From positions 186,001 to 250,000 of the forward strand of contig NZ_DS264345.1 in NCBI RefSeq assembly GCF_000153925.1: a DNA stretch of 64,000 nt, read 5' to 3'. The position numbers were made by a program, and so were the translations under genes. Source of the stretch: [Ruminococcus] torques ATCC 27756. GTDB lineage: Bacteria > Bacillota > Clostridia > Lachnospirales > Lachnospiraceae. This document shows, one piece after another, positions 1 to 64,000 of the stretch (its first letter is position 1; each line of letters starts with the position of its first letter). The notes beneath the pieces are model-generated. The model was not told where the DNA came from. It ran no database searches and saw only the letters and a list, made by a program, of their open reading frames with translations.

Positions 1-174
1 GAATCTCATTGGAACGTCCACAGTAATTATAAAAAGAAATTCACAAAGCGGGAAGAGAAGATCGTGAACGTCAGATAGAAAAAAAGACTGCGGGCGGAAA
101 ATGTGAAGAAAAAGAGCAGAAGCAGCAAAAAGAATGACTGCAAAAAGATGTGCATATAGCAGAGGTTGACTTGA
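1..174. other. Window edge upstream of lepB, no gene identified
   Basis: A purine-rich stretch. Short open frames run in from the left edge, one closing at the TAG near 79, but none is long or recognisable enough to name. I see no convincing promoter or terminator for the following gene here. The lepB ribosome site is weak (GAGG around 162-165). Confidence 0.3.
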
Positions 175-711
175 ATGAAAGATGTAATAAAAGAACTTGT
201 AGGATGGATCGTATCGATTCTGCTGATCGTGGCGGTATCTTATCTGATCGTTACATTTGTCGGACAGAGAACGCAGGTAAGCGGTTCATCTATGGAGACA
301 ACTTTGTCGGACGGAGATCACCTTATCGTAGATAAGATTTCGTACCGGTTCCGGGAGCCGCAGCGTTACGAGATCGTTGTATTTCCGTACCGATATGAAA
401 AAAATACTTACTATATTAAACGGATCATCGGACTTCCGGGGGAAACGGTTCAGATTGTAGACGGATATATTTATATAAACGGAAAACAGCTTGATGAGCA
501 TTACGGAAATGAAATAATAGAAGAAGCGGGAATGGCGGCAGAACCGGTTACTCTCGGAGAAGACGAGTATTTTGTGATGGGAGATAATCGAAATAACAGT
601 CAGGACAGCAGGGTGTCCGATGTGGGCGCGATCCATAGAGATGAATTGATGGGGCGCGCGTGGATACGGATCTGGCCGCTTGATCAGTTCGGGGTGATAA
701 AACATGAGTAA
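175..711 (+). CDS. lepB: Signal peptidase I
   Basis: Membrane-anchored serine protease that removes signal peptides from exported proteins. One N-terminal membrane segment (about residues 8-30) is followed by the catalytic Ser39 in GSSMETTL and the general base Lys82 in YIKRIIGLPGE. The family box GDNRNNSQDSR lies near residues 135-147. At 178 aa it has the normal length of short Gram-positive type I enzymes. The stop overlaps the rnhB start by 8 nt, so the two are probably translationally coupled. In many Bacillota a ribosome-assembly GTPase gene lies between lepB and rnhB; here it is absent. Confidence 0.95.
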   Translation: MKDVIKELVGWIVSILLIVAVSYLIVTFVGQRTQVSGSSMETTLSDGDHLIVDKISYRFREPQRYEIVVFPYRYEKNTYYIKRIIGLPGETVQIVDGYIYINGKQLDEHYGNEIIEEAGMAAEPVTLGEDEYFVMGDNRNNSQDSRVSDVGAIHRDELMGRAWIRIWPLDQFGVIKHE

Positions 712-1471
712 AAGTATTGCACAGATCAAAGAAGAATTCGGAAAAGCGGATGAGAAGGAACGAGAAGCGCTGTACAGTATGTATGATGCTGATGCCCGCA
801 GCGGCGTTCAGAAACTGATCGCTTCCTACCGAAAAAAAGAAGAGGCGCTTCGCTTAGAGCGGGAGCGCCTTTCTCTCATGAAAAGTTATGAGAGAAAATA
901 CAAAGATGCAGAAATGATATGCGGAATCGATGAAGCGGGAAGAGGACCGCTGGCAGGGCCGGTTGTGGCAGGCGCGGTTATTTTGCCGAAAGATTGTGAA
1001 ATCTTATATCTGAACGATTCTAAGAAGCTTTCGGCATCGAGAAGAGAAGCGCTCTACGATGAAATTATGGAGAAAGCAGTTGCTGTCGGCGTCGGAATGG
1101 CAAGTCCCGCAAGGATAGACGAGATCAATATTCTGCAGGCTACATATGAGGCGATGCGTAAAGCGGTAGAGCAGCTTTCGGTTGTACCGGATCTTCTTTT
1201 AAACGATGCGGTTACGATTCCGGAGATGCCCTATCGTCAAGTGCCGATCGTGAAAGGAGATGCAAAAAGTGTTTCCATTGCGGCGGCAAGCGTTATCGCG
1301 AAAGTGACAAGAGACAGACTGATGATGCAGTATGATAAGATCCTTCCGGAGTATGGATTTGCACAAAATAAAGGGTACGGGTCGCAAAGTCATATTGAAG
1401 CGTTGAAACGTGTCGGAGCAAGTCCGATCCACAGACGTTCGTTTATCAAAAATTTTATTTCAGAAGAATAA
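704..1471 (+). CDS. rnhB: Ribonuclease HII
   Basis: Endonuclease that cleaves RNA in RNA-DNA hybrids and removes misincorporated ribonucleotides. The signature CGIDEAGRGPLAGPVVAGAV gives the first acidic pair (D76, E77). The LNDSKKLS motif follows near residue 105, and DLLLNDAV supplies the later acidic residue. The first 70 residues are a charged, probably coiled extension before the catalytic core, as seen in many Firmicute RnhB proteins (255 aa). It overlaps lepB by 8 nt and precedes a UPF0102 nuclease-like gene, a common housekeeping neighbourhood. Confidence 0.95.
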   Translation: MSKSIAQIKEEFGKADEKEREALYSMYDADARSGVQKLIASYRKKEEALRLERERLSLMKSYERKYKDAEMICGIDEAGRGPLAGPVVAGAVILPKDCEILYLNDSKKLSASRREALYDEIMEKAVAVGVGMASPARIDEINILQATYEAMRKAVEQLSVVPDLLLNDAVTIPEMPYRQVPIVKGDAKSVSIAAASVIAKVTRDRLMMQYDKILPEYGFAQNKGYGSQSHIEALKRVGASPIHRRSFIKNFISEE

Positions 1472-1528
1472 AGACAGAAAAAACATTTAAAACAGAATTT
1501 CAAAAATTATGAAAAAGAATGTGGTAAA

Positions 1529-1891
1529 ATGAAGCGAAACGTAAAGCAAAACAACAGATCTGTCGGAGCTGTATACGAGCAGGCGGCAGGATATTATCTG
1601 GAACAAAACGGTTATGAACTGATCGAGTATAATTACAGATGCCGTGACGGCGAGATTGATATTATTGCAAAAGACGGAGACTGTTATGTGTTTTGCGAAG
1701 TGAAATATCGTTCCGGCAGACAGGCGGGCAATCCGCTGGAGGCGGTCGATCAAAGAAAGCAAAAAAAGATTTTTCGGTGTGCGCTGTACTATACGGTACA
1801 GCATGGAATTGAAGATGCGCAGTGCCGCTTTGATGTGATCGGGGTGGAAGGTACAGAGATTACGCATATAAAGAATGCATTTGTGGGGTGA
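1529..1891 (+). CDS. YraN/UPF0102 family nuclease-like protein
   Basis: Small (120 aa) protein of the UPF0102 family, which has a restriction-endonuclease-like fold. The sequence carries the expected core: an N-terminal GAVYEQAAGYYLEQNGYEL helix, then RCRDGEIDIIAKDGD and CEVKYRSG, the latter two matching the D...ExK catalytic pattern of the fold. It sits right after rnhB, a frequent pairing, which suggests a nucleic-acid processing role. The biochemical function is not established for the family. The start at 1529 has only a weak ribosome site (GTGG just upstream). Confidence 0.88.
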   Translation: MKRNVKQNNRSVGAVYEQAAGYYLEQNGYELIEYNYRCRDGEIDIIAKDGDCYVFCEVKYRSGRQAGNPLEAVDQRKQKKIFRCALYYTVQHGIEDAQCRFDVIGVEGTEITHIKNAFVG

Positions 1892-1895
1892 CGGT

Positions 1896-2744
1896 ATGAG
1901 TTTAGGGTTAGTTTATAAAAATGGAGAACATATTTTTGACGAAGTGTGCGGAGAAGTTCCGTTTTTGACATATCCGCTATTTGAAAAGACGGGAGTTGTA
2001 AAAAGCGCTTTTTCGACAAGGATCGGCGGAGTGAGCAAAGGCTGTTATGAGTCGATGAACCTTAGTTTTGACAGAGGGGATGACAAAGATGCCGTCATGG
2101 AAAATTTTCAGAGGATCGCATCTGCAATCGGAACAAACTGTCACGATATGGTCTTGTCACGCCAAACACATACGGCAAATGTGCGTGTTGTCACGGAAGA
2201 AGATAAAGGAAAAGGGATTGTTCGCGAACGGGACTATACAGACGTAGATGGTCTTGTGACAAACGTGCCGGGGATTTGTCTTGTCACTTCTTATGCAGAT
2301 TGTGTTCCGCTTTATTTTGTAGATCCGATAAAAAAAGTCATCGGTCTTAGTCATTCGGGATGGAGGGGAACTGTCGGAAAGATAGGAAAAGAGACGGTTC
2401 GTGTTATGAAAGAACATTTCGGGTGTGATCCGGCGGATATATTGGCGGCAGTCGGACCTTCGATCTGTCAGGATTGCTATGAAGTAAGCGGCGATGTGAT
2501 TGAAAAATTCAAAGAAGCTTTCGATGAAAAAGATTGGGATAATCTGTTTTACAGAAAAAACAATGGAAAATATCAGCTTGATCTATGGAAAGCAAACGAA
2601 TCGGTTTTTCGGGAATCGGGAATCTGCAAGGAACATATTGCGGTCACGAATGTCTGTACGCATTGCAATAGCAAGATCTTATATTCACATCGGGAGACAG
2701 GTGATAAGCGGGGAAATTTGTGCGCGTTTCTTGCATTAAAATAA
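1896..2744 (+). CDS. pgeF: Laccase-domain protein YfiH (purine nucleoside phosphorylase-like)
   Basis: Member of the multicopper-polyphenol-oxidase-like YfiH/PgeF family. Homologues have purine nucleoside phosphorylase/adenosine deaminase activity or edit peptidoglycan precursors. Metal-binding motifs are visible: SRQTHTANV, TSYADCVPLYF, LSHSGWRGT and the C-terminal NVCTHCNSKILYSHR. I prefer ATG 1896, which follows a GGGGTG site, over a start 21 nt upstream. It lies 4 nt after the yraN-like gene, in the lepB-rnhB-yraN operon. Length (282 aa) is normal. Confidence 0.9.
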   Translation: MSLGLVYKNGEHIFDEVCGEVPFLTYPLFEKTGVVKSAFSTRIGGVSKGCYESMNLSFDRGDDKDAVMENFQRIASAIGTNCHDMVLSRQTHTANVRVVTEEDKGKGIVRERDYTDVDGLVTNVPGICLVTSYADCVPLYFVDPIKKVIGLSHSGWRGTVGKIGKETVRVMKEHFGCDPADILAAVGPSICQDCYEVSGDVIEKFKEAFDEKDWDNLFYRKNNGKYQLDLWKANESVFRESGICKEHIAVTNVCTHCNSKILYSHRETGDKRGNLCAFLALK

Positions 2745-2836
2745 AATTTCTTTTAGAAAAACACGGAACAGGAAAAACAGAGAAAAGCAGATCTTATCGA
2801 ATTGTAAAAAATAAAAGATGAAAGGAAAAATATAGA

Positions 2837-3856
2837 ATGCAGGGGTATCTTATCAGTGTGCTTGGCAAAGCGCAAATGTTTTTCGGCAGACACTTTCTTA
2901 TGGCTGCGGCAGGCAGCAAAAATGTGTCGCAGTCAGATGCGAATAATGTTCTTGAAACAGCCGGAGAAGTGACGGCTGAGGCAACGGAAGAAGTGAACCG
3001 GTTTATCGAGTTTTTTCATGACAATATACCGAATCTGATCAGCTTCGGAGTGAAAGTTGTTCTGGCGCTTATCTTTTTCTTTATCGGGAGTAAAGTGATC
3101 AAGTGGATTAGAAAGGTGATCAGAAAATCGTTTGAGAGAAGCAATGTTGATGCAGGTGTGAAACAGTTTGTCGATTCTATGATCAAATTTAGTTTGTACG
3201 TTATATTGATCTTCATGATCGCAACAAACTTCGGGGTAGAGTCATCGTCTGTAGCGGCATTGATCGCTTCGGCAGGTGTTGCGATCGGTCTGGCGGTTCA
3301 GGGAAGTCTGTCTAATTTTGCGGGAGGTATTTTAATACTTGTTTTAAAACCTTTTACCGTAGGCGATTATATTATCGTGACACAGGAAAATATCGAAGGA
3401 ACTGTAAAAGAGATACAGATCTTTTATACAAAGCTGGCGACGATCGACAACCAGACGGTAGTTGTTCCGAACAGTATACTGACAAATAACAGTCTTACAA
3501 ATGTAACCGCAAGACCGGAGCGGAAACTGGATTTGAAAGTCGGCATTTCTTACGAAGCGGATCTTCGCAAAGCGAAACAGATCGTAGAAGAAAAACTGCG
3601 TGACGATCCGTCTGTCATTCAGGATGAGGAGAAAAGAGTATTTGTAGATTCGCTTGGAGACAGCGCTGTCGTGATCGGACTTCGGGCGTGGGTCAAGACG
3701 GATGAGTATTGGACGACAAGATGGCGTATACTTGAGGAGATCAAGCTGACTTTTGATGAAGAAGGTATAGAGATTCCGTATAATCAGCTGACAGTTCATA
3801 TGAAAACGGATGAAGAAACTACAAAAGGAAATGGAAATACCCTCGGGGAAAATTAG
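2837..3856 (+). CDS. Small-conductance mechanosensitive channel, MscS family
   Basis: Inner-membrane channel that opens under membrane tension and protects against hypo-osmotic shock. The order is: a variable N-terminus, a first membrane helix around residues 60-85 (ISFGVKVVLALIFFFIGSKV), a second around 115-135, and the pore-lining TM3 with SVAALIASAGVAIGLAVQGS and LSNFAGGILILVLKPF. The beta domain follows (GDYI, VVVPNSILTNNSLTN). The 339-aa length fits a plain MscS. An AAAGGA site precedes the ATG. It appears monocistronic, 92 nt after the yfiH gene. Confidence 0.93.
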   Translation: MQGYLISVLGKAQMFFGRHFLMAAAGSKNVSQSDANNVLETAGEVTAEATEEVNRFIEFFHDNIPNLISFGVKVVLALIFFFIGSKVIKWIRKVIRKSFERSNVDAGVKQFVDSMIKFSLYVILIFMIATNFGVESSSVAALIASAGVAIGLAVQGSLSNFAGGILILVLKPFTVGDYIIVTQENIEGTVKEIQIFYTKLATIDNQTVVVPNSILTNNSLTNVTARPERKLDLKVGISYEADLRKAKQIVEEKLRDDPSVIQDEEKRVFVDSLGDSAVVIGLRAWVKTDEYWTTRWRILEEIKLTFDEEGIEIPYNQLTVHMKTDEETTKGNGNTLGEN

Positions 3857-3905
3857 CGGCGGGAAAATCCACGGGGAAAACGTTTGGAAAAAACTAAAAA
3901 AGTAG

Positions 3906-3934
3906 TTGAAATTTACATTAAAGTAAGATATAAT
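3906..3934 (+). promoter_or_regulatory. Promoter of the tRNA-Thr gene
   Basis: TTGAAA (3906-3911) and TATAAT (3929-3934) are separated by 17 bp, a good sigma-A arrangement about 30 bp before the tRNA. Confidence 0.75.
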
Positions 3935-3936
3935 AA

Positions 3937-3965
3937 TTAAGGTTCGTATTAGTACGAATCTTAAT
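3937..3965 (+). repeat. Inverted repeat abutting the tRNA 5' end
   Basis: ATTAAGGTTCGTA (3937-3949) pairs with TACGAATCTTAAT (3953-3965) over 12 of 13 positions. The second arm ends on the base before the mature tRNA. It could be a leader hairpin of the tRNA precursor or a protein-binding palindrome. Confidence 0.55.
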
Positions 3966-4038
3966 GCCGGAATAGCTCAGCAGGTAGAGCACTTCACTCG
4001 TAATGAAGGGGTCGTCAGTTCAAGTCTGATTTCCGGCT
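3966..4038 (+). tRNA. tRNA-Thr (anticodon CGU)
   Basis: A full cloverleaf can be folded. The acceptor stem GCCGGAA pairs with TTCCGGC (discriminator T at 4038). The D-arm is AGCTCAGCAGGTAGAGC. The anticodon stem CTTCA/TGAAG has loop CTCGTAA, giving anticodon CGT at 3999-4001. The T-arm contains GTTCAAGTC. CCA is not encoded. The CGU anticodon reads ACG threonine codons. An intrinsic terminator follows at once, so this is a single-tRNA unit. Confidence 0.95.
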
Positions 4039-4044
4039 TAAATA

Positions 4045-4080
4045 AAAACGCAGTTCCGTTTTTTCGGAACTGCGTTTTTT
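4045..4080 (+). terminator. Intrinsic terminator after tRNA-Thr
   Basis: The stem ACGCAGTTCCG / CGGAACTGCGT with a T-rich loop is followed by TTTTTT. Confidence 0.92.
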
Positions 4081-4242
4081 ATGGCGCTCGCCGCGTTCCG
4101 GAAAGTGTCTTTCGGCGCTTTATGTGGCTGCGTTTTCCGGTTGAAAATTAAAAAGTTTGTTTACTTTTAAAATACAGAGAAATCGTATATAATAAAGTGA
4201 AAATAAAAAAGATCATAAAATAATAAAGAAGGGGACTGCCTT

Positions 4243-5640
4243 ATGGAAAGAAAAAATATCTGGAATTTATACAGCGATGAACAGATTTCGGAACTAAAGG
4301 AAATCAATGACAAGTACAAGCGTTGCCTGGATGCCGGAAAGACAGAGCGGGAGTGCGTAGAACTTAGCGTAAATATGGCAAGAGATGCAGGTTACCGGGA
4401 TCTTGAAGAAATATTAAGATCAGGAGAAACGCTGAAAGCGGGAGATAAAGTATACGCAGTCAATATGAATAAGATGCTTGCTTTATTTAGAATCGGTGAG
4501 AGACCGATTTCTGAGGGAATGAATATTCTTGGAGCACATATTGATTCGCCGCGTATTGACGTGAAACAAAATCCTCTCTATGAAAATGAAGAACTTGCTT
4601 ATCTTGATACTCATTATTATGGCGGTATAAAAAAATATCAATGGGTGGCACAGCCGCTCGCACTGCACGGCGTCATCGTCAAAAAGAACGGAGAAACTGT
4701 GAAGGTATCCATCGGAGAAGATGAAAATGATCCTGTATTTGTCATCACAGATCTGCTTGTTCATCTCGCCCAGGAACAGTTGGAAAAGAAAGCGTCGCAG
4801 GTGATCGAAGGCGAGAAATTAGATCTTTTGATCGGAAACCGTCCGATAGAGAAAGCGGACGATCTCAAGAAAGAAGAAAAAGACGCTGTAAAACAAAATG
4901 TGCTCAATATTTTAAAAGAGATGTACGGTATCGATGAAGAAGATTTTTATTCGGCGGAGCTGGAGATCGTTCCGGCAGGAAAAGCCCGTGACTGCGGACT
5001 TGACAGAAGTATGAATCTTTCTTACGGACAGGACGACCGTGTGTGCGCGTTTACGTCTTTATTTGCGATGCTGGATGTGACGGAAGCGAAAAAAACAGGA
5101 TGCTGTCTGCTTGTAGATAAAGAAGAGATCGGAAGTGTGGGAGCTACGGGAATGCATTCCCGGTTTTTTGAAAATACAGTTGCCGAGCTGATTGCCGTGA
5201 CAGAAGGTGAATCCGAATTAAAAGTCCGCCGGGCTTTGAGTAATTCAAAAATGCTTTCGTCAGATGTAAGCGCTGCGTTTGATCCGATGTTTGCAGAAGC
5301 TTTTGAAAAACGCAGTTCCGCATTTTTTGCAAATGGAATTACGTTTAATAAATTTACAGGCAGCAGAGGAAAATCAGGTTCTAACGATGCAAACGGCGAA
5401 TATATTGCGGCTCTTCGCAGAACGATGGACGAGGCGCAGGTGGCATACCAGTTTGCGGAGCTTGGAAGAGTCGACCTTGGCGGAGGCGGAACGATCGCTT
5501 ATATTATGGCCAATTATGGAATGGAAGTGATCGACAGCGGAGTGGCTGTACTGAACATGCATGCTCCTTATGAAGTATCAAGCAAAGCCGATGTGTATGA
5601 GGCTGTGAAAGGATATAGAGCATTCCTGCGTATGGAATAA
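4243..5640 (+). CDS. M18 family aminopeptidase (aspartyl aminopeptidase type)
   Basis: Cytosolic, binuclear-zinc aminopeptidase of family M18, removing N-terminal (often acidic) residues from peptides. Metal and catalytic motifs are visible: GAHIDSPRIDVKQNPLYE (first metal His/Asp), DKEEIGSVGATGMHS (catalytic Glu pair) and the late HAPYEVSSKADVYEA. At 465 aa it has the size of the bacterial M18 group. A GAAGGGG site precedes ATG 4243. Transcription probably starts from a TATAAT at 4188-4193. It stands alone between a tRNA terminator and the Rrf2 gene. Confidence 0.93.
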   Translation: MERKNIWNLYSDEQISELKEINDKYKRCLDAGKTERECVELSVNMARDAGYRDLEEILRSGETLKAGDKVYAVNMNKMLALFRIGERPISEGMNILGAHIDSPRIDVKQNPLYENEELAYLDTHYYGGIKKYQWVAQPLALHGVIVKKNGETVKVSIGEDENDPVFVITDLLVHLAQEQLEKKASQVIEGEKLDLLIGNRPIEKADDLKKEEKDAVKQNVLNILKEMYGIDEEDFYSAELEIVPAGKARDCGLDRSMNLSYGQDDRVCAFTSLFAMLDVTEAKKTGCCLLVDKEEIGSVGATGMHSRFFENTVAELIAVTEGESELKVRRALSNSKMLSSDVSAAFDPMFAEAFEKRSSAFFANGITFNKFTGSRGKSGSNDANGEYIAALRRTMDEAQVAYQFAELGRVDLGGGGTIAYIMANYGMEVIDSGVAVLNMHAPYEVSSKADVYEAVKGYRAFLRME

Positions 5641-5766
5641 TCGAACAAATACACGGGAATATATTTTTAGAATATATAAGAAATTATATTAACATCAGTA
5701 AAAAACATTCTGATGATGTGAAAAGTTACAAAAAATATATAAAATAAGAAATAAAACAGGTGAAAG

Positions 5767-5809
5767 TGTAGAATGGATTGTTGACAAAAATACTCTACAT
5801 TGATATAAT
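5767..5809 (+). promoter_or_regulatory. Sigma-A promoter with overlapping palindrome before the Rrf2 gene
   Basis: A consensus TTGACA (5781-5786), a 17-bp spacer and TATAAT (5804-5809). TGTAGA (5767-5772) and TCTACA (5794-5799) form an inverted pair flanking the -35 box, a plausible autoregulatory operator. Confidence 0.8.
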
Positions 5810-5830
5810 TCTAACAAAGCAGGTGATGAT

Positions 5831-6226
5831 GTGCTCTTTACGAAAGAGAGTGATTATGCCATTCGTGTTATAAGAGCTTTACAAGATGGCGGTAAGAAAA
5901 CGATAAAAGAACTTTGTGAATTAGAACAGATACCATCGGCGTTTGGTTATAAGATTCTTCAAAAGATGAACAAATCCGGATTGATCGAAATACGCAGAGG
6001 CCCAAAGGGCGGGTATCAGCTTGCAAAAGATATCGGCGAATTTACATTGTATGACGTAGTAACGGCAATCGAACCGGACTTTGCGGTTATGGAATGTGTT
6101 CATCACTCTTGTATCAGAAATGAAAGCAAAGAGGGATGTGCGGTTCACAGAGAACTTCTTGGAATTCAGCATTCGGTAGAAAAGCTTTTGAAAAAAAAGA
6201 CAATGGCTGATATTTTAAAAAAGTAG
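5831..6226 (+). CDS. Rrf2 family transcriptional regulator
   Basis: Winged-helix DNA-binding regulator of the Rrf2 family (IscR, NsrR, CymR group). The N-terminal helix-turn-helix is LFTKESDYAIRVIRALQDG through IPSAFGYKILQKMNKSGLI, and the wing is RRGPKGGYQLAK. Three cysteines (C89, C94, C103 in ECVHHSC...EGC) have the arrangement that holds an Fe-S cluster in IscR/NsrR-like sensors, so redox or nitric-oxide sensing is likely. The start is GTG 5831, preceded by AGGTG; the nearby ATGs are out of frame. A strong promoter and palindrome lie upstream, and the gene ends before two hairpins. Its position before the oxygen-sensitive cooS operon suggests, but does not prove, that it regulates that operon. 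Confidence 0.9.
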   Translation: MLFTKESDYAIRVIRALQDGGKKTIKELCELEQIPSAFGYKILQKMNKSGLIEIRRGPKGGYQLAKDIGEFTLYDVVTAIEPDFAVMECVHHSCIRNESKEGCAVHRELLGIQHSVEKLLKKKTMADILKK

Positions 6227-6254
6227 CATCTGTGTAGAAAATGATACACAGATG
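6227..6254 (+). repeat. Perfect 10-bp inverted repeat after the Rrf2 gene
   Basis: CATCTGTGTA (6227-6236) and TACACAGATG (6245-6254) are exact inverse copies around an 8-nt loop, starting one base after the stop codon. No T-run follows, so it is either part of a double terminator or a regulator site. Its TGTAGA element recurs in the promoter palindrome. Confidence 0.6.
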
Positions 6255-6256
6255 AC

Positions 6257-6284
6257 AAAGTGGGTGTATGCCCACTTTTCTTTC
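6257..6284 (+). terminator. Probable intrinsic terminator between Rrf2 and cooS
   Basis: AAAGTGGG (6257-6264) pairs with CCCACTTT (6271-6278) around a 6-nt loop and is followed by TCTTT. Confidence 0.65.
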
Positions 6285-6374
6285 CGACAAAAAGTGGACT
6301 AAAAATATCCATTAAAACAGACTCACGTGCGCAGCAGAAAACTATTTATATGAAGTGTTAAGGAGGAAGAACAG

Positions 6375-8279
6375 ATGAATCAATGTTATGGATGTACGAC
6401 TTGTGAAAGTGCGGATAAGCCGTTGGAGGGGTTTATTAAAAACCTTCCGCTGGAAACGTCTCACCATAGAGTGGAAGGTCAGAGCACAAAATGTGCTTTT
6501 GGACTTCAAGGAGTATGTTGTCGGCTTTGTTCAAACGGACCGTGCAGAATCACACCGGATGCCCCGAGAGGAATCTGCGGTGCAAATGCAGATACGATCG
6601 TTGCGAGAAACTTTCTTCGTGCGGTAGCGTCCGGCTCGGGGTGCTATATCCATGTCGTAGAGAATACGGCAAGAAATGTGAAAAATGCAGCGCAGAAAAA
6701 GAGTGGGATAAAAGGAGAAGGAGCATTAAATAAACTGGCGGCTCTTTTTGAGATTGAAGAAGAGGATATGTACGTCCGGGCAGAGAAAGTTGCCGATGCG
6801 GTTCTTGCGGATCTGTATCTTCCCGAATATGAGAAAATGAAACTTGTAAAGAAAATGGCATATGCGCCTCGTTATGAAAACTGGGAAAAACTCGGCATCC
6901 TTCCGGGCGGAGCAAAATCGGAAGTCTGTCATGGAGTTGTCAAATGTTCGACAAACTTAAATTCAGATCCGGTCGATATGTTAAAAGATTGTTTGAAACT
7001 TGGAATTTCTACAGGTATTTACGGGCTGACATTGACGAATCTTCTGAATGATATCGTGCTCGGAGAACCGAAGCTTCGTCTGGCTCCGGTCGGTCTGAGG
7101 GTGATCGATCCGGATTATATCAATATTATGATTACAGGACATCAGCATTCGATGTTTACATATCTTCAGGAAAGGCTTACAGATGCGGATATTACGGAAA
7201 AGGCAAAACAGGCGGGAGCAAAAGGGTTTAAGCTTGTCGGATGTACTTGTGTCGGACAAGATCTCCAGCTTCGAGGCGCGCATTATGAAGATGTGTTTGA
7301 CGGACATGCCGGAAATAACTACACGAGCGAAGCGATTCTCGCCACAGGCGCAATCGATGCAGTGATTTCGGAATTTAACTGTACTTTGCCGGGAATCGAA
7401 CCGATCTGTGACGAATTGAAGATCAAACAGCTTTGTATTGACAGTGTGGCGAAAAAAGCAAATGCAGAGCTGGAAGAATTTGACTTTGAAAACAGAGAGC
7501 AGGTAACGGAGGAAATTATAGATAAAGTTCTTCTTTCTTATAAAGAGAGAAGAGGCGCGGATTGTGCGTCGGAAGAACGGGTAGAACTGAATCTGATGGA
7601 AGAGCATGGCAATGAACGTACACTTACAGGAGTCAGTGAAGGTTCCTTGAAAGAATTTCTCGGCGGAAATTGGAAGCCGCTTGTAGATCTGATCGTATCA
7701 GGCGATATTAAAGGAGTTGCGGGAGTTGTGGGCTGTTCAAACTTGACGGCGGGAGGACATGATGTCCTTACGGTAGAACTTACGAAAGAGCTGATTGCCC
7801 GGGATATTATCGTTTTGACGGCAGGATGTTCTTCGGGAGGAATTGAAAATTGCGGTTTGATGACGCCGGAAGCCGCACAGTTTGCAGGACCGAAACTTCG
7901 CGCAGTATGTGAAAAACTGGGGATTCCTCCGGTGCTTAATTTCGGACCGTGCCTTGCGATCGGACGTTTGGAGATCGTGGCGACGGAACTTGCGGAGACG
8001 ATCGGCGTCGATCTGCCTCAGCTTCCGCTCGTGCTTTCGGCGGCGCAGTGGCTTGAGGAGCAGGCTCTTGCGGACGGCTGCTTCGGTCTGGCGTTAGGAC
8101 TTCCGCTTCATTTAGGACTTCCGCCGTTTGTAACGGGAAGCGGCGCGGCTGTAAAAATATTGACAGAAGATATGAAAGAATTGACAGGCGGGCAAGTTAT
8201 CATTAATCCGGACGCAAAAGAATCTGCCGATATTTTGGAAAAGATTATTCTGGAAAAGCGCGACGCGCTTCATATATAG
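6375..8279 (+). CDS. cooS: Anaerobic Ni-Fe carbon monoxide dehydrogenase, catalytic subunit
   Basis: Interconverts CO and CO2 in the cytoplasm, passing electrons to ferredoxin-like partners. C40, C48, C49, C52, C57 and C68 reproduce the spacing of the D- and B-cluster ligands of CooS. Later cysteines in VGCTCVGQD, EFNCTLPG, VVGCSNL, TAGCSSGGIENC and NFGPCLAIGRL match the Ni C-cluster ligand regions. The expected His ligand would be in ITGHQHSMF. Several of these motifs differ from the classical types (I recall HGHNP and GSCVDNSR in well-studied enzymes), so this is a divergent clade. The 634-aa length is typical. A TTAAGGAGG site precedes the ATG. It forms an operon with the ferredoxin and FAD-oxidoreductase genes. 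Confidence 0.93.
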   Translation: MNQCYGCTTCESADKPLEGFIKNLPLETSHHRVEGQSTKCAFGLQGVCCRLCSNGPCRITPDAPRGICGANADTIVARNFLRAVASGSGCYIHVVENTARNVKNAAQKKSGIKGEGALNKLAALFEIEEEDMYVRAEKVADAVLADLYLPEYEKMKLVKKMAYAPRYENWEKLGILPGGAKSEVCHGVVKCSTNLNSDPVDMLKDCLKLGISTGIYGLTLTNLLNDIVLGEPKLRLAPVGLRVIDPDYINIMITGHQHSMFTYLQERLTDADITEKAKQAGAKGFKLVGCTCVGQDLQLRGAHYEDVFDGHAGNNYTSEAILATGAIDAVISEFNCTLPGIEPICDELKIKQLCIDSVAKKANAELEEFDFENREQVTEEIIDKVLLSYKERRGADCASEERVELNLMEEHGNERTLTGVSEGSLKEFLGGNWKPLVDLIVSGDIKGVAGVVGCSNLTAGGHDVLTVELTKELIARDIIVLTAGCSSGGIENCGLMTPEAAQFAGPKLRAVCEKLGIPPVLNFGPCLAIGRLEIVATELAETIGVDLPQLPLVLSAAQWLEEQALADGCFGLALGLPLHLGLPPFVTGSGAAVKILTEDMKELTGGQVIINPDAKESADILEKIILEKRDALHI

Positions 8280-8291
8280 GAGGGCGGCTCC

Positions 8292-8738
8292 ATGAGAAGG
8301 ATTATTGTAGAATATGAAAAATGCGACGGCTGTAAGAATTGTTCGGCAGCATGTATGCAGGCGCACAGGAAAACGCCGGGAACAATTTATGATTTGGATC
8401 TGACCGATCCGGAAAACGAATCGAGAAATTATATTTTAAAAGGAGACGACGGCACATACAGACCTTTGTTCTGCAGGCATTGTGACGAGCCGGAATGCGT
8501 AATGTCATGTATGAGCGGGGCGCTTCAGAAAGACCCGGAAACAGGGATCGTGACATATGACGAGACAAAATGCGGATCTTGCTTTATGTGTGTGATGAAT
8601 TGTCCGTTTGGTGTTCTTGAACCGGATCGGATGACAAAGAAAAAAGTGATCAAGTGTGATTTTTGTATGTCTGACGGTCAGGAACCAAACTGTGTGAAAT
8701 CGTGTCCGAAAGGCGCGATCCATGTAGAGGAGGTGTGA
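8292..8738 (+). CDS. CooF-like 4Fe-4S ferredoxin subunit
   Basis: Electron carrier of 148 aa with four cysteine clusters: CDGCKNCSAAC, CRHCDEPECVMSC, CGSCFMCVMNC and CDFCMSDGQEPNC-VKSC. This is the four-cluster layout of CooF/HycB/DmsB-like proteins. It lies 12 nt after cooS, with an AGGAGGGCGG site, and 3 nt before the FAD oxidoreductase. It probably shuttles electrons between the CO dehydrogenase and the flavoprotein. No signal peptide or membrane helix is seen, so it should be cytoplasmic. Confidence 0.92.
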   Translation: MRRIIVEYEKCDGCKNCSAACMQAHRKTPGTIYDLDLTDPENESRNYILKGDDGTYRPLFCRHCDEPECVMSCMSGALQKDPETGIVTYDETKCGSCFMCVMNCPFGVLEPDRMTKKKVIKCDFCMSDGQEPNCVKSCPKGAIHVEEV

Positions 8739-8741
8739 TGG

Positions 8742-10007
8742 ATGAACTACGTGATTATCGGAACAGGAGCGGCGGGGATCATGGCCGCAAAAGAGATCAG
8801 AAAGCTGAAAAAAGATGCACAGATTACGATGATTTCGGCAGATGAGCAAGTTCATTCCCGCTGTATGCTGCACAAATATCTTTCCCACGAAAGGACGGCG
8901 GAAGAGTTGTCGTTTGTGGAAGAAGACTTTTTTGAGAAAAATCAGATCGCGGAAGTATACGGACATATTGAAGTTATCGATACGGCAAATCAGATGGTTG
9001 ATACAAAGGGAGGAGAATCGATCTGTTATGACAAACTGCTCATTTCCACAGGGGCAGACAGTTTTATTCCTCCTGTAGGAGATCTTCGGAAAGCGAAAAA
9101 TGTATTTGGACTCCGGCATTTGAAAGACGCGCAGGAGATCGATAAAATGGCGGAAGATGCGGAAAAAATTCTGATTATCGGATCAGGACTTGTCGGACTG
9201 GATGCAGCGTACGGATTGATCGAGCGAGGGAAAAAGGTGACTGTCGTGGAGATGGCGGAACAGATTCTTCCCGTACAGCTTGACGCACATGCGGCGAAGA
9301 CATATCAGGAACTGTTTGAACAGGCAGGGGTACAATTTTATCTCGGATGCAAAGCCGAAGGCGCGGTATGCGAAGCTGACGGTATGATTCGTGCGGTTAC
9401 TCTTGATACGGGAAAACAGCTTTTATGCGATCTCATCATCGTGGCGGCTGGCGTACGTCCGGCAGTCGGGTTTTTAGAAAAAAGTGAGATCGAGGTCGAA
9501 CGAGGAATCAAAGTAAATTCTAAGATGGAGACAAATGTACCGAACGTATATGCGGCGGGAGATGTTACGGGATTGTCGGGCATCTGGCCGAACGCGATGA
9601 AGCAGGGACAGACGGCGGCAAGAAATATGTGCGGAGTCGGTACAGAGTATACGGATACATTTGCCGCGAAAAATACGATCAACTTTTTCGGACTGGTTAC
9701 TCTTTGCCTCGGAAGGATCAGACAGGAAGAAGGGGATGAGATCTTTGTCGAGGAAGACAGAAACGTATATCGCCGTCTGATCATGAAAGACGGAGTACCG
9801 GAAGGAATTTTGCTTCAGGGAGATATTGCGCATTCGGGAATATGGCAATATATGATCAAAAGTAAGATAGATATCAGTTCTATGAAAAATAAGATTTTTA
9901 AGATTACGTTTGCTGATTTTTACGGAATCGGAGATCGTGGGAAATATGTGTGGAAAATAGACGAAAAGATGGACAAAAAGACAGACAAAAGCCGACAAAA
10001 CGCTTGA
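8742..10007 (+). CDS. FAD/NAD(P)-dependent oxidoreductase of the CODH operon
   Basis: Pyridine-nucleotide-disulfide-oxidoreductase fold, 421 aa. The FAD-binding Rossmann motif is at the N-terminus (IIGTGAAGIMAAKEI). A second dinucleotide motif, GSGLVGLDAAYGL, binds NAD(P)H, and the late FAD motif is NVYAAGDVTG. A cooS-cooF-flavoprotein trio is a recurrent arrangement, with the flavoprotein proposed to couple CO oxidation to NAD(P) reduction or peroxide/oxygen detoxification. AGGAGG precedes ATG 8742. The Lys/Asp-rich tail (about the last 15 residues) looks unstructured. Confidence 0.9.
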   Translation: MNYVIIGTGAAGIMAAKEIRKLKKDAQITMISADEQVHSRCMLHKYLSHERTAEELSFVEEDFFEKNQIAEVYGHIEVIDTANQMVDTKGGESICYDKLLISTGADSFIPPVGDLRKAKNVFGLRHLKDAQEIDKMAEDAEKILIIGSGLVGLDAAYGLIERGKKVTVVEMAEQILPVQLDAHAAKTYQELFEQAGVQFYLGCKAEGAVCEADGMIRAVTLDTGKQLLCDLIIVAAGVRPAVGFLEKSEIEVERGIKVNSKMETNVPNVYAAGDVTGLSGIWPNAMKQGQTAARNMCGVGTEYTDTFAAKNTINFFGLVTLCLGRIRQEEGDEIFVEEDRNVYRRLIMKDGVPEGILLQGDIAHSGIWQYMIKSKIDISSMKNKIFKITFADFYGIGDRGKYVWKIDEKMDKKTDKSRQNA

Positions 10008-10089
10008 CGCAAGTGAATAAAACCATTAGAATATTATATGCGAATTATAGCAGAAATATTTGCAAAATTTTTTAGGAGGTCATTGTGAC

Positions 10090-12714
10090 ATGGCAAAATG
10101 GGTTTATATGTTCACAGAAGGTAACGCAACAATGAGAAACCTTCTTGGTGGAAAAGGCGCGAACCTTGCAGAGATGACAAGTCTCGGACTCCCTGTACCG
10201 CAGGGATTTACTGTAACAACAGAGGCTTGTACACAGTATTATGAAGATGGCAGAAAGATCAACGACGAAATTATGAGTCAGATCATGGACGCTATTGTTA
10301 AATTGGAAGAGATCACAGGAAAGAAATTCGGAGATAAAGAGAATCCTCTTCTTGTTTCCGTTCGTTCCGGAGCAAGAGCTTCCATGCCGGGTATGATGGA
10401 TACAATTCTTAACCTCGGTCTTAACGAAGAAGTTGTAGAGACTCTTGCAGAGGCTTCCGGAAATGCTCGTTGGGCATGGGACTGCTACAGAAGATTCATC
10501 CAGATGTATTCTGATGTAGTTATGGAAGTTGGTAAGAAATACTTTGAAGAGCTTATCGACAAAATGAAAGAAGAAAAAGGCGTTACTCAGGACGTTGATC
10601 TTACAGCAGAAGATCTTAAGACTCTTGCCGGACAGTTTAAAGCTGAGTACAAAGAGAAGATCGGAGCAGATTTCCCGTCAGACGCAAAAGAGCAGTTAAT
10701 GGGAGCTGTTAAAGCTGTATTCCGTTCATGGGATAACCCGAGAGCAAACGTATACCGCCGTGACAATGATATCCCGTATTCATGGGGAACTGCTGTCAAC
10801 GTACAGATGATGGCATTCGGAAATATGGGAGATGACTGTGGTACAGGTGTTGCATTTACACGTGACCCTGCTACAGGAGAGAACGGACTTTTCGGAGAGT
10901 TCCTTACAAATGCACAGGGCGAAGACGTAGTTGCAGGTGTTCGTACACCGATGCACATTTCCGAGATGGAACAGAAATTCCCGGAAGCGTTCGCACAGTT
11001 CAAAGATGTGTGCAAAACACTTGAAACACACTACAGAGATATGCAGGACATGGAGTTTACTGTAGAGCATGGTAAACTGTTCATGCTTCAGACTCGTAAC
11101 GGTAAGAGAACAGCTCAGGCAGCTCTTAAGATCGCTTGTGACCTTGTTGACGAGGGAATGAGAACAGAAGAAGAAGCTGTAGCTATGATCGATCCGAGAA
11201 ACCTTGATACACTTCTCCATCCGCAGTTCGATGCTGCCGCACTGAAAGCCGCAACACCGATGGCAAAAGCACTTGGAGCATCTCCGGGAGCTGCTTGCGG
11301 TAAGATCGTGTTCACAGCTGACGACGCTGTTGAATGGGCTGCAAGAGGAGAAAAAGTAATCCTTGTTCGTCTTGAGACATCACCGGAAGACATCACAGGT
11401 ATGAAATCCGCACAGGGTATCCTGACAGTTCGCGGTGGTATGACATCTCACGCAGCCGTTGTTGCACGTGGTATGGGTACATGCTGTGTATCTGGATGCG
11501 GAGACATCACAATGGATGAAGCAAACAAGAAATTCACATTAGCAGGAAAAGAGTTCCACGAGGGAGACAGCATTTCTCTTGACGGATCTACAGGAGCTAT
11601 TTATGACGGAATCATCCCGACAGTAGATGCTACGATCGCAGGTGAGTTCGGAAGAATCATGGGATGGGCTGATAAATACAGAACAATGAAAGTTCGTACA
11701 AACGCAGATACACCGGCTGACGCTAAGAAAGCCCGCGAACTTGGAGCAGAAGGTATCGGACTTTGCCGTACAGAGCATATGTTCTTTGAAGGCAACAGAA
11801 TCGACGCTTTCCGTGAGATGATCTGCTCTGAAACAGTAGAGGAAAGAGAAGCGGCTCTTGAAAAAATCCTTCCGGAGCAGCAGGGTGACTTCGAGGCTCT
11901 CTATGAGGCTCTTGAAGGAAATCCGGTTACAATCCGTTTCCTTGATCCGCCGCTTCATGAGTTCGTTCCGACAGAGGAAGAGGACATCAAGAAACTGGCT
12001 GACGCACAGGGCAAGACAGTTGATCAGATCAAAGCAATTATCGACAGCCTGCACGAGTTTAACCCGATGATGGGACATCGTGGATGCCGTCTGGCAGTGA
12101 CATATCCGGAAATCGCTAAGATGCAGACAAGAGCTGTTATCCGCGCAGCGATCAATGTACAGAACGCTCATCCGGACTGGACAGTAAAACCGGAGATCAT
12201 GATTCCGCTCGTAGGCGATGTAAAAGAGTTAAAATATGTTAAGAAGTTCGTTGTTGAGACAGCAGACGCTGAAATCGCAGCAGCAAACAGCAGCCTGAAA
12301 TATGAAGTAGGTACAATGATCGAGATCCCGAGAGCTGCTCTTACAGCAGACGAGATCGCAAAAGAAGCTGACTTCTTCTGCTTCGGTACAAACGACTTGA
12401 CACAGATGGCATTTGGATTCTCTCGTGATGACGCAGGTAAGTTCCTTGATGCTTATTACGATGCTAAGATCTTCGAGAACGATCCGTTTGCAAAACTGGA
12501 TCAGACAGGCGTTGGTAAGCTGATGGATATGGCGATCACATTAGGAAAACCGGTTAATCCGAATCTTCACGTAGGAATCTGTGGAGAGCACGGCGGAGAT
12601 CCGAGTTCTGTAGAATTCTGCAACAAACTTGGTCTTGACTATGTATCCTGCTCACCGTTCCGTGTGCCGATCGCAAGACTGGCAGCAGCACAGGCAGCTA
12701 TCGCAAATAAATAG
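10090..12714 (+). CDS. ppdK: Pyruvate, phosphate dikinase
   Basis: Interconverts pyruvate + ATP + Pi and PEP + AMP + PPi in central carbon metabolism. The N-terminal ATP-grasp region includes GGKGANLAEM and SVRSGARASMPGMMDT. The swivelling phosphohistidine domain has GGMTSHAAVVARGMGTCCV. The C-terminal TIM barrel carries GLCRTEHMFF, MIPLVGD and GTNDLTQMAFGFSRDD. I chose ATG 10090, preceded by TTAGGAGG at 10071-10078, giving 874 aa, the usual size; an in-frame TTG 30 nt upstream is not credible. Codon use is strongly biased, unlike neighbouring genes, as expected for a highly expressed enzyme. A terminator follows. Confidence 0.97.
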   Translation: MAKWVYMFTEGNATMRNLLGGKGANLAEMTSLGLPVPQGFTVTTEACTQYYEDGRKINDEIMSQIMDAIVKLEEITGKKFGDKENPLLVSVRSGARASMPGMMDTILNLGLNEEVVETLAEASGNARWAWDCYRRFIQMYSDVVMEVGKKYFEELIDKMKEEKGVTQDVDLTAEDLKTLAGQFKAEYKEKIGADFPSDAKEQLMGAVKAVFRSWDNPRANVYRRDNDIPYSWGTAVNVQMMAFGNMGDDCGTGVAFTRDPATGENGLFGEFLTNAQGEDVVAGVRTPMHISEMEQKFPEAFAQFKDVCKTLETHYRDMQDMEFTVEHGKLFMLQTRNGKRTAQAALKIACDLVDEGMRTEEEAVAMIDPRNLDTLLHPQFDAAALKAATPMAKALGASPGAACGKIVFTADDAVEWAARGEKVILVRLETSPEDITGMKSAQGILTVRGGMTSHAAVVARGMGTCCVSGCGDITMDEANKKFTLAGKEFHEGDSISLDGSTGAIYDGIIPTVDATIAGEFGRIMGWADKYRTMKVRTNADTPADAKKARELGAEGIGLCRTEHMFFEGNRIDAFREMICSETVEEREAALEKILPEQQGDFEALYEALEGNPVTIRFLDPPLHEFVPTEEEDIKKLADAQGKTVDQIKAIIDSLHEFNPMMGHRGCRLAVTYPEIAKMQTRAVIRAAINVQNAHPDWTVKPEIMIPLVGDVKELKYVKKFVVETADAEIAAANSSLKYEVGTMIEIPRAALTADEIAKEADFFCFGTNDLTQMAFGFSRDDAGKFLDAYYDAKIFENDPFAKLDQTGVGKLMDMAITLGKPVNPNLHVGICGEHGGDPSSVEFCNKLGLDYVSCSPFRVPIARLAAAQAAIANK

Positions 12715-12750
12715 GAGTTCTCATAGAACTTAATTAAAAAATGAAATAAG

Positions 12751-12788
12751 ATAAGCGTATCATTAGAAATAGTGGTACGCTTATTTTT
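12751..12788 (+). terminator. Intrinsic terminator of ppdK
   Basis: ATAAGCGTATCA (12751-12762) pairs with TGGTACGCTTAT (12773-12784 side, one G-T pair) and is followed by TTTTT. Confidence 0.88.
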
Positions 12789-12826
12789 CGGCTCTTTGTC
12801 AAGAGTTGGGGTAAAAGATTTATTAC

Positions 12827-12850
12827 AGGGGCTGTGAAATAACAGTCTCT
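12827..12850 (+). repeat. Left copy of a perfect 24-bp terminal inverted repeat
   Basis: The block with core GGGGCTGTGAAATAACAGTC is the exact reverse complement of 14375-14398. This pair matches the style of IS1182-family ends. Only the repeat remains at this side; within a few bases the sequence turns into conjugation-gene debris. No clear target duplication is visible. Confidence 0.85.
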
Positions 12851-12879
12851 TTTTCTATTTGGAAAGGAAAAATTGTCTA

Positions 12880-12993
12880 CACCTTATGAGATATTTGAAT
12901 GTGGATATGCTCCGTATTTTTTTGAGGCAATCCGTCTGAACTATCCAGACTACTGTCGGGAGCTACCAACTATGAAACCGCAGATACGACCAA
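12880..12993 (+). pseudogene. C-terminal remnant of an ICE-associated protein
   Basis: An open frame without a start encodes TPYEIFECGYAPYFFEAIR... and ends at the TAG near 12991-12993, followed by an AGGAGG site for the next frame. The style (YEIFECGYAPYFFEAI) resembles small DUF3848-type proteins of Clostridial conjugative elements. It is truncated at the left by the inverted repeat. The family assignment is weak. Confidence 0.4.
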
Positions 12994-13016
12994 AAGAGCG
13001 ATAGGAGGAGTTAAAG

Positions 13017-13358
13017 ATGGAAACATCAGAAAAGGTTGTGCTAAGAGAGCAACCAGAAATAAAAGATTTGTTGCAGACTTTAATGAAACAAGGGCTGAAA
13101 AAAGAGCAAAGAAGAAGTTATCCGATTGTATTGACATCAATACAGATTTTAAGAATGGTCTACGAGACCAGAGCTGACGCAAGCTCACGCATGAGTGCCG
13201 ACCAGATTTCAGATGTAGCGTTATCCTTAGAGTATGTTAAACAGTATGGCGAAGCTCACAAGGAACTGAATTACAAACAAGCCTGTCTGTTGGAACAATG
13301 TGTAGCCAGACGAAGCTATAACCTTTATTCTGATGTGCAGAGAGGGGAAATGTTGTAG
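13017..13358 (+). pseudogene. Mosaic remnant of ICE gene(s), 113 aa
   Basis: ATG 13017 follows a good GGAGGAG site. The first ~30 residues (TSEKVVLREQPEIKDLLQTL) look like the start of one small ICE protein. The rest (YETRADASSRMSADQISDVA, then ARRSYNLYSDVQRGEML) reads like a different protein, so the frame may be a deletion fusion. No function can be given. It is flanked on both sides by truncated ICE genes. Confidence 0.4.
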
Positions 13359-13516
13359 TAGAAATTCCCGTACAGGCTGGCGAAAAGAAGTTCAAGTAAG
13401 CAGAAAGTAAAACTTGTCAATCCGAAGTTATACGGCAGAGGTTACGCAATCGGGGATATGGGACATACCGATTATGTGTTAGTTGTTGACGATATTGTAG
13501 CAGTTAAAGAAAAGTA
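13347..13516 (+). pseudogene. C-terminal half of a DUF961 (YdcP-like) conjugation protein, frameshifted
   Basis: One frame gives VVVEIPVQAGEKKFK and a second gives VNPKLYGRGYAIGDMGHTDY-VLVVDDIVAVKEK. Together they match the second half of DUF961 proteins (Tn916 Orf22/Orf23 type), joined across a frameshift near 13395. The N-terminal half is missing. It is followed 16 nt later by the N-terminal half of a second DUF961 gene, as in the tandem arrangement of Tn916-like elements. Confidence 0.55.
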
Positions 13517-13532
13517 AAGGAGTGAAAAAATT

Positions 13533-13817
13533 ATGAGATTATCAAACGGGTTTGTCATTGACAAAGAAAAAACATTTGGAGAATTAAAATTTACAGCGGT
13601 GCGTGATGTATTCTTGCAGAATGAGGACGGGACACCGAGTACCCAGCTTAAAAAGCGTATCTATGATTTAAAATGCAGTCTGCATGGTGGAATTATCCCT
13701 GTGTGTGTACCGCCAGAAGTACCGTTAAGGGAATTTCCGTACAATGCAGTTGGGATACCATACGTTTGTTTGAAGTGCTTCATCAAAGGAATGAAACAGT
13801 CCATATCTGAACGATAA
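13533..13817 (+). pseudogene. N-terminal part of a DUF961 (YdcP-like) conjugation protein
   Basis: Residues 1-70 (MRLSNGFVIDKEKTFGELKF ... KKRIYDLKCSLHGGIIPVCV ... EFPYNAV) have the DUF961 pattern of the Tn916-family Orf22/Orf23 proteins, found next to the FtsK-like coupling gene. After about 13745 the frame turns into unrelated sequence (GIPYVCLKCF...) and stops, the point where DNA from another element was joined. The ribosome site AAAGGAG at 13516-13522 is intact. Confidence 0.6.
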
Positions 13818-13821
13818 TGGT

Positions 13822-14307
13822 TCACGCCAACAACTGCGATATATATTTGTTGGCGTTTGCTTCAAACTTGGAACCATCGATGTAGATATGTTGCAAATCC
13901 ACATGCTCCTCGTTGAAGATTGCTTGATTGATGTCGTTAAAAATGTTTTCAATCTTATCCTGAAGTACTTCGTTGATGAAATATCCAAAGGTTCGGTATG
14001 ATGGAGTATGGTGATCCATGAGATACATGAATCTGATATTGACTTTGCAGTTGTCTTCCGGTTCTCTCAGGGAGCAGTAGCCGCTGGTCATAAATCCGAA
14101 AAGTACCGTTTTTAACATGTTGAACGGATTATATCTGAGTCGTCCAGTTGTGTACTCCGGAATATCTGTCAGATACTTATTTAAATCGATTACTCCCATC
14201 AATCTGTCAAATGTTAAAACAGGATCCAGCAGATCCAAACAATCTGAAAGAAACAGTGGTAAATATCCTTGTTTTGGGTTATTATAATTTACAGTTGAAA
14301 TTTTCAT
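13822..14307 (-). pseudogene. Truncated IS1182-family transposase (5' part)
   Basis: About 160 aa of an IS1182-type DDE transposase N-terminus: residues typical of the family are LTFDRLMGVIDLNKYL, RYNPFNMLKTVLFGFM, LREPEDNCKVNIRFMYL, TPSYRTFGYFINEVL and IYIDGSKFEANANKY. The last motif is where the catalytic region begins in full-length copies (about 450-550 aa). Here the frame ends within a few residues, so the C-terminal two thirds are gone. The start lies 68 bp inside the right inverted repeat, as expected for this family. Confidence 0.8.
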
Positions 14308-14330
14308 CGCAAGTTAATTTTAATATAAAA

Positions 14331-14371
14331 GAGGACCTTTCGTTCATTTTGAACGAAAAGTCCTCTTTTTC
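14331..14371. repeat. Hairpin inside the insertion sequence end
   Basis: AGAGGACCTTTCGTTC and its near-complement GAACGAAAAGTCCTCT flank ATTTT and are followed by TTT. It lies between the transposase start and the inverted repeat, where a hairpin shields a transposase gene from outside transcription or stops incoming transcripts. Confidence 0.7.
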
Positions 14372-14374
14372 CGT

Positions 14375-14398
14375 AGAGACTGTTATTTCACAGCCCCT
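14375..14398 (-). repeat. Right copy of the 24-bp terminal inverted repeat
   Basis: Exact reverse complement of 12827-12850. The element-like unit thus spans 12827-14398 (1,572 bp). Confidence 0.85.
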
Positions 14399-14500
14399 TT
14401 TTTTATCATGTTCATGATGATATAGAAAATGAAAATCTATGGAATTCATACAGAATCAGCAATTTGTTCGGAGGCTTTCTGCGGTGCTTCTCCGGACAGA

Positions 14501-14550
14501 TTGGACAGTTTGCCGAAAGTGTGATATAATCGAGTTAGTTAAAACTAACT
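14501..14550 (+). promoter_or_regulatory. Promoter and perfect palindrome before the methyltransferase gene
   Basis: TTGGAC (14501-14506), an 18-bp spacer and TATAAT (14525-14530). Directly after the -10 box lies AGTTAGTT-AA-AACTAACT (14533-14550), a perfect palindrome with the core TTAG-N6-CTAA, in the style of MarR-family operators. A bound protein here would block transcription. Confidence 0.75.
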
Positions 14551-14568
14551 TAGAAAGGAGCATTGTGC

Positions 14569-15180
14569 ATGTCTTTTTTTCAAAATACTTGTAAACCTGA
14601 AGGGATTGGCGGAAAAATTATGGTTAATATGATGAATGCCGGACATTCATCTATGGCTGAATGGGGATTTACACATATAGAGATTAGAAATGATTACAGA
14701 TGTCTGGATATTGGATGTGGCGGTGGGGCAAATGTAAAAAAGCTATTAGTAAAAACCCCATACGGCAAGGTGATCGGCATTGATTATTCAGAAGTTAGTG
14801 TAATAAAATCCTCAAAAATCAATAAGGCAGAAATAGAAAATAAGCATTGTGAAATCTTGCAGGGTAATGTAATGAAACTGCCTTTCCGAAAAGAAACTTT
14901 TGATATAATTACTGCGTTTGAAACAATATATTTTTGGCCTGATATTAATGAGGCATTTAAGCAAGTATATCGAGTTTTGAAAGTCAGCGGAACTTTTATG
15001 ATTTGCAACGAATCAAATGGCGAAAATTCTAAAGAAGAAAAGTGGACTAAGATTATACAGGGAATGAAAATATACAATTCTGAACAAATAAAAAAATCTT
15101 TGGAGGATGCAGGTTTTACAGACATAAAAATACACAAAAATAAAAAAGGATGGCTCTGCGTAGTTTGTAAAAAAGGATAA
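14569..15180 (+). CDS. Class I SAM-dependent methyltransferase
   Basis: 203-aa methyltransferase with motif I LDIGCGGGANVKKLL, a following acidic loop VIGIDYS and a downstream FDIITAFETIYFWPD motif, typical of UbiE/COQ5-like small-molecule methylases. The substrate is not predictable. ATG 14569 follows GAAAGGAG; the in-frame TTG upstream is less likely. The promoter carries a TTAG-N6-CTAA palindrome, so expression is probably repressed until a ligand is sensed. It stands just right of an insertion-sequence fossil, in a patchwork of accessory genes. Confidence 0.85.
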   Translation: MSFFQNTCKPEGIGGKIMVNMMNAGHSSMAEWGFTHIEIRNDYRCLDIGCGGGANVKKLLVKTPYGKVIGIDYSEVSVIKSSKINKAEIENKHCEILQGNVMKLPFRKETFDIITAFETIYFWPDINEAFKQVYRVLKVSGTFMICNESNGENSKEEKWTKIIQGMKIYNSEQIKKSLEDAGFTDIKIHKNKKGWLCVVCKKG

Positions 15181-15251
15181 GATGCAGATGAAAATATAGT
15201 ATTTTAGCGTAAAGGAATTACAAGTTTTATATTGAAATGAGGTGGTCATAT

Positions 15252-15484
15252 TTGGTAACAGAAAAAGAAAAAGGGCCAGAAACTATTTTAATTGTAGATG
15301 ATGATTCGGAAATTCGTGAAATTCTTCGTATTCTATTATGTAGAAATGGTTTTATTGTCAAAGAAGCTGCCGATGCGAAGGAAGCTCTGTTAAAACTAGA
15401 CTCCAGTATTGACTTTTTCTTCTGTTGAGCTTATATCAAGGGTTATGAATGTGAGTTGCAGCAAGAGGTAGATGAAACATTATA
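15252..15484 (+). pseudogene. Broken response regulator (receiver domain only)
   Basis: A TTG start (15252) after GAGGTGG leads into ETILIVDDDSEIREILRILL, the classic receiver start with the acidic pocket, and continues to about residue 58, where a TGA (15426-15428) interrupts it. The frame then reads AYIKGYECELQQEVDETL to a TAA at 15482-15484, which looks like the tail of an unrelated protein. No DNA-binding domain remains. It resembles the N-terminus of VanR-type OmpR regulators. Confidence 0.6.
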
Positions 15485-15497
15485 AAGGAGATATGAT

Positions 15498-15716
15498 ATG
15501 GCAATAATTTTAAGGCTTGATAGAATGATGGCAGATAGAAAAATAAGCTTAAACGAACTATCCGAAAAGGTTGGTATTGCAAATGTCAACTTATCCAAAA
15601 TTAAGACCGGAAAGGTAAGTGCTATTCGCTTTTCAACCTTAAATGCCATCTGTGACGCATTAGACTGTCAACCCGGCGATATTTTAGAATTTCAAAAGGA
15701 CACACAAGAAGATTGA
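15498..15716 (+). CDS. Small XRE/Cro-type transcriptional regulator
   Basis: 72-aa helix-turn-helix protein of the YozG type: IILRLDRMMADRKISLNELS, then VGIANVNLSKIKTGKVSAI (recognition helix) and ALDCQPGDILEF. Such proteins usually control a neighbouring small membrane-protein gene. Here the upstream neighbour is a broken response regulator and the downstream side is an inverted repeat, so the target is unclear. AAAGGAG precedes the ATG. Confidence 0.88.
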   Translation: MAIILRLDRMMADRKISLNELSEKVGIANVNLSKIKTGKVSAIRFSTLNAICDALDCQPGDILEFQKDTQED

Positions 15717-15728
15717 TTTATTAAAAGG

Positions 15729-15764
15729 GGATGTGACAAAACTCAATCGAGTTTTGTCACATCC
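15729..15764. terminator. Strong hairpin between convergent genes
   Basis: GGATGTGACAAAACTC (15729-15744) and GAGTTTTGTCACATCC (15749-15764) are a perfect 16-bp stem with a 4-nt loop. A weak T-tract (TCTTCG) follows; on the other strand the tract is TTTTAA. Probably a bidirectional terminator. Confidence 0.7.
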
Positions 15765-15836
15765 TCTTCGTGTGCCGCTGCAGGGCGGCTGTTATTCAGT
15801 TGTAAAATAAAAGAGGGCGGTAGCACTTTGGGTTAT

Positions 15837-16133
15837 CTATCCTGTAATTCCAAACCATATCAACAATGCAATCCCTATAATCAGGAAAACAATTCCAACT
15901 TGCTTGAAGGGTTTTGCCTCATACTGCTTAAATTCATAAAACAGTAAAAATGCAACGCCAAAAAATAATATCGATATTGTTCCTTTCCATGCCGGATTTC
16001 CCTTTATTATGCACATTATCGTTAATACTTGGGTAATAGCTATTATCCATTCAAAGGCATAAACTTTTGCGTCTTTTCCTATTTTTTCATCTCGCTCGTC
16101 TTTTATTGTTCTTTGTCTTGGTGGCTGTTTCAT
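15837..16133 (-). CDS. Small membrane protein (DUF6442-like)
   Basis: 98-aa protein: a charged N-terminus (KQPPRQRTIKDERDEKIGKD) followed by three hydrophobic segments (AFEWIIAITQVLTIMCII, ISILFFGVAFLLFYEF, VGIVFLIIGIALLIWFGI). The start at 16133 follows TTAGGAGGAG. The layout matches short DUF6442-type proteins that accompany XRE regulators in Lachnospiraceae. It is the last of a minus-strand group with 16281-16640, 16658-17088 and the regulator at 17085-17291, though the 147-nt gap may hold its own promoter. Function unknown. Confidence 0.7.
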   Translation of the reverse strand: MKQPPRQRTIKDERDEKIGKDAKVYAFEWIIAITQVLTIMCIIKGNPAWKGTISILFFGVAFLLFYEFKQYEAKPFKQVGIVFLIIGIALLIWFGITG

Positions 16134-16280
16134 ATCGTAACTCCTCCTAATTTTTATGTTTATAGTACATGAAAGTAAAGGTTTTTGTGAACATTGAAAT
16201 CGAAAAAGCAAATTCATGCGTGTTCCTTTACCGTACATGAGCATTTTCGTTTTGTTGTGAAACATATCATTTTGATTTTG

Positions 16281-16640
16281 CTATTTCTTACAGTTCTTAA
16301 AACCGCGAGTAGTCGCTATAATTGCAACAAAAAGTATGTAAATGCAAATCCCGAGAGAAACAACAGTTATTTCAGTTCCATAATTTGAGATTGTATTATC
16401 TTGAATAGCCGGAACTGCTCTAAACTGAATATATGAAACAAGTCCGATTAATCCAAAGTCAATTAAAGTCATAAAAATTCCTGCTTGCCTACTTACTTTT
16501 TTTACATCATATTTTGTTAATTCCTCTGCATTTTTTGTGTTAAAACCGGTAACAAGCATACTTCCCTTTCCTGTCAGCAAAATAATTGTTGCGATAATAG
16601 CAACGCCAACTATTCCCCACATAAACCAAACAAACCACAT
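16281..16640 (-). CDS. Small membrane protein (DUF3784-like)
   Basis: 119 aa with membrane segments near residues 3-22, 55-75 and 92-110. The sequence GKGSMLVTGFNTKNAEELTK followed by VSRQAGIFM is characteristic of DUF3784 proteins. GGAGAGG precedes the ATG. It belongs to the minus-strand group headed by the XRE regulator. The family has no established function. Confidence 0.75.
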   Translation of the reverse strand: MWFVWFMWGIVGVAIIATIILLTGKGSMLVTGFNTKNAEELTKYDVKKVSRQAGIFMTLIDFGLIGLVSYIQFRAVPAIQDNTISNYGTEITVVSLGICIYILFVAIIATTRGFKNCKK

Positions 16641-16657
16641 AATAGCACCTCTCCTTA

Positions 16658-17088
16658 TTATTTATAGTTCTTGATCAAATAAGTTATTTCTGTAATGATC
16701 ATACATAGCCATTGAAATAGAATGAAGAAAAAAATCGTTTCCACAAAATATGCGGGTACAAAAATCAGTATAAAGAGGGAGAGAGGGAAATTATATTTAG
16801 AAAAGAGCCGTTAAATAACATGATTTTTTCCAATGTAATTATTTGGTACTCATCAAACTTTTTTCTTCTTAAAGCAGAAAATGTATCAATAATAATTGCT
16901 ACGCCAATCATTCCAAGTCCAACATATTTCATGTTTTTGTTTTGGATAAATAAAGACCATCGGCTATCAGAGAGAAAGTGATCATATTTAAATACAAATT
17001 CAGATGAAACTATAAATATTATGGCGTAAATTGCAGTAATCAAGGCTATATAAATTGCATTAGTCATAGGATTTTTTAATGATTTCAT
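16658..17088 (-). pseudogene. Membrane protein gene with a frameshift in a CT-rich tract
   Basis: The first part (107 aa, 17088 to 16765) has three membrane segments (NAIYIALITAIYAIIFIVSS, KYVGLGMIGVAIIIDTFSAL, and the start of a third) and stops soon after a CTCTCTCCCTCT tract near 16777-16790. A shifted frame continues smoothly as FILIFVPAYFVETIFFFILF and ends at 16658, just before the next gene's ribosome site. The two parts look like one four-helix protein of about 140 aa broken by an indel in the repeat. It overlaps the upstream regulator gene by 4 nt. Confidence 0.6.
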
Positions 17089-17291
17089 TTTCTTTCACTC
17101 TCCTTAAAAATGAATACTTCTTCAATGGTCATATGAAACAGTTGTGCAATATCATAAGCCAACCAAAGTGACGGGTCATATTTTCCGGTTTCAATAGCGT
17201 TGATTGCCTGTCTTGAAACATGAACCTTTTCTCCCAGTTTTTTTTGTGTCAGATTCTCCTTTTCACGCAATTCTTTTACTCGGTTTTTCAA
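17085..17291 (-). CDS. XRE-family transcriptional regulator
   Basis: 68-aa helix-turn-helix protein (RVKELREKENLTQKKLGEKV, then VSRQAINAIETGKYDPSL) of the compact type that controls a co-transcribed membrane protein. GGAGGGGG precedes the ATG on the minus strand. It is the first gene of a minus-strand group and overlaps the next gene by ATGA. Its promoter region is packed with TGTCAT/ATGACA half-sites, so autoregulation is likely. Confidence 0.9.
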   Translation of the reverse strand: MKNRVKELREKENLTQKKLGEKVHVSRQAINAIETGKYDPSLWLAYDIAQLFHMTIEEVFIFKESERK

Positions 17292-17309
17292 AAAATCCCC
17301 CTCCCTTTA

Positions 17310-17372
17310 TGTCATGCTAGCCTTACATTGTCATTATAGCATGTCATATATAAATGTCAAGCCAGCATGACA
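17310..17372 (-). promoter_or_regulatory. Promoter and operator array of the XRE regulator
   Basis: On the minus strand TTGACA (17360-17355) and TATAAT (17338-17333) are 16 bp apart. TGTCATGCTAGC (from about 17310) and GCCAGCATGACA (17361-17372) are inverted copies with one mismatch. Further TGTCA elements lie between them (near 17330, 17343 and 17355), overlapping both promoter boxes. Confidence 0.7.
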
Positions 17373-17491
17373 TTTATTAAGACAGGGAAGCATTAATTTT
17401 ATGTCTGAAAGAGTAAATAATCAATATAGCAAGAATTGTGAAAACACAAACCGGATTATTTGTTATATTATAATTCGTAGGGAGGCTTCTT

Positions 17492-18346
17492 ATGGAAAAT
17501 AAAACGGTTATCAGCATTGAAACGGTCATAGGTTATATTGAAGATCATCTCAGCGGAAAGCTTGATCTTGAAACTGTTGCCACAGCGGTTAATTACTCAA
17601 AATATCATTTGCATCGTATATTTACTAAAACAGTCGGGATGACAATGCACGATTATGTTCAGAGAAGGCAGCTTACCGAAGCTGCAAAGTTATTAGTATT
17701 CTCAGACAAACCGATCATTGAAATTGCTTTTATCTGCGGATATGAAAGTCAGCAATCTTTTACTACTGCTTTTACAGCTATGTATAAGACATCGCCTGCG
17801 CAATATCGTGACAAGCAGGCGTTCTACCCTTTGCTGCTGCGATTTACTTTACACGACAAAATGCAAAGCGCCGCACTAACAAAGAACGATATACGGCTTG
17901 CGGTTATGGAGGATATACCTTCCTGGATGGAGTTACTTCGGTTGGTGGTTGACGGATATCCTGTTTTAGATGAAACAGACTACTTACACAAATTAAAGAT
18001 ATTTATCCGAAACAGGCAGGCGTTGGTTTTGAAAGACGGAGATTTGTTGATCGGCGCTTTGGCTTTTGGTGTTTTGCCGTGCAGTATTGAATTTATGGGG
18101 ATACATCCGCAATACCGAAAAAGAGGGATTCAAAAGATTTTTTTGGATGCGTTGTTGGAAGATTATTGTCCGGATCAGGATATTTCAATAACAACTTATA
18201 GGAAAGGAGACAGAGCCGATACAGGATACCGCGAAGAACTGCGGCAGCTTGGTTTTGCAGAACGAGAGCTTTTAATAGAATTCGGTTATCCAACACAGCG
18301 TTTTGTATTCCACGCAAAGCATTCAGAAACAAATAATGACAAATAG
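17492..18346 (+). CDS. AraC-type DNA-binding domain fused to a GNAT-like domain
   Basis: Residues 8-105 form two helix-turn-helix motifs of the AraC/XylS family: LDLETVATAVNYSKYHLHRI and PIIEIAFICGYESQQSFTTA, ending in the signature FTAMYKTSPAQYR. Residues 130-265 resemble a GNAT acetyltransferase, with EFMGIHPQYRKRGIQKIFLD matching the acetyl-CoA pyrophosphate loop (Q/R-x-x-G). The protein may be a regulator that senses or modifies a small molecule. It lies before a CAT-like acyltransferase gene, a likely target. AGGGAGG precedes the ATG. Confidence 0.85.
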   Translation: MENKTVISIETVIGYIEDHLSGKLDLETVATAVNYSKYHLHRIFTKTVGMTMHDYVQRRQLTEAAKLLVFSDKPIIEIAFICGYESQQSFTTAFTAMYKTSPAQYRDKQAFYPLLLRFTLHDKMQSAALTKNDIRLAVMEDIPSWMELLRLVVDGYPVLDETDYLHKLKIFIRNRQALVLKDGDLLIGALAFGVLPCSIEFMGIHPQYRKRGIQKIFLDALLEDYCPDQDISITTYRKGDRADTGYREELRQLGFAERELLIEFGYPTQRFVFHAKHSETNNDK

Positions 18347-18399
18347 CTTTGTGAAAACAGAATAAAAATCTAATTTGTAAATTATGTGAGGAAATAACA

Positions 18400-19038
18400 A
18401 TGTGCGTAAGAGAAATAGATCCGAAAGAAACTACGAGAACTTTGGCATTTGAGCTTTGGATGAAAGCTCCGAACCCTATGGTTACATTTTTCAAGACTTA
18501 CGATGTAATGCCATTGATCAAAGTAAGCAAAAGCCGCGGTATGAAGTTCAACATGCTTCTTGACTTTTGTATAGGCAAGGCTGCTGTTTCAGTAAAAGAA
18601 TTTTATTTATTGCCCGTGGGAGACAAGTTGATACAGTATGATAAACTTGCTGTTAATACGATTGTTGAAAATAAAGACGGAGAAGTTAGTTCGTGCGATA
18701 TTGCCTGTACGGATAATCTTGAAAAATTTAATGCCGATTATCTAAGATATACAACAGAAGTGTGCAATACTTGTATTGACCACGATCTATCGGATGAATA
18801 TATGGTCATAGGAACTTCGGCTATTGTAAATGTAGAACTGGATGGAGCTGTTGGGATGAACAGCGGAATTTTCAACAATCCTTTTATGATATGGGGAAGG
18901 TATCGCATGGACGGTGAAAAGGCTCTCTTATCAATTTCTTTTCAGTTTCACCATACGCAAATGGACGGTGCGCATGCAGGTAAATTTCTAAAGAATCTGC
19001 AGGAAGAAATTGAAAGACTGCCATATCTGTTGTCCTAA
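18400..19038 (+). CDS. Chloramphenicol acetyltransferase-like (CatA fold) protein
   Basis: 212-aa trimeric acyltransferase of the CAT family. The active-site motif is present as FHHTQMDGAHAGKFL (HHxxxDG) near the C-terminus. Many such proteins in gut Clostridia are not resistance enzymes and their substrates are unknown; the sequence does not decide this. It follows the AraC-GNAT gene on the same strand by 53 nt, with a GAGGAAATAAC site before ATG 18400. Confidence 0.82.
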   Translation: MCVREIDPKETTRTLAFELWMKAPNPMVTFFKTYDVMPLIKVSKSRGMKFNMLLDFCIGKAAVSVKEFYLLPVGDKLIQYDKLAVNTIVENKDGEVSSCDIACTDNLEKFNADYLRYTTEVCNTCIDHDLSDEYMVIGTSAIVNVELDGAVGMNSGIFNNPFMIWGRYRMDGEKALLSISFQFHHTQMDGAHAGKFLKNLQEEIERLPYLLS

Positions 19039-19051
19039 ATGAAAAAAACTC

Positions 19052-19169
19052 TTGCCAAAAAAGATGATTTAGTATATACTACCAGAAGTTAGCTGCAACT
19101 AATCAATGGCGCTTTAAAGCGGCTGTAAACTGCCGCTTATTTTTTTGATCAAGAGTTAGCAATAACTAA
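19052..19169 (+). promoter_or_regulatory. Promoter with two MarR-style operators before the ABC operon
   Basis: TTGCCA (19052-19057), a 17-bp spacer and TATACT (19075-19080) make a good promoter. TTAGCTGCAACTAA (19089-19102) and TTAGCAATAACTAA (19156-19169) both have the form TTAG-N6-CTAA, the same as the palindrome at 14535-14548. An intrinsic terminator lies between them (19117-19146). Confidence 0.7.
19117..19146 (+). terminator. Terminator/attenuator between the two operators
   Basis: AAGCGGC (19117-19123) pairs with GCCGCTT (19132-19138) and is followed by ATTTTTT. It would stop transcripts from the 19052 promoter before the ABC genes unless read through. Confidence 0.7.
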
Positions 19170-19299
19170 TCACAAGACGTCATTTGATTTGCGCGGGGCA
19201 GAAAAATATCCGTTGTCAGGAGAGAACAGCCCGGTAAAAGAAGAATGTGTCTATAAGTGTGAAGTAACAAAAGTTGTTGAAGGAGAAAAGAAGATATGA
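19170..19299 (+). pseudogene. Possible C-terminal remnant coupled to the ABC gene
   Basis: An open frame without any start codon reads HKTSFDLRGAEKYPLSGENS ... CVYKCEVTKVVEGEKKI and ends in a TGA that overlaps the ABC-gene ATG (ATGA). Translational coupling of this kind suggests that a gene once preceded the ABC genes and lost its 5' part. The family is not recognised. Confidence 0.3.
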
Positions 19300-21032
19300 T
19301 GATTGATAAACGACTTATTAGAACGGTAAGAGAAAGTAAAAAATACATTGCATGGAATGTAATATATCAATGGATATCACTTGTGGCAAACATTACGATG
19401 ATGGTGAGTATTGCCGATTTGCTTTCCAGGCTATTTGCGAATACTGCAGACCGGGAAAACTTTGTCTGTACTGTAATTGTTGTGGCGGCAGCGGTAGGCA
19501 TCCGCTATTTTTGTGCGGTACAATCTGCAAAAATGGGATATCTTTCTTCCAAGGCGGTAAAGAAAGTATTGAGAGAAAAGATATACAGGAAACTTCTTCG
19601 CCTGGGAAGCTCATATAAAGAGAAAGCTCAAACGTCAGAGATTGTCCAAATATCGGTAGAAGGCGTGGAACAGTTGGAAACGTATTTCGGAGCATATCTT
19701 CCCCAGTTTTTTTATGCAATGCTTGCTCCTTTGACATTATTTATTGTTCTTGGATTTGTCAATGTTCCGGCTGCGGCCGTGCTTCTTGTTTGTGTACCGC
19801 TGATACCGGCTGCGATAGCTGCAGTACAGACATGGGCAAAAAAACTGTTGTCAAAATATTGGGGACAGTACACCGCGCTTGGCGACACTTTCCTTGAGAA
19901 CCTGCAAGGGCTGACGACTCTTAAAATATACCGGGCAGATGATTTTAAGAACGATGAGATGAACGTTGAGGCGGAAAAATTCCGCAAAATCACAATGAAA
20001 GTTTTAACGATGCAGCTTAACTCTATTACGATTATGGATTTGATCGCTTATGGGGGAGCGGCGCTTGGCATAGTGATGTCTGTGACTCAGTACAGTAAAG
20101 GGAATGTAAGTCTTGCGGGATGTTTATTAATTATTATGCTGTCGGCCGATTTCTTTATTCCTATGCGGCAGCTTGGTTCGTTCTTCCATATTGCAATGAA
20201 TGGTATGGCGGCAGGACAAAAGATATTTCGGTTACTTGATCTGCCGGAAGCAGAAGAAAAGAAGGCAGACTGTCCGAAAGGCGATATTGTATGCCGGGAT
20301 TTGCATTTTTCTTACGATAATGATCGCGAGATTTTAAGCGGGGTGAATATGACATTCAAAAGAGGCGCTTTTACAGCCATCGTAGGTGAATCGGGGTGTG
20401 GAAAGTCTACGATTTCTGCCATTCTTACAGGGAGAAATAAAGGGTATGGCGGATCGGTTTCGGTCGGAGAAACAGAATTGTCTGAAATCCGTGAAGCCGA
20501 CCTTATGGAGAACATAACTTACATTAGTCACCAAAGCTATTTGTTTAAGGGAACGGTACGGGATAATCTGCTCATGGGAAAACCGGATGCATCGGACAGC
20601 GAATTGTGGGAAGTGCTTGAAAGAGTAAATCTTGCGGATTTCGTCCGTAATGAAAAAGGTCTGGACACCGGTTTGTCAGAAAAAGCGTCCAATCTGTCCG
20701 GCGGTCAATGTCAAAGGCTTGCGCTTGCAAGGGCTCTTCTCCACGATAGTCCGATATATATTTTTGATGAAGCTACTTCTAATATTGATGTTGAGAGTGA
20801 AAACGACATCATGAATGAGATACAAAATCTGGCAGAGAGCAAGACTGTTATTCTCATATCGCACCGTCTTGTAAATGTGGTAAAAGCAGATGCTATATAT
20901 GTAATGGTAAACGGAAAAATAGCAGAGAGCGGAAAACATAGAGAATTATTGGAAAATAAAGCGGATTATGAAAAGTTGTGGGAAGCGCAGCAAAGATTAG
21001 AAAATTATGGAAAGGATGGTGCTGTACAATGA
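19296..21032 (+). CDS. ABC exporter, fused permease and ATPase (CydD-like)
   Basis: 578-aa half transporter: six membrane helices in about the first 300 residues, then a nucleotide-binding domain with Walker A GESGCGKST, signature LSGGQCQRLALARAL and Walker B IYIFDEATS. The closest style is the CydDC (thiol/heme) exporter group and related heme-efflux pairs. It forms a heterodimer candidate with the next gene, which overlaps it by 4 nt. GAAGGAG precedes the ATG. The substrate is not known; efflux of heme, thiols or a toxic aromatic are options. Confidence 0.88.
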   Translation: MMIDKRLIRTVRESKKYIAWNVIYQWISLVANITMMVSIADLLSRLFANTADRENFVCTVIVVAAAVGIRYFCAVQSAKMGYLSSKAVKKVLREKIYRKLLRLGSSYKEKAQTSEIVQISVEGVEQLETYFGAYLPQFFYAMLAPLTLFIVLGFVNVPAAAVLLVCVPLIPAAIAAVQTWAKKLLSKYWGQYTALGDTFLENLQGLTTLKIYRADDFKNDEMNVEAEKFRKITMKVLTMQLNSITIMDLIAYGGAALGIVMSVTQYSKGNVSLAGCLLIIMLSADFFIPMRQLGSFFHIAMNGMAAGQKIFRLLDLPEAEEKKADCPKGDIVCRDLHFSYDNDREILSGVNMTFKRGAFTAIVGESGCGKSTISAILTGRNKGYGGSVSVGETELSEIREADLMENITYISHQSYLFKGTVRDNLLMGKPDASDSELWEVLERVNLADFVRNEKGLDTGLSEKASNLSGGQCQRLALARALLHDSPIYIFDEATSNIDVESENDIMNEIQNLAESKTVILISHRLVNVVKADAIYVMVNGKIAESGKHRELLENKADYEKLWEAQQRLENYGKDGAVQ

Positions 21033-22687
21033 AAAAAAGAAGTAGGTTTACCGTTGTGACAAAACTGATCGGTCTTGTAAAACCTCTTACGGCTTATATG
21101 GCGCTTGCTGTCATAATGGGGATTGTCGGACATTTGTGCGCTTCTTTTATCACGATTTTCGGAGGGTTTGCCGTACTCGATCTTGTCGGTGTTAATGTGC
21201 CGTTTAGTTTGACGATCATTTTTATATCTCTGGCGATATTCTCGGTCCTTCGTGCGGCGCTTCGTTATGCAGAGCAGGCGTGCAATCATTTTATCGCATT
21301 TAAACTTTTGGCTCTCATACGAGATAAAGTATTTCAAGCTCTTAGAAAGCTATGTCCCGCCAAATTAGAAAGCAAAGATAAAGGGGATTTGATTTCAGTC
21401 ATTACATCAGATATCGAACTTTTGGAAGTATTCTATGCTCATACCATTTCTCCGGTATTGATCTGGTTTTTCTTTACTTTGATCATGACGGCTTTTATTG
21501 CGTCGTACCATATTTGGCTTGGCGGGCTGGCTCTCATCGCCTACCTGACGATCGGAGTGATCATTCCTTTGATTATTTCTAAGATCAGCGGTGACGATGG
21601 AATGAAGTTTCGCAGCAAGTCCGGCGCACTTTCCGGTTTTGTATTAGATAGTTTACGTGGACTTTCTGAGACGATCCAGTATGGTCAGGGACAAAAACGT
21701 CTTGCAGAAATGAATAAAAAAACAGATGAACTTTCCGCAGATGAAGAGAGAATGAAGAAAATTGCCGGTCGAAATATAGCGGTTACAAATACGGTAATCT
21801 TAATATTTGACTTTATGATGCTTTTTCTTTCCGCATATTTATATCAGACAAACGCGATAGGATTTGACGGGATATTGATCTGTACGCTTGCACTGTTTTC
21901 ATCTTTCGGACCGGCAATAGCGCTTGCTAATTTAGGCAGCACTTTGCAAAACACTTTCGCATCCGGCAGCCGCGTACTTGATATTTTAGAGGAAGAGCCT
22001 CTTGTAGAAGAGATTAAAGATGAAAAAGAGGTTTCGTTTAACGGTGCCAAGGCGGAAAACGTAACTTTTGCTTATAAGGACGAAATAATTCTTGACAACC
22101 TTTCAGCAGATATTCCGAAAAATTCAGTTGTTGGGATCGTGGGCAGAAGCGGTAGCGGTAAATCCACTCTTCTTAAACTATTTATGCGATTTTGGAAGGT
22201 GGAGAATGGAAGCGTCAAACTTTCCGATACTGATATAGAGCATATCAATACTGCAAATCTTAGAAATATGGAAAGTTTTGTGACACAGGAAACACATTTG
22301 TTTCACGACAGCATAAAAAATAATATAAGAATTGCAAAACTAAATGCAACAGATGAAGAAATAAAGGCTGCTTGTCAAAAAGCTTCTGTTCATGAGTTTA
22401 TTATGACTTTGCCGCAAGGTTATGATACACAGGTAGGAGAGCTGGGTGATACGCTTTCAGGCGGTGAAAGACAGCGGATCGGTCTTGCCCGTGCTTTTTT
22501 ACACGACGCGCCGTTTATGCTACTTGACGAGCCTACAAGTAATTTAGATAGTTTAAATGAAGCTGTCATACTTAGATCTTTACATGAAGAACGGAATGGA
22601 AAAACGGTTGTGCTCGTATCACACAGAGAGTCTACGATGCGAATTGCCGACAAGATATATTCGGTAGAGCATGGGAGAATGAGCTGA
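21029..22687 (+). CDS. ABC exporter, fused permease and ATPase (CydC-like)
   Basis: 552-aa partner half transporter with an N-terminal six-helix domain and a C-terminal ATPase (Walker A GRSGSGKST, signature LSGGERQRIGLARAF, Walker B FMLLDEPTSNLD). ATG 21029 overlaps the stop of the first half (ATGA) and follows AAAGGATGG, so it is preferred to a start 51 nt upstream. The two genes almost certainly encode one heterodimeric exporter, with two small membrane-protein genes downstream on the same strand. Confidence 0.88.
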   Translation: MKKRSRFTVVTKLIGLVKPLTAYMALAVIMGIVGHLCASFITIFGGFAVLDLVGVNVPFSLTIIFISLAIFSVLRAALRYAEQACNHFIAFKLLALIRDKVFQALRKLCPAKLESKDKGDLISVITSDIELLEVFYAHTISPVLIWFFFTLIMTAFIASYHIWLGGLALIAYLTIGVIIPLIISKISGDDGMKFRSKSGALSGFVLDSLRGLSETIQYGQGQKRLAEMNKKTDELSADEERMKKIAGRNIAVTNTVILIFDFMMLFLSAYLYQTNAIGFDGILICTLALFSSFGPAIALANLGSTLQNTFASGSRVLDILEEEPLVEEIKDEKEVSFNGAKAENVTFAYKDEIILDNLSADIPKNSVVGIVGRSGSGKSTLLKLFMRFWKVENGSVKLSDTDIEHINTANLRNMESFVTQETHLFHDSIKNNIRIAKLNATDEEIKAACQKASVHEFIMTLPQGYDTQVGELGDTLSGGERQRIGLARAFLHDAPFMLLDEPTSNLDSLNEAVILRSLHEERNGKTVVLVSHRESTMRIADKIYSVEHGRMS

Positions 22688-22753
22688 TAAGAAAAATGTC
22701 ATGTAAACCATACTGTTGAAACAAAAAAAGAAAAAAGAGATAGGAGAAAGAAG

Positions 22754-23152
22754 ATGAATATAAAAAAGATACTTTACATTATTTTTGGGTGTATAAGCTT
22801 TGGACTGGGCGCAGTGGGCGCAGTGCTACCGGTTCTTCCGACGTTTCCGTTTTTGATTTTTGCCGCTTTTTGTTTTGCGAGAAGTTCTAAGAAGTTAGAC
22901 AAATGGTTTAAGGGAACAAAATTATATAAAAATAATCTTGAAACTTATGCAAAAGGTCAGGGGATGACGAGGAAAACAAAAGTTCGGATCATGATCACAG
23001 TGACATTTTTAATGTCTTTTGGCTTTTTTATAATGTTTAGAAAAAACCTTTATATACCTTGTTCGATACTTTTCGGTGTCTGGCTGTTTCATATTTTGTA
23101 TTTTACGTTTGGTGTAAAAAGATATATTCCGAAGGAGAATGAAGGGATATGA
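22754..23152 (+). CDS. YbaN/DUF454 family inner-membrane protein
   Basis: 132 aa. The conserved DUF454 start is clear: IIFGCISFGLGAVGAVLPVL then PTFPFLIFAAFCFARSSKKL. Membrane helices lie at about 5-45 and 80-115. DUF454 genes often sit beside heme or iron transport and CydDC-like ABC genes, which agrees with the context, but no activity is known. GGAGAAAG precedes the ATG. It overlaps the next gene by 4 nt. Confidence 0.85.
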   Translation: MNIKKILYIIFGCISFGLGAVGAVLPVLPTFPFLIFAAFCFARSSKKLDKWFKGTKLYKNNLETYAKGQGMTRKTKVRIMITVTFLMSFGFFIMFRKNLYIPCSILFGVWLFHILYFTFGVKRYIPKENEGI

Positions 23153-23505
23153 AAAGGATTTTAAATACACTTTTGTTTCTTACATTTATTTTGACATTGC
23201 TTGTGCCGATCACCGGGGTACATATTCATAAGCTGGCATCCGTAATTTTTCTAATACTTTGTCTTGTACATACAGGAGTTTATTGGAAGAAGATGAATAT
23301 TTTCAGGTTTTTTGTGCTTGGCTTAATATTTGAGGTGTTTCTGACAGGACTGTTCGGCATGATATTTAAACAATATCCGATAATTTTGTCAATTCATACG
23401 ATCAGTTCTATTGCAGTTGTTTTCTTTTTGGCAATACATATTTTTGTATTTAAGAAAAAGATTTGTTATAGTTTAAGATCACATGCGCATAATGCGAATA
23501 AATAA
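23149..23505 (+). CDS. Small membrane protein (DUF4405-like)
   Basis: 118 aa with four hydrophobic segments. Histidines at regular places (TGVHIHKLASVIF, LCLVHTGVYWKK, LSIHTISSIAVV, LAIHIFVFKKK) resemble the heme-coordinating pattern of DUF4405/cytochrome-b-like proteins. It overlaps the YbaN-like gene by ATGA and ends the ABC operon. Heme binding is inferred from the His pattern only. Confidence 0.6.
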   Translation: MKRILNTLLFLTFILTLLVPITGVHIHKLASVIFLILCLVHTGVYWKKMNIFRFFVLGLIFEVFLTGLFGMIFKQYPIILSIHTISSIAVVFFLAIHIFVFKKKICYSLRSHAHNANK

Positions 23506-23550
23506 AAAAAAGGAATCATCGGAAAAGAAGAAAAGGCTTAAAATTGATTC

Positions 23551-23579
23551 TTGACATTTATAAAGTCGGGTGGTATACT
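23551..23579 (+). promoter_or_regulatory. Promoter of the trp operon
   Basis: TTGACA (23551-23556) and TATACT (23574-23579) with a 17-bp spacer, about 25 nt before the T-box leader. Confidence 0.88.
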
Positions 23580-23604
23580 GTGAAAAATTTAATAATATAT
23601 TAAA

Positions 23605-23898
23605 CCGTTGAAGCGGAGATAACGTCAATGATGCCTTTACAGAGAGTCCGGGTAGCTGAGAGCCGGATGAGAAACAAGTTGGCAAATGGACCGCTGAGGG
23701 TGCAGTCAAATGGATGTTTTCCAGAGTATTCTGCAACGTGTGGGCATACGTCAGTTGCCGGGGATATGTTGGTATCCTGCTAAGTGCACAGGGAATCCTG
23801 TGAATGCAAGGTGGCACCGCGGATAGTGTCGTACTTTTTATTTATGTACACGATTCGTCCTTGACAGATTTATTTTTTTCTGTCAGGGGCGTTTTTTT
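23605..23898 (+). ncRNA. T-box leader (tRNA-Trp-sensing riboswitch) of the trp operon
   Basis: The conserved T-box AAGGTGGCACCGCGG lies at 23808-23822. It is followed by a terminator hairpin, CGTCCTTGACAG (23856-23867) with CTGTCAGGGGCG (23880-23891) and a run of T. Stem I includes CCGGGTAGCTGAGAGCCGG. The probable specifier codon is TGG at 23687-23689 (in CAAATGGACCGCTGAGGG), matching Trp. Uncharged tRNA-Trp would pair with specifier and T-box and allow read-through into trpE. Confidence 0.93.
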
Positions 23899-23971
23899 TA
23901 TTCCCATAAATTCCTCTGACAAGATTGCAACGAAAAGTAGTGTAATGATTTCTGGATCGGAGGTATGAAGT

Positions 23972-25438
23972 ATGAATGTTTTACCGACACAAGAAGAAGT
24001 CAGAAGAATCGCTTCAACCGGAAAATATAAAGTGATACCGGTCAGCTGCGAAATACTTTCTGATTTCACAACTCCTATCGAAACGTTAAGGAGATTGAAA
24101 AATGTATCTATGCGCTGTTATATGCTGGAATCTGCATATGCAAATGAAACAAGGGGACGTTACACGTTTCTCGGTTTTGATCCCATTATGGAGATACGTT
24201 GTGCGGACGGAGAGATGACCGCCGGAATACTGAAGTTACAAACAGAGCATCCGTCAGCGTATTTACGCCAGATTCTCTCTGAATACAAAAGTCCTTGCTT
24301 TTCTTATCTTCCGCCGTTTACCGGAGGTCTTGCGGGATATTTTTCCTACGATTATTTTGGATATAGCGAAGCGTCGGCAAAAGGGCAAGTGGAAGATACA
24401 GAAAAATTTCCGGATGTAGATTTGATGCTGTTTGACAAAGTAATAGCGTTCGATCATTTCAGACAGAAGATCATTCTTATTGTCAATATGAAACTGCATG
24501 ATGTTGAAAGTGAATACAATAAAGCGGTCATGGAACTAAAACAGCTTGCTCATCTGTTAAAAAACGGGGAAAAGAAGAAAGAAACCGGCGGAAAGCGTCA
24601 GGAAAAAGTTACGGCGGCGTTTGGAAAAGAACAGTTTTGCGATATGGTTCAAAGCGCAAAAAAACATATTTATGAAGGAGATATTTTTCAGATCGTATTA
24701 TCGAATATGTTATCAGCGCCTTATGAGGGAAGCCTCATCAATGCTTATCGGGTTCTTAGGACAACGAATCCTTCTCCGTATATGTTTTATTTTTCAGGAA
24801 CAGATCTTGAGGTGGCAGGCGCTTCACCGGAAACATTGGTTAAATTGGAGAACGGAACGCTTCATACGTTTCCAATGGCAGGAACGAGACCAAGAGGAAG
24901 AGATGAGACGGAAGATAAAGCGCTGGAAAAAGAACTGCTGACAGATGAAAAAGAGTTGGCAGAGCACAACATGCTAGTAGATCTGGGGAGAAACGATCTT
25001 GGGAAAATCAGCCGGTTCGGCACTGTGAAAGTAGAAAAATTACATTCTGTGGAGCGGTTTTCCCATGTCATGCATATAGGCTCTTCGGTGAGCGGGAAAA
25101 TAAAAGAGGAGTACGATGCTTTGGATGCCATAGAAGCGGTACTGCCGGCAGGAACACTTTCAGGAGCGCCGAAGATCCGGGCTTGTCAGCTGATCGGCGA
25201 ACTGGAGAACAACAAACGGGGCATTTATGGCGGCGCCGTCGGTTATATTGATTTTGCGGGAAATATGGATACCTGTATTGCAATCCGCATGGCATATAAG
25301 AAAAACGGAAAGGTTTTTGTAAGAAGCGGAGCCGGGATCGTAGCAGATTCCGTACCGGAACGAGAATATGAAGAGTGTTTAAATAAAGCAAAAGCTACAT
25401 TGAAAGCGCTGGAACTTGCAGAGGAGGTGGAAGAATGA
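23972..25438 (+). CDS. trpE: Anthranilate synthase component I
   Basis: Chorismate-using large subunit that makes anthranilate with TrpG. The N-terminal Trp-binding element is LESAYANETRGRYTFLGFDP. Catalytic-domain motifs include IFQIVLSNML, RTTNPSPYMFYF, GASPETLVKL, GTRPRGRDETED, ERFSHVMHIGSSVSG and LPAGTLSGAPKIRA. At 488 aa it has the normal length. GATCGGAGG precedes the ATG. It is the first gene of a seven-gene operon under a Trp T-box, so both attenuation and feedback inhibition probably control it. It overlaps trpG by 4 nt. Confidence 0.97.
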   Translation: MNVLPTQEEVRRIASTGKYKVIPVSCEILSDFTTPIETLRRLKNVSMRCYMLESAYANETRGRYTFLGFDPIMEIRCADGEMTAGILKLQTEHPSAYLRQILSEYKSPCFSYLPPFTGGLAGYFSYDYFGYSEASAKGQVEDTEKFPDVDLMLFDKVIAFDHFRQKIILIVNMKLHDVESEYNKAVMELKQLAHLLKNGEKKKETGGKRQEKVTAAFGKEQFCDMVQSAKKHIYEGDIFQIVLSNMLSAPYEGSLINAYRVLRTTNPSPYMFYFSGTDLEVAGASPETLVKLENGTLHTFPMAGTRPRGRDETEDKALEKELLTDEKELAEHNMLVDLGRNDLGKISRFGTVKVEKLHSVERFSHVMHIGSSVSGKIKEEYDALDAIEAVLPAGTLSGAPKIRACQLIGELENNKRGIYGGAVGYIDFAGNMDTCIAIRMAYKKNGKVFVRSGAGIVADSVPEREYEECLNKAKATLKALELAEEVEE

Positions 25439-26043
25439 TTTTACTCATTGATAATTATGACAGCTTTTCCTATAACCTTTATCAGATGATCGGCGAGATA
25501 GAACCGGATGTGAAGGTTGTCCGTAATGATGAAATATCTGTGGATGAAATCCGACGTCTGAAGCCGGAGAGGATCATTCTTTCACCCGGACCCGGCAGAC
25601 CGGAAGATGCAGGGATACTCATAGAAGTTGTAAAAGAACTTGGGAAAGAAATTCCAATCCTCGGTGTCTGCCTGGGACATCAGGCAGTCTGCGCGGCCTT
25701 TGGAGCGAAAATTACTTATGCAAAAAAGCAAATGCACGGAAAGCAGTCTCAGATAAAAGTCGATACCGAAACGTTGTTGTTTTCAGGCTGCTCACAGAGC
25801 ATTTTGGCTGCAAGATATCATTCTCTTGCGGCAGACGCCGACACGATTCCGGACAGTCTCTATGTTACCGCCTCCACAAAAGACGGAGAAATCATGGCGA
25901 TACAGCATAAGGAATATCCGATTTACAGTGTGCAGTTCCATCCGGAATCCATTATGACACCGGAGGGAAGACAAATACTTAGAAATTTTATACAAGGAGG
26001 AATAAGATATGATCAAAGAAGCGATCGTAAAAATTGTAAATAA
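25435..26043 (+). CDS. trpG: Anthranilate synthase component II (glutamine amidotransferase)
   Basis: Class I glutaminase that supplies ammonia to TrpE. The triad is visible: Cys in GVCLGHQAV and His/Glu in [25 protein letters not shown] is the oxyanion-side motif. 202 aa. It overlaps trpE by ATGA and trpD by 35 nt. It is not fused to trpD here. Confidence 0.96.
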
Positions 26044-27040
26044 GGAAGATCTCACATATGACGAGGCATATACAGTTATGAATGAAATTATGAGCGGACA
26101 GACATCCGAGACGCAGAATGCGGCTTTCCTTGCTGCACTGTCAACCAAAAGCGCCAGAGCAGAGACGACAGATGAAATTGCCGGATGTGCGGCTGCCATG
26201 AGAGCACATGCGACTCGTGTGGAGACCGGAATGGAATTGTTTGAAATCGTAGGAACAGGCGGGGATCATGCACAGAGTTTTAATATTTCGACTACAGCGG
26301 CATTGGTGGCAGCGGCGGCAGGAATGAAGGTTGCCAAGCACGGAAATCGGGCGGCATCCTCCCAATGCGGAACGGCAGACTGTCTGGAAGCTCTCGGAGT
26401 TAATATTCACCAGAATCCGAAAAAGTGTCTGGAACTGTTAAATGAGGCAGGAATGTGCTTTTTCTTTGCACAGGAGTATCATACTTCCATGAAATATGTG
26501 GGGGCAATACGAAAAGAATTAGGTTTTCGTACCGTTTTCAATATTTTAGGCCCGTTGACAAACCCGGGAACACCTACGATGCAGCTGCTGGGAGTATATG
26601 ACGAGTATCTCGTGGAACCTTTGGCGCAGGTATTGCTCGATCTCGGCATCCGACGGGGGATGGTAGTATACGGACAGGATAAGCTGGATGAAATTTCTAT
26701 GAGTGCAGCGACGACCGTATGTGAGATTCGGGACGGATGGTTTCGGACTTTTGTTCTCACACCGGAAGAATTCGGGTTTGAACGCTGCAGTAAAGAAGAT
26801 TTAAAAGGCGGCACACCGAAAGAAAATGCAGAGATCACGCTTGCAATCTTAAAAGGGGAGAAAGGTCCTAAGAGAAATGCCGTATTGCTCAATGCCGGAG
26901 CGGCGCTTTATATCGGCGAAAAAGCGGACAGTATAAAGGCGGGAATTGCACTGGCAGAAGAACTTATTGATTCAGGAAAAGCATTGGATACGCTGCAAAA
27001 GCTGATCGAAGGAAGCAATCGTGGGGAGGGGTGTGTATGA
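26009..27040 (+). CDS. trpD: Anthranilate phosphoribosyltransferase
   Basis: Transfers the phosphoribosyl group of PRPP to anthranilate. The glycine-rich PRPP loop [38 protein letters not shown] and the metal motif QDKLDEIS are present. 343 aa, normal. AAGGAGG precedes ATG 26009, which lies inside the end of trpG. It overlaps trpC by 4 nt. Confidence 0.96.
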
Positions 27041-27819
27041 CGATTTTAGAACAGCTTGCCGGCTATGCCAGAGAACGAACCGAAAAAGCAAAACAGAAAC
27101 GCCCGCTTTCGACGTTGAGGCAACAGGCCTTTTCAATGCCGAAAGGAAGTTTTGCATTTGAAAATGCGATAAAAAAGCCGGAGCTTTCTTTTATCTGTGA
27201 ATGTAAAAAGGCGTCTCCATCCAGAGGGATCATCGTTAGTGATTTTCCATATATACAGATTGCAAAAGAGTATGAGAACGCCGGAGCAGACTGTATTTCC
27301 GTATTGACAGAACCAGGATGGTTTTTAGGGAAGGATGCATATCTTAGAGAAATCGCCGAAGTAGTATCTATTCCTTGTCTGCGAAAAGATTTTACCGTAG
27401 ATGAATATATGCTCTATGAAGCAAAAGTGTTGGGGGCATCAGCGGTACTTCTGATCTGTTCTATATTAAGTGAGCGGCAGATTCAGGAATATATCGGTAT
27501 CTGTGATGAGATGGGGATTTCGGCTTTGGTAGAGGCACATGATGAAAAAGAAGTGACAATGGCGGTTCGTGCCGGGGCGCGTCTTATAGGAATCAACAAT
27601 CGGAATTTAAAAGATTTTACAGTAGATACAGACAATAGCCGCAGGTTTCGTGAAATGATTCCGCCGGAGATACTGTTTGTTTCGGAAAGTGGAATTTGCA
27701 GCGCCGAAGATGTGAAAAGATTGCGTGAGATCGGCACAGATGCGGTGCTGATCGGAGAAGCGCTTATGAGAACAGAAAACAAGGCGGAAAAGCTGGCTTG
27801 GCTAAGAGGTGCTATATGA
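27037..27819 (+). CDS. trpC: Indole-3-glycerol phosphate synthase
   Basis: TIM-barrel enzyme closing the indole ring. Motifs: [15 protein letters not shown] (catalytic Lys), [40 protein letters not shown] and SESGI. I use ATG 27037, which overlaps the trpD stop and follows GGGGAGGGG, rather than the GTG two codons earlier; 260 aa. It overlaps trpF by ATGA. Confidence 0.96.
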
Positions 27820-28424
27820 CAAAAATAAAATTTTGCGGTTTGTCCCGTCGGTGTGATATTGAAGCGGTAAACGAACTGAAACCGGAATATATCGGATTCG
27901 TATTTGTAAAGACAAGTAAAAGATATGTTTCCTTTGAAAAAGCGGAGGAATTAAAAAGCCTGCTGGATCCAAAGATCAAGGCGGTCGGAGTTTTTGTAAA
28001 TGAAGATTTAAAACGAATCGAAGAAATTTGCGATAAAAAGGTGATCGACATCGTTCAGCTTCATGGGCTAGAAGAAGAGAAGGAACTGAACTATCTGAGA
28101 AGCCGTATTGTTCAGCCGGTCATCAAAGCTTTTTGTATAAAAAAGGAAGAAGATGTCAGACAAGCGGAAAGAAGTCCGGCGGATTTTATTTTATTGGATT
28201 CCGGTGCCGGAACCGGAAGAACTTTTGAATGGGAGTGGATAAAACATATGGAAAGACCGTATTTTCTTGCAGGAGGAATCCATATAGATAATGTAGAAAA
28301 AGCGCTGGAGCAGTTAAAACCTTATGCGATCGATGTAAGCTCCGGAATCGAAACAGAGGGACGAAAAGATAAAAGAAAAATGGCAGCGATTATGACAGCA
28401 GTCAGAAAGGAACGAAAATTATGA
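27816..28424 (+). CDS. trpF: Phosphoribosylanthranilate isomerase
   Basis: Amadori isomerase of tryptophan synthesis. Motifs: [19 protein letters not shown] (catalytic Cys near the start), [27 protein letters not shown] and [21 protein letters not shown] 27816 overlaps the trpC stop; the upstream in-frame TTG is unlikely. 202 aa. Confidence 0.96.
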
Positions 28425-29611
28425 CGAATCAAAAAGGACGTTTTGGTACTCATGGCGGGCAATATATCCCGGAAACATTGATGAATGCAGTGATCGAATT
28501 GGAAGCAGCATATGAGTATTACAAAAATGATCCGGAATTTAACCGGGAACTCACAGAACTTTTCAACGAATATGCAGGCAGACCTTCCAGACTGTATTAT
28601 GCAGAGAAGATGACGAAAGCTCTTGGGGGAGCAAAAATATATCTGAAACGAGAGGATCTCAACCATACGGGCGCTCATAAGATCAATAATGTGCTTGGAC
28701 AGGCATTGCTTGCAAAAAAAATGGGAAAGACAAGATTGATCGCGGAAACCGGAGCCGGACAGCATGGAGTTGCAACTGCAACGGCTGCCGCGCTTATGGG
28801 GATGGAATGTGTCGTGTTTATGGGAGAAGAAGATACGATCCGGCAGGCTTTGAACGTATATCGGATGCGGCTGCTTGGAGCGGAAGTGATCCCTGTAACG
28901 ACAGGGACGGCAACTTTAAAAGATGCCGTTTCGGAAGCGATGCGTGAATGGACCTCCCGGATCGCCGATACGCACTACTGTCTCGGATCGGTTATGGGAC
29001 CCCATCCGTTTCCTACGATTGTCCGTGATTTTCAGGCAGTTATTTCAAAAGAGATCAAAGAGCAGATCCTTCAAAAAGAAGGGCGGCTTCCGGATGCGGT
29101 GATTGCATGTGTCGGAGGCGGTTCAAATGCGATCGGCAGCTTTTATCATTTTATTGAGGACAAAAAAGTCCGCCTGATCGGCTGTGAAGCGGCAGGCAGG
29201 GGAATTGATACCGATGAAACCGCGGCTACGATCACGACAGGGAGACTTGGGATTTTTCATGGTATGAAATCTTATTTTTGCCAGGATGAATATGGGCAGA
29301 TCGCTCCGGTATATTCTATTTCCGCCGGACTGGATTATCCGGGAGTAGGCCCGGAACATGCCTATCTGCATGATATGGGAAGAGCGGAATATGTGCCGGT
29401 GACGGATGAAGAAGCCGTTTGGGCGTTTGAATATCTGGCAAAGACAGAAGGGATCATTCCGGCGATCGAATCGGCGCATGCAGTTGCTCATGCAATGAAA
29501 GTCGCGCCGTTGATGAGTCCGGAAAAGATAATCGTAGTTACGATTTCCGGCAGAGGAGATAAAGACTGTGCGGCGATCGCCCGATACAGAGGGGAGGATA
29601 TTTATGAGTAA
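28421..29611 (+). CDS. trpB: Tryptophan synthase beta chain
   Basis: PLP enzyme that joins indole and serine. The PLP lysine lies in [11 protein letters not shown]. Other motifs are [16 protein letters not shown], the phosphate-binding loop [10 protein letters not shown] and [11 protein letters not shown] near the C-terminus. 396 aa, the TrpB1 type normally paired with TrpA. It overlaps trpF by 4 nt and trpA by 8 nt. Confidence 0.97.
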
Positions 29612-30380
29612 TATCAAGAATGCGTTTAAGAACAAAAAAGCATTTATTGCATTTTTCACCTGTGGAGATCCGGATCTGGAAACAACGAAAAAAGCGATCC
29701 GATCAGCAGTAAAAAACGGTGCGGATCTGATAGAGCTTGGGATTCCGTTCTCTGATCCGACCGCGGAAGGCCCGGTTATTCAGGCGGCAAATTTAAGAGC
29801 TTTGAAAGGTGGGATCACTACCGATAAAATTTTTGCGTTCGTAAGAGAACTGCGCAAAGACATAGATGTACCGTTTGTTTTTATGACGTATACGAATGTG
29901 GTATTTTCTTATGGTGTAGAAAAATTTGTTTCAGAGTGTCAAAAGAGCCGGATTGACGGACTGATCCTGCCGGATCTTCCATTTGAAGAAAAGGAAGAAT
30001 TTCACCCGATCTGTGCCGGATATGGGGTGGATCTGATCTCTATGGTTGCTCCGACTTCTGAAAAGCGGATCGCAAAGATAGCAGGAGAGGCGGAAGGATT
30101 TTTGTATGTTGTCTCGAGCCTCGGCGTGACGGGGATGAGAAGTGAGATTACGACAGACCTGACTTCCATTGTGGCGACCATTCGTGAAAACACCCGGATT
30201 CCGTGTGCGGTCGGCTTTGGAATCTCCACGCCTCAACAGGCAGCCGCGATGGCAGAATATGCGGATGGAGTGATCGTAGGATCTGCGATCGTAAATATAA
30301 TGGAAAAGTATGGGAAGGATGCGCCGCAATATGTCGGCGATTATGTGAAAGAGATGAAAAAAGCGCTGTCTGTATATTGA
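29604..30380 (+). CDS. trpA: Tryptophan synthase alpha chain
   Basis: Cleaves indole-3-glycerol phosphate and channels indole to TrpB. The active-site loop reads [18 protein letters not shown]: the catalytic Glu (ELG) is present, but the Asp that in E. coli TrpA (DPLADGP) helps bind the indole ring is Glu here. Other motifs: [33 protein letters not shown] and [14 protein letters not shown] 29604 follows GGGGAGGATATTT; 258 aa. It is the last gene of the operon; no strong terminator follows. Confidence 0.95.
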
Positions 30381-30423
30381 TATAGAGGGCAGAAAAACTG
30401 GAAAATATGTTTTTCCTAAGATA

Positions 30424-30438
30424 TACTATGTCATAGTA
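30424..30438. repeat. Perfect palindrome upstream of the two-component promoter
   Basis: TACTATG-T-CATAGTA, placed 8 bp before the direct-repeat box at 30447. It may be a second regulator site. Confidence 0.5.
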
Positions 30439-30446
30439 ACAGCATT

Positions 30447-30478
30447 TTAAAGTAGGATTAAGGTGATACGTTTATTTT
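30447..30478 (+). promoter_or_regulatory. Response-regulator box 1 and promoter, before the two-component genes
   Basis: TTAAAGT (30447-30453) and TTAAGGT (30458-30464) are direct repeats with an 11-bp period, the geometry used by OmpR/PhoB-family regulators. A -10-like TATTTT begins 15 bp after the start of the second repeat (30473). The same module recurs at 32572 and 34338. Confidence 0.75.
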
Positions 30479-30551
30479 TAAATAGAAATATAGTTCGCTG
30501 TGAGTAAAGGAAAAAGATAAGTGAAGCGGGCGGAAACAGGAGATATATATT

Positions 30552-31226
30552 ATGCGGTTATTATTGGCAGAAGATGAAAGAGCGCTGTCAAAAGCGCTGA
30601 CAGCGATTTTGGAAAGAAATAATTACTCAGTGGATGCAGTTTATGACGGTCAGAGCGCATTGGACTATCTGGAAGCGGATAATTATGATGGGGTAGTCTT
30701 AGACATTATGATGCCTAAAGTGGATGGACTGACAGTGTTAAGGAAAGTTCGGGAAAGGGGGAATCTGATTCCGATTCTGTTGTTGACAGCCAAATCAGAA
30801 GTGGATGATAAAGTAGAGGGATTGGATGCCGGAGCAAATGATTATCTGGCAAAACCTTTTCATTCAAAAGAACTGCTGGCAAGAATCCGGGCAATCACAA
30901 GAGCGCAGACGGCACAGGCAAATTCCAAATTGAAGATGGGAAATGTCACGCTGGATCGGGCGGCATTTGAACTTTCTACAAGTAAGGGAAGTTTCCGCCT
31001 TGCCAATAAAGAATTTCAGATGTTGGAGCTTTTAATGTGCAATCCGCATCAATTAATTTCTTCTGAACGGTTTTTGGAAAAAATATGGGGATATGACAGT
31101 GAAGCAGAGATAAATGTAGTTTGGGTATATATTTCTTATTTGAGGAAGAAGTTGTCTGCTCTCCACGCAGATATTCAGATCAAAGCGACGAGAAATGCAG
31201 GATATTCTCTGGAGGAGCGGTCATGA
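30552..31226 (+). CDS. OmpR/PhoB-family response regulator
   Basis: 224 aa. The receiver domain (1-115) has acidic residues in LLAEDE, phospho-acceptor D51 in VVLDIMMP, the Thr in LLLTAK and K101 in LAKPF. The winged-helix domain (130-220) has RLANKEFQMLELLMCNPHQL and VWVYISYLRKKL. AGGAG precedes the ATG. It overlaps the kinase gene by ATGA. A direct-repeat box overlaps its own promoter, and two further copies lie before downstream genes, so I infer autoregulation and control of the adjacent surface locus. Confidence 0.93.
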   Translation: MRLLLAEDERALSKALTAILERNNYSVDAVYDGQSALDYLEADNYDGVVLDIMMPKVDGLTVLRKVRERGNLIPILLLTAKSEVDDKVEGLDAGANDYLAKPFHSKELLARIRAITRAQTAQANSKLKMGNVTLDRAAFELSTSKGSFRLANKEFQMLELLMCNPHQLISSERFLEKIWGYDSEAEINVVWVYISYLRKKLSALHADIQIKATRNAGYSLEERS

Positions 31227-32449
31227 TAAAAAAACTTCGTATTAAACTCATCGTAGCGTCCATGATATCTTTGTTTCTTGTACTTTTTATCATAGGAGGG
31301 ATTGCAGGTGTTTTAAACTACAGGAAGATCGCAGAAGATGCTGATCGAATTCTTGAAGTTTTGGAAAAAAATGCAGGACATTTTCCGAAAATGATTCCGG
31401 GAAACGAAAAAGGGGACAGACATGGGATCTCACCGGAGATCCCTTATGAATCCAGATATTTTTCTGTTCTATTGGATGAAAAAGGAGAGGTTATTTTAAC
31501 AGATACGTCAAAGATTGTATCCATAGACACAGAAAATGCAATAGAATACGCATCAGAAGTTTGGGCAAGAGGAAAAGAAAAAGGATTTATGGATCATTAT
31601 CGCTATTGGAAGACGTCTTATGGCGGGGAGATACGTGTTATTTTCTTAGATTGCAGGAGACAGCTGGATAATTTCCTGAACTTTTTGTTTACTACAATGA
31701 TCGTATCTTTCATAGGGCTATTATCGGTTTTGTTTTTGATGATTTATTTTTCCGGGCGTATTGTCAAACCGTTTTCTGATAATTATGAAAAGCAGAAGCG
31801 GTTTATTACGGATGCGGGGCATGAATTAAGGACACCCTTGACGATTATTGAAGCAGACACGGAGGTTTTGGAAATGGACTTCGGTGAGAATGAATGGCTG
31901 CAGGATATTCGGGAACAGACAAAAAGACTTGCGGATCTTACAGGTTCTTTAGTTATGCTTTCCCGTATGGAAGAAGGGCAGAATGGAAATTTGAAAGTAG
32001 AGTTTCCTTTATCTGATATGGTGGAAGAGGTATGTCATACTTTTCAGGCGCCGGCGAAGATACAGGGAATCTGTATGAAAACTGCGATTACACCTATGAT
32101 TTCTATAAAAGGCGATGAAAAAGCAATCCGAAGTCTGATAACGATTTTGCTTGATAATGCCGTCAAATATACGAATGAAAGGGGGAGGATTGACGTTACT
32201 CTCGGGAAAAAGAAAAACCGTATTTATCTGTCTGTATTTAATACGACAGAATATATTTCAAAAGAACAGACTTCTCGTTTATTTGATCGTTTTTATCGGA
32301 CAGATATTTCCAGAAATTCCCAGACAGGAGGATACGGACTTGGACTTTCTATAGCAGCGGCGACAGCAGATTCTCACAAGGGAAAGATCATGGCAGAAAC
32401 AGAAGATGAAAAATCGCTGCGTATTACAGTGACTTTTCCGGGGCAATGA
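31223..32449 (+). CDS. Sensor histidine kinase
   Basis: 408-aa membrane kinase. A first membrane helix at 10-32 and a second at 153-177 enclose an extracytoplasmic sensor domain of about 120 residues with no recognised fold. The phospho-His H200 lies in FITDAGHELRTPLT. The ATPase motifs are LLDNAVKYTNERG (N box), LFDRFYRTDISRN (F box) and GGYGLGLSIAAA (G box). It starts at ATG 31223, overlapping the regulator stop. The input signal is unknown; its regulon suggests cell-surface or phosphate/sulfate-ester status. Confidence 0.92.
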   Translation: MIKKLRIKLIVASMISLFLVLFIIGGIAGVLNYRKIAEDADRILEVLEKNAGHFPKMIPGNEKGDRHGISPEIPYESRYFSVLLDEKGEVILTDTSKIVSIDTENAIEYASEVWARGKEKGFMDHYRYWKTSYGGEIRVIFLDCRRQLDNFLNFLFTTMIVSFIGLLSVLFLMIYFSGRIVKPFSDNYEKQKRFITDAGHELRTPLTIIEADTEVLEMDFGENEWLQDIREQTKRLADLTGSLVMLSRMEEGQNGNLKVEFPLSDMVEEVCHTFQAPAKIQGICMKTAITPMISIKGDEKAIRSLITILLDNAVKYTNERGRIDVTLGKKKNRIYLSVFNTTEYISKEQTSRLFDRFYRTDISRNSQTGGYGLGLSIAAATADSHKGKIMAETEDEKSLRITVTFPGQ

Positions 32450-32509
32450 TGAATAAACAGTACATGAGAAGCGTCAAAGAGATCTCTGTACTGATAATAT
32501 CGAATATGC

Positions 32510-32557
32510 AAAAGGCAGTAAATCTCAGGTTAATAACCTAGGGTTTACTGCCTTTTT
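32510..32557. terminator. Terminator between the kinase and the sulfotransferase genes
   Basis: AAAGGCAGTAAA (32511-32522) and TTTACTGCCTTT (32544-32555) are a perfect 12-bp stem, with an inner AGGTT/AACCT pair and a T-tail. It separates two units that carry the same regulator box. Confidence 0.88.
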
Positions 32558-32571
32558 AAGATGATTTTGTC

Positions 32572-32603
32572 TTAAAGTACAATTAAGGTACAGCGTGTAC
32601 GAT
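32572..32603 (+). promoter_or_regulatory. Response-regulator box 2 and promoter
   Basis: TTAAAGT (32572-32578) and TTAAGGT (32583-32589), 11-bp period. TACGAT at 32598 stands 15 bp after the start of the second repeat, as in boxes 1 and 3. Confidence 0.75.
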
Positions 32604-32701
32604 ATTCCTGTCAATAAAAACGGATAATTTATTTCATCAAGGAGTTTGACGTGGGAAGTTGAAGGTTTTGATGGGATAGAACAGATGGAGGGAACATTTA
32701 G

Positions 32702-34321
32702 ATGGAGATGAAGAAACAAAAAAAGATAATAGGTGGGATGATTTTAGTTTTGGCAGTGACAGCCTGCGCCTCTTTTTTTAAATCGGCGGCAGAAGAAATT
32801 GCACAGGAAGAAACGTCAGAAATATATCAAAATGAAATAAAGACCATTTATACCGAAGCGTATCAAGATGAAGTGGAAACACAGATTGAAGAAGAAAAAA
32901 GCAGCGGAGCATACACAGAGGATAATATGCTGATAAAAGAAAATCCATATGGAACAAATACCTTGTCTTTATACGTTTATTTTACTACGCAGGAGCCGGT
33001 ATCTGTTTCTTACAATGTTTCAGTTCCGGATTTGTCTATCGGTGACTTTTCACAAACGCCGGAAGGGGAAGGAAGATTTGATACGGAACATGAGTTTCAG
33101 GTTATGGGGTTGATACCGGAAGAATGTAATACTATTACATTTACTTTGACAAAAGAAGATGGAAGCGTGGAGATATATTCTTATGTACATGAAATGGGAG
33201 AATTGTCCGGAAAAGAGGAGATTCAGCTGAAACAAACAGAAGCAGCCGAAGGGAGTGAAACTGTTTTAGACGGGTTATACGTCGTTTTAGGAAATGACAG
33301 TGATGAAGAAGATTTCATGTATTATTACGATAATTCCGGTGTGCTCAGAGGAGAAATTCCGTTGATCGGTTACAGGAGCCACAGGCTTTTATTCCGGGAT
33401 GATTGTATGTATTACAGTATATCAGAAAGCAAAATTGCGGCGGTGAATCATCTTGGAAAAGCAGAGAAGATTTATGATACGGGTACATACAGTCTTCATC
33501 ATGATTATGTGTTTGATGATGATGGAAATTTGCTTGTTTTGGCAACAGACACTGAAAGCGACAGTGTGGAAGATCAAATTATTCAGATTAATACGCAGAC
33601 AGGTGAAGTTAGCTGTGTGCTCGATTTGGGAGAGTTATTTTCTGATTATAAAGAAGAATGTACGGAAAATGAAGATGGAGAATTGGATTGGATACATATA
33701 AACACGATACAGTGGATAGGGGACGATGCCGTTTTACTAAGCTCCAGAGAGACTTCGACTATTTTGATGATCGAAGATATTTATGATACTCCTCAGATAA
33801 CATATATGATTGGGGAGGAGAGTTTCTGGGAAGGAACAGGATATGAGGAATTGTTGCTTGAAAAAGATGAGAGTGCGGGAACATTTTCCAATACGGGAGG
33901 GCAGCATTCTGTCACATATGTACAAGATGATTCTTTAAATGCAGGAGAATATTATCTCTATCTGTTTAATAATAATTTCGGAGTAAGTAAGTCGAAACCT
34001 GCTTATGATTGGGAACAGATAGAAGGAATCGAAACATCGATGAAAGAAGGAGAGGAATCCTATTATTATAAATATAAAGTAAATGAAAATAATGGAACCT
34101 ATTCCCTGATACAATCTTTTAAAGTTCCATATTCTGCTTATGTCAGCAGTGCACAGGAGTATAAGGGAAATATTATTATAGATTCCGGTATGCAGGGAAT
34201 TTTCGGAGAATATGACGCATCGGGGAATATCATTCAAGAATTTGAGATGGAACTTGCCGATGAATATATTTACCGTGTATATAAGTATGATTTTGCGGAC
34301 TTCTATTTTGAAAAGCAGTAG
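32702..34321 (+). CDS. Arylsulfotransferase (ASST)-like lipoprotein
   Basis: 539 aa. The signal peptide ends in a lipobox (LAVTAC, Cys22), so it should be anchored outside the membrane. The region 80-180 resembles the ASST N-terminal beta domain (NPYGTNTLSLYVYF ... VSYNVSVPDL). The rest has beta-propeller motifs of bacterial arylsulfate sulfotransferases: SLHHDYVFDDDGNLLVLA, DWIHINTIQWIGDD, VLLSSRETSTILMIED and GGQHSVTYV. These enzymes transfer sulfate between phenols through a His intermediate. Activity is not certain, as key residues were compared from memory. A regulator box lies upstream, and a second box follows before the VTC gene. Confidence 0.75.
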   Translation: MEMKKQKKIIGGMILVLAVTACASFFKSAAEEIAQEETSEIYQNEIKTIYTEAYQDEVETQIEEEKSSGAYTEDNMLIKENPYGTNTLSLYVYFTTQEPVSVSYNVSVPDLSIGDFSQTPEGEGRFDTEHEFQVMGLIPEECNTITFTLTKEDGSVEIYSYVHEMGELSGKEEIQLKQTEAAEGSETVLDGLYVVLGNDSDEEDFMYYYDNSGVLRGEIPLIGYRSHRLLFRDDCMYYSISESKIAAVNHLGKAEKIYDTGTYSLHHDYVFDDDGNLLVLATDTESDSVEDQIIQINTQTGEVSCVLDLGELFSDYKEECTENEDGELDWIHINTIQWIGDDAVLLSSRETSTILMIEDIYDTPQITYMIGEESFWEGTGYEELLLEKDESAGTFSNTGGQHSVTYVQDDSLNAGEYYLYLFNNNFGVSKSKPAYDWEQIEGIETSMKEGEESYYYKYKVNENNGTYSLIQSFKVPYSAYVSSAQEYKGNIIIDSGMQGIFGEYDASGNIIQEFEMELADEYIYRVYKYDFADFYFEKQ

Positions 34322-34337
34322 AAATATATGGCGGGAT

Positions 34338-34369
34338 TTTAAGTAAAATTAAGGTGAGCAGTATATGAT
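34338..34369 (+). promoter_or_regulatory. Response-regulator box 3 and promoter
   Basis: TTTAAGT (34338-34344) and TTAAGGT (34349-34355), 11-bp period. TATGAT at 34364-34369 again begins 15 bp after the start of the second repeat. Confidence 0.75.
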
Positions 34370-34404
34370 CTGTCTGTAAAATATAAAACATATGGAGGAA
34401 TATT

Positions 34405-35124
34405 ATGGCCTATCAAATGACTTTTAAGCGTTATGAATTAAAATATCTGCTTAATAAGAAAGAAAAAGAAGAGATTCTTCTTGCAATGAAACCGCATATG
34501 AAATTGGATGATTATGGAAGAACGGTGATAAGAAATATTTATTTTGACACAGAGAATTTCCGGCTTATCCGGCGGTCGCTGGAAAAGCCGGTATATAAAG
34601 AAAAACTTCGCATCCGAAGTTATAAACCGGTACAGATTACGGATCCGGTATTTGTGGAGATTAAGAAAAAGTATAAATCGGTTGTGTATAAGCGCAGACT
34701 TCTGCTTCCGGAAAAGACAGTGATGGAAAGTTTTCGGACAGGAGAGCCGCTCCCGGTATGTTCGCAGATAGGAGATGAAATACAGTATTTCCGCGAGTAT
34801 TATAAAAACCTTCAGCCATCCGTGTTTTTGTCTTATGAAAGGGAAGCGTTTTATTCCTTAGACGGAAGTGATTTTCGGGTAACGTTTGATGAAAATATTC
34901 TATACCGCAGAAACGACATTTCTTTAGGAAGTGAAATTTATGGACATCCCTTACTGGGAAAACAACAGACATTGATGGAAATTAAAACATCCGGTGGAAT
35001 TCCGCTTTGGATGAGTGAAACGCTTACAAAACATCATTTGTATAAAACATCATTTTCAAAATATGGTTCTGCTTATCAACGTATGATGGAAGCGGCTATG
35101 CAGGGAGAATACTGTTATGCTTAA
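34405..35124 (+). CDS. VTC-domain (polyphosphate polymerase-like) protein
   Basis: 239 aa, a stand-alone VTC domain of the triphosphate-tunnel fold. Family residues include FKRYELKYLLNKKEK, IRNIYFDTENF, KEKLRIRSYKP, VFVEIKKKYKSVVYKRR and TLMEIKTSGGIPLWMSETL: alternating Arg/Lys and Glu residues of the tunnel. In yeast this domain makes polyphosphate; the bacterial single-domain proteins are mostly untested. It overlaps the DUF4956 gene by 8 nt. VTC-DUF4956 pairs are a known genomic association, often with CotH-like kinases, which are absent here. Confidence 0.88.
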   Translation: MAYQMTFKRYELKYLLNKKEKEEILLAMKPHMKLDDYGRTVIRNIYFDTENFRLIRRSLEKPVYKEKLRIRSYKPVQITDPVFVEIKKKYKSVVYKRRLLLPEKTVMESFRTGEPLPVCSQIGDEIQYFREYYKNLQPSVFLSYEREAFYSLDGSDFRVTFDENILYRRNDISLGSEIYGHPLLGKQQTLMEIKTSGGIPLWMSETLTKHHLYKTSFSKYGSAYQRMMEAAMQGEYCYA

Positions 35125-35812
35125 TACTTTATTTCAAGGGATTTTTGATACAGATATGACCAGTGTGATTTCCGTTTCGGACTTTTTATTGTGTGTGGGA
35201 TGCGCGCTTGCAGTTGGATTGATCCTGGCGGGAACTTACATGTATGGAACAAAATACACGAAGAGTTTCGTGGCAACGCTGGCGTTGCTTCCGGCAGTGG
35301 TCTGTGTAGTGATCATGATGGTAAATGGAAATGTAGGAACCGGCGTAGCAGTTGCGGGAGCGTTTAGTCTCGTACGATTCCGCTCCGTTCCGGGATCGGC
35401 AAAAGAAATCGGGGCTATTTTTCTTGCTATGTGTTCCGGTCTGGTAGCGGGAATGGGATATTTGGCTTATGCGTTATTATCAGCAGTGATTCTCGGCGCC
35501 ATTATGCTGTTGTATAATCGGATGGATTTTGGAACGAGAAAGCATGGATTACGTTATAAAACATTGCACATTACAATACCGGAAGATTTGGATTACAGCG
35601 GAGTGTTTGACAAGATATTAAAGCAGTACACTGAAGATTATGAGGTAGTACAGATTAAAACAACAAACATGGGAAGTTTATTCAAATTGACATACAACCT
35701 TACGTTGAAAAAACCGGAAACGGAAAAAGAATTGATCGATAAACTTCGATGTAGGAATGGAAATCTGGAAATTACAATGTGCAGACAGGAGACGGTAATC
35801 GGAGAATTATAG
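35117..35812 (+). CDS. DUF4956 membrane protein
   Basis: 231 aa. Four membrane segments lie in residues 15-140 (LLCVGCALAVGLILAG, FVATLALLPAVVCVVIMMVN, and two more around AIFLAMCSGLVAGMGYLAYA). The family signature GAFSLVRFRSVPGSAKEIGA connects them. A cytoplasmic alpha/beta domain of about 80 residues follows. DUF4956 proteins nearly always accompany VTC-domain proteins, suggesting a membrane partner or channel for the product. Function unproven. Confidence 0.88.
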   Translation: MLNTLFQGIFDTDMTSVISVSDFLLCVGCALAVGLILAGTYMYGTKYTKSFVATLALLPAVVCVVIMMVNGNVGTGVAVAGAFSLVRFRSVPGSAKEIGAIFLAMCSGLVAGMGYLAYALLSAVILGAIMLLYNRMDFGTRKHGLRYKTLHITIPEDLDYSGVFDKILKQYTEDYEVVQIKTTNMGSLFKLTYNLTLKKPETEKELIDKLRCRNGNLEITMCRQETVIGEL

Positions 35813-35825
35813 GAGGCGATGAGAA

Positions 35826-37613
35826 ATGCGGAAAAGAGAAGTTGTATTATTTTTTGTAATGGGATCGTTTTTGCTATCCGGCTGTCATACAACAAATCAG
35901 GATATACAGCAAAATACAGACAGTACAGCGTCTGAGAGTACCTCTGCGACGGAAATAGATACTTCTGCTATGTTTTCCGATAGAGACAAAGAGGTCGGAT
36001 ATGAAGAAGAGGAGAGTGTCGCTGTTTTGTTGGCGGACAAGGGATCTTCCTGTGAATCTGATTCAGTGTCGATTGATGAAAACGTAGTGACTATTACAGA
36101 GGAAGGGACATACATACTTTCAGGTTCTCTCTCAGATGGAATGGTGATTGTAGATGCGGAGGATACAGATAAAATTCAGCTTGTTTTGGATGATGTATCT
36201 ATTTCTAATTCTCAGTCGGCTGCTTTGTATATACGGTCTGCAGATAAAGTATTTGTCACTACTGCAGCGGGAACGGAAAATGAGCTGATTAATTTAGGAA
36301 CGTATATTGCTATAGATGAGAATAATATTGATGCAGCGGTATTTTCAAAATCAGATCTGACTCTCAATGGGGAAGGAATACTTACCGTTACCGCTCAGGA
36401 AGGACATGGAATCGTATCAAAAGATGATCTTGTCTTTACAAGCGGTGACTATACGATTACAAGTGCAAAACATGGGATATCGGGAAAGGACAGCGTCCGG
36501 ATTGCTAATGGTTCTTATAAGATTATATCCGGAAAAGATGGGATACATGGAGAAAATACCGAGGACAGTAGTTTAGGTTTTGTCTATTTGGCAGGAGGTA
36601 CTTTTGATATTACCTCACAGCAGGATGGAGTCAGCGCCGGCGCATGGCTTCAGGCAGAGGAGGGAACTTACACTATTGTGGCAGGAGAGGGAAGCGCCGG
36701 GGTACAGAATCAGGAATTAGAAACGAAAATGCTGCCGGAACAGTTGCCGCAAGATACAACAGAGGAAAACACAACCAGTATCAAGGGAATGAAAGCGTCT
36801 GCACAGATTGTATTAAAAGGCGGAACCTATACAGTTGATACAGAGGATGATGCATTTCATTCCAACGGGAATTTTGTTGTCAGTGGAGGTACTTACAGTG
36901 TGTCATCGGGAGACGATGGGATTCATGCAGATGGGAACGTTACGATTTCCGGAGGGAGTATAGATATATTAAAAAGCTATGAAGGAATCGAAGGATTGAG
37001 TATTGATATTACAGGGGGCGAGCTTTCTGTACTGGCCTCTGATGACGGAATGAATGCAGCAGGAGGAAATGACGGCAGCGGATTTGACGGACCCGGAGGC
37101 GGGGGAGATCAGTTTGCGGTTACGGAAGGCGCCTATATTCACATTTCCGGAGGTAAGCTCCATGTCAATGCGTCGGGAGATGGCATTGATTCCAATGGGG
37201 ATCTTACGGTTTCCGGTGGAGAAACTTATGTTTCCGGTCCTTCTAATGATGGAAACGGAACATTGGATTACAGTGGCAGTGCAGTGATTACGGGAGGAGT
37301 CTTTGCAGCGTCAGGATCATCGGGGATGGCGCAAAGCTTTGATGATTCTTCCACACAAGGGTGCATGATGGTCAATGTAGAGGCGCAGGAAGCCGATACG
37401 GATATTGTACTTTTGGATGACAGTGGAAATGAAATTTTGAGCTGGAGCGCTGAAAAAACGTATTCATCTGTCATTATAAGCTGTGAGGAAATCAAAGAAG
37501 GAGAAAATTATACCGTAAAATGTGGAGAGACAGAACAGAGTGTTACGATGGACAGTTTGGTTTATGGAAGTAATTCTCCGTCAGGAGGAAATCCCGGAGG
37601 CGGCAGCTTATGA
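35826..37613 (+). CDS. Carbohydrate-binding-domain (DUF4353-type) surface lipoprotein
   Basis: 595 aa. A lipobox (LLSGC, Cys20) follows a short signal peptide; residues 25-75 are a Ser/Thr-rich linker. From about 85 on, right-handed beta-helix-like repeats recur with the theme GGTYxVxSGDDGIHADGNV-T: for example HGISGKDSVRIANG, DGIHGENTED, DDAFHSNGNFVVSGG, DGIDSNGDLTVSGG. The tail is Gly-rich (NPGGGSL). The DUF4353 family is annotated as carbohydrate-binding. AGGAGG precedes the ATG. It lies 13 nt after the DUF4956 gene, so it belongs to the VTC operon and is probably exported to the cell surface. Confidence 0.87.
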   Translation: MRKREVVLFFVMGSFLLSGCHTTNQDIQQNTDSTASESTSATEIDTSAMFSDRDKEVGYEEEESVAVLLADKGSSCESDSVSIDENVVTITEEGTYILSGSLSDGMVIVDAEDTDKIQLVLDDVSISNSQSAALYIRSADKVFVTTAAGTENELINLGTYIAIDENNIDAAVFSKSDLTLNGEGILTVTAQEGHGIVSKDDLVFTSGDYTITSAKHGISGKDSVRIANGSYKIISGKDGIHGENTEDSSLGFVYLAGGTFDITSQQDGVSAGAWLQAEEGTYTIVAGEGSAGVQNQELETKMLPEQLPQDTTEENTTSIKGMKASAQIVLKGGTYTVDTEDDAFHSNGNFVVSGGTYSVSSGDDGIHADGNVTISGGSIDILKSYEGIEGLSIDITGGELSVLASDDGMNAAGGNDGSGFDGPGGGGDQFAVTEGAYIHISGGKLHVNASGDGIDSNGDLTVSGGETYVSGPSNDGNGTLDYSGSAVITGGVFAASGSSGMAQSFDDSSTQGCMMVNVEAQEADTDIVLLDDSGNEILSWSAEKTYSSVIISCEEIKEGENYTVKCGETEQSVTMDSLVYGSNSPSGGNPGGGSL

Positions 37614-37617
37614 AGTC

Positions 37618-37803
37618 ATGTTCAAAAATCGCATTGATTCTGGCATACAATCCGGAGTATTGTCTGGTAGATTTGGTACAGACATTAAAGAAAAAGGGAT
37701 TTTGGAGATCTATGGAACAACGAATCGTTTGACAAATATATATTTTATTATCGGAGGAATGTTTCTTATTCTGGGAGTTTTTCTATATTGTTTGAAAAAG
37801 TAG
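37618..37803 (+). CDS. 61-aa single-pass membrane protein
   Basis: ATG 37618 lies 4 nt after the preceding stop, with GGAGGCGG at 37596-37603 somewhat far upstream. The protein has a polar N-terminal half (KNRIDSGIQSGVLSGRFGTD) and one C-terminal membrane helix (IYFIIGGMFLILGVFLYCL) ending in KK. No family is recognised. It sits between the carbohydrate-binding lipoprotein and the alarmone synthetase. Confidence 0.55.
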   Translation: MFKNRIDSGIQSGVLSGRFGTDIKEKGILEIYGTTNRLTNIYFIIGGMFLILGVFLYCLKK

Positions 37804-37829
37804 TCGGAACTATGCCGGGAGGTGGAAGC

Positions 37830-38453
37830 GTGACACAGGAAGAATACTATGGTGATGTATTTGCTTTACTGAAACAAGGAGAAGTATACTTAAAGAAAGT
37901 AATGGAAATGTATCCAAATGATAACACACAAGATGAGCTGCAGTCGATTTTATACACAAAGACAAGAATAAAAACACCGGAAAGCATGATGGAAAAATTA
38001 AAAAGGCGCGGATTGGAGACAGATTGTCGTACTGCATTGGCAAATACTCATGATGCCATAGGAATCAGAGTGATCTGTTCTTTTGTAGAAGAAGTATATC
38101 GTATCGAAAGATGGCTGCAAAAAAGAGAGGATATTGAAATCCTGGAAAAAAAAGATTATATCGCTTATCCGAAGGCAAATGGTTACAGGAGTCTTCATCT
38201 GATCATACAATTTACAAAATTTGATTTACAGGGAGTTGAAGCGGAAATACAGATTCGTACGATTGCCATTGATTTTTGGGCAACTCTGGAACATCAGATA
38301 AAGTACAAAAGAAATGTTCCACATGAAAAGACGATACGGAGGGAACTGAAAAGGTGCGCAGATGAAATTGCTTCTGTGGATTTGTCTATGCAGACTATCC
38401 GGGATATTTTACAAAGTGATACATGGAAGCACGTAGATGAAAGAAGTCGGTGA
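37830..38453 (+). CDS. Small alarmone synthetase (RelA/SpoT-type GTP pyrophosphokinase)
   Basis: 207 aa with only the (p)ppGpp synthetase domain, as in YjbM/RelQ and YwaC/RelP. Motifs: ALANTHDAIGIRVICSFVEE, the metal/ATP region, KANGYRSLHLIIQF (YRSLH is the key loop) and AEIQIRTIAIDFWATLEHQI. No hydrolase domain, TGS or ACT. I choose GTG 37830, which follows GGGAGGTGG at the right distance, over upstream in-frame starts. It closes the VTC operon, suggesting a link between alarmones and the polyphosphate-like system. Confidence 0.88.
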   Translation: MTQEEYYGDVFALLKQGEVYLKKVMEMYPNDNTQDELQSILYTKTRIKTPESMMEKLKRRGLETDCRTALANTHDAIGIRVICSFVEEVYRIERWLQKREDIEILEKKDYIAYPKANGYRSLHLIIQFTKFDLQGVEAEIQIRTIAIDFWATLEHQIKYKRNVPHEKTIRRELKRCADEIASVDLSMQTIRDILQSDTWKHVDERSR

Positions 38454-38513
38454 ACTGCCGGCATGTAATTATACAATCTTTAATATGTATATAAACGGAA
38501 ATCATGTAAAATA

Positions 38514-38543
38514 TTGTAAATGATTTATGGAAAGGAGTATAAT
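38514..38543 (+). promoter_or_regulatory. Promoter of the dockerin protein gene
   Basis: TTGTAA (38514-38519) and TATAAT (38538-38543), 18-bp spacer. No copy of the TTAAGGT box is seen here. Confidence 0.6.
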
Positions 38544-38582
38544 ATGGATATATAAAAAATAAAAGGGAAAGCGGGGAAAAGA

Positions 38583-41483
38583 ATGAGGAAAAAGAAAGTT
38601 TTTGCGCTTGCAATGGCGGGATGCATGATGTTCACACAACCGGTATTTGCAGAGGAATTGCAGAAAGAACTTACAGATGCAGTCGTGATATCAGATGACG
38701 CACAAAAAGAAGGTAATTTGGATGTGCTCTCTGAAGATGGAGAGAAAACGTTTTTTGTGAACGGTTCGTCATCTGAAGCTGCGGAAGCGGAAAGGGCAAA
38801 CTTTGCAGAAAGAGCTGCGGAAGAAGGGAAAACAGGAAATTCGGTCTTGCTTGACAGGAATGCCGTCACATATTTGGAAGGGCATCGGGAAATTCCGTGT
38901 GAGGAACAAGGAGGAATTTATTTTCTGAATCGGAACAAATTATCGTTGTACAAGCCGGACAGCAATGAGTTGACAGAAGTACATCAGTTTGACAATGTGC
39001 AAGATGTTTATGTGGCAAATGACAGACTGTATATATTGGACCGCAGTTCTAATATTACGATCTATAATTTGCTTACGCAGCAGGAAGAGAAGAAACTTCA
39101 GTATGGAGATCACGCAAGTTCGATCGGCGCAGATTCAAAGGGAAGGATTTATCTTGCCGAATCGAATGGCAATGGTGACGATTATGATCTGTATCTTTTA
39201 TCGCCGGAAGGAACGCTTTTATCGCAGGCTTTATCCGAGGAGGCAGTGTACGGTTTTTGCGGCTTCGATGAAAGTAACGGGAACTATTATGTAGATACTT
39301 ATAATAACTGGCGGTACTGGGGGTATGACCATGATATGCATGCCCTTCGCGCCGGAAATGTAACCGGAGATCAGCTCACCTTTCATAATAAAAAATTGAT
39401 GATGTATATTTGTCAGTCATATTTCTATGAACGTGAAGAACAGGCCGGTATGCTCGGGGATAAATATATATGCGTAGACAGTACATTTAATTCAAGACTA
39501 AAGGTTTGGGATTCTGATGTGTATAAATCAGAAGAACCGGAAGATACGGAAGTTTTCTTCTTACCGCGCAATAATGAAGAAGGAGGAGCGTTTGATCCGA
39601 ATGCGAGCGTCGGAACACGAACGATCTACCGCGAGGAGACGGATTCTATTGTTACATTTAAAGACAATTCATACATAGCGGAATATGACATCCAAAGCGG
39701 AGAAGAGATTTATTCTGCAAAAACAGATTATCCGGTATTCTGTCTGATGGAATACGAAGGCGGGGTTGCAGCGGTTGAAAAATCCGGCGATAATTATTAT
39801 TATGAATTTTTCCCATGGAAGAAAGCGACCAGCCTGGAAGTGGAAGGAAGCAGCCATACGGTAAATATAGGCGATACATTGCAGCTTACACCTGTGACAA
39901 ACGGAACAATGGAAGAAGTCTACAGTTGGAAGAGCAGCGATCCGAAAATCGCGAGCATCAACCGGGCGGGACAGGTATTCGGCTGGAGCAAAGGAGAGGC
40001 AGTGATCACAGTCAGTACAACAAGCGGTCTGTCGGCGCAGTGTACGGTGACGGTGACGGGAGAACCTTCTGTTCAAGACCCGGATAAAACAGCGACGGTT
40101 ACAGATGGTTATGCTTCTAATAATCATTCTTTGAATGATTATGCAATATGGAGTAAGACAGTTAATTCTTATTTGATTCCGAATGCAGACGGAACATTTA
40201 CGAGAGTGGAGCATTGCGGCGGAAAAATGATCGTTGAAAACTATTCTGCGGCAGGCAAGAAGACCGGAAGTAAAACGGTTGCAATGGAGCTGAGTCTGTT
40301 TGGCGGATTTTACAGTGGAAGCGATCATAATTATTTCGTGTTCGGACAGGCTAATCCAAATGACAGCGATGAAGAAGAAGTAATGCGAATCGTAAAATAT
40401 TCCAAAGATTTTCAGAGAATAGGGGCGGTTTCCGTATACGGAGCGAATACGAATATTCCGTTTGAGGCAGGTTCGCTGCGGATGACAGAGACAGCCGGAA
40501 AGCTTTATATTCATACATGTCATGAGATGTATACTGACAGCGACGGATTGAATCATCAGGCGAATATGACGTTTGTGATCAATGAAAATGACATGAGTGT
40601 AGAACAGTCTTACTATGATGTGCTGAATCTTGCACAGGCAGGATATGTAAGTCATTCTTTTAATCAGTTTATTCAGACGGACGGAGAGAATATTTACAGA
40701 GTAGATCACGGTGATTATGCACCGAGAGGAATCGCTCTTATTAAGTCACAGGTTGGCGGATCGATCACTAAAGTCGATTATGCGATTCCGGTTGGTTTAG
40801 GCAAGGTGACCGGAGGGCATTACAATTCTACGGGAGCCTCTGTCGGCGGGTTTGAAATATCGTCTGAAAACTGTATTATCGCAGGAAATGCAGTAGATTT
40901 CGAGAGCGAAAGTGCCAATACTTCAGACCAGAGAAATATTTTTATCAGCATTACCGATAAACAATTAACTCAAGCGAAAACGGTATGGCTGACAAATTAC
41001 GATAAGCAGCAGGGTATAAACGTACAGACACCTCAGCTTGTGAAGATCGGAGAGGATCAATTCCTTGTAATGTGGCAGGAAGGCAGTAAATCCGAGGGGA
41101 ATCTGACGACGAAGATCGTAACGATCGATTCCGAAGGAAATAAAACTTCTAATATAAGGTCAAAATCGATGCCGCTTTCCGATTGTCAGCCCGTCGTAGG
41201 ACCGGACGGGGTTGTAAGATGGTATGTGACAGACGGCAAGGCTCCGACGATTTATGCGGTCAATCCGTTTGAGCAAAGCCAGTCATATATAAAGGGCGAC
41301 GTAAATGAAGACGGGAAAGTTGAGATCAGTGATCTGCGCCTGATCCTGCGCAGCGTATGTAAAAAAGTAGAGTTGACAGAACAGCAGAAACTTGCTGCGG
41401 ATGTGACGGAAGACGGGAAAGTCGAGATCGGTGATCTGAGGAAAGTGTTAAGATATATTTGCCATAAGATTCCTGAGTTATAA
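38583..41483 (+). CDS. Large secreted protein with Ig-like (BIG2) and dockerin domains
   Basis: 966 aa. The signal peptide (1-23) ends in QPVFAEE. Residues 70-410 and 500-900 are beta-rich, propeller-like sequence (YILDRSSNITIYNLLTQ style). A BIG2 domain lies at about 414-495 (SSHTVNIGDTLQLTPV ... VYSWKSSDPKIASINRAGQV). The C-terminus (902-966) is a dockerin-like pair of calcium loops, GDVNEDGKVEISD and ADVTEDGKVEIGD. No catalytic domain, sortase motif or membrane anchor is recognised. The dockerin implies docking to a cohesin protein encoded elsewhere, or an intramolecular role. Confidence 0.85.
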   Translation: MRKKKVFALAMAGCMMFTQPVFAEELQKELTDAVVISDDAQKEGNLDVLSEDGEKTFFVNGSSSEAAEAERANFAERAAEEGKTGNSVLLDRNAVTYLEGHREIPCEEQGGIYFLNRNKLSLYKPDSNELTEVHQFDNVQDVYVANDRLYILDRSSNITIYNLLTQQEEKKLQYGDHASSIGADSKGRIYLAESNGNGDDYDLYLLSPEGTLLSQALSEEAVYGFCGFDESNGNYYVDTYNNWRYWGYDHDMHALRAGNVTGDQLTFHNKKLMMYICQSYFYEREEQAGMLGDKYICVDSTFNSRLKVWDSDVYKSEEPEDTEVFFLPRNNEEGGAFDPNASVGTRTIYREETDSIVTFKDNSYIAEYDIQSGEEIYSAKTDYPVFCLMEYEGGVAAVEKSGDNYYYEFFPWKKATSLEVEGSSHTVNIGDTLQLTPVTNGTMEEVYSWKSSDPKIASINRAGQVFGWSKGEAVITVSTTSGLSAQCTVTVTGEPSVQDPDKTATVTDGYASNNHSLNDYAIWSKTVNSYLIPNADGTFTRVEHCGGKMIVENYSAAGKKTGSKTVAMELSLFGGFYSGSDHNYFVFGQANPNDSDEEEVMRIVKYSKDFQRIGAVSVYGANTNIPFEAGSLRMTETAGKLYIHTCHEMYTDSDGLNHQANMTFVINENDMSVEQSYYDVLNLAQAGYVSHSFNQFIQTDGENIYRVDHGDYAPRGIALIKSQVGGSITKVDYAIPVGLGKVTGGHYNSTGASVGGFEISSENCIIAGNAVDFESESANTSDQRNIFISITDKQLTQAKTVWLTNYDKQQGINVQTPQLVKIGEDQFLVMWQEGSKSEGNLTTKIVTIDSEGNKTSNIRSKSMPLSDCQPVVGPDGVVRWYVTDGKAPTIYAVNPFEQSQSYIKGDVNEDGKVEISDLRLILRSVCKKVELTEQQKLAADVTEDGKVEIGDLRKVLRYICHKIPEL

Positions 41484-41487
41484 CAAG

Positions 41488-41528
41488 AAAAAGGCGTTGA
41501 TTCGTTTTTTACGGATCAGCGCCTTTTT
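41488..41528. terminator. Terminator between convergent dockerin and mgtE genes
   Basis: AAAAAGGCG-TTGAT-TCGT pairs with ACGGATCAGCGCCTTTTT; poly-A and poly-T flanks make it usable from both strands. Confidence 0.88.
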
Positions 41529-41558
41529 AAGCAGAAAAAGTTGTGAAAACAGAACTGC

Positions 41559-42890
41559 TTACAACCGGAACATTAATGATGCAATATTAAAATAAATCAA
41601 TATAGAAAATGTATCGACAAGCGTTGTGATCAGCGGAGAAGCCATAATAGCCGGATCAAGGTGCACCTTGCTTGCAACAAGAGGAAGAATACATCCGATC
41701 AGTTTCGAGATGATAACAGTTGCGATCAGCGAAAGCGCAATGACTAAAGCAAGATTCGGATTATGATACTGGATCAGGATACGAACGCCGTTTGTAAGAG
41801 CGAGTACAGCTCCTACAATTATGGAGATACGGAATTCTTTAAAAATAACTTTAAAAATATCTTTAAAATGTATTTCCGAAAGAGCAAGTCCCCGAATGAC
41901 CAGTGTTGAGCTTTGCGAACCACAGTTTCCGCCTGTATCCATCAACATAGGGATAAAGGATACAAGAAGCGGGATCGCAGCAAATGCGTCTTCATATTTT
42001 GTGATGATCGTACCTGTGATAATGGAAGTAAGCATAAGGATGAGAAGCCATGGGATCCTGTTTTTTGCGTGGGCGAAAGTGGATGTATTAAAATAAGTTT
42101 TTTCGCTTGGATTAATGGCGGCCATCTTAGTGATATCTTCTGTTGCTTCTTCAACCATAACGTCCATAGCGTCGTCAAATGTGACGATTCCGACCATAAG
42201 TCCGTCTTTATCAAGTACCGGAAGCGCAAGCAGGTCGTATTTTCTGAATAATTGAGCCACTTCTTCTTTATCGGTATAAGTTCTTACGGAAATGATCTCT
42301 GTTTCCATCAGTTCACTGATCAGAATGCCATCGTCGGTCGTCATGAGATCTTTTGCGCTGACGATGCCGATCAGCTTCCTTTTATCTGTGACGTAGCAGG
42401 TATAGATCGTTTCTTTGTGAATACCGGTTTCCTTGATGTGAGCCATAGACTGTGCGACAGTCATAGACTGACGGATATCGACATATTCGGTTGTCATGAT
42501 GCTTCCTGCGCTGTCTTCCGGATAATTAAGAAGTTGGTTGATCAGCGTTCTGTCAGACGGCGAAACCGTATCAAGAATACGATTTACGAGGTTTGCCGGA
42601 AGCTCTTCGAGAAGATCGACAGTATCATCCATGTAAAGGTCATCAAGGAGTTCCTTTAGTTCTTTTTCGGAAAACATGTCTACAAGGTAGGTCTGCATGG
42701 AAGTTTCCATATTGGCAAATACTTCCGCTGCCTTATCTTTCGGAATCAGCCGAAATGCAAGAGCAAGCTCTTTATCGTCAAGTTCTGACAGTAATGAGGC
42801 TATGTCCACTTCGTTCATTACATCTAAAATGCTTCTCACAGCTTTGAACTGACGCTGGCCGAGAAGCTGTACAAAAATGTCTTTGTTCAT
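41559..42890 (-). CDS. mgtE: Magnesium transporter MgtE
   Basis: 443-aa homodimeric Mg2+ channel. The order is the N-terminal Mg-sensing helical domain (1-130), two CBS domains (130-250, with IGIVSAKDLMTTDDGIL and VGIVTFDDAMDV), the plug helix, and five membrane helices with MDTGGNCGSQSSTLVIRGLA, the ion-pore region. Its ribosome site is AGAGAGG. An upstream hairpin and a well-translated-looking small frame suggest leader control. Confidence 0.95.
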   Translation of the reverse strand: MNKDIFVQLLGQRQFKAVRSILDVMNEVDIASLLSELDDKELALAFRLIPKDKAAEVFANMETSMQTYLVDMFSEKELKELLDDLYMDDTVDLLEELPANLVNRILDTVSPSDRTLINQLLNYPEDSAGSIMTTEYVDIRQSMTVAQSMAHIKETGIHKETIYTCYVTDKRKLIGIVSAKDLMTTDDGILISELMETEIISVRTYTDKEEVAQLFRKYDLLALPVLDKDGLMVGIVTFDDAMDVMVEEATEDITKMAAINPSEKTYFNTSTFAHAKNRIPWLLILMLTSIITGTIITKYEDAFAAIPLLVSFIPMLMDTGGNCGSQSSTLVIRGLALSEIHFKDIFKVIFKEFRISIIVGAVLALTNGVRILIQYHNPNLALVIALSLIATVIISKLIGCILPLVASKVHLDPAIMASPLITTLVDTFSILIYFNIASLMFRL

Positions 42891-42960
42891 GATAAATACC
42901 TCTCTTTATGTAATTTTTTTCGATCAGACTGTGTATATGACAACTGACACCGGAGTCCAT
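42778..42960 (-). CDS. Possible leader ORF overlapping the mgtE start
   Basis: ATG 42960 follows a very strong AAAGGTGGTGAGG site and encodes MDSGVSCHIHSLIEKNYIKR followed by 40 more residues (60 aa), running 113 nt into mgtE in another frame. The ribosome site is better than that of mgtE itself. Translating it would run ribosomes through the mgtE start and could couple or interfere. There is no homology evidence, so it may be a regulatory leader rather than a stable protein. Confidence 0.4.
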   Translation of the reverse strand: MDSGVSCHIHSLIEKNYIKRGIYHEQRHFCTASRPASVQSCEKHFRCNERSGHSLITVRT

Positions 42961-43003
42961 AACCTCACCACCTTTCAATATGGAACGCACAGGGCGCTTC
43001 CGC

Positions 43004-43034
43004 AAAATAAAAACCGTCATTTTTAAAGTGACGG
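43004..43034 (-). terminator. Hairpin with T-tail in the mgtE leader
   Basis: On the minus strand CCGTCA and TGACGG (43034-43029 and 43019-43014) form a stem, and TTTTTATTTT follows. It lies between the presumed mgtE promoter and the leader ORF, so it may act as an attenuator. Confidence 0.6.
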
Positions 43035-43130
43035 AATCATAACAATATTTTTACTGCTTTATTTTAGTTTACAGGGGAAAAAGTGTCAAGAAAAACATAT
43101 GTAAAAATGGATGAAAAATTAAGAAAAATC

Positions 43131-43139
43131 TGTTATAAT
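43131..43139 (+). promoter_or_regulatory. Extended -10 promoter of the dipeptidase gene
   Basis: TGTTATAAT has the TGN extension before TATAAT (43134-43139). No good -35 is visible. Confidence 0.5.
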
Positions 43140-43182
43140 CAATAAAGCATATGGCAATAACTAATAGAAAAGAGGATTTATT

Positions 43183-44643
43183 ATGGAGTACAAGATCACA
43201 GGCTGCAAGCCGGAGAAATTATTTCATTTTTTTGAAGATATCAGCGCAATCCCGAGAGGATCGGGAAATGAGAAGGGTCTTAGCGACTATCTTGTGAAAT
43301 TCGCAAAAGACAGAAACCTCTGGGTTTACCAGGATGAAAGTAATAATGTGATCATAAAAAAAGAAGGAAGCGAGGGGGCAAAAGACAAAGCTCCTGTTAT
43401 GCTTCAGGGACATATCGATATGGTATGCGATAAACTTGCCGGAGTCGAGCATGATTTTGAAAAAGACGGGCTTGATCTCATTGTAAAAGACGGCGTTCTT
43501 TACGCAAACGGAACGACTCTCGGAGCAGACAACGGAGTAGCGGTTGCCCTTATGATGACAGTTCTTGACGATAAAGAATTAGAGCACCCTCCTGTAGAGT
43601 GTGTGTTTACGACGTCGGAGGAAATCGGACTAAACGGCGCTCAGGCGCTTGATAAGTCTCAGATCACAGCGCGTACGATGATCAACATGGATTCAGAAGA
43701 AGAAGGAGTCGCAACAGTTAGCTGTGCCGGCGGACTTCGTGTTCAGCTTACAAGAAAGATAGAAAGAGTGCAGGCAGAAGGAACATTAGTTCAAATAAAA
43801 GCAGAAGGCCTTCTCGGCGGACATTCGGGAACGGATATTGATAAAGAGCGTCAGAATGCGAATCTTCTGATGGCTCGTATGGCAGATCATCTTCTGAAAA
43901 ATACAAAAGGACTTCTTGTGAACTTTGCAGGCGGAACAAAAGATAATGCAATTACAAGAGAGTGTGAGATGTCTCTTATCTATGCAGATTCGGCAGAAGC
44001 ACAAAAAGCAGAGAAACTTGCATGTGATCTCGCAGAAGTATTTGCAGATGAAATCACATCTTTTGAGCCGGATTTCTCCTGCGAGATCGCAGTGACGGAA
44101 GGCCAGAGCGCAATGGCGGTTCAGGAAGAAGATGCAAAGGCATTCGTAAGTCTGATGCGTCTTGCTCCAAACGGAATTTACAGACGAAACATCAAGATGA
44201 ACGGGTTTGTCGTTGTATCGTCTAATATGGGAGTAGTCAGAACAGAAGAAGATTATATTATGGTTGCGGTTTCTCCCAGATCGTCTGTTGCAAGCCTTCA
44301 GGAAGATACAAAATCGCGTTTCGCACTTCTTGCAGAGACGTTTGGATTTGAGATTGAGTACAGCGGAGAATATCCGGGCTGGAGTTATGCGGAAGAATCT
44401 AAGATCCGCGATCTGTTTGTAGAAAGCTACCGCGATCTGTTCGGAAGTGAACTTCGTTTGGAGGCGATTCATGCAGGACTTGAATGCGGACTTTTTTCAG
44501 AAGCAATTCCGGGACTGGATGCGATCGCAGTAGGTCCGACACTGAATAATGTACACACTCCGGATGAGAATGCTCCGCTTGATTCGCTTGAGCGTTTCTA
44601 TGAGCTTCTTAAAGATGTTCTTTCAAGATTGGCCAGAGCATAA
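43183..44643 (+). CDS. pepD: Aminoacyl-histidine dipeptidase (PepD, M20 family)
   Basis: 486-aa cytosolic zinc dipeptidase of broad specificity. Metal and catalytic motifs: MLQGHIDMVCDK, GTTLGADNGVAVALMM, FTTSEEIGLNGAQALD, INMDSEEEG and LEAIHAGLECGLFSE. The dimerisation domain insertion (about 200-400) has the PepD pattern LLGGHSGTDIDKERQNAN. It stands alone, divergent from mgtE, and just before the purine/molybdenum cluster. Confidence 0.95.
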   Translation: MEYKITGCKPEKLFHFFEDISAIPRGSGNEKGLSDYLVKFAKDRNLWVYQDESNNVIIKKEGSEGAKDKAPVMLQGHIDMVCDKLAGVEHDFEKDGLDLIVKDGVLYANGTTLGADNGVAVALMMTVLDDKELEHPPVECVFTTSEEIGLNGAQALDKSQITARTMINMDSEEEGVATVSCAGGLRVQLTRKIERVQAEGTLVQIKAEGLLGGHSGTDIDKERQNANLLMARMADHLLKNTKGLLVNFAGGTKDNAITRECEMSLIYADSAEAQKAEKLACDLAEVFADEITSFEPDFSCEIAVTEGQSAMAVQEEDAKAFVSLMRLAPNGIYRRNIKMNGFVVVSSNMGVVRTEEDYIMVAVSPRSSVASLQEDTKSRFALLAETFGFEIEYSGEYPGWSYAEESKIRDLFVESYRDLFGSELRLEAIHAGLECGLFSEAIPGLDAIAVGPTLNNVHTPDENAPLDSLERFYELLKDVLSRLARA

Positions 44644-44762
44644 GAAGAACAGGGAGATTTGATTAAAAATAAGTGTTCTGTAAAAGAATGGGCGGGATCT
44701 TGAAGATGCCGCTTTTTCTTTGCGACCGGGAGTTTGTTTCAGATCAGCGCTGGAGAGTAGAT

Positions 44763-45806
44763 ATGAATGAGTTTTATGAAGAATTAAAAAAGGTACTGGA
44801 TCTTTCTGACGGGGATGTTTGGACGGAGACTGTTTTGTGCGGCAAAGATGCCGGAAAGAAGCGGATTCTTTCCGGGATTTTTGCTCAAGACGAAGAACAA
44901 AATGAAAGACCGGACGAAAAGAAAAAGGAAAACAGAGAAAAAAGCGGATGTGAAGGCAAGAGCAGAATCTTCCGTGAACGAATCGGAAGAATTCCCCGTC
45001 TTGTAATTTGCGGCGGAGGACACGTTTCGGCTGCGGCTACGAAACTCGGGAAGATGCTTGGGTTTGAGGTGACTGTTCTTGAGGATCGTCCGAAATTCGC
45101 AGATCATGTAAGAAAAGCCGGAGCAGATAATGTCATTTGCGCTCCTTTTAAGGAAGGACTTGCAAAGATCGGCGGTGACTCGGATACATGGTTTGTCATA
45201 GTGACGCGCGGTCACAGATACGATGCGGAATGTCTGGAAATAATCGTGGAAAAGCAAAATGCATATATCGGGATGATGGGCAGTAAACGGCGGGTTGCAA
45301 TCGTAAAAGATCAGCTTGAGAAAAAAGGTATCGACAGAGAAGATTTAGAGCGGGTACACACGCCGATAGGATTGAAGATCAAGGCAGAGACTCCGGAGGA
45401 GATCGCCGTTTCGATCATGGCGGAAATAATCGAAGTAAAAAACAGCAGAGAAAAAGCGGGCGGATATTCAAAAGAGTTGTCGGAGAAGCTTTTTGAAAAG
45501 AAAAATGATACAAAAGAAAGTTTTAAGGAACCATCATTGAAAAAAGTGCTTGCGACTATCGTTTCCCGAAAAGGATCTGCGCCTAGAAGCGTAGGAACGA
45601 AGATGCTGATAATGGAAGACGGAAGCATAACGGGTACGATAGGCGGAGGATGTGTAGAAAGTGAAGTCATGCAAAAAGCCCTGCTTATGATGCGAAAAGG
45701 CGAACCTGTATTTCAACTTTGTAAAGTCGATATGACGGCAGACGACGCAGAAGAGGAAGGAATGGTATGCGGAGGCGTCGTAGAAGTGATGCTTGAGATG
45801 ATATAA
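44763..45806 (+). CDS. XdhC/CoxI-family protein with swapped domain order
   Basis: 347 aa. XdhC-type proteins deliver and sulfurate molybdenum cofactor for xanthine-dehydrogenase-like enzymes. Here the Rossmann domain (RLVICGGGHVSAAATKLGKM, from about residue 78) comes first. The CoxI-type domain (VLATIVSRKGSAPRSVGTKM ... TGTIGGGCVESEV) comes last (about 258-347), the reverse of the usual order. A charged, low-complexity linker is near 45-75. I prefer ATG 44763 (after GGAGAG) to an in-frame ATG 90 nt upstream. It heads the purine/molybdenum cluster. Confidence 0.87.
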   Translation: MNEFYEELKKVLDLSDGDVWTETVLCGKDAGKKRILSGIFAQDEEQNERPDEKKKENREKSGCEGKSRIFRERIGRIPRLVICGGGHVSAAATKLGKMLGFEVTVLEDRPKFADHVRKAGADNVICAPFKEGLAKIGGDSDTWFVIVTRGHRYDAECLEIIVEKQNAYIGMMGSKRRVAIVKDQLEKKGIDREDLERVHTPIGLKIKAETPEEIAVSIMAEIIEVKNSREKAGGYSKELSEKLFEKKNDTKESFKEPSLKKVLATIVSRKGSAPRSVGTKMLIMEDGSITGTIGGGCVESEVMQKALLMMRKGEPVFQLCKVDMTADDAEEEGMVCGGVVEVMLEMI

Positions 45807-45830
45807 CCGAAAAGGAAAGGAGGCAGTGAA

Positions 45831-47117
45831 ATGAAAAGAAAATCGGTTTTTATTTTAAAAGGAAATATTGTATACAGCAAAAATCAGAAAGAATTTTCGA
45901 TTTGTGAAAATGGATATGTAGTCTGCAAAGACGGAATCGTGGAGGGCGTCTATAAGACGCTTCCGTTTAAATTCGGAGGAAATCCGATACGGGATTACAA
46001 AGACGCGCTGATTATTCCGGGATTTACAGATCTTCATGTTCATGCGCCTCAGTATTCGTACCGCGGTCTGGGAATGGATATGGAATTGTTAGAATGGCTC
46101 GAAACGAATACGTTTCCGGAGGAATCGAAGTTTTGTGATTTAGACTATGCAGAAAAGTCATACCGGATTTTCGTGAAAAATATGCAAAAGAGTGCAACTA
46201 CAAGGGCGTGTGTATTTGCGACTCTTCACAGGCCGGCGACTGTTTTGCTTATGGATATGCTTGAACAAAGCGGGCTGAGTACTTTTGTCGGGAAAGTGAA
46301 TATGGATCGGAATGCGCCGGATTATTTAGTTGAAGAAACGAAAAAGTCGACAGAAGAAACTTTAAAGTGGATTGAGGAGACAATTCAGAAAAACTACAGT
46401 CGTACATATCCGATCCTTACGCCGAGATTTATTCCGACGTGTACCGATGAGGTTATGAAAGAACTAAAAAAACTTCAGAAACGTTATGAGCTTCCGCTTC
46501 AGTCACATTTGTCGGAAAACTTCGGGGAGATCGCATGGGTAAAAGAACTTTGTCCGTGGTCTGAGTTTTACGGAGACGTTTATGATACATTCGGATTGTT
46601 CGGTAAAGATACACGTACGATTATGGCGCATTGTGTACACAGCGATGAAAGAGAGATCAGCAGGATGAAAGAAAACGGCGTATTTATCGCACACTGTCCC
46701 GAGTCTAATATGAATGTGTCTTCCGGGATCGCGCCGATAAGAAAGTTTCTTGAAGAAGGACTTCATGTCGGATTGGGAAGCGATGTGGCAGGAGGAAGTA
46801 CGGAAAATATGTTTCGGGCAATGGCTCATGCCGTTCAGGCGTCAAAACTGCGTTGGCGTATTTGCGACGATAGTTTAGAAGCGCTGACGTCAGAAGAAGT
46901 TTTCTTTATGGCGACAAAAGGAGGAGGAGAATTTTTCGGGAAAGTTGGAAGCTTTGAACCGGGATACGAATTTGATGCAGTCGTTCTGGATGACAGCAGG
47001 CTTGCGCATCCCCAGGAACTTGATATAAGAAGCCGACTGGAACGGATGATCTATCTGGCGGATGAACGGGAAGTAGTCGGAAAATATGTAAAAGGAAAAG
47101 AAATCGATCTTTCTTAA
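45831..47117 (+). CDS. guaD: Guanine deaminase (amidohydrolase family)
   Basis: 428 aa, metal-dependent deaminase converting guanine to xanthine. The family signature is clear: IPGFTDLHVHAPQYSYRGLG with EWLETNTFPEESKF, then QSHLSENFGEI, HCVHSDEREI, HCPESNMNV and GLGSDVAGG. SsnA-type deaminases of bacterial purine-degradation clusters are related; the APQY/TFPEE motifs favour guanine deaminase. AAAGGAGG precedes the ATG. The xanthine formed would feed a molybdenum hydroxylase, in line with the accessory genes around it. Confidence 0.92.
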   Translation: MKRKSVFILKGNIVYSKNQKEFSICENGYVVCKDGIVEGVYKTLPFKFGGNPIRDYKDALIIPGFTDLHVHAPQYSYRGLGMDMELLEWLETNTFPEESKFCDLDYAEKSYRIFVKNMQKSATTRACVFATLHRPATVLLMDMLEQSGLSTFVGKVNMDRNAPDYLVEETKKSTEETLKWIEETIQKNYSRTYPILTPRFIPTCTDEVMKELKKLQKRYELPLQSHLSENFGEIAWVKELCPWSEFYGDVYDTFGLFGKDTRTIMAHCVHSDEREISRMKENGVFIAHCPESNMNVSSGIAPIRKFLEEGLHVGLGSDVAGGSTENMFRAMAHAVQASKLRWRICDDSLEALTSEEVFFMATKGGGEFFGKVGSFEPGYEFDAVVLDDSRLAHPQELDIRSRLERMIYLADEREVVGKYVKGKEIDLS

Positions 47118-47232
47118 GGAAAAGAGAAAAATAAAAGACAAATAAAAGATAAATAAATGAAGAAACAGCCCGCGGAGAATGAAACCTTCGCGGGCTGTTT
47201 CTTGAAAAGAATTCGGCTTATCCTTTCGATGT

Positions 47233-47615
47233 TTAATTTTCTTCAATGACCGCGATTGTTTCCACCTCGCACAAAACTCCTTTCGGGAGATCTTTTACGG
47301 CGACGCAGGAACGGGCGGGTTTCCTGTAAAATATTTTGCATATACTTCGTTAAATGCGGCAAAATCAGACATATCGGCAAGAAAGCATGTCGTTTTTACA
47401 ACATCTGTAAAAGAAGCGTTTTGGCTTTCGAGAAGTCCTTGTATATTTTTCATAACTTGCTCTGTCTGTTCCCGGATCGTTGTTCCGATGACTTCACCGG
47501 TTTCCGGAGAAAGAGGAATCTGACCGGAGAAAAACGCAGTTCCATTTACTACAATACCTTGTGAATATGGTCCGATCGCTGCCGGTGCTTTGTTTGTTTC
47601 AACATATTTTAACAT
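47233..47615 (-). pseudogene. ridA: RidA/YjgF-family deaminase gene with a frameshift
   Basis: The start MLKYVETNKAPAAIGPYSQG (after GGAGG) and QIPLSPETGEVIG, REQTEQVMKNIQGLLES, VVKTTCFLADMSDFAAFNEV are typical RidA, an enamine/imine deaminase that clears reactive 2-aminoacrylate. After YFTGNPP the frame runs VPASP-stop, while the shifted frame gives RSCVAVKDLPKGVLCEVETI and AVIEEN-stop, the expected end carrying the conserved Arg and Glu. An indel of one (or an equivalent) base near 47315-47325 breaks the gene, unless it is a sequencing error. Confidence 0.85.
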
Positions 47616-47819
47616 TATATCTACCTCCTGAAAAAATATTTTGCATTCTCTTATCATACATCAAAAAATTCGCCTTGTATATATTTTTAGGCGAATCCGA
47701 AAGTGTACCGTGCTTGTTTTTGAGGTGTGCTCAGATGAAAAGAAGAGGGGGAAAGCATAATGGGCGATTATTGCATTTCATTATATTTAATGATATTCTA
47801 ATAGAAGATAAAAGGCGGT

Positions 47820-47875
47820 ATGAACAGGAAAAACGGGAGAGGAAAAAGAGAAAAAATCTTCGGAGATTTTCCTGT
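47820..47875 (+). ncRNA. Structured leader before the permease gene
   Basis: ACAGGAAAA and TTTTCCTGT form an outer stem. Inside lies AAAATCT-TCGG-AGATTTT, a stable UUCG-type hairpin. The element ends about 45 nt before the permease ATG. It does not match the purine riboswitch consensus. Nothing else stands out in 47640-47917. Confidence 0.35.
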
Positions 47876-47917
47876 ATCAAGGAAGGATAAAGATCAGTCA
47901 GAAAGAGGAAAAGTAAG

Positions 47918-49363
47918 ATGGGTATACGAGAGACAAAAAAAGATAATTCAGAGTTGTTTAAGTGGGACGGAAAGCCGTCGGCGGGACAGGTATTTCCCCT
48001 TGCGGCGCAGCATGTGCTTGCGGCGGTAGTCGGATGTGTGACGCCGGCAATTTTGGTTGCAAATGCGGCGAATAATGCGGGAGGCAATGTAGATATGGGA
48101 CTTTTAATACAGATGTCTCTTGTCTTTGCGGCGCTGTCTACGCTGCTTCAGTTATATGGAAATAAAATCAGGATCGGATCGGGGCTTCCGGTGATCATCG
48201 GCGTGAGTTTTGCTTACGTTCCGACGATGACGGCAATCGCCGCACAGGCAAAAAGCATTGATACGATTCTCGGAGCGATGCTCATAGGCGGCGTGATAGC
48301 GATTATTGTAGGATTGACGATCAAACAGATCAGAAAAGTATTTCCGCCGCTTGTGATCGGCACGGTTATTTTTGCGATCGGGCTGTCTTTGTATAAAACA
48401 GCGATCAATTATATGGCAGGAAATCCGGCCAATACATATGAGCTCGTAGTAGAACAACAGGGAAAGACGCCGGCGCTTGTGTTTGGTTCCTGGCAGAATT
48501 GGGTCGTTGCTTTTGTGACGCTTGCAATCGTCGTTGCGTTAAATCATTATGGGAAAGGTCTTTTTAAACTGGCGTCAATATTGATCGGGCTTTTGTGTGG
48601 ATATGTGCTCGCGCTTTGCTTTGGAATGGTAGATTTTTCAGTTCTTTCAAGCGCGGGATGGTTTCAGATCCCGAAACCGATGGAGTTTGGTATGAAATTT
48701 GAAATATCGGCGATCATACCTTTGGCAATTTTATTTTTAGTCAATTCCATTCAGGCGATGGGAGATTTTTCCGCAACTACAAGCGGCGGAATGGATCGTC
48801 TCCCGACAGACAGGGAATTAAACGGCGGTATCATCGGATATGGAATAGGAAATATTATCAGCGCTTTTTTCGGCTGTCCTCCGACGGCAACATTCAGTCA
48901 GAATGTCGGCATTGTAGGTACGACGAAAGTGATTTCAAGAAGGGTGTTTGCGACATCGGCGGGAATCCTTCTTGTAGCCGGTCTGATTCCGAAGTTTTCG
49001 GCTTTATTAAGGACGATTCCGCAATGCGTGCTTGGAGGCGCGGTCGTTTCGGTGTTTGCTTCTATCGCAATGACGGGAATCCGACTGCTTGTAACGGAAA
49101 AACTGACTGCCCGTAATGCAACGGTAGCCGGACTTTCTATTGCGATCGGAATGGGTGTTTCATTAAGCGGCGGATGTCTGGATCAAATGACGCAGAGTAT
49201 CCACAGCGCTTTGAACCTGAGTATGAATCTTGAAAACTTTCAGGCGATCATAAACAATACATTTGCATCCTCTCCGGTTGTTTTGGCGACAATTTTCGCC
49301 GTAATACTGAACTTGATCCTTCCGAAGGAGAAAACGACGGAAAAGGAAACGAAATTACGTTAA
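47918..49363 (+). CDS. Xanthine/uracil-type permease (NCS2 family)
   Basis: 481 aa with 12-14 membrane helices. Signature sequences of nucleobase:cation symporters are present: GVSFAYVPTMTAIA, VNSIQAMGDFSATTSGGMDR, GGIIGYGIGNIISAFFGCPP, TFSQNVGIVGTTKVISRR and CVLGGAVVSVFASIAM. The context (guanine deaminase, molybdenum hydroxylase accessories) points to xanthine or uric acid import. AGAGGAAAAGTAAG precedes the ATG. Confidence 0.92.
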   Translation: MGIRETKKDNSELFKWDGKPSAGQVFPLAAQHVLAAVVGCVTPAILVANAANNAGGNVDMGLLIQMSLVFAALSTLLQLYGNKIRIGSGLPVIIGVSFAYVPTMTAIAAQAKSIDTILGAMLIGGVIAIIVGLTIKQIRKVFPPLVIGTVIFAIGLSLYKTAINYMAGNPANTYELVVEQQGKTPALVFGSWQNWVVAFVTLAIVVALNHYGKGLFKLASILIGLLCGYVLALCFGMVDFSVLSSAGWFQIPKPMEFGMKFEISAIIPLAILFLVNSIQAMGDFSATTSGGMDRLPTDRELNGGIIGYGIGNIISAFFGCPPTATFSQNVGIVGTTKVISRRVFATSAGILLVAGLIPKFSALLRTIPQCVLGGAVVSVFASIAMTGIRLLVTEKLTARNATVAGLSIAIGMGVSLSGGCLDQMTQSIHSALNLSMNLENFQAIINNTFASSPVVLATIFAVILNLILPKEKTTEKETKLR

Positions 49364-49420
49364 GTAAAGAACGAATTATTTTTATAAAAGGTATAAAATC
49401 AAGTAGAAAGAAGGGGATTA

Positions 49421-50788
49421 ATGATGAAACGGTTATTCAAAGGAGGAACGGTAGTCAGCGGGGAAGGTCTGAAAAAGATCGATCTTTTGGTAAAAGGGGA
49501 AAAGATTCTTGCGGCAGGGAAAAATCTTGAATTTCAGGATGCGGAAACGATCGATGTGAGAGGAAAGCTTCTTTTTCCGGGTTTTATAGATGCTCATACG
49601 CATATGGCGGCAAAGTTTAATGATATTACGGCGGCAGACAAGTTTGAAACCGGAACAAAGGCAGCGCTGGCAGGCGGAACGACGTGCATCATAGATTTTG
49701 CAGAGCAGAAGAAAGGAAAAAGTCTGAAAGAAGCGATTGACGATAAACGTCAGGAAGCAGAAGGCGAGGCATCATGTGATTATGCGCTGCATCTTACACT
49801 GAATGAGTGGAACGATGACGTTGCAGAGGAACTGGGGGAGATTGTAAAAAAGGAGACTTGTTCTTTCAAATTATATACGGCGTATGACATGATGCTGGAT
49901 GACGGACAGATTTACGAGATTTTTTCAAGGGTGAAAGAACTAGGCGGCATTGTCGGAGTTCATTGCGAAAATCACGGGATTGTACAGTCTCGTTTAAAAG
50001 AACTTGAGAAAACAAAAGGAAGAACGGATATTGCGGATTATTCATGGATACACCCAAAAGAAGCGGAAGCAGAAGCGGTGGGGCGCATCCTGAAGATTGC
50101 CAAATGTGCGGATGTTCCGGTGATCATTGTGAATTTAAGTACGGCTGCCGGATACCGGGAGATTTTAAAAGCGAGAGAAATCGGTCAGACCGTCTATGTC
50201 GAGACGTGTCCGGAATATCTTCTTCTGAATGAGGAAAAATATGCTCTTGCGGCAGAAGAAGCGCGAAAATATGTAACTGTTCCGCCTCTTAGGAAACAGA
50301 AAAACAGCGATATATTGTGGGATGCATTGAAAGAAGGAAGGATTCAGACGATAGCGTCCGATCATTTTGGATTTACAAAAGAACAGAAAAATGCAGGAGA
50401 AGAGGATTTTATGCTGACGCCTTCCGGTATGCCGGGAGCAGAAGAACGTCCGGCGCTTATGTGGCAGTTCGGAGTGAATGAAGGAAAGATAACGGCAGAG
50501 CAGATGTGTGCATATCTTTCGGAGAATCCCGCAAAATTATTTAAATTATATCCGTGGAAAGGGGCACTTATTCCGGGCAGTGACGCGGACATCGTCATAT
50601 GGAATCCTAACACGGAATGGACGATGACTGCGGCGGATCATCAGTCTGCATGCGACTATTGCCTGTTGGAAGGAGCAGAGATCGAAGGAAGGGCAGAACA
50701 GGTTTATTTGAGAGGAAAACTTGTGGCAGAGAACGGAAAAATCATAGAAGAAAAGACAGGAATGTATATCCGTCATGGCGTAGAATAA
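49421..50788 (+). CDS. Dihydropyrimidinase/hydantoinase family hydrolase
   Basis: 455-aa cyclic-amidohydrolase. Metal ligands lie in FPGFIDAHTHM, the carbamylated Lys in CSFKLYTAYDMM, later His in GIVGVHCENHG and TIASDHFGF. It resembles HyuA (phenylhydantoinase), part of bacterial purine-degradation clusters with SsnA, XdhD and YgeWXY, and may open the ring of a purine breakdown product. GAAGGGG precedes paired ATGs at 49421 and 49424. It lies 1 nt before the yqeC-like gene. Confidence 0.88.
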   Translation: MMKRLFKGGTVVSGEGLKKIDLLVKGEKILAAGKNLEFQDAETIDVRGKLLFPGFIDAHTHMAAKFNDITAADKFETGTKAALAGGTTCIIDFAEQKKGKSLKEAIDDKRQEAEGEASCDYALHLTLNEWNDDVAEELGEIVKKETCSFKLYTAYDMMLDDGQIYEIFSRVKELGGIVGVHCENHGIVQSRLKELEKTKGRTDIADYSWIHPKEAEAEAVGRILKIAKCADVPVIIVNLSTAAGYREILKAREIGQTVYVETCPEYLLLNEEKYALAAEEARKYVTVPPLRKQKNSDILWDALKEGRIQTIASDHFGFTKEQKNAGEEDFMLTPSGMPGAEERPALMWQFGVNEGKITAEQMCAYLSENPAKLFKLYPWKGALIPGSDADIVIWNPNTEWTMTAADHQSACDYCLLEGAEIEGRAEQVYLRGKLVAENGKIIEEKTGMYIRHGVE

Positions 50789-50789
50789 T

Positions 50790-51536
50790 ATGGTGTTTAT
50801 CTATAAAAATAATGAATTGTGTGAACGTATGTCTTTGTCAGAGGCGCTTTCTGTGAACACATCAGTCATCTCGGTCGTGGGAGCGGGAGGAAAAACAACT
50901 CTTTTGCATCGTTTGGAAGACGAGTGTGTAAGAAAAAAACAACATGTGATCATTACGACTACAACGAAGATCATGCATGAAAATAAACCATATTTTTTAG
51001 AAGATACATCTATCGGTAAAATAAAGGATACGTTGGGAAAGTTCGGGAGAGTGTGGATCGGAAGCAGGGATTTGATTTCCGGGAAAACGGCGCCGCCTGC
51101 AAAAGAAATTTTAGACGAGATCTTTTGGTGGGAGTTGCCGATACTGGTCGAAGCAGACGGAGCAAAACGACTTCCGTTAAAAGTTCCCGCAGAACATGAA
51201 CCGGTCATTCCGAGTCAAACAGGACATGTTGTTTCCGTATATGGGTTAGATGCAATAGGCAGGACGTTAGAATCAACCTGTTTTCGGTGGGAAAGAGCAG
51301 CACAGATCTTAGAAAAAGGCGGAGAAGAGTTCGTTACGGCAAAAGATATCGCGATACTTGCGTCATCGCATAAGGCGGGCAGAAAAGGCTGTCCGCCTTA
51401 TGCGCAGTATACGGTTGTTTTAAATAAAGCAGACAGTGCATCTAAAAGAGAAGCAGCGCTTGAAGTCTGCAGAGAATTGAATGTTCGGGGAGTGGAAAAT
51501 ATTGTAGTGACATCTTTGCATTCAAAGAAACTTTAG
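50790..51536 (+). CDS. yqeC: YqeC-type selenium-dependent hydroxylase accessory protein
   Basis: 248 aa with a P-loop: SVVGAGGKTTLLHRLEDECV, then HVIITTTTKIM, VEADGAKRLPLKVPAEHEPV, IPSQTGHVVSVYGLDAIGR and VVLNKAD. This is the putative selenium-cofactor NTPase YqeC that accompanies selenium-dependent molybdenum hydroxylases. It overlaps the hydantoinase region tightly (1-nt gap) and precedes the YqeB-MocA gene. Confidence 0.9.
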   Translation: MVFIYKNNELCERMSLSEALSVNTSVISVVGAGGKTTLLHRLEDECVRKKQHVIITTTTKIMHENKPYFLEDTSIGKIKDTLGKFGRVWIGSRDLISGKTAPPAKEILDEIFWWELPILVEADGAKRLPLKVPAEHEPVIPSQTGHVVSVYGLDAIGRTLESTCFRWERAAQILEKGGEEFVTAKDIAILASSHKAGRKGCPPYAQYTVVLNKADSASKREAALEVCRELNVRGVENIVVTSLHSKKL

Positions 51537-51559
51537 AATAAAAATAAGAGGAAAAAAGT

Positions 51560-52987
51560 GTGAAAATATTAATTAAAGGCGCAGGGGACCTGGCGACGGG
51601 AATCGCATCGAGACTGTACGGAGCAGGTCATCAGATTTTGATGACAGAGATCGCACAGCCCCTTACGGTAAGGAGAACGGTTGCTTTGTCAAGGGCGGTA
51701 TATGACAGGCGGGCGATTGTAGAAGAGATGGAAGCGGTATCTGCAAAGACACAGGAAGATGCGGAAGCGATAATGGAGGAAGGCAAAATCCCTGTTATAG
51801 TTGATCCAAAGGCGGATTGTCGAAAATGGTATAAACCGGATGTGATCGTTGATGCTATTATTGCAAAGAAAAATACCGGAACTAAGATTACGGACGCTCC
51901 TTTTGTGATCGGAATAGGTCCGGGATTTACAGCGGGAAAAGACTGTCATTGTGTGATCGAGACAAAAAGAGGTCATACTCTCGGTTCGGTAATATGGGAA
52001 GGAAGCGCTATTGCGGATACAGGAGTTCCGGGAAACATAGGAGGATATACGACCGAGCGTCTCATTCGTGCTTCGGAAGACGGGATAATAGAACCGAAAG
52101 TCCGAATCGGCGATATAGTCGAAAAAGGGCAGATTGTTGCAGTAACCGGAGGAAAACCGGTTTTCGCCCAAATGGGCGGGATCGTGAGAGGAATGCTGCA
52201 GCCGGGGGCGTATGTGAAGAAGAATCTGAAAATCGGAGATATAGATGCCCGCGCGGAGCGTTCCCACTGCGAGACGATTTCGGACAAGGCAAGAGCAATA
52301 GGAGGCGGAGCGCTTGAAGCGGCAGAGCGCTTTGAAAAAATAAAAGGGCATTATGCAGTCGTTATATTGGCGGCGGGAAAGGGAACAAGATTCTCAGGGG
52401 AACGTGGGGAAAGCAAACTTCACGCAAAGATAGATCAAAAGCCGATGTATATGCATATGATGGATAAAATGCAGGCTTTTTCATCCGTTGAACTGTTTAT
52501 TGTTACAGGGGATGAGAAGATTATAGAGGAAGCCGAAAAAAGAGGAATCTTTGTTGTGAGAAATAAAGAGCCGGAAAAAGGCATCGCACATTCTGTCGTA
52601 CTTGGCTTAAAGGCAGTATCTCATAGTTTTAAGAGCGGGACAGACAGAAAATCGGGTGCACCGGACGGAATCCTGTTTTCAGTGTGCGATCAGCCGAAAC
52701 TGAAAATATCCACAATCCAAAGAATATTAAACGATGCGGCGCTGCATAAGAAAAACGTTATTTGTGCGGGATATCGGGGACAAAAAGGAAATCCGGTTTT
52801 GTGGCCGGCTCACTGTTTTGCGGAATTATTAGAATTAACAGGGGATGAAGGCGGCAGACAAATGCTTACAAAATACGAAGAAAAGGTACGTATCATAGAG
52901 ACAAGCCGGGAAGAACTCAAAGATATCGACAGCAAGAGGGATCTGGAGAATCTGGGGAAAGAAACGGAAGAAAATAAAAAAGCGTAA
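51560..52987 (+). CDS. yqeB: YqeB - MocA fusion (selenium-molybdenum cofactor maturation)
   Basis: 475 aa. Residues 1-260 are YqeB-like (ILIKGAGDLATGIASRLYGA, VIGIGPGFTAGKDCHCVIET, GNIGGYTTERLIRA, PVFAQMGGIVRGML). Residues 265-460 are a MobA/MocA-like nucleotidyltransferase (VVILAAGKGTRFSGERGESK, SVCDQPKLKISTI, GQKGNPVLWP), which would activate molybdopterin with CTP. Fusion of the two supports one maturation pathway. The start is GTG 51560 after AAGAGGAAAAA. Confidence 0.88.
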   Translation: MKILIKGAGDLATGIASRLYGAGHQILMTEIAQPLTVRRTVALSRAVYDRRAIVEEMEAVSAKTQEDAEAIMEEGKIPVIVDPKADCRKWYKPDVIVDAIIAKKNTGTKITDAPFVIGIGPGFTAGKDCHCVIETKRGHTLGSVIWEGSAIADTGVPGNIGGYTTERLIRASEDGIIEPKVRIGDIVEKGQIVAVTGGKPVFAQMGGIVRGMLQPGAYVKKNLKIGDIDARAERSHCETISDKARAIGGGALEAAERFEKIKGHYAVVILAAGKGTRFSGERGESKLHAKIDQKPMYMHMMDKMQAFSSVELFIVTGDEKIIEEAEKRGIFVVRNKEPEKGIAHSVVLGLKAVSHSFKSGTDRKSGAPDGILFSVCDQPKLKISTIQRILNDAALHKKNVICAGYRGQKGNPVLWPAHCFAELLELTGDEGGRQMLTKYEEKVRIIETSREELKDIDSKRDLENLGKETEENKKA

Positions 52988-53007
52988 ATAAAAGAAAAGG
53001 AAATAAT

Positions 53008-53913
53008 ATGAAAAAAAGAGTCATTGCAGTGATTGCTGTTCTCGCCCTTTCAGTTGCCATGTTTGGCTGCAAAGCGGGAAGCGATACCGGAAACGGCAAA
53101 AAGCAAAGAGAAGAATCTGCCGGGGATATGGGTACAGAAGGAAAGGCTACGGCAGAGGAGGAAACAGAAATACAGGTTTTTATTGCGGCGAGTCTGAATA
53201 CAGTTATGACGGAACTTGCAAAGGAGTATCAAAAGGATCATCCGAATGTGAAGATCATATACAACGCGGATAGTTCCGGAACTCTTCTGACGCAGATTGA
53301 AGAAGGATATGAATGCGATCTTTTCTTTTCGGCAGCTCAGAAACAGATGGATGTGCTTGAAGCAGACGGATTTCTTGTAGACGGAACGAGAAGTGATGTG
53401 GTGAATAATCAGGTTGTCGTTATAACGCTTAAAGACAGCAAAACAAAAGTCAAAGGGCTGGCAAACCTTCAGGATGCAGAGAGCATTGCGCTGGCAGGAG
53501 GAAGCGTTCCTGTCGGAAAATATACAAGACAGGCTCTTGTGAATATGGGAATTATCCATACTTCAAACGATCCGGATTCTATTACGGCACAGGAAATTTC
53601 CGAAGCGTTTGGAGGAGTTGAGATCAGCGAGCAGGATAACGTAAGCAAAGTGCTGATGGCAGTCGCGGAAGGTTCATGCGAAGTGGGAACGACTTATTAT
53701 TCTGATATATACGGATACGAAGACGATATTAAGATTTTAGAAAAAGTAAGTTCTGATCTGACCGGAGATGTGATCTATCCGATCGCTCAGATTGTGAATA
53801 AAGAAGCTGATAAAAAGCAGACCGAAGCGGCGGAAGATTTTATGGATTTTCTTTTATCTGATGAAGCGGCAAAAGTGTTTGAGTCATATTATTTTGATAC
53901 GGATATAAAATAG
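53008..53913 (+). CDS. modA: Molybdate-binding lipoprotein ModA
   Basis: 301 aa. A lipobox (AMFGC) follows a signal peptide; the linker (25-50) is charged. The mature part has the ModA pattern: IQVFIAASLNTVMTELAKEY, IYNADSSGTLLTQIEEG, CDLFFSAAQKQMD, LAGGSVPVGKYTRQAL, EVGTTYYSDI. It captures molybdate (or tungstate) outside the membrane and delivers it to ModB. AAAGGAAATAAT precedes the ATG. Confidence 0.93.
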   Translation: MKKRVIAVIAVLALSVAMFGCKAGSDTGNGKKQREESAGDMGTEGKATAEEETEIQVFIAASLNTVMTELAKEYQKDHPNVKIIYNADSSGTLLTQIEEGYECDLFFSAAQKQMDVLEADGFLVDGTRSDVVNNQVVVITLKDSKTKVKGLANLQDAESIALAGGSVPVGKYTRQALVNMGIIHTSNDPDSITAQEISEAFGGVEISEQDNVSKVLMAVAEGSCEVGTTYYSDIYGYEDDIKILEKVSSDLTGDVIYPIAQIVNKEADKKQTEAAEDFMDFLLSDEAAKVFESYYFDTDIK

Positions 53914-53981
53914 TGTGCATTCAGATCAGGTTAAGGCAGGAGATAATGCATTCGTACGCAAATAGATGTGGAGTATAAATA

Positions 53982-54686
53982 ATGGATGAAGTAACAGAAA
54001 TATTGAAAAATCTGGATTGGAGCCCTCTGTATATTTCTTTGAAAACAGGTGTGGCAGCTACGGTGATTTCGTTTTTTCTCGGGATATTTGCGGCTGGAAA
54101 AGCAGTAAAAGCTTCCCCGGGGAAAAAAGCGGTGCTAGATGGGATTTTGACGCTTCCTATGGTGATGCCTCCTACGGTAGCAGGCTTTTTTTTACTGTTG
54201 TTGTTTAGCAGGAGAAGACCGGTCGGAGCATTTTTATTTGAAGAGTTTGGTTTTAAAGTCGTGCAGACATGGATTGGATGTGTGATCGCCGCGATTGTAA
54301 TTTCGTTTCCGCTGATGTATCGAAACGCAAGAGCGGCAATGGAGCAAATTGATGTGAATCTCGTGTATGCAGGCCGTACACTCGGCATGTCAGAGACGAA
54401 AATTTTTTGGAAAATCGTTATACCGACTGCCGGTCCGGGAATTGCGTCAGGAACAATCCTGACATTTGCAAGAGCGATGGGAGAATATGGGGCGACGTCT
54501 ATGCTGGCAGGAAATATACAAGGAAAGACGGGGACGATCGCTCAGAAGATTGCGATGGTCATTCAGGACGGAGATTATGTTACGGCAGGAATTTGGGTTT
54601 CGGTTGTAGTTCTGATCGCTTTTGTCATTATTTTTCTTATGAATTTCATTTCCGGACGAAAGATGAAAAATATCGGGAGGTGGTAA
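53982..54686 (+). CDS. modB: Molybdate ABC transporter permease ModB
   Basis: 234 aa with five to six membrane helices. Typical sites are GILTLPMVMPPTVAGFFLLL, RRPVGAFLFEEFG and the ATPase-coupling EAA loop near RTLGMSETKIFWKIVIPTA, plus RAMGEYGATSMLAGN. It lies 68 nt after modA and 3 nt before modC. Confidence 0.94.
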   Translation: MDEVTEILKNLDWSPLYISLKTGVAATVISFFLGIFAAGKAVKASPGKKAVLDGILTLPMVMPPTVAGFFLLLLFSRRRPVGAFLFEEFGFKVVQTWIGCVIAAIVISFPLMYRNARAAMEQIDVNLVYAGRTLGMSETKIFWKIVIPTAGPGIASGTILTFARAMGEYGATSMLAGNIQGKTGTIAQKIAMVIQDGDYVTAGIWVSVVVLIAFVIIFLMNFISGRKMKNIGRW

Positions 54687-54689
54687 AAG

Positions 54690-55775
54690 ATGGCGATTGA
54701 TATGCTGATTCGGAAAAAATGGGATAAATTCAGTTTGGATATCAATTTTAAAAGTCAGTCAAAACGAATCGGTATTTTAGGGGCATCAGGCTGCGGTAAA
54801 AGTATGACATTAAAAAGTATTGCGGGAATAGAGACTCCTGATAGTGGTCACATTAAGATAGACGGAAATATATTATTTGATAAAGAAACGAAAACAAATC
54901 TAAAAACACAGAAACGTAAAGTTGGATACTTGTTTCAAAATTACGCGCTATTTCCGACGATGACAGTAGAGCAAAATATAGCGGCCGGGCTAAAAGGAAA
55001 TAAGCAGGATATACATAAGCGGGTCAAAGAGATGATTCAAAAGTTTGGTCTGGCAGGTCTGGAAAAACATTATCCAAAGCAGCTTTCCGGAGGACAGCAG
55101 CAAAGAACGGCGCTTGCTCGGATTATGGCTTATGAACCGGAAGTTATTTTATTAGACGAGCCCTTTTCCGCTCTTGATCTGTATTTAAAAGACCGATTGG
55201 AGCAAGAAGTGCTTCAGATGTTAGAGTCATATATGGGAACTGTGATTATGGTATCACATAATCGAGATGAAATTTACCGTTTTAGTGAAGAGCTTTTCGT
55301 TATGGATAAGGGGAGGATTGTCGCATCCGGCAAAACCGAGGAGCTGTTTCAAAATCCGAAAAATAAGACTGCCGCCATACTTACAGGATGTAAAAATTTC
55401 TCAAGTATTATCTATATAGATGATCATACAGTAGAAGCAAAGGAGTGGGGAATTTGCTTAAAGACAAAGAGAAAAGTACCAAAAGATGCGAAATGGATTG
55501 GGTATCGGGCACATGATTTTATTCCTGTGTGGGGAACAAGGGGAGAAAATATGCTTAAATTTCAACTTGAGAGCAGCGCCCGCCTTCCGTTTGAGCAGAA
55601 CTATTATATTGCGGCAGAGAATAGAATAGGAAACAGTACAGAAAAAAACGGTGAAAAAGACAAAACTATGATTTGTTGGTTTGTTCAAAGGGAAAAAATG
55701 GAAGAAATAGAGAAAAAAGGATTTCCTGACTATTTGTGGATCGATGAGGGGAAAATATTGTTTTTGAATGAATAA
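54690..55775 (+). CDS. modC: Molybdate ABC transporter ATPase ModC
   Basis: 361 aa. Walker A is GASGCGKSM, signature LSGGQQQRTALARIM, Walker B VILLDEPFSAL, and the switch His is in MVSHNRDE. The Walker A Thr/Ser after GKS is followed by Met rather than the usual Thr-Leu, a mild variation. The C-terminal 130 residues would hold a molybdate-binding (TOBE-like) regulatory domain but are poorly conserved. GGGAGG precedes the ATG. Confidence 0.92.
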   Translation: MAIDMLIRKKWDKFSLDINFKSQSKRIGILGASGCGKSMTLKSIAGIETPDSGHIKIDGNILFDKETKTNLKTQKRKVGYLFQNYALFPTMTVEQNIAAGLKGNKQDIHKRVKEMIQKFGLAGLEKHYPKQLSGGQQQRTALARIMAYEPEVILLDEPFSALDLYLKDRLEQEVLQMLESYMGTVIMVSHNRDEIYRFSEELFVMDKGRIVASGKTEELFQNPKNKTAAILTGCKNFSSIIYIDDHTVEAKEWGICLKTKRKVPKDAKWIGYRAHDFIPVWGTRGENMLKFQLESSARLPFEQNYYIAAENRIGNSTEKNGEKDKTMICWFVQREKMEEIEKKGFPDYLWIDEGKILFLNE

Positions 55776-55839
55776 CAGTCGATCCTTAACAGATAATAAG
55801 ATACCGCTGTTTTAATATTTTTCATATTTAGGCGAAGTC

Positions 55840-55876
55840 CGACGACTGTACATACCGACTGCATATACAGTCGTCG
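55840..55876. terminator. Hairpin after modC
   Basis: CGACGACTGTA (55840-55850) and TACAGTCGTCG (55866-55876) are a perfect 11-bp stem; the following tract TCTCCTTTTATGG is a weak T-tail. Confidence 0.65.
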
Positions 55877-55890
55877 TCTCCTTTTATGGA

Positions 55891-55929
55891 AACAACAGAA
55901 ACTGAATTTTGATCATGCTTTCTGTTGTT
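55891..55929. repeat. Perfect 11-bp inverted repeat
   Basis: AACAACAGAAA (55891-55901) and TTTCTGTTGTT (55919-55929). Role unknown. The rest of 55776-56050 holds nothing else that I recognise. Confidence 0.6.
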
Positions 55930-56050
55930 ATGGACGATGGGGAATACACTGTTTTGTGTTTCCTATCGTTTTCATATATTTAAGATAACACGTAATTGTG
56001 AATGTGATGTGACAATATATGGAAGAAAAATTAAAATTTCTAAAAAGAAA

Positions 56051-56365
56051 CTAAAGTGTATGCTTTTTGACAGTATGCATTATTTCCTGTGATGCCTGCG
56101 TCCAACGGTCACGTTCGGCTTCAAACCGCTCCCACAACCATGTGATCGCCAGATCAAGCCCTTCTTCGGAAAGGTCAAAAGTATGACTTTCAATTTGATC
56201 TTCCGGCGTTTGTTCAAAACACCATGGTTCAGGATAGACAAAAACGGTGAATGTTGTGCTGTCTCTGCCATTGTCTGAACGCATCATGTACCGCATTCCG
56301 TTATGGCTGCCTGAAAAAGGTTCTTTTTTTAAACCGCTGTAAGGAACAAGTCTTTTGTCAATCAT
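56051..56365 (-). CDS. Uncharacterised 104-aa protein
   Basis: A soluble, acidic protein with a YSGLKKEPFSGSHNGMRYMM start, TTFTVFVYPEPWCFEQTPED in the middle and a helical tail (LDLAITWLWERFEAERDRW). The composition looks genuinely coding, and GGGAG precedes the ATG on the minus strand. I do not recognise the family. It is convergent with modC and lies just downstream of a truncated substrate-binding-protein gene. Confidence 0.65.
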   Translation of the reverse strand: MIDKRLVPYSGLKKEPFSGSHNGMRYMMRSDNGRDSTTFTVFVYPEPWCFEQTPEDQIESHTFDLSEEGLDLAITWLWERFEAERDRWTQASQEIMHTVKKHTL

Positions 56366-56416
56366 AAAAATCTCCCGTTGTTTTAGTGTTTGTCACATCA
56401 AATATAAGCTATTATA

Positions 56417-56986
56417 TCATTTGGCGGCATTTTCTGCAAATTCAGTCGTTATAAGATCTTTATACGGAGCTCTTTTTTCAAGCTCCCCGGCGCTTTCTAG
56501 GATATCCTGAAGCAGATCAAAGCTGCTTTCTTCAAAAATCAGATTGCTTTTCCACGTGTCTTGTTCATAGTAACGTGTTACGATGGTCGTGATCATCTCA
56601 AGTGTTGTTTCCGGAAACTGAGGCTTGATTACAGATGCGGTTTCGGAAGGACTGTGAGAGCGGACATAATCCATTCCCTTTTGAAGCGCGTTTGTAAAAC
56701 GCTGGATCACATCAGGGTTTTCTTTCAGATAACTTTTTTTGGCGCTGAATGCGGTGTAAGGAACATAGCCGCTGTCTTTGCCAAGCGATGCAATAACATG
56801 ACCTTTTCCTTCGGATTCAAGAGAAGTCGCTCCGGGCTCAAATTCAATCGTAAAATCTCCGCGGCCATCCGCAAAAGCCGGAGCTGTAGATCCGAAATCA
56901 ATATTTTGGATAATTGTAAGATCTTTTTCAGGGTCAATTCCGTTCTCTTTTAAAATATATTCAAATACCATTTCCGGCATACCGCC
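56417..56986 (-). pseudogene. C-terminal part of an ABC substrate-binding protein, interrupted by the integrated element
   Basis: About 190 aa of an NMT1/SsuA-type periplasmic binding protein: GGMPEMVFEYILKENGIDP, FADGRGDFTIEFEPGA, SYVPYTAFSAKKSYLKENP-like segments and RFTNALQKGMDYVRSHSP. The N-terminal ~130 residues are missing. At about 56987 the sequence changes to the end of a large serine recombinase gene on the same strand, so the element inserted into this gene. The missing half should lie beyond the other end of the element, outside the window. Confidence 0.85.
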
Positions 56987-58910
56987 TGTTACCACCATAA
57001 TAATGTAAATAATTGTCCGATAATTGTTTAGAAGTCATTTGAGCCGGTAAATCCGGTAGATATTGATGCATCAATATCATAATCTCTTTTTTTGTTTTCA
57101 CAATATTGTAAGGTTTCAGCGGATTATCCGTATCTTCCAAAATTCCTAATTCTTTCATCAAATTGATATAAGGTAAAATACTTTGTTTCGTTTTCTTAAA
57201 TCCCAATGCTGTGATATGTTCTGACAAGTATTTTGCAGATGTATATCCACGTTCATCTTCTATAATCAGCTTCATTACAAGAGCGATTACAGTATTTTCC
57301 CGGCGATTCATCTCATCAGCAGGACTGTAATTGATTAAATCAGACAAACCATATTTTAAAGTAATTTCCGGCATTCCTTCTTTATCTACGTCAATTCTCT
57401 CAATCAACAATTCAATATCTCTTCGGTCAAGAGTTCCACCTGCAATGATTTTATCAACTACATCCAATGCATTTCTCAATTTGTCCTTTACATCCGGTGT
57501 TTCTATAGTAGTTTCGTTCAGTTCTTTTTCCTGTATCTCCATACCATGAATCTGCGCCAGTAGATCTTTTTGCATAGAATTATAGGTTTCATGGATCAAA
57601 TCCTCATTTTCAGATGCTATGGATAAATCTTTTATTTTTTGTGTTAAAAGTATCTTCAGTTGATTTCTTCGGTTTTGAATTTCTTCTTGAATGTCCTGTC
57701 GTTTTTCTGCCAGTGTTTTCTTTTCTGCATCAAAGTCCCTCATATCATATGTGGAAATTACTTCACAAAGCGCTTCTCTGCACAGTTTAATATAATTCAG
57801 CACATCTTCCATCAAATCATTTTCCTCAATCAGATGCGCTTTCTCGCAATACCGCCTGCCTTTCGTATTATAGGTAGTACAAATATAATATTTTCTTTCT
57901 CTGCTGGATGTTTGACGCTTAATCGGTGTCAAACGACTTCCACAATCTTTACAAAACAAACAGCTTCCAAAAGGATTGGGAATTTCTGAACCGATCCATT
58001 CCCCCCTGCTTCCACGATAATTTGTGCGATTACGCTTTTCTTTTAATTCCTGCACAAGAGAAAAAGTGGATTTATCAATAATTGCCGGATGATGATCTTC
58101 AAAAATACACTGTTCTTCTTTTGGAACACGTTTATCCTTTCCGTGTACTGTATTTCTGGCACGTTTTCTCAAACGAAAAGTTCCAATGTAAAAATCATTA
58201 TCTAATAATTCCTTCACCATGCTGTCAGACCAAATGGTTGCAACTTTCTTTTTGCTTATGCGACCTTCTTCAATTTCTCGTTCTCGCTGTACCATAGAAG
58301 GCGTTGGGATATCCTGGTCGGTCAAATAATTTGCTATTTTGCGATAACCTGATCCTGAGATATAAAGATCGTAAACCATTTTGATAAATTCTGCCTCTTT
58401 GGGAACGATTTTGATGATACTTTTGTCTTTCGTATCCCGGCAATATCCGAAAGGCGGTTTTGTCATAAGAGTGCCTTCTTTTTGTCTGGCTCCGATCGCT
58501 CTTTTGATTTTCTTACTGGTATCTTTTACATAACGCTCATTGAACCATGTTTTAATTCCAATGGTGTCGTCGCTGGAATCAAAAGAATCGTAATTATCAT
58601 CAATGACAATGAGATGTTTTCCCCGTTCCTGAAATTCATCCAAAAGCAAAAGAACCTTCGCATTATGTCTGCCAAGACGCGAGAAATCTTTCACATATAC
58701 GGTATCAATATCTTTATCCAAATCAGCCATCATCTGCCTAAATCCCGGTCTGTCAAAAATATAACCTGATACTCCGTCATCTTCATACCATCGGTCAATA
58801 ACCATTCCATTGTTAGATGCATACTGATTGATAATTAACTTCTGATTTTCTATAGAAACATAATTTCGCTTATCGTCATCTCTTGAAAGACGCACATATC
58901 CGGCATTCAT
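56961..58910 (-). CDS. Large serine recombinase (site-specific integrase)
   Basis: 649 aa. The resolvase domain (1-140) has AGYVRLSRDDD, the YEDDGVSGYIFDRPGF region and KDFSRLGRHNAKV. The recombinase domain follows (PPFGYCRD, ASGYRKIANYL-like helices). A zinc ribbon (CLFCKDCGSRLTPIK ... YYICTTYNTKGRRYC) and a long coiled coil (about 385-470) come next. The type is that of TndX/TnpX-like integrases of Clostridial elements. The last eight or so codons and the stop lie in the interrupted host gene. The catalytic Ser is in VRLSRD. Confidence 0.93.
   Translation of the reverse strand: MNAGYVRLSRDDDKRNYVSIENQKLIINQYASNNGMVIDRWYEDDGVSGYIFDRPGFRQMMADLDKDIDTVYVKDFSRLGRHNAKVLLLLDEFQERGKHLIVIDDNYDSFDSSDDTIGIKTWFNERYVKDTSKKIKRAIGARQKEGTLMTKPPFGYCRDTKDKSIIKIVPKEAEFIKMVYDLYISGSGYRKIANYLTDQDIPTPSMVQREREIEEGRISKKKVATIWSDSMVKELLDNDFYIGTFRLRKRARNTVHGKDKRVPKEEQCIFEDHHPAIIDKSTFSLVQELKEKRNRTNYRGSRGEWIGSEIPNPFGSCLFCKDCGSRLTPIKRQTSSRERKYYICTTYNTKGRRYCEKAHLIEENDLMEDVLNYIKLCREALCEVISTYDMRDFDAEKKTLAEKRQDIQEEIQNRRNQLKILLTQKIKDLSIASENEDLIHETYNSMQKDLLAQIHGMEIQEKELNETTIETPDVKDKLRNALDVVDKIIAGGTLDRRDIELLIERIDVDKEGMPEITLKYGLSDLINYSPADEMNRRENTVIALVMKLIIEDERGYTSAKYLSEHITALGFKKTKQSILPYINLMKELGILEDTDNPLKPYNIVKTKKEIMILMHQYLPDLPAQMTSKQLSDNYLHYYGGNRRYAGNGI
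56981..56995. other. Left attachment junction of the integrated element
   Basis: Host-gene identity (GGCGGTATGCCGGAAATGG on the minus strand) begins at about 56986 and the element lies to the right. The exact crossover dinucleotide cannot be fixed without the empty site. Confidence 0.6.
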
Positions 58911-59200
58911 GTCCTTATCCTTTCTGAAATATTATTTATAGAATAATGTAATATAATTATATATTGAAAAATCTTTTTCGTAACCGGAGTCTCATATAAA
59001 TTTTATATATAATTTTCGATCATCCATATAACCACTGTACTTTCGGACCTTTTGAAGTATATCGAAACACCCATTTTATCACGAATTTACCACGATTGAA
59101 TGAGCCTTAATATATAAAATAGCACTAAAAAGCAGTCAATCGTAAAGACCAACTGCTTTGTGTGTATGGATATTAAATTTTGTTAGAATCTATCAGTGCC
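58911..59200. other. AT-rich intergenic region upstream of the recombinase
   Basis: 290 bp that should hold the recombinase promoter (minus strand). No clear -35/-10 pair or coding potential is seen. Confidence 0.3.
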
Positions 59201-59368
59201 CTAAATCTTAAATACTAATATAGCTTTATCTGTTCCGACCATAGACATAGTTACTAATTTATATCCTTTGTTCAGCATTTCCTCTGATTTTTTCTCAATA
59301 GCTTTTGCTAAATCTTCTACACCAGTAGAACATTCTACAACAACCGATTTATAGACTAAATTGAACAT
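59201..59368 (-). CDS. 55-aa protein (DUF4177-like)
   Basis: ATG 59368 follows a near-perfect AAGGAGG site 13 nt after the XRE-membrane gene. The sequence NLVYKSVVVECSTGVEDLAK, then MLNKGYKLVTMSMVG and KAILVFKI, resembles the short DUF4177 fold (strand, helix, GYKLV strand). It is probably co-transcribed with the regulator. Function unknown. Confidence 0.65.
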   Translation of the reverse strand: MFNLVYKSVVVECSTGVEDLAKAIEKKSEEMLNKGYKLVTMSMVGTDKAILVFKI

Positions 59369-59381
59369 TTTATCTACCTCC

Positions 59382-59966
59382 TTATTTGATTTTAGAGCAA
59401 ATAAAAATTACAACAAAACATATAATAAGTGCGATTACACCTGCAATAAATGCAAATATGATTTTTTGATAATTTCTTTTTCCTATTTCTTGTTGTGTTT
59501 CATCATGCGTTAATTGTTTTCCGTCAATAAATGCCAAAATTTCTTTGTAGGTTTGAATATCATATCTCTTTTTGAATTTTTCAATTTTACTTGCCGTATA
59601 GAGCGTTATTGCGAACAAGAATAACCAGATAACAATTCCTATATTTCCCTTAATACTAAATAAAGGATAGGCACTTACGGCTACAACTATTAATTCGATT
59701 AGGAAAACTACACTTATCACATTAAACTTTTTAATTGTTGCTTTTTCTACAATCTCCTTCATCTCCTTTATATCTTCTTTTATAAAATTATCTAAAGACA
59801 CATTGAAGATATTAGATAAAGTAATTAAACTTTTAATATCTGGACAACTTTTATTTGTTTCCCAATTAGAAATTGTTTGTCTTGAAACAAATATTTTAAG
59901 AGCCAGCTCTTCTTGAGAAATTTTTTGTTGTTCCCTAAATTTCTTGATTTGTAATCCAATATCCAT
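59382..59966 (-). CDS. XRE regulator with C-terminal membrane helices
   Basis: 194 aa: helix-turn-helix domain (LQIKKFREQQKISQEELALK, FVSRQTISNWETNKSCPDIK) at 1-65, then three hydrophobic segments (ISVVFLIELIVVAVSAY, IGIVIWLFLFAITLYTA, IIFAFIAGVIALIICFVV). Such membrane-attached XRE proteins often regulate their own small operon and respond to membrane stress. A palindrome (TGTCAAA-N4-TTTGACA) lies upstream. Confidence 0.88.
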   Translation of the reverse strand: MDIGLQIKKFREQQKISQEELALKIFVSRQTISNWETNKSCPDIKSLITLSNIFNVSLDNFIKEDIKEMKEIVEKATIKKFNVISVVFLIELIVVAVSAYPLFSIKGNIGIVIWLFLFAITLYTASKIEKFKKRYDIQTYKEILAFIDGKQLTHDETQQEIGKRNYQKIIFAFIAGVIALIICFVVIFICSKIK

Positions 59967-60010
59967 CTTGAATCTTCTCCTTTATTGTATCTGCATATAG
60001 CTATTTTGTC

Positions 60011-60049
60011 TGTCAAAAGCCTTTGACATTGCCCTTTTTCCCTTGTCAA
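60011..60049 (-). promoter_or_regulatory. Operator-like repeats upstream of the XRE-membrane gene
   Basis: TGTCAAA-AGCC-TTTGACA (60011-60028) is a perfect 7-bp inverted repeat, and a third TGTCAAA lies at 60044-60050. On the minus strand each TTGACA can also serve as a -35 box. The rest of 59967-60262 is AT-rich with a C-run near 60250; no gene seen. Confidence 0.55.
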
Positions 60050-60262
60050 AATAGTTTTACATGGTTTAAAATTGAATTTTTCAACTAATTATACTCGGTT
60101 TTATATATAAGTTACAAGAAAAATATGATCTTACATTTATTTTTTCGGTTGCTCTCTGTATAGGTTTCCCCATCGCATTTCCTTATGTACTTTCATCATG
60201 CGTTCTATTTTTGACGCTATATTAACTGCTTAAGCAAGAGAATACCTCCCCCCCCATAGAAA

Positions 60263-60460
60263 TTACTGACTGATTTCTTTTATATGGTTTCGAATCAACG
60301 CTTTTATTCCATTATGTATATTTTTATCCGGCTGTCCATCCGCAAACGCGACAACCCGAAAACCTATTTTCCTATATTTCTCCTTATCTGCTTCAAAGTC
60401 TTCTGAAGATGTATAATCTGTTCGCCACAAGTAATATGTAGGTTTCTGCAGAGCTATCAC
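60263..60460 (-). CDS. Uncharacterised 65-aa protein of the element
   Basis: GTG start at 60460, weak GAAAGAG site. It reads IALQKPTYYLWRTDYTSSED, then GFRVVAFADGQPDKNIHNGI and ALIRNHIKEISQ. It lies 39 nt after the DnaC-like gene and is probably in the same operon. It resembles small ICE or plasmid proteins downstream of replication genes; function unknown. Confidence 0.55.
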   Translation of the reverse strand: MIALQKPTYYLWRTDYTSSEDFEADKEKYRKIGFRVVAFADGQPDKNIHNGIKALIRNHIKEISQ

Positions 60461-60499
60461 ACTCTTTCTATTTCTGATGTCTATACTAAGATATAAACA

Positions 60500-61342
60500 T
60501 CAGATTGTTTTTGTGCCTGTCTGCTCTATAATATTTTCAGTCTGACTTGATTCGGCAGTAGCAAAAAAGGTTTTCATTTTTCCCATTTTTTCATGGGCAA
60601 TATCACTCCGATAGCTAGAACCGCCAACATATAACGGAACACACATTTCTAAAATACGATCATAAATTCGTTTCTTTTCTATGTTCGTTTCTTCTTTTAA
60701 TTGTTTTATCGGAAGATTGGTAGTTACGATCAATGGTCTGCCAGATCGATATCTTCGGTCAATTACGCTGAATACAATTCCAAGAGCATACTCAGAATTT
60801 CGTTCTGTGCCAAGATCATCCAAAATTAAAAGTTCATATCGCGCCAGAGCATTGATATATTCTGTTTTATCCTCTAATGGAAACATATCATCAATAATTG
60901 TATTAAAATTTGTCATCTTCACAGTAATTTCCCGATTCAAAAGTGCGTTGGCAATGCAACCGGCTATGTAACTCTTTCCGGTTCCTATTGGTCCCCACAA
61001 GAGAAAACCAATATGATTTTTCTTCATATCATTCCAGTTTGCTGTGTATTCTTTGGCCTTCTCGATGGTGGTAGTCTTTTCTGCCAGTTCAAAATTCCAA
61101 TCATACATTCGTGGTTCTTCAAAACAGATTTTTCTATTTCTTTCCACTAATTCGCGGTGTTCTCTTTCTTTATATGCCTTTTCCTCTACTTCACGCTTTT
61201 GACGGATACATGCACATTGTCTAAAATGTTTTTTCATACCAAGAATACTGTCTGGAGGGAAAAATGCCTCTACAGGTTCTCCACAAATCTTGCAATATGC
61301 TAATCCATCTGCACCTAAATATGTGTTTTCCTGATTTATCAT
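60500..61342 (-). CDS. DnaC/IstB-like ATPase (helicase loader)
   Basis: 280 aa. The N-terminal zinc site is AYCKICGEPVEAFF with FRQCACIRQ; the AAA+ core has Walker A LWGPIGTGKSYIAGCIANAL, Walker B LLILDDLGTER and sensor VTTNLPIKQLKEE. It would load the replicative helicase at the element's origin. It overlaps the RepA-like gene by 4 nt. Confidence 0.9.
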   Translation of the reverse strand: MINQENTYLGADGLAYCKICGEPVEAFFPPDSILGMKKHFRQCACIRQKREVEEKAYKEREHRELVERNRKICFEEPRMYDWNFELAEKTTTIEKAKEYTANWNDMKKNHIGFLLWGPIGTGKSYIAGCIANALLNREITVKMTNFNTIIDDMFPLEDKTEYINALARYELLILDDLGTERNSEYALGIVFSVIDRRYRSGRPLIVTTNLPIKQLKEETNIEKKRIYDRILEMCVPLYVGGSSYRSDIAHEKMGKMKTFFATAESSQTENIIEQTGTKTI

Positions 61343-61866
61343 AGACTGTCGCCCTCCTCATATTCGTAATTTACTCTAATCTTATTACTAAAATTATATT
61401 TTTCTTTTACTTTACTAGGTGGCACAATTCCGACCATAGAAGAGGCTGTTTTCCGACTGAATGAAGGACAGCTTTTCATCCCAATGGAAGTTTTATTTTC
61501 GTCTGTCTGCTTTACATCCGGTTCAGAAATCAACTCTATACAGGGGATTCGCATATATAAATGATTTGGTTTTGAAAATCCTCCGGAACTGCGAATCAAC
61601 AATCCATACTCATCTAATTCCTTCATGGCAGCTTTTACAGAAGTACAACATTTTCCCCATTTCAAAGAAATTTCTGTAATCGGAAACACGAAATATACAT
61701 ATCCGTCTTCATTGAGCCAATGGTTTTTCTGTGAAATTCTGGCTCTGTCATATAACAGCATATAAAGTATTTTTGCATTTTGAGAGAGTGGTAGCTCTAA
61801 CAAAAATTTAGGGAACTGATAATAAGGAAGTATCTTTTCCGTTTCCATCATATATTCAAATTTCAT
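61339..61866 (-). CDS. RepA-like replication initiator (N-terminal-domain type)
   Basis: 175 aa. The fold matches the RepA N-terminal domain of Firmicute plasmids and ICEs: YQFPKFLLELPLSQNAKILY, LLYDRARISQKNHWLNEDG, YVYFPVTEI-type segment (YVYFVFPITEISLKWGKC) and VKAAMKELDEYGLLIRSSGG. The remaining 70 residues are low-complexity. AGAAAGG precedes the ATG. It is followed by a DnaC-like gene and preceded by a structured, gene-free region, a standard replicon layout. Confidence 0.85.
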   Translation of the reverse strand: MKFEYMMETEKILPYYQFPKFLLELPLSQNAKILYMLLYDRARISQKNHWLNEDGYVYFVFPITEISLKWGKCCTSVKAAMKELDEYGLLIRSSGGFSKPNHLYMRIPCIELISEPDVKQTDENKTSIGMKSCPSFSRKTASSMVGIVPPSKVKEKYNFSNKIRVNYEYEEGDSL

Positions 61867-62569
61867 ATTTTCTTTTACCTTTCTGAAAAATTAAGGAGAC
61901 GGATGCCGGCTTTCCCAAAGAGATTTTTATGCTTTATTAAAATTCTCTTTTTATATCTCCCTATATAACGAAAGGGAAAAAGCTCATTTTACAGGGTACA
62001 GAGAGAAAAAATTTTACAAGAGCAAGATCCACCCATGTTTAACGTTATCGCGTTTCCACCTCCGTTCACCTTATGGGTGTTCTCTTGATGGGGAGTGACA
62101 ATTCCCCATACCCTTGCTTATATAATTGGTTTACAAAAGAATTTGTTCGCATCACCATGTGTATTTTCAAATAGAAAAAGACATTCAATTACTTATTGAA
62201 TGCCCAAAATAGAATTATGTTAATTATGATATTTTGCTGCGTACACCGCCGGTGTAGCTAATAAAAAAGTGGTTATGGGGAGGCCAGTTCCCCAGCAAGA
62301 TAAAACTCCGGAATATTACGTATATGGAAGAATGACGATATGGTAATACCGGGGTGGATCTTGCTCTTGATAATTTGAAAAAGAAAAAATGTAGAAAATA
62401 CTTTTTTAGATAAGTGATATTCAGAGTGTGTTTGATTTTTTATGATACTCTTACAAAGTGATTCTGATAATTTTTGATTATAGCATTCTGTGTTTTAAAA
62501 TTCAATTTTGAATTATAATTCTCAATCATACAAAATCGAAAATCAAATGCAATTTTTCAAAAGACAAGT
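61867..62569. other. Structured gene-free region, candidate replication origin of the element
   Basis: About 700 bp without coding potential. An 18-bp perfect inverted repeat (62017-62034 and 62352-62369) encloses several hairpins: ATGGGGA/TCCCCAT near 62087-62110, CATTCAAT/ATTGAATG near 62182-62202 and TACACC-GCC-GGTGTA (62243-62257). AT-rich DNA follows, with the palindrome AATTCAATTTTGAATT (62499-62514). It lies directly upstream of repA. Origin, oriT or copy-control RNA are all possible. Confidence 0.55.
62017..62369. repeat. 18-bp perfect inverted repeat pair
   Basis: CAAGAGCAAGATCCACCC (62017-62034) and GGGTGGATCTTGCTCTTG (62352-62369), 317 bp apart. Confidence 0.85.
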
Positions 62570-62570
62570 A

Positions 62571-62599
62571 TTGAGAAACAGAACTGCTTATACTATAAT
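62571..62599 (+). promoter_or_regulatory. Promoter of the small-gene operon
   Basis: TTGAGA (62571-62576), 17-bp spacer, TATAAT (62594-62599). Confidence 0.75.
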
Positions 62600-62629
62600 T
62601 TACTTATGTCAAAGTGGAGGAATATGACA

Positions 62630-62854
62630 ATGTCAGAATACGGATTTACTAAAAAAGATTGGGTTTTGTTCAGAGAGAAAATTGCAGACTGGCAAGAAGC
62701 CTATATGGATAAGTTGAATAAAGAATATATTGAATTGCTAAATGGTGAAGGAACTCCTTCCGAAAAATTTTGGACTTTAGAAGAACGTATTCGCAATGAT
62801 AAAAAAGATACCGGTGTACAGTTAAGAATGAGTCGTTCTGTATACTATTTATAA
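62630..62854 (+). CDS. Uncharacterised 74-aa protein of the element
   Basis: A helical, charged protein: SEYGFTKKDWVLFREKIADW, then AYMDKLNKEYIELLNGEGTP and SEKFWTLEERIRNDKKDTGV. I choose ATG 62630 because GGAGG (62616-62620) stands 9 nt before it; ATG 62624 is too close. It is the first gene after a clear promoter, ahead of the DUF4258/YgiT pair. Family not recognised with confidence. Confidence 0.65.
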   Translation: MSEYGFTKKDWVLFREKIADWQEAYMDKLNKEYIELLNGEGTPSEKFWTLEERIRNDKKDTGVQLRMSRSVYYL

Positions 62855-62881
62855 ATTGTAACAAAGTTAAGGAGGGCGCGA

Positions 62882-63193
62882 ATGAATTTAGAAATATATC
62901 AAAAATTGTGTTCAGAATCAAAGGTTCTCTGGACATAGCATTGTCTGCAACGAATGCAGGAAAGAGATATCAGTCGTGCCGATGTAAAAAATGGAATTGC
63001 AACTGGTGAAATTATAGAAGACTACCCTGAAGATTATCCTAATCCAAGTTGCCTGATTTTTGGATATAATGTAAATGGACGAATTTTGCATATTGTTGCC
63101 GGATGTGATAATATAAATATATATATCATAACGGCATATTACCCAGATACAAAGAAATTTGAAAATGATTTAAAGACTCGAAGAAAGAGGTGA
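62882..63193 (+). pseudogene. DUF4258 (toxin-like) gene with an in-frame stop
   Basis: ATG 62882 follows AAGGAGGGCG and encodes NLEIYQKLCSESKVLWT, then a TAG at 62936-62938, then in the same frame HCLQRMQERDISRADVKNGI, IEDYPEDYPNPSCLIFGYNV and DNINIYIITAYYPD. The joined sequence is a typical DUF4258 protein, a small RNase-like fold often paired with an antitoxin. Re-initiation at ATG 62954 would give a 79-aa product lacking the first strand/helix. The stop may be an inactivating mutation of a toxin. Confidence 0.75.
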
Positions 63194-63198
63194 TGGAT

Positions 63199-63426
63199 AT
63201 GTGTATGTATTGTAAAAATAGTACCACTTTCAATAGCACAACAACACACGTCGTAAACTATAAAAATTGTATTATTGTAATTAAAAATGTTCCATGCCTT
63301 GAATGTGATCAGTGTGGAGAAAAATATTATACAGACGAAGTTGCTGAACGCCTTGAATTGATTGTTAATATGGCGAAAAAATTAATGCAGGAAATTGCAG
63401 TTATTGATTATCCACAAGTAGCTTAA
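63199..63426 (+). CDS. YgiT-type zinc-finger protein (antitoxin-like)
   Basis: 75 aa with two CxxC pairs: CMYCKN near the start and CLECDQCGEKYYTDEVAERL, the MqsA/YgiT zinc-binding style. The C-terminal helix lacks the helix-turn-helix of full MqsA. ATG 63199 stands 8 nt after AGAGG; upstream in-frame starts are too close to it. It immediately follows the DUF4258 frame; such pairs are known as toxin-antitoxin-like modules. Confidence 0.85.
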   Translation: MCMYCKNSTTFNSTTTHVVNYKNCIIVIKNVPCLECDQCGEKYYTDEVAERLELIVNMAKKLMQEIAVIDYPQVA

Positions 63427-63433
63427 TAATTTC

Positions 63434-63475
63434 GGCGGAAATATCATTGATGGTATTTCCGCCATTTCTTTTTAT
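63434..63475 (+). terminator. Intrinsic terminator after the YgiT-type gene
   Basis: GGCGGAAATA (63434-63443) pairs with TATTTCCGCC (63454-63463), followed by ATTTCTTTTT. Confidence 0.9.
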
Positions 63476-63523
63476 ATACTCTTCGCACTATTCATTCTAA
63501 ATGAATTATATTTTCTTAACTAT

Positions 63524-64000
63524 TTATTCCCACTTAAAGCATTTTACAGAAATCCCAAAACAAATGAATATAACAGCTCCCATAAATCCAACAGGAAGCA
63601 AAACGTTTTCGATTGGCAATCCAAGAAATGTTGCTTTCATTAATTGAATACCTTGTGTCAAAGGAAACATACTGATGATCTTCTGCATAGCAGCAGGCAT
63701 AACTTCAAACGGAAGTGTTGTCCCAGAAAAAATCAGCATAGGAAAATACAAGATACAGGCAATGACACTTGCACTTTTCATATTTTTAGCAATACCGCCG
63801 ACTAACAGACCAATGCTTAACGTAGATACCATAGTCAGCAACCAACTTCCCAAAAATAAAAGCAAAGAACCATGTATCTTTATTTTCCAGAACAGCATAG
63901 CAAATAGGAACAAAGTGAGCATGGATACCACGCAATATATGACATAAATTGTAAACTCCACGACAAGCAATTTTACCGGATTGACAGGGGTAACTTTAAA
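63524..64000 (-). CDS. ABC-2 type transporter permease, partial
   Basis: The frame is open to the right edge, so only the C-terminal ~158 residues are seen. There are four membrane segments. The family motifs GSWLLTMVSTLSIGLLVGGI, LYFPMLIFSGTTLPFEVMP and IISMFPLTQGIQLMKATFLG are typical of ABC-2 (drug or lantibiotic) export permeases. The ATPase partner probably lies beyond the window. Confidence 0.85.
   Translation of the reverse strand, partial: FKVTPVNPVKLLVVEFTIYVIYCVVSMLTLFLFAMLFWKIKIHGSLLLFLGSWLLTMVSTLSIGLLVGGIAKNMKSASVIACILYFPMLIFSGTTLPFEVMPAAMQKIISMFPLTQGIQLMKATFLGLPIENVLLPVGFMGAVIFICFGISVKCFKWE

Follow-up and report, generated by a model that had tools for sequence, protein, structure and literature searches.

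The question raised by this locus is whether three direct-repeat boxes within 3.9 kb mark the regulon of the two-component system encoded beside them. The window, a stretch of 64,000 nucleotides from [Ruminococcus] torques ATCC 27756, holds three exact copies of the 18-mer TTWAAGT-N4-TTAAGGT, which has a period of 11 (Table 1). The original prediction had located all three correctly, and the distance it gave, exactly 15 bp from the first base of the second repeat to the first base of a -10-like hexamer, was accurate at each of them. When up to 3 mismatches were allowed, 11 matches were found in the window, the 8 other than the boxes all having 3. No -35 hexamer is present at any of the three box promoters, and none of the 23 sigma-70-like matches in a promoter scan coincides with them. 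The direct repeats, their period of about 11 bp and their phase with the promoter, near -35, are direct observations, while binding by the regulator is predicted. OmpR/PhoB-family regulators bind direct repeats of this type, and in PhoB-dependent (Pho-box) promoters 11-bp direct repeats replace the -35 element, as in the window, with a different half-site sequence. We consider it highly probable that the boxes (7-bp direct repeats with a 4-bp spacer, over the -35 region of probable promoters that lack a -35 hexamer) are bound by the response regulator of Table 1. Its predicted targets for activation are the operon that encodes it, the gene of the ASST-like lipoprotein and the VTC-DUF4956-Cthe_2159 operon.

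Table 1. Boxes, promoter elements and genes of the predicted regulon (window coordinates)
Feature	Position	Strand	Remarks
Box 1, TTAAAGT-AGGA-TTAAGGT	30447..30464	+	upstream of response-regulator gene; 0 mismatches; profile score 16.8
-10-like hexamer TATTTT	30473..30478	+	8 bp past box 1; weak
OmpR/PhoB-type response regulator	30552..31226	+	Pfam PF00072, PF00486; Asp51; recognition helix NVVWVYISYLRKK, starting at residue 188
Sensor histidine kinase, 408 residues	31223..32449	+	Pfam HisKA, HATPase_c (run without first Met); His200 in GHELRTP
Hairpin after kinase gene, ending in short T run	32510..32556	+	inverted repeat 23 nt, 87%; possible terminator
Box 2, TTAAAGT-ACAA-TTAAGGT	32572..32589	+	upstream of ASST-like lipoprotein gene; 0 mismatches; profile score 25.2
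-10-like hexamer TACGAT	32598..32603	+	8 bp past box 2
Arylsulfotransferase-family (ASST-like) lipoprotein	32702..34321	+	Pfam PF05935 E 5e-79, PF17425; lipobox-like VTAC (by eye)
Box 3, TTTAAGT-AAAA-TTAAGGT	34338..34355	+	upstream of VTC gene; 0 mismatches; profile score 23.5
-10-like hexamer TATGAT	34364..34369	+	8 bp past box 3
VTC-domain protein, polyphosphate-polymerase-like	34405..35124	+	Pfam PF09359 E 1e-43
DUF4956 protein	35117..35812	+	Pfam PF16316
Cthe_2159-type carbohydrate-binding protein	35826..37613	+	Pfam PF14262 E 2e-99; order kept in many relatives
RelA/SpoT-type synthetase, listed start TTG	37788..38453	+	Pfam PF04607; candidate operon member

The scan of the whole genome that had been proposed with the original prediction returned 3 exact matches in 2,735,484 bases, all in this cluster, against 0 for the reversed pattern. 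With up to 2 mismatches there were 25 matches versus 91 for the reversed control; the loose count is not enriched, and the signal lies in exactness, clustering and position. Broadening the pattern and allowing 1 mismatch gave 5 matches (56 for the reversed control). Of the two extra ones, one is inside an ORF and shares its strand, the other is opposite an ORF, and no further regulon members were found in the genome in this way. The proposed extension to related genomes (149 other family genomes, around 444 Mb by rounded sizes, tallied by hand) gave 15 exact matches, compared with 32 for the reversed control; only 6 were at the same gene cluster, in 4 of 12 genomes (two each in G082 and G034, one each in G099 and G119), and 9 were elsewhere, many of which are likely chance occurrences. 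Two of these nine, in G025 (ABC transporter) and G120, carry a phased TANNNT. At the rate of the 149 genomes, and assuming independence, the Poisson chance of three matches in 3.9 kb is around 4e-13. The letters are AT-rich and loose matches are common, which could suggest that a small mobile or repeated element was copied to give the three boxes, or that they arose by AT-rich chance. We regard this as extremely improbable, considering that the flanks (compared by eye) have little in common beyond box and -10, that the genome holds no fourth exact copy, and that the conservation before the same genes, a matrix built from relatives only and a motif-free scan (see below) all contradict it. Chance AT-rich repeats in particular were ruled out by the exact-match counts, this conservation, the motif-free scan and the differing flanks. 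The observation of three boxes is right, and far beyond chance.

To what extent the boxes are conserved was determined in 80 public loci, each containing a VTC relative. A box was found upstream of VTC in 22 of 75 cases and upstream of the response regulator in 15 of 28, where shuffles give less than 1; none was found before the kinase gene (0/32), DUF4956 (0/77) or Cthe_2159 (0/28). TANNNT occurred at the 8-bp gap in 34 of 37 sites, the next best offset accounting for 8. The profile matrix, which was made from 34 sites of relatives only and had not seen the window sites, scored at least 16 at 60 of 1,842,920 positions (window plus the 80 loci, both strands, known sites included). The repeat can be refined to TTWARGT-N4-TTWARGT with period 11. 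Boxes such as TTTAAGTTCATTTAAGGT fit period 10 (TTTAAG-N4-TTTAAG) as well, but this period is disfavoured by the motif-free scan, which peaks at period 10 in 15 and at period 11 in 73 of 220 regions (a region after the kinase gene and one before VTC may be identical DNA).

The presence of the box is linked to that of the regulator. Co-occurrence counts were 20/1/5/22 for loci with full flanks (p=6e-8) and 28/1/12/34 for all 75 loci with 150 bp upstream (p=4e-10), where regulator loci could score a box at either the regulator or VTC and regulator-less loci at VTC only; counting the VTC box alone, the values were p=3e-5 and p=2e-6, respectively. Weaker support comes from the VTC-box loci without a regulator in the flank: 5 of 8 belong to genomes that encode a VW-type helix at another place, compared with 1 of 12 loci lacking the box (p=0.018). 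Under the strict class-A pattern the counts are 3/8 versus 1/12 (p=0.26). The original prediction had named loss of the repeats under conserved gene order as an outcome that would refute it. Losses of this kind occur chiefly at loci whose regulator belongs to a different class or where none was seen close by. L087 and L130 keep the VTC-DUF4956-Cthe_2159 order, but their regulator is of the NNVE type and their box of the TTCA type. The VTC loci L133, L136, L137, L140 and L146, with a quite different regulator, show no such repeat before VTC. The exceptions are L085, where a class-A regulator is adjacent but no site before regulator or VTC scores at least 14, and L144, which has no VTC box although its genome encodes a class-A regulator. 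Taken with the conservation before the same genes, the -10 spacing and the helix match described below, the co-occurrence supports the original reading that the boxes mark the regulon of a two-component system with an OmpR/PhoB-type regulator.

The regulator belongs to an already known protein family: its receiver and Trans_reg_C winged-helix domains both score above the Pfam cut-off, and Asp51 is the phospho-acceptor. Among the best 25 of 97 NCBIfam two-component equivalogs (RppA, PhoB, MtrA, VanR and others) none reaches its cut-off; the highest score is for RppA (221.4 bits, cut-off 250), and for PhoB it is 175.8 bits versus a cut-off of 296.2. As OmpR-type proteins are numerous, a paralog might bind the boxes, the neighbouring regulator being a bystander or target. 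The genome contains one other match at E 1e-50, which is 43% identical. However, this paralog has a different helix and a box of its own, and box presence tracks the class of the window regulator across loci, making a paralog quite unlikely as the binding protein.

Assignment of the boxes to the neighbouring regulator is further corroborated by other regulator subfamilies, in which the promoter frame is kept and the half-site differs, tracking the recognition helix. Across the 53 box-bearing loci (of 66), helix class matched half-site to a degree that none of 20,000 shuffles equalled, although the shuffles ignore relatedness: the match represents four groups, and the 53 loci do not count as independent events. 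In addition, the labels for the dialects were assigned after the helix and half-site data had been viewed. Class A with a box (n=28) included 4 'other' and 1 TTxxT, while 6 of 34 class-A loci had no box at threshold; class C was mixed (3 TTTxG, 2 TTWAR). The window's genome encodes a second such system, with a helix and a unique exact box of its own. There is about an even chance, in our estimation, that clostridial OmpR-type regulators share a single invariant promoter frame (a 7-4-7 repeat followed after 8 bp by the -10, with no -35) with half-site dialects written by the helix (VVWxYISYL with TTWARGT, VVWVHISNL with TTTAG, VIDVYIRYL with TTAATST, NNVEVYMSF with TTCA), and that the VTC surface operon swapped regulator class, its box changing along. 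If true, the dialects and the co-changing VTC box would make regulons readable from sequence alone. The joint change of helix and half-site within a constant promoter frame makes box discrimination by OmpR-family regulators testable.

By inference from analogy, the mode of action may be like that of streptococcal CiaR and mycobacterial PhoP. For CiaRH, the direct repeat is given as (N)TTAAG-N5-TTTAAG, the -10 follows the second TTTAAG at a distance of ten nt, most targets are activated, ciaRH is subject to feedback and htrA is among the targets (PMC3091779, PMC8317062). Read in this register, the second halves of the window boxes are ATTAAG, ten nt from the -10 in all three, and Asp51 is common to both regulators. 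In contrast, the first halves (TTTAAA, CTTAAA, TTTTAA) lack the final G of the CiaRH box as described there, and the half-site here is TTWARGT. The recognition helix, for which CiaR was compared by its published helix alone, is VVWVYISYLRKKL versus VVEVYVSKVRKKL (9/13 equal), and the main targets here are VTC, DUF4956 and Cthe_2159. No HtrA-like gene lies behind any of the window's three boxes; in L071 only, an HtrA-like protease gene (Trypsin_2, E 6e-34; HtrA name by eye) follows a phased box. The boxes of relatives L105 and L107 fit the CiaR consensus. Mycobacterial PhoP is described as binding direct repeats of 7 bp whose spacer is strictly 4 bp, an architecture identical to that of the window boxes, and as contacting bases with helix positions 1, 2, 4, 6 and 9 (PMC4832192). 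Several of these vary between the helix classes here, in a register that we infer from the pattern N-V-x-E-x-Y-x-x-Y. PhoP differs in half-site (TCACAGC) and targets, and our classes also vary at positions 3, 7 and 8, outside the contacts listed above.

These comparisons also bear on the direction of control. The regulator could bind the boxes and repress, or activate or repress depending on the promoter, given that the box lies across the -35 region, a place from which bound proteins can also block polymerase, and that CiaR represses manLMN (PMC8317062). Nevertheless, the box promoters have no -35 hexamer, and with the same box/-10 geometry CiaR is described as activating 21 genes (PMC8317062, PMC3091779), which renders repression, alone or at some promoters, unlikely. 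For activation, the membrane kinase would sense an envelope signal and phosphorylate Asp51, upon which the regulator would dimerise head-to-tail on TTWARGT-N4-TTWARGT, stand in for the absent -35 contact and hold RNA polymerase over the -10 located 8 bp downstream. Box 1 would provide positive autoregulation, and boxes 2 and 3 would bring the surface genes into the regulon.

Purely from sequence, a two-component system found again in many clostridial records is thereby given a likely binding site, partner and targets. The predicted regulon covers genes that are little explained: VTC, DUF4956 and Cthe_2159, joined in relatives by genes for a GtrA-type glycosyltransferase and a phosphodiester glycosidase. 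Our literature searches (titles and abstract openings) turned up neither the regulon nor the helix-to-box pairing, and no publication joining the VTC domain with DUF4956 or CiaR with TTAAGG. Clostridial VTC-domain genes have been described near CotH, e.g. in C. perfringens, where the accessible text mentions no box or two-component control of VTC genes (PMC2879425).

The hairpin behind the kinase gene was not among the calls of the terminator scan; if it is a terminator, the lipoprotein gene would need its own promoter. The ASST domain of the lipoprotein is clear (PF05935, 266.4 bits versus cut-off 24.2), and no PDB sequence matched it at E 0.001. ASST as an old regulon member is not supported: in 100 family genomes, the two closest ASST relatives (63% and 55%) lack a nearby box, and the surrounding stretches encode no window-type kinase or regulator, so the case for box 2 comes from the window's genome itself. 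The VTC domain (PF09359) scores 149.8 bits versus cut-off 23 and matches yeast Vtc4 chains in the PDB weakly (best E 0.0015). The Cthe_2159-type gene likely belongs to the VTC operon. Finally, the RelA/SpoT-type synthetase gene adjoins the same two-component genes in relatives L080, L082 and L183.

The original prediction placed a direct repeat, TTWAAGT-N4-TTAAGGT, upstream of the genes for a response regulator, an ASST-like lipoprotein and a VTC protein, and all three 18-mers were indeed present, each with a -10-like hexamer 8 bp downstream; no further match with fewer than three mismatches was found in the window. A motif scan of the whole genome of the strain (2,735,484 bases) returned the exact pattern at these three sites only. 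The broader TTWARGT-N4-TTWARGT with at most one mismatch added two sites, one within and one opposite an ORF, and was not enriched (5 versus 56 for the reversed control), as was the case for the 18-mer with up to two mismatches (25 versus 91). The evidence for the boxes is their exactness, clustering and promoter position. A box and a -10 element without a -35 element constitute the layout of activator-dependent promoters in the OmpR/PhoB family. The -35 slots were read at a 17-bp spacer (see table), and none of the 23 sigma-70-like matches coincides with the three box promoters. A 23-nt inverted repeat 3' of the kinase gene, ahead of box 2, looks like a terminator by its sequence, although it was not among the entries of the terminator scan.

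Coordinates of the boxes, genes and related loci
Feature	Position	Remark
Tryptophan biosynthesis operon	23972-30380	complete-looking; directly upstream of box 1; translations, named by eye
Box 1	30447	105 bp to regulator ATG; -35 slot AAGTAG; matrix score 16.8
Response regulator	30552-31226	Pfam; this and the genes down to dockerin/Big_2 in one direction
Histidine kinase	31223-32449	Pfam
Box 2	32572	130 bp to ASST ATG; AAGTAC; 25.2
ASST lipoprotein	32702-34321	Pfam arylsulfotransferase family
Box 3	34338	67 bp to VTC ATG; AAGTAA; 23.5
VTC	34405-35124	Pfam
DUF4956	35117-35812	Pfam
Cthe_2159	35826-37613	Pfam
RelA/SpoT-type synthetase	37788-38453	Pfam; 3' of the operon
Dockerin/Big_2 protein		Pfam
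MgtE		Pfam; next gene, opposite strand
Second OmpR-type system (L218)	G000:C2:3198-5335	same genome; regulator (3198-3866), kinase-like ORF, box, lipoprotein-like ORF
Tandem boxes	L071 4909-4963; L077 5911-5965; L181 ~5283	L181 in VTC promoter

Conservation was analyzed in loci from a VTC protein scan of public genome contigs. Within the best 80 of 188 loci, a box (at most two mismatches, at most 200 bp upstream) preceded VTC in 22 of 75 cases (shuffle mean 0.3, reversed pattern 2) and the regulator in 15 of 28 (0.15 and 1), and was found at 0 of 32 kinase, 0 of 77 DUF4956 and 0 of 28 Cthe_2159 genes. TANNNT followed at a gap of exactly 8 in 34 of 37 relatives' sites (next offset, 8), the remainder being L079 (regulator), L077 and L085 (both VTC). 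The matrix (32 positions) was built from these 34 phased sites (21 effective), with the window sites left out; when the window and the 80 loci were scored (1,842,920 positions), 60 positions, known sites among them, reached 16 or more. Divergent regulator/VTC pairs can carry one box per side (L102, L110, L113). The repeat was also recovered motif-free: in 220 regions of 113 loci, any 7-mer direct repeat (6/7 equal) followed by TANNNT (periods 8-15, gaps 3-13) peaked at period 11, where gap 8 accounted for 67 regions and gap 9 for 73, versus at most 15 for other periods, in regions that partly overlap and with 7-mers whose sliding along the repeat widens the gap distribution.

Box and regulator co-occur. 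With the regulator scored present at 280 bits or more, and the box counted at either gene if it was present and otherwise at VTC only, the 48 loci of at least 11.9 kb comprised 20 with both, 1 with the regulator only, 5 with the box only and 22 with neither (p=6e-8); for all 75 loci with 150 bp upstream these numbers were 28, 1, 12 and 34 (p=4e-10). The VTC box alone gave p=3e-5 and 2e-6, respectively. The regulator was sought elsewhere in the genomes behind 8 (of 12) box-only loci and 12 (of 34) loci that had neither. A VW-type recognition helix was encoded in 5/8 versus 1/12 (p=0.018; L144 is the box-less exception) and the strict class-A helix (see below) in 3/8 versus 1/12 (p=0.26); one more box genome had a match (81%) spanning residues 1-100, short of the helix. 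This search backs the pairing, albeit weakly.

By recognition helix, the regulators formed four classes plus one unassigned. Scanning for repeats with both halves starting TT, and keeping only the best box of each locus (at least 5/7), yielded a box in 53 of 66 helix-classed loci.

Recognition-helix classes and half-sites
Class	Helix	Loci	Half-sites
A	VVWxxISYLRKK	34	23 TTWAR, 1 TTxxT, 4 other
C	VVWVHISNLRKK	6	3 TTTxG, 2 TTWAR
D	VIDVYIRYLRKK	20	16/16 TTxxT
E	NNVEVYMSFxRKK	6	4/4 TTC

None of 20,000 label shuffles matched this agreement, but since the half-site labels were chosen after the helix sorting was seen and related loci counted as independent, it really amounts to four concordant groups. 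A report on a mycobacterial PhoP-DNA crystal structure describes a required 7-4-7 repeat, and several positions that vary between our classes touch bases there in the inferred register (PMC4832192). VTC operons pair with regulators of class A, C (L126) and E (L087, L130), the box kind matching each; in L215, the third class-E VTC locus, no matching box was seen. In these three class-E loci VTC-DUF4956-Cthe_2159 clusters adjoin an NNVE-helix regulator, with TTCA-type boxes in two, a possible case of regulator exchange at a conserved operon.

At E 1e-50 the genome contains just one further regulator match (43%), and it has a class-D helix, VIDVYIRYLRKKI. Directly 3' of its kinase-like ORF lies TTAATGT-TATT-TTAATCT-N8-TATAGT, followed by a 210-residue lipoprotein-like ORF. 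Searched across the genome, the exact class-D pattern was present once (at up to one mismatch, 7 versus 9 for the reversed control); given this helix and unique box, one cell holds two systems, each with its own box at its own locus. In other genomes of the genus, the same box kind follows the kinase gene at 16 of 20 loci of this sort.

Conservation, co-occurrence and the helix/half-site match lend good support to the two-component regulon originally predicted. The finding is real, and we consider it very probable that the adjacent regulator would activate its own operon, the ASST lipoprotein and VTC-DUF4956-Cthe_2159; our confidence goes no higher because the genome-level test was weak under the strict class-A pattern. 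The kind of system is already known. In streptococci, according to two reports, CiaR recognizes (N)TTAAG-N5-TTTAAG, the -10 lying ten nt beyond; it activates the majority of its targets, including htrA, and feeds back on its own operon (PMC3091779, PMC8317062). The window boxes share the spacing to the -10 and have a close half-site, but lack the G that ends the first half of the CiaR box; the system may therefore be said to work like CiaR and is not classed as CiaR. This regulon and the helix-box pairing were not found in the literature searched and are new as far as our searches reach.

In relatives, phased boxes also preceded an HtrA-like protease (Trypsin_2; L071), a glycosyltransferase-2/GtrA protein (L085, weak at 14.7; L038 in G082) and a beta-helix-like lipoprotein under the Pfam cut-off (L029 in G119). 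Relatives of the L071 glycosyltransferase and phosphodiester glycosidase (NAGPA), named from a Pfam search of L071 only, follow Cthe_2159 in 11 of the best 80 of 188 loci (by eye). From this gene set we infer a response of the envelope or a cell-surface polymer. The nearest ASST relatives found (G032, G085) have no box or window-type two-component genes in the surrounding stretches, and the lipoprotein may be a local recruit. A search of 57 further genomes from the genus gave no regulator above 51% identity at E 1e-50; far closer ones occur in L071-L073 and L076 (410-431 of 477 bits), by transfer, loss or sampling. The tandem boxes, around 22-23 bp apart and upstream of an HtrA-like gene or VTC, are arranged as if two dimers bound in line. 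In L080, L082 and L183, too, a RelA/SpoT-type synthetase neighbours these two-component genes, and a (p)ppGpp link is possible.
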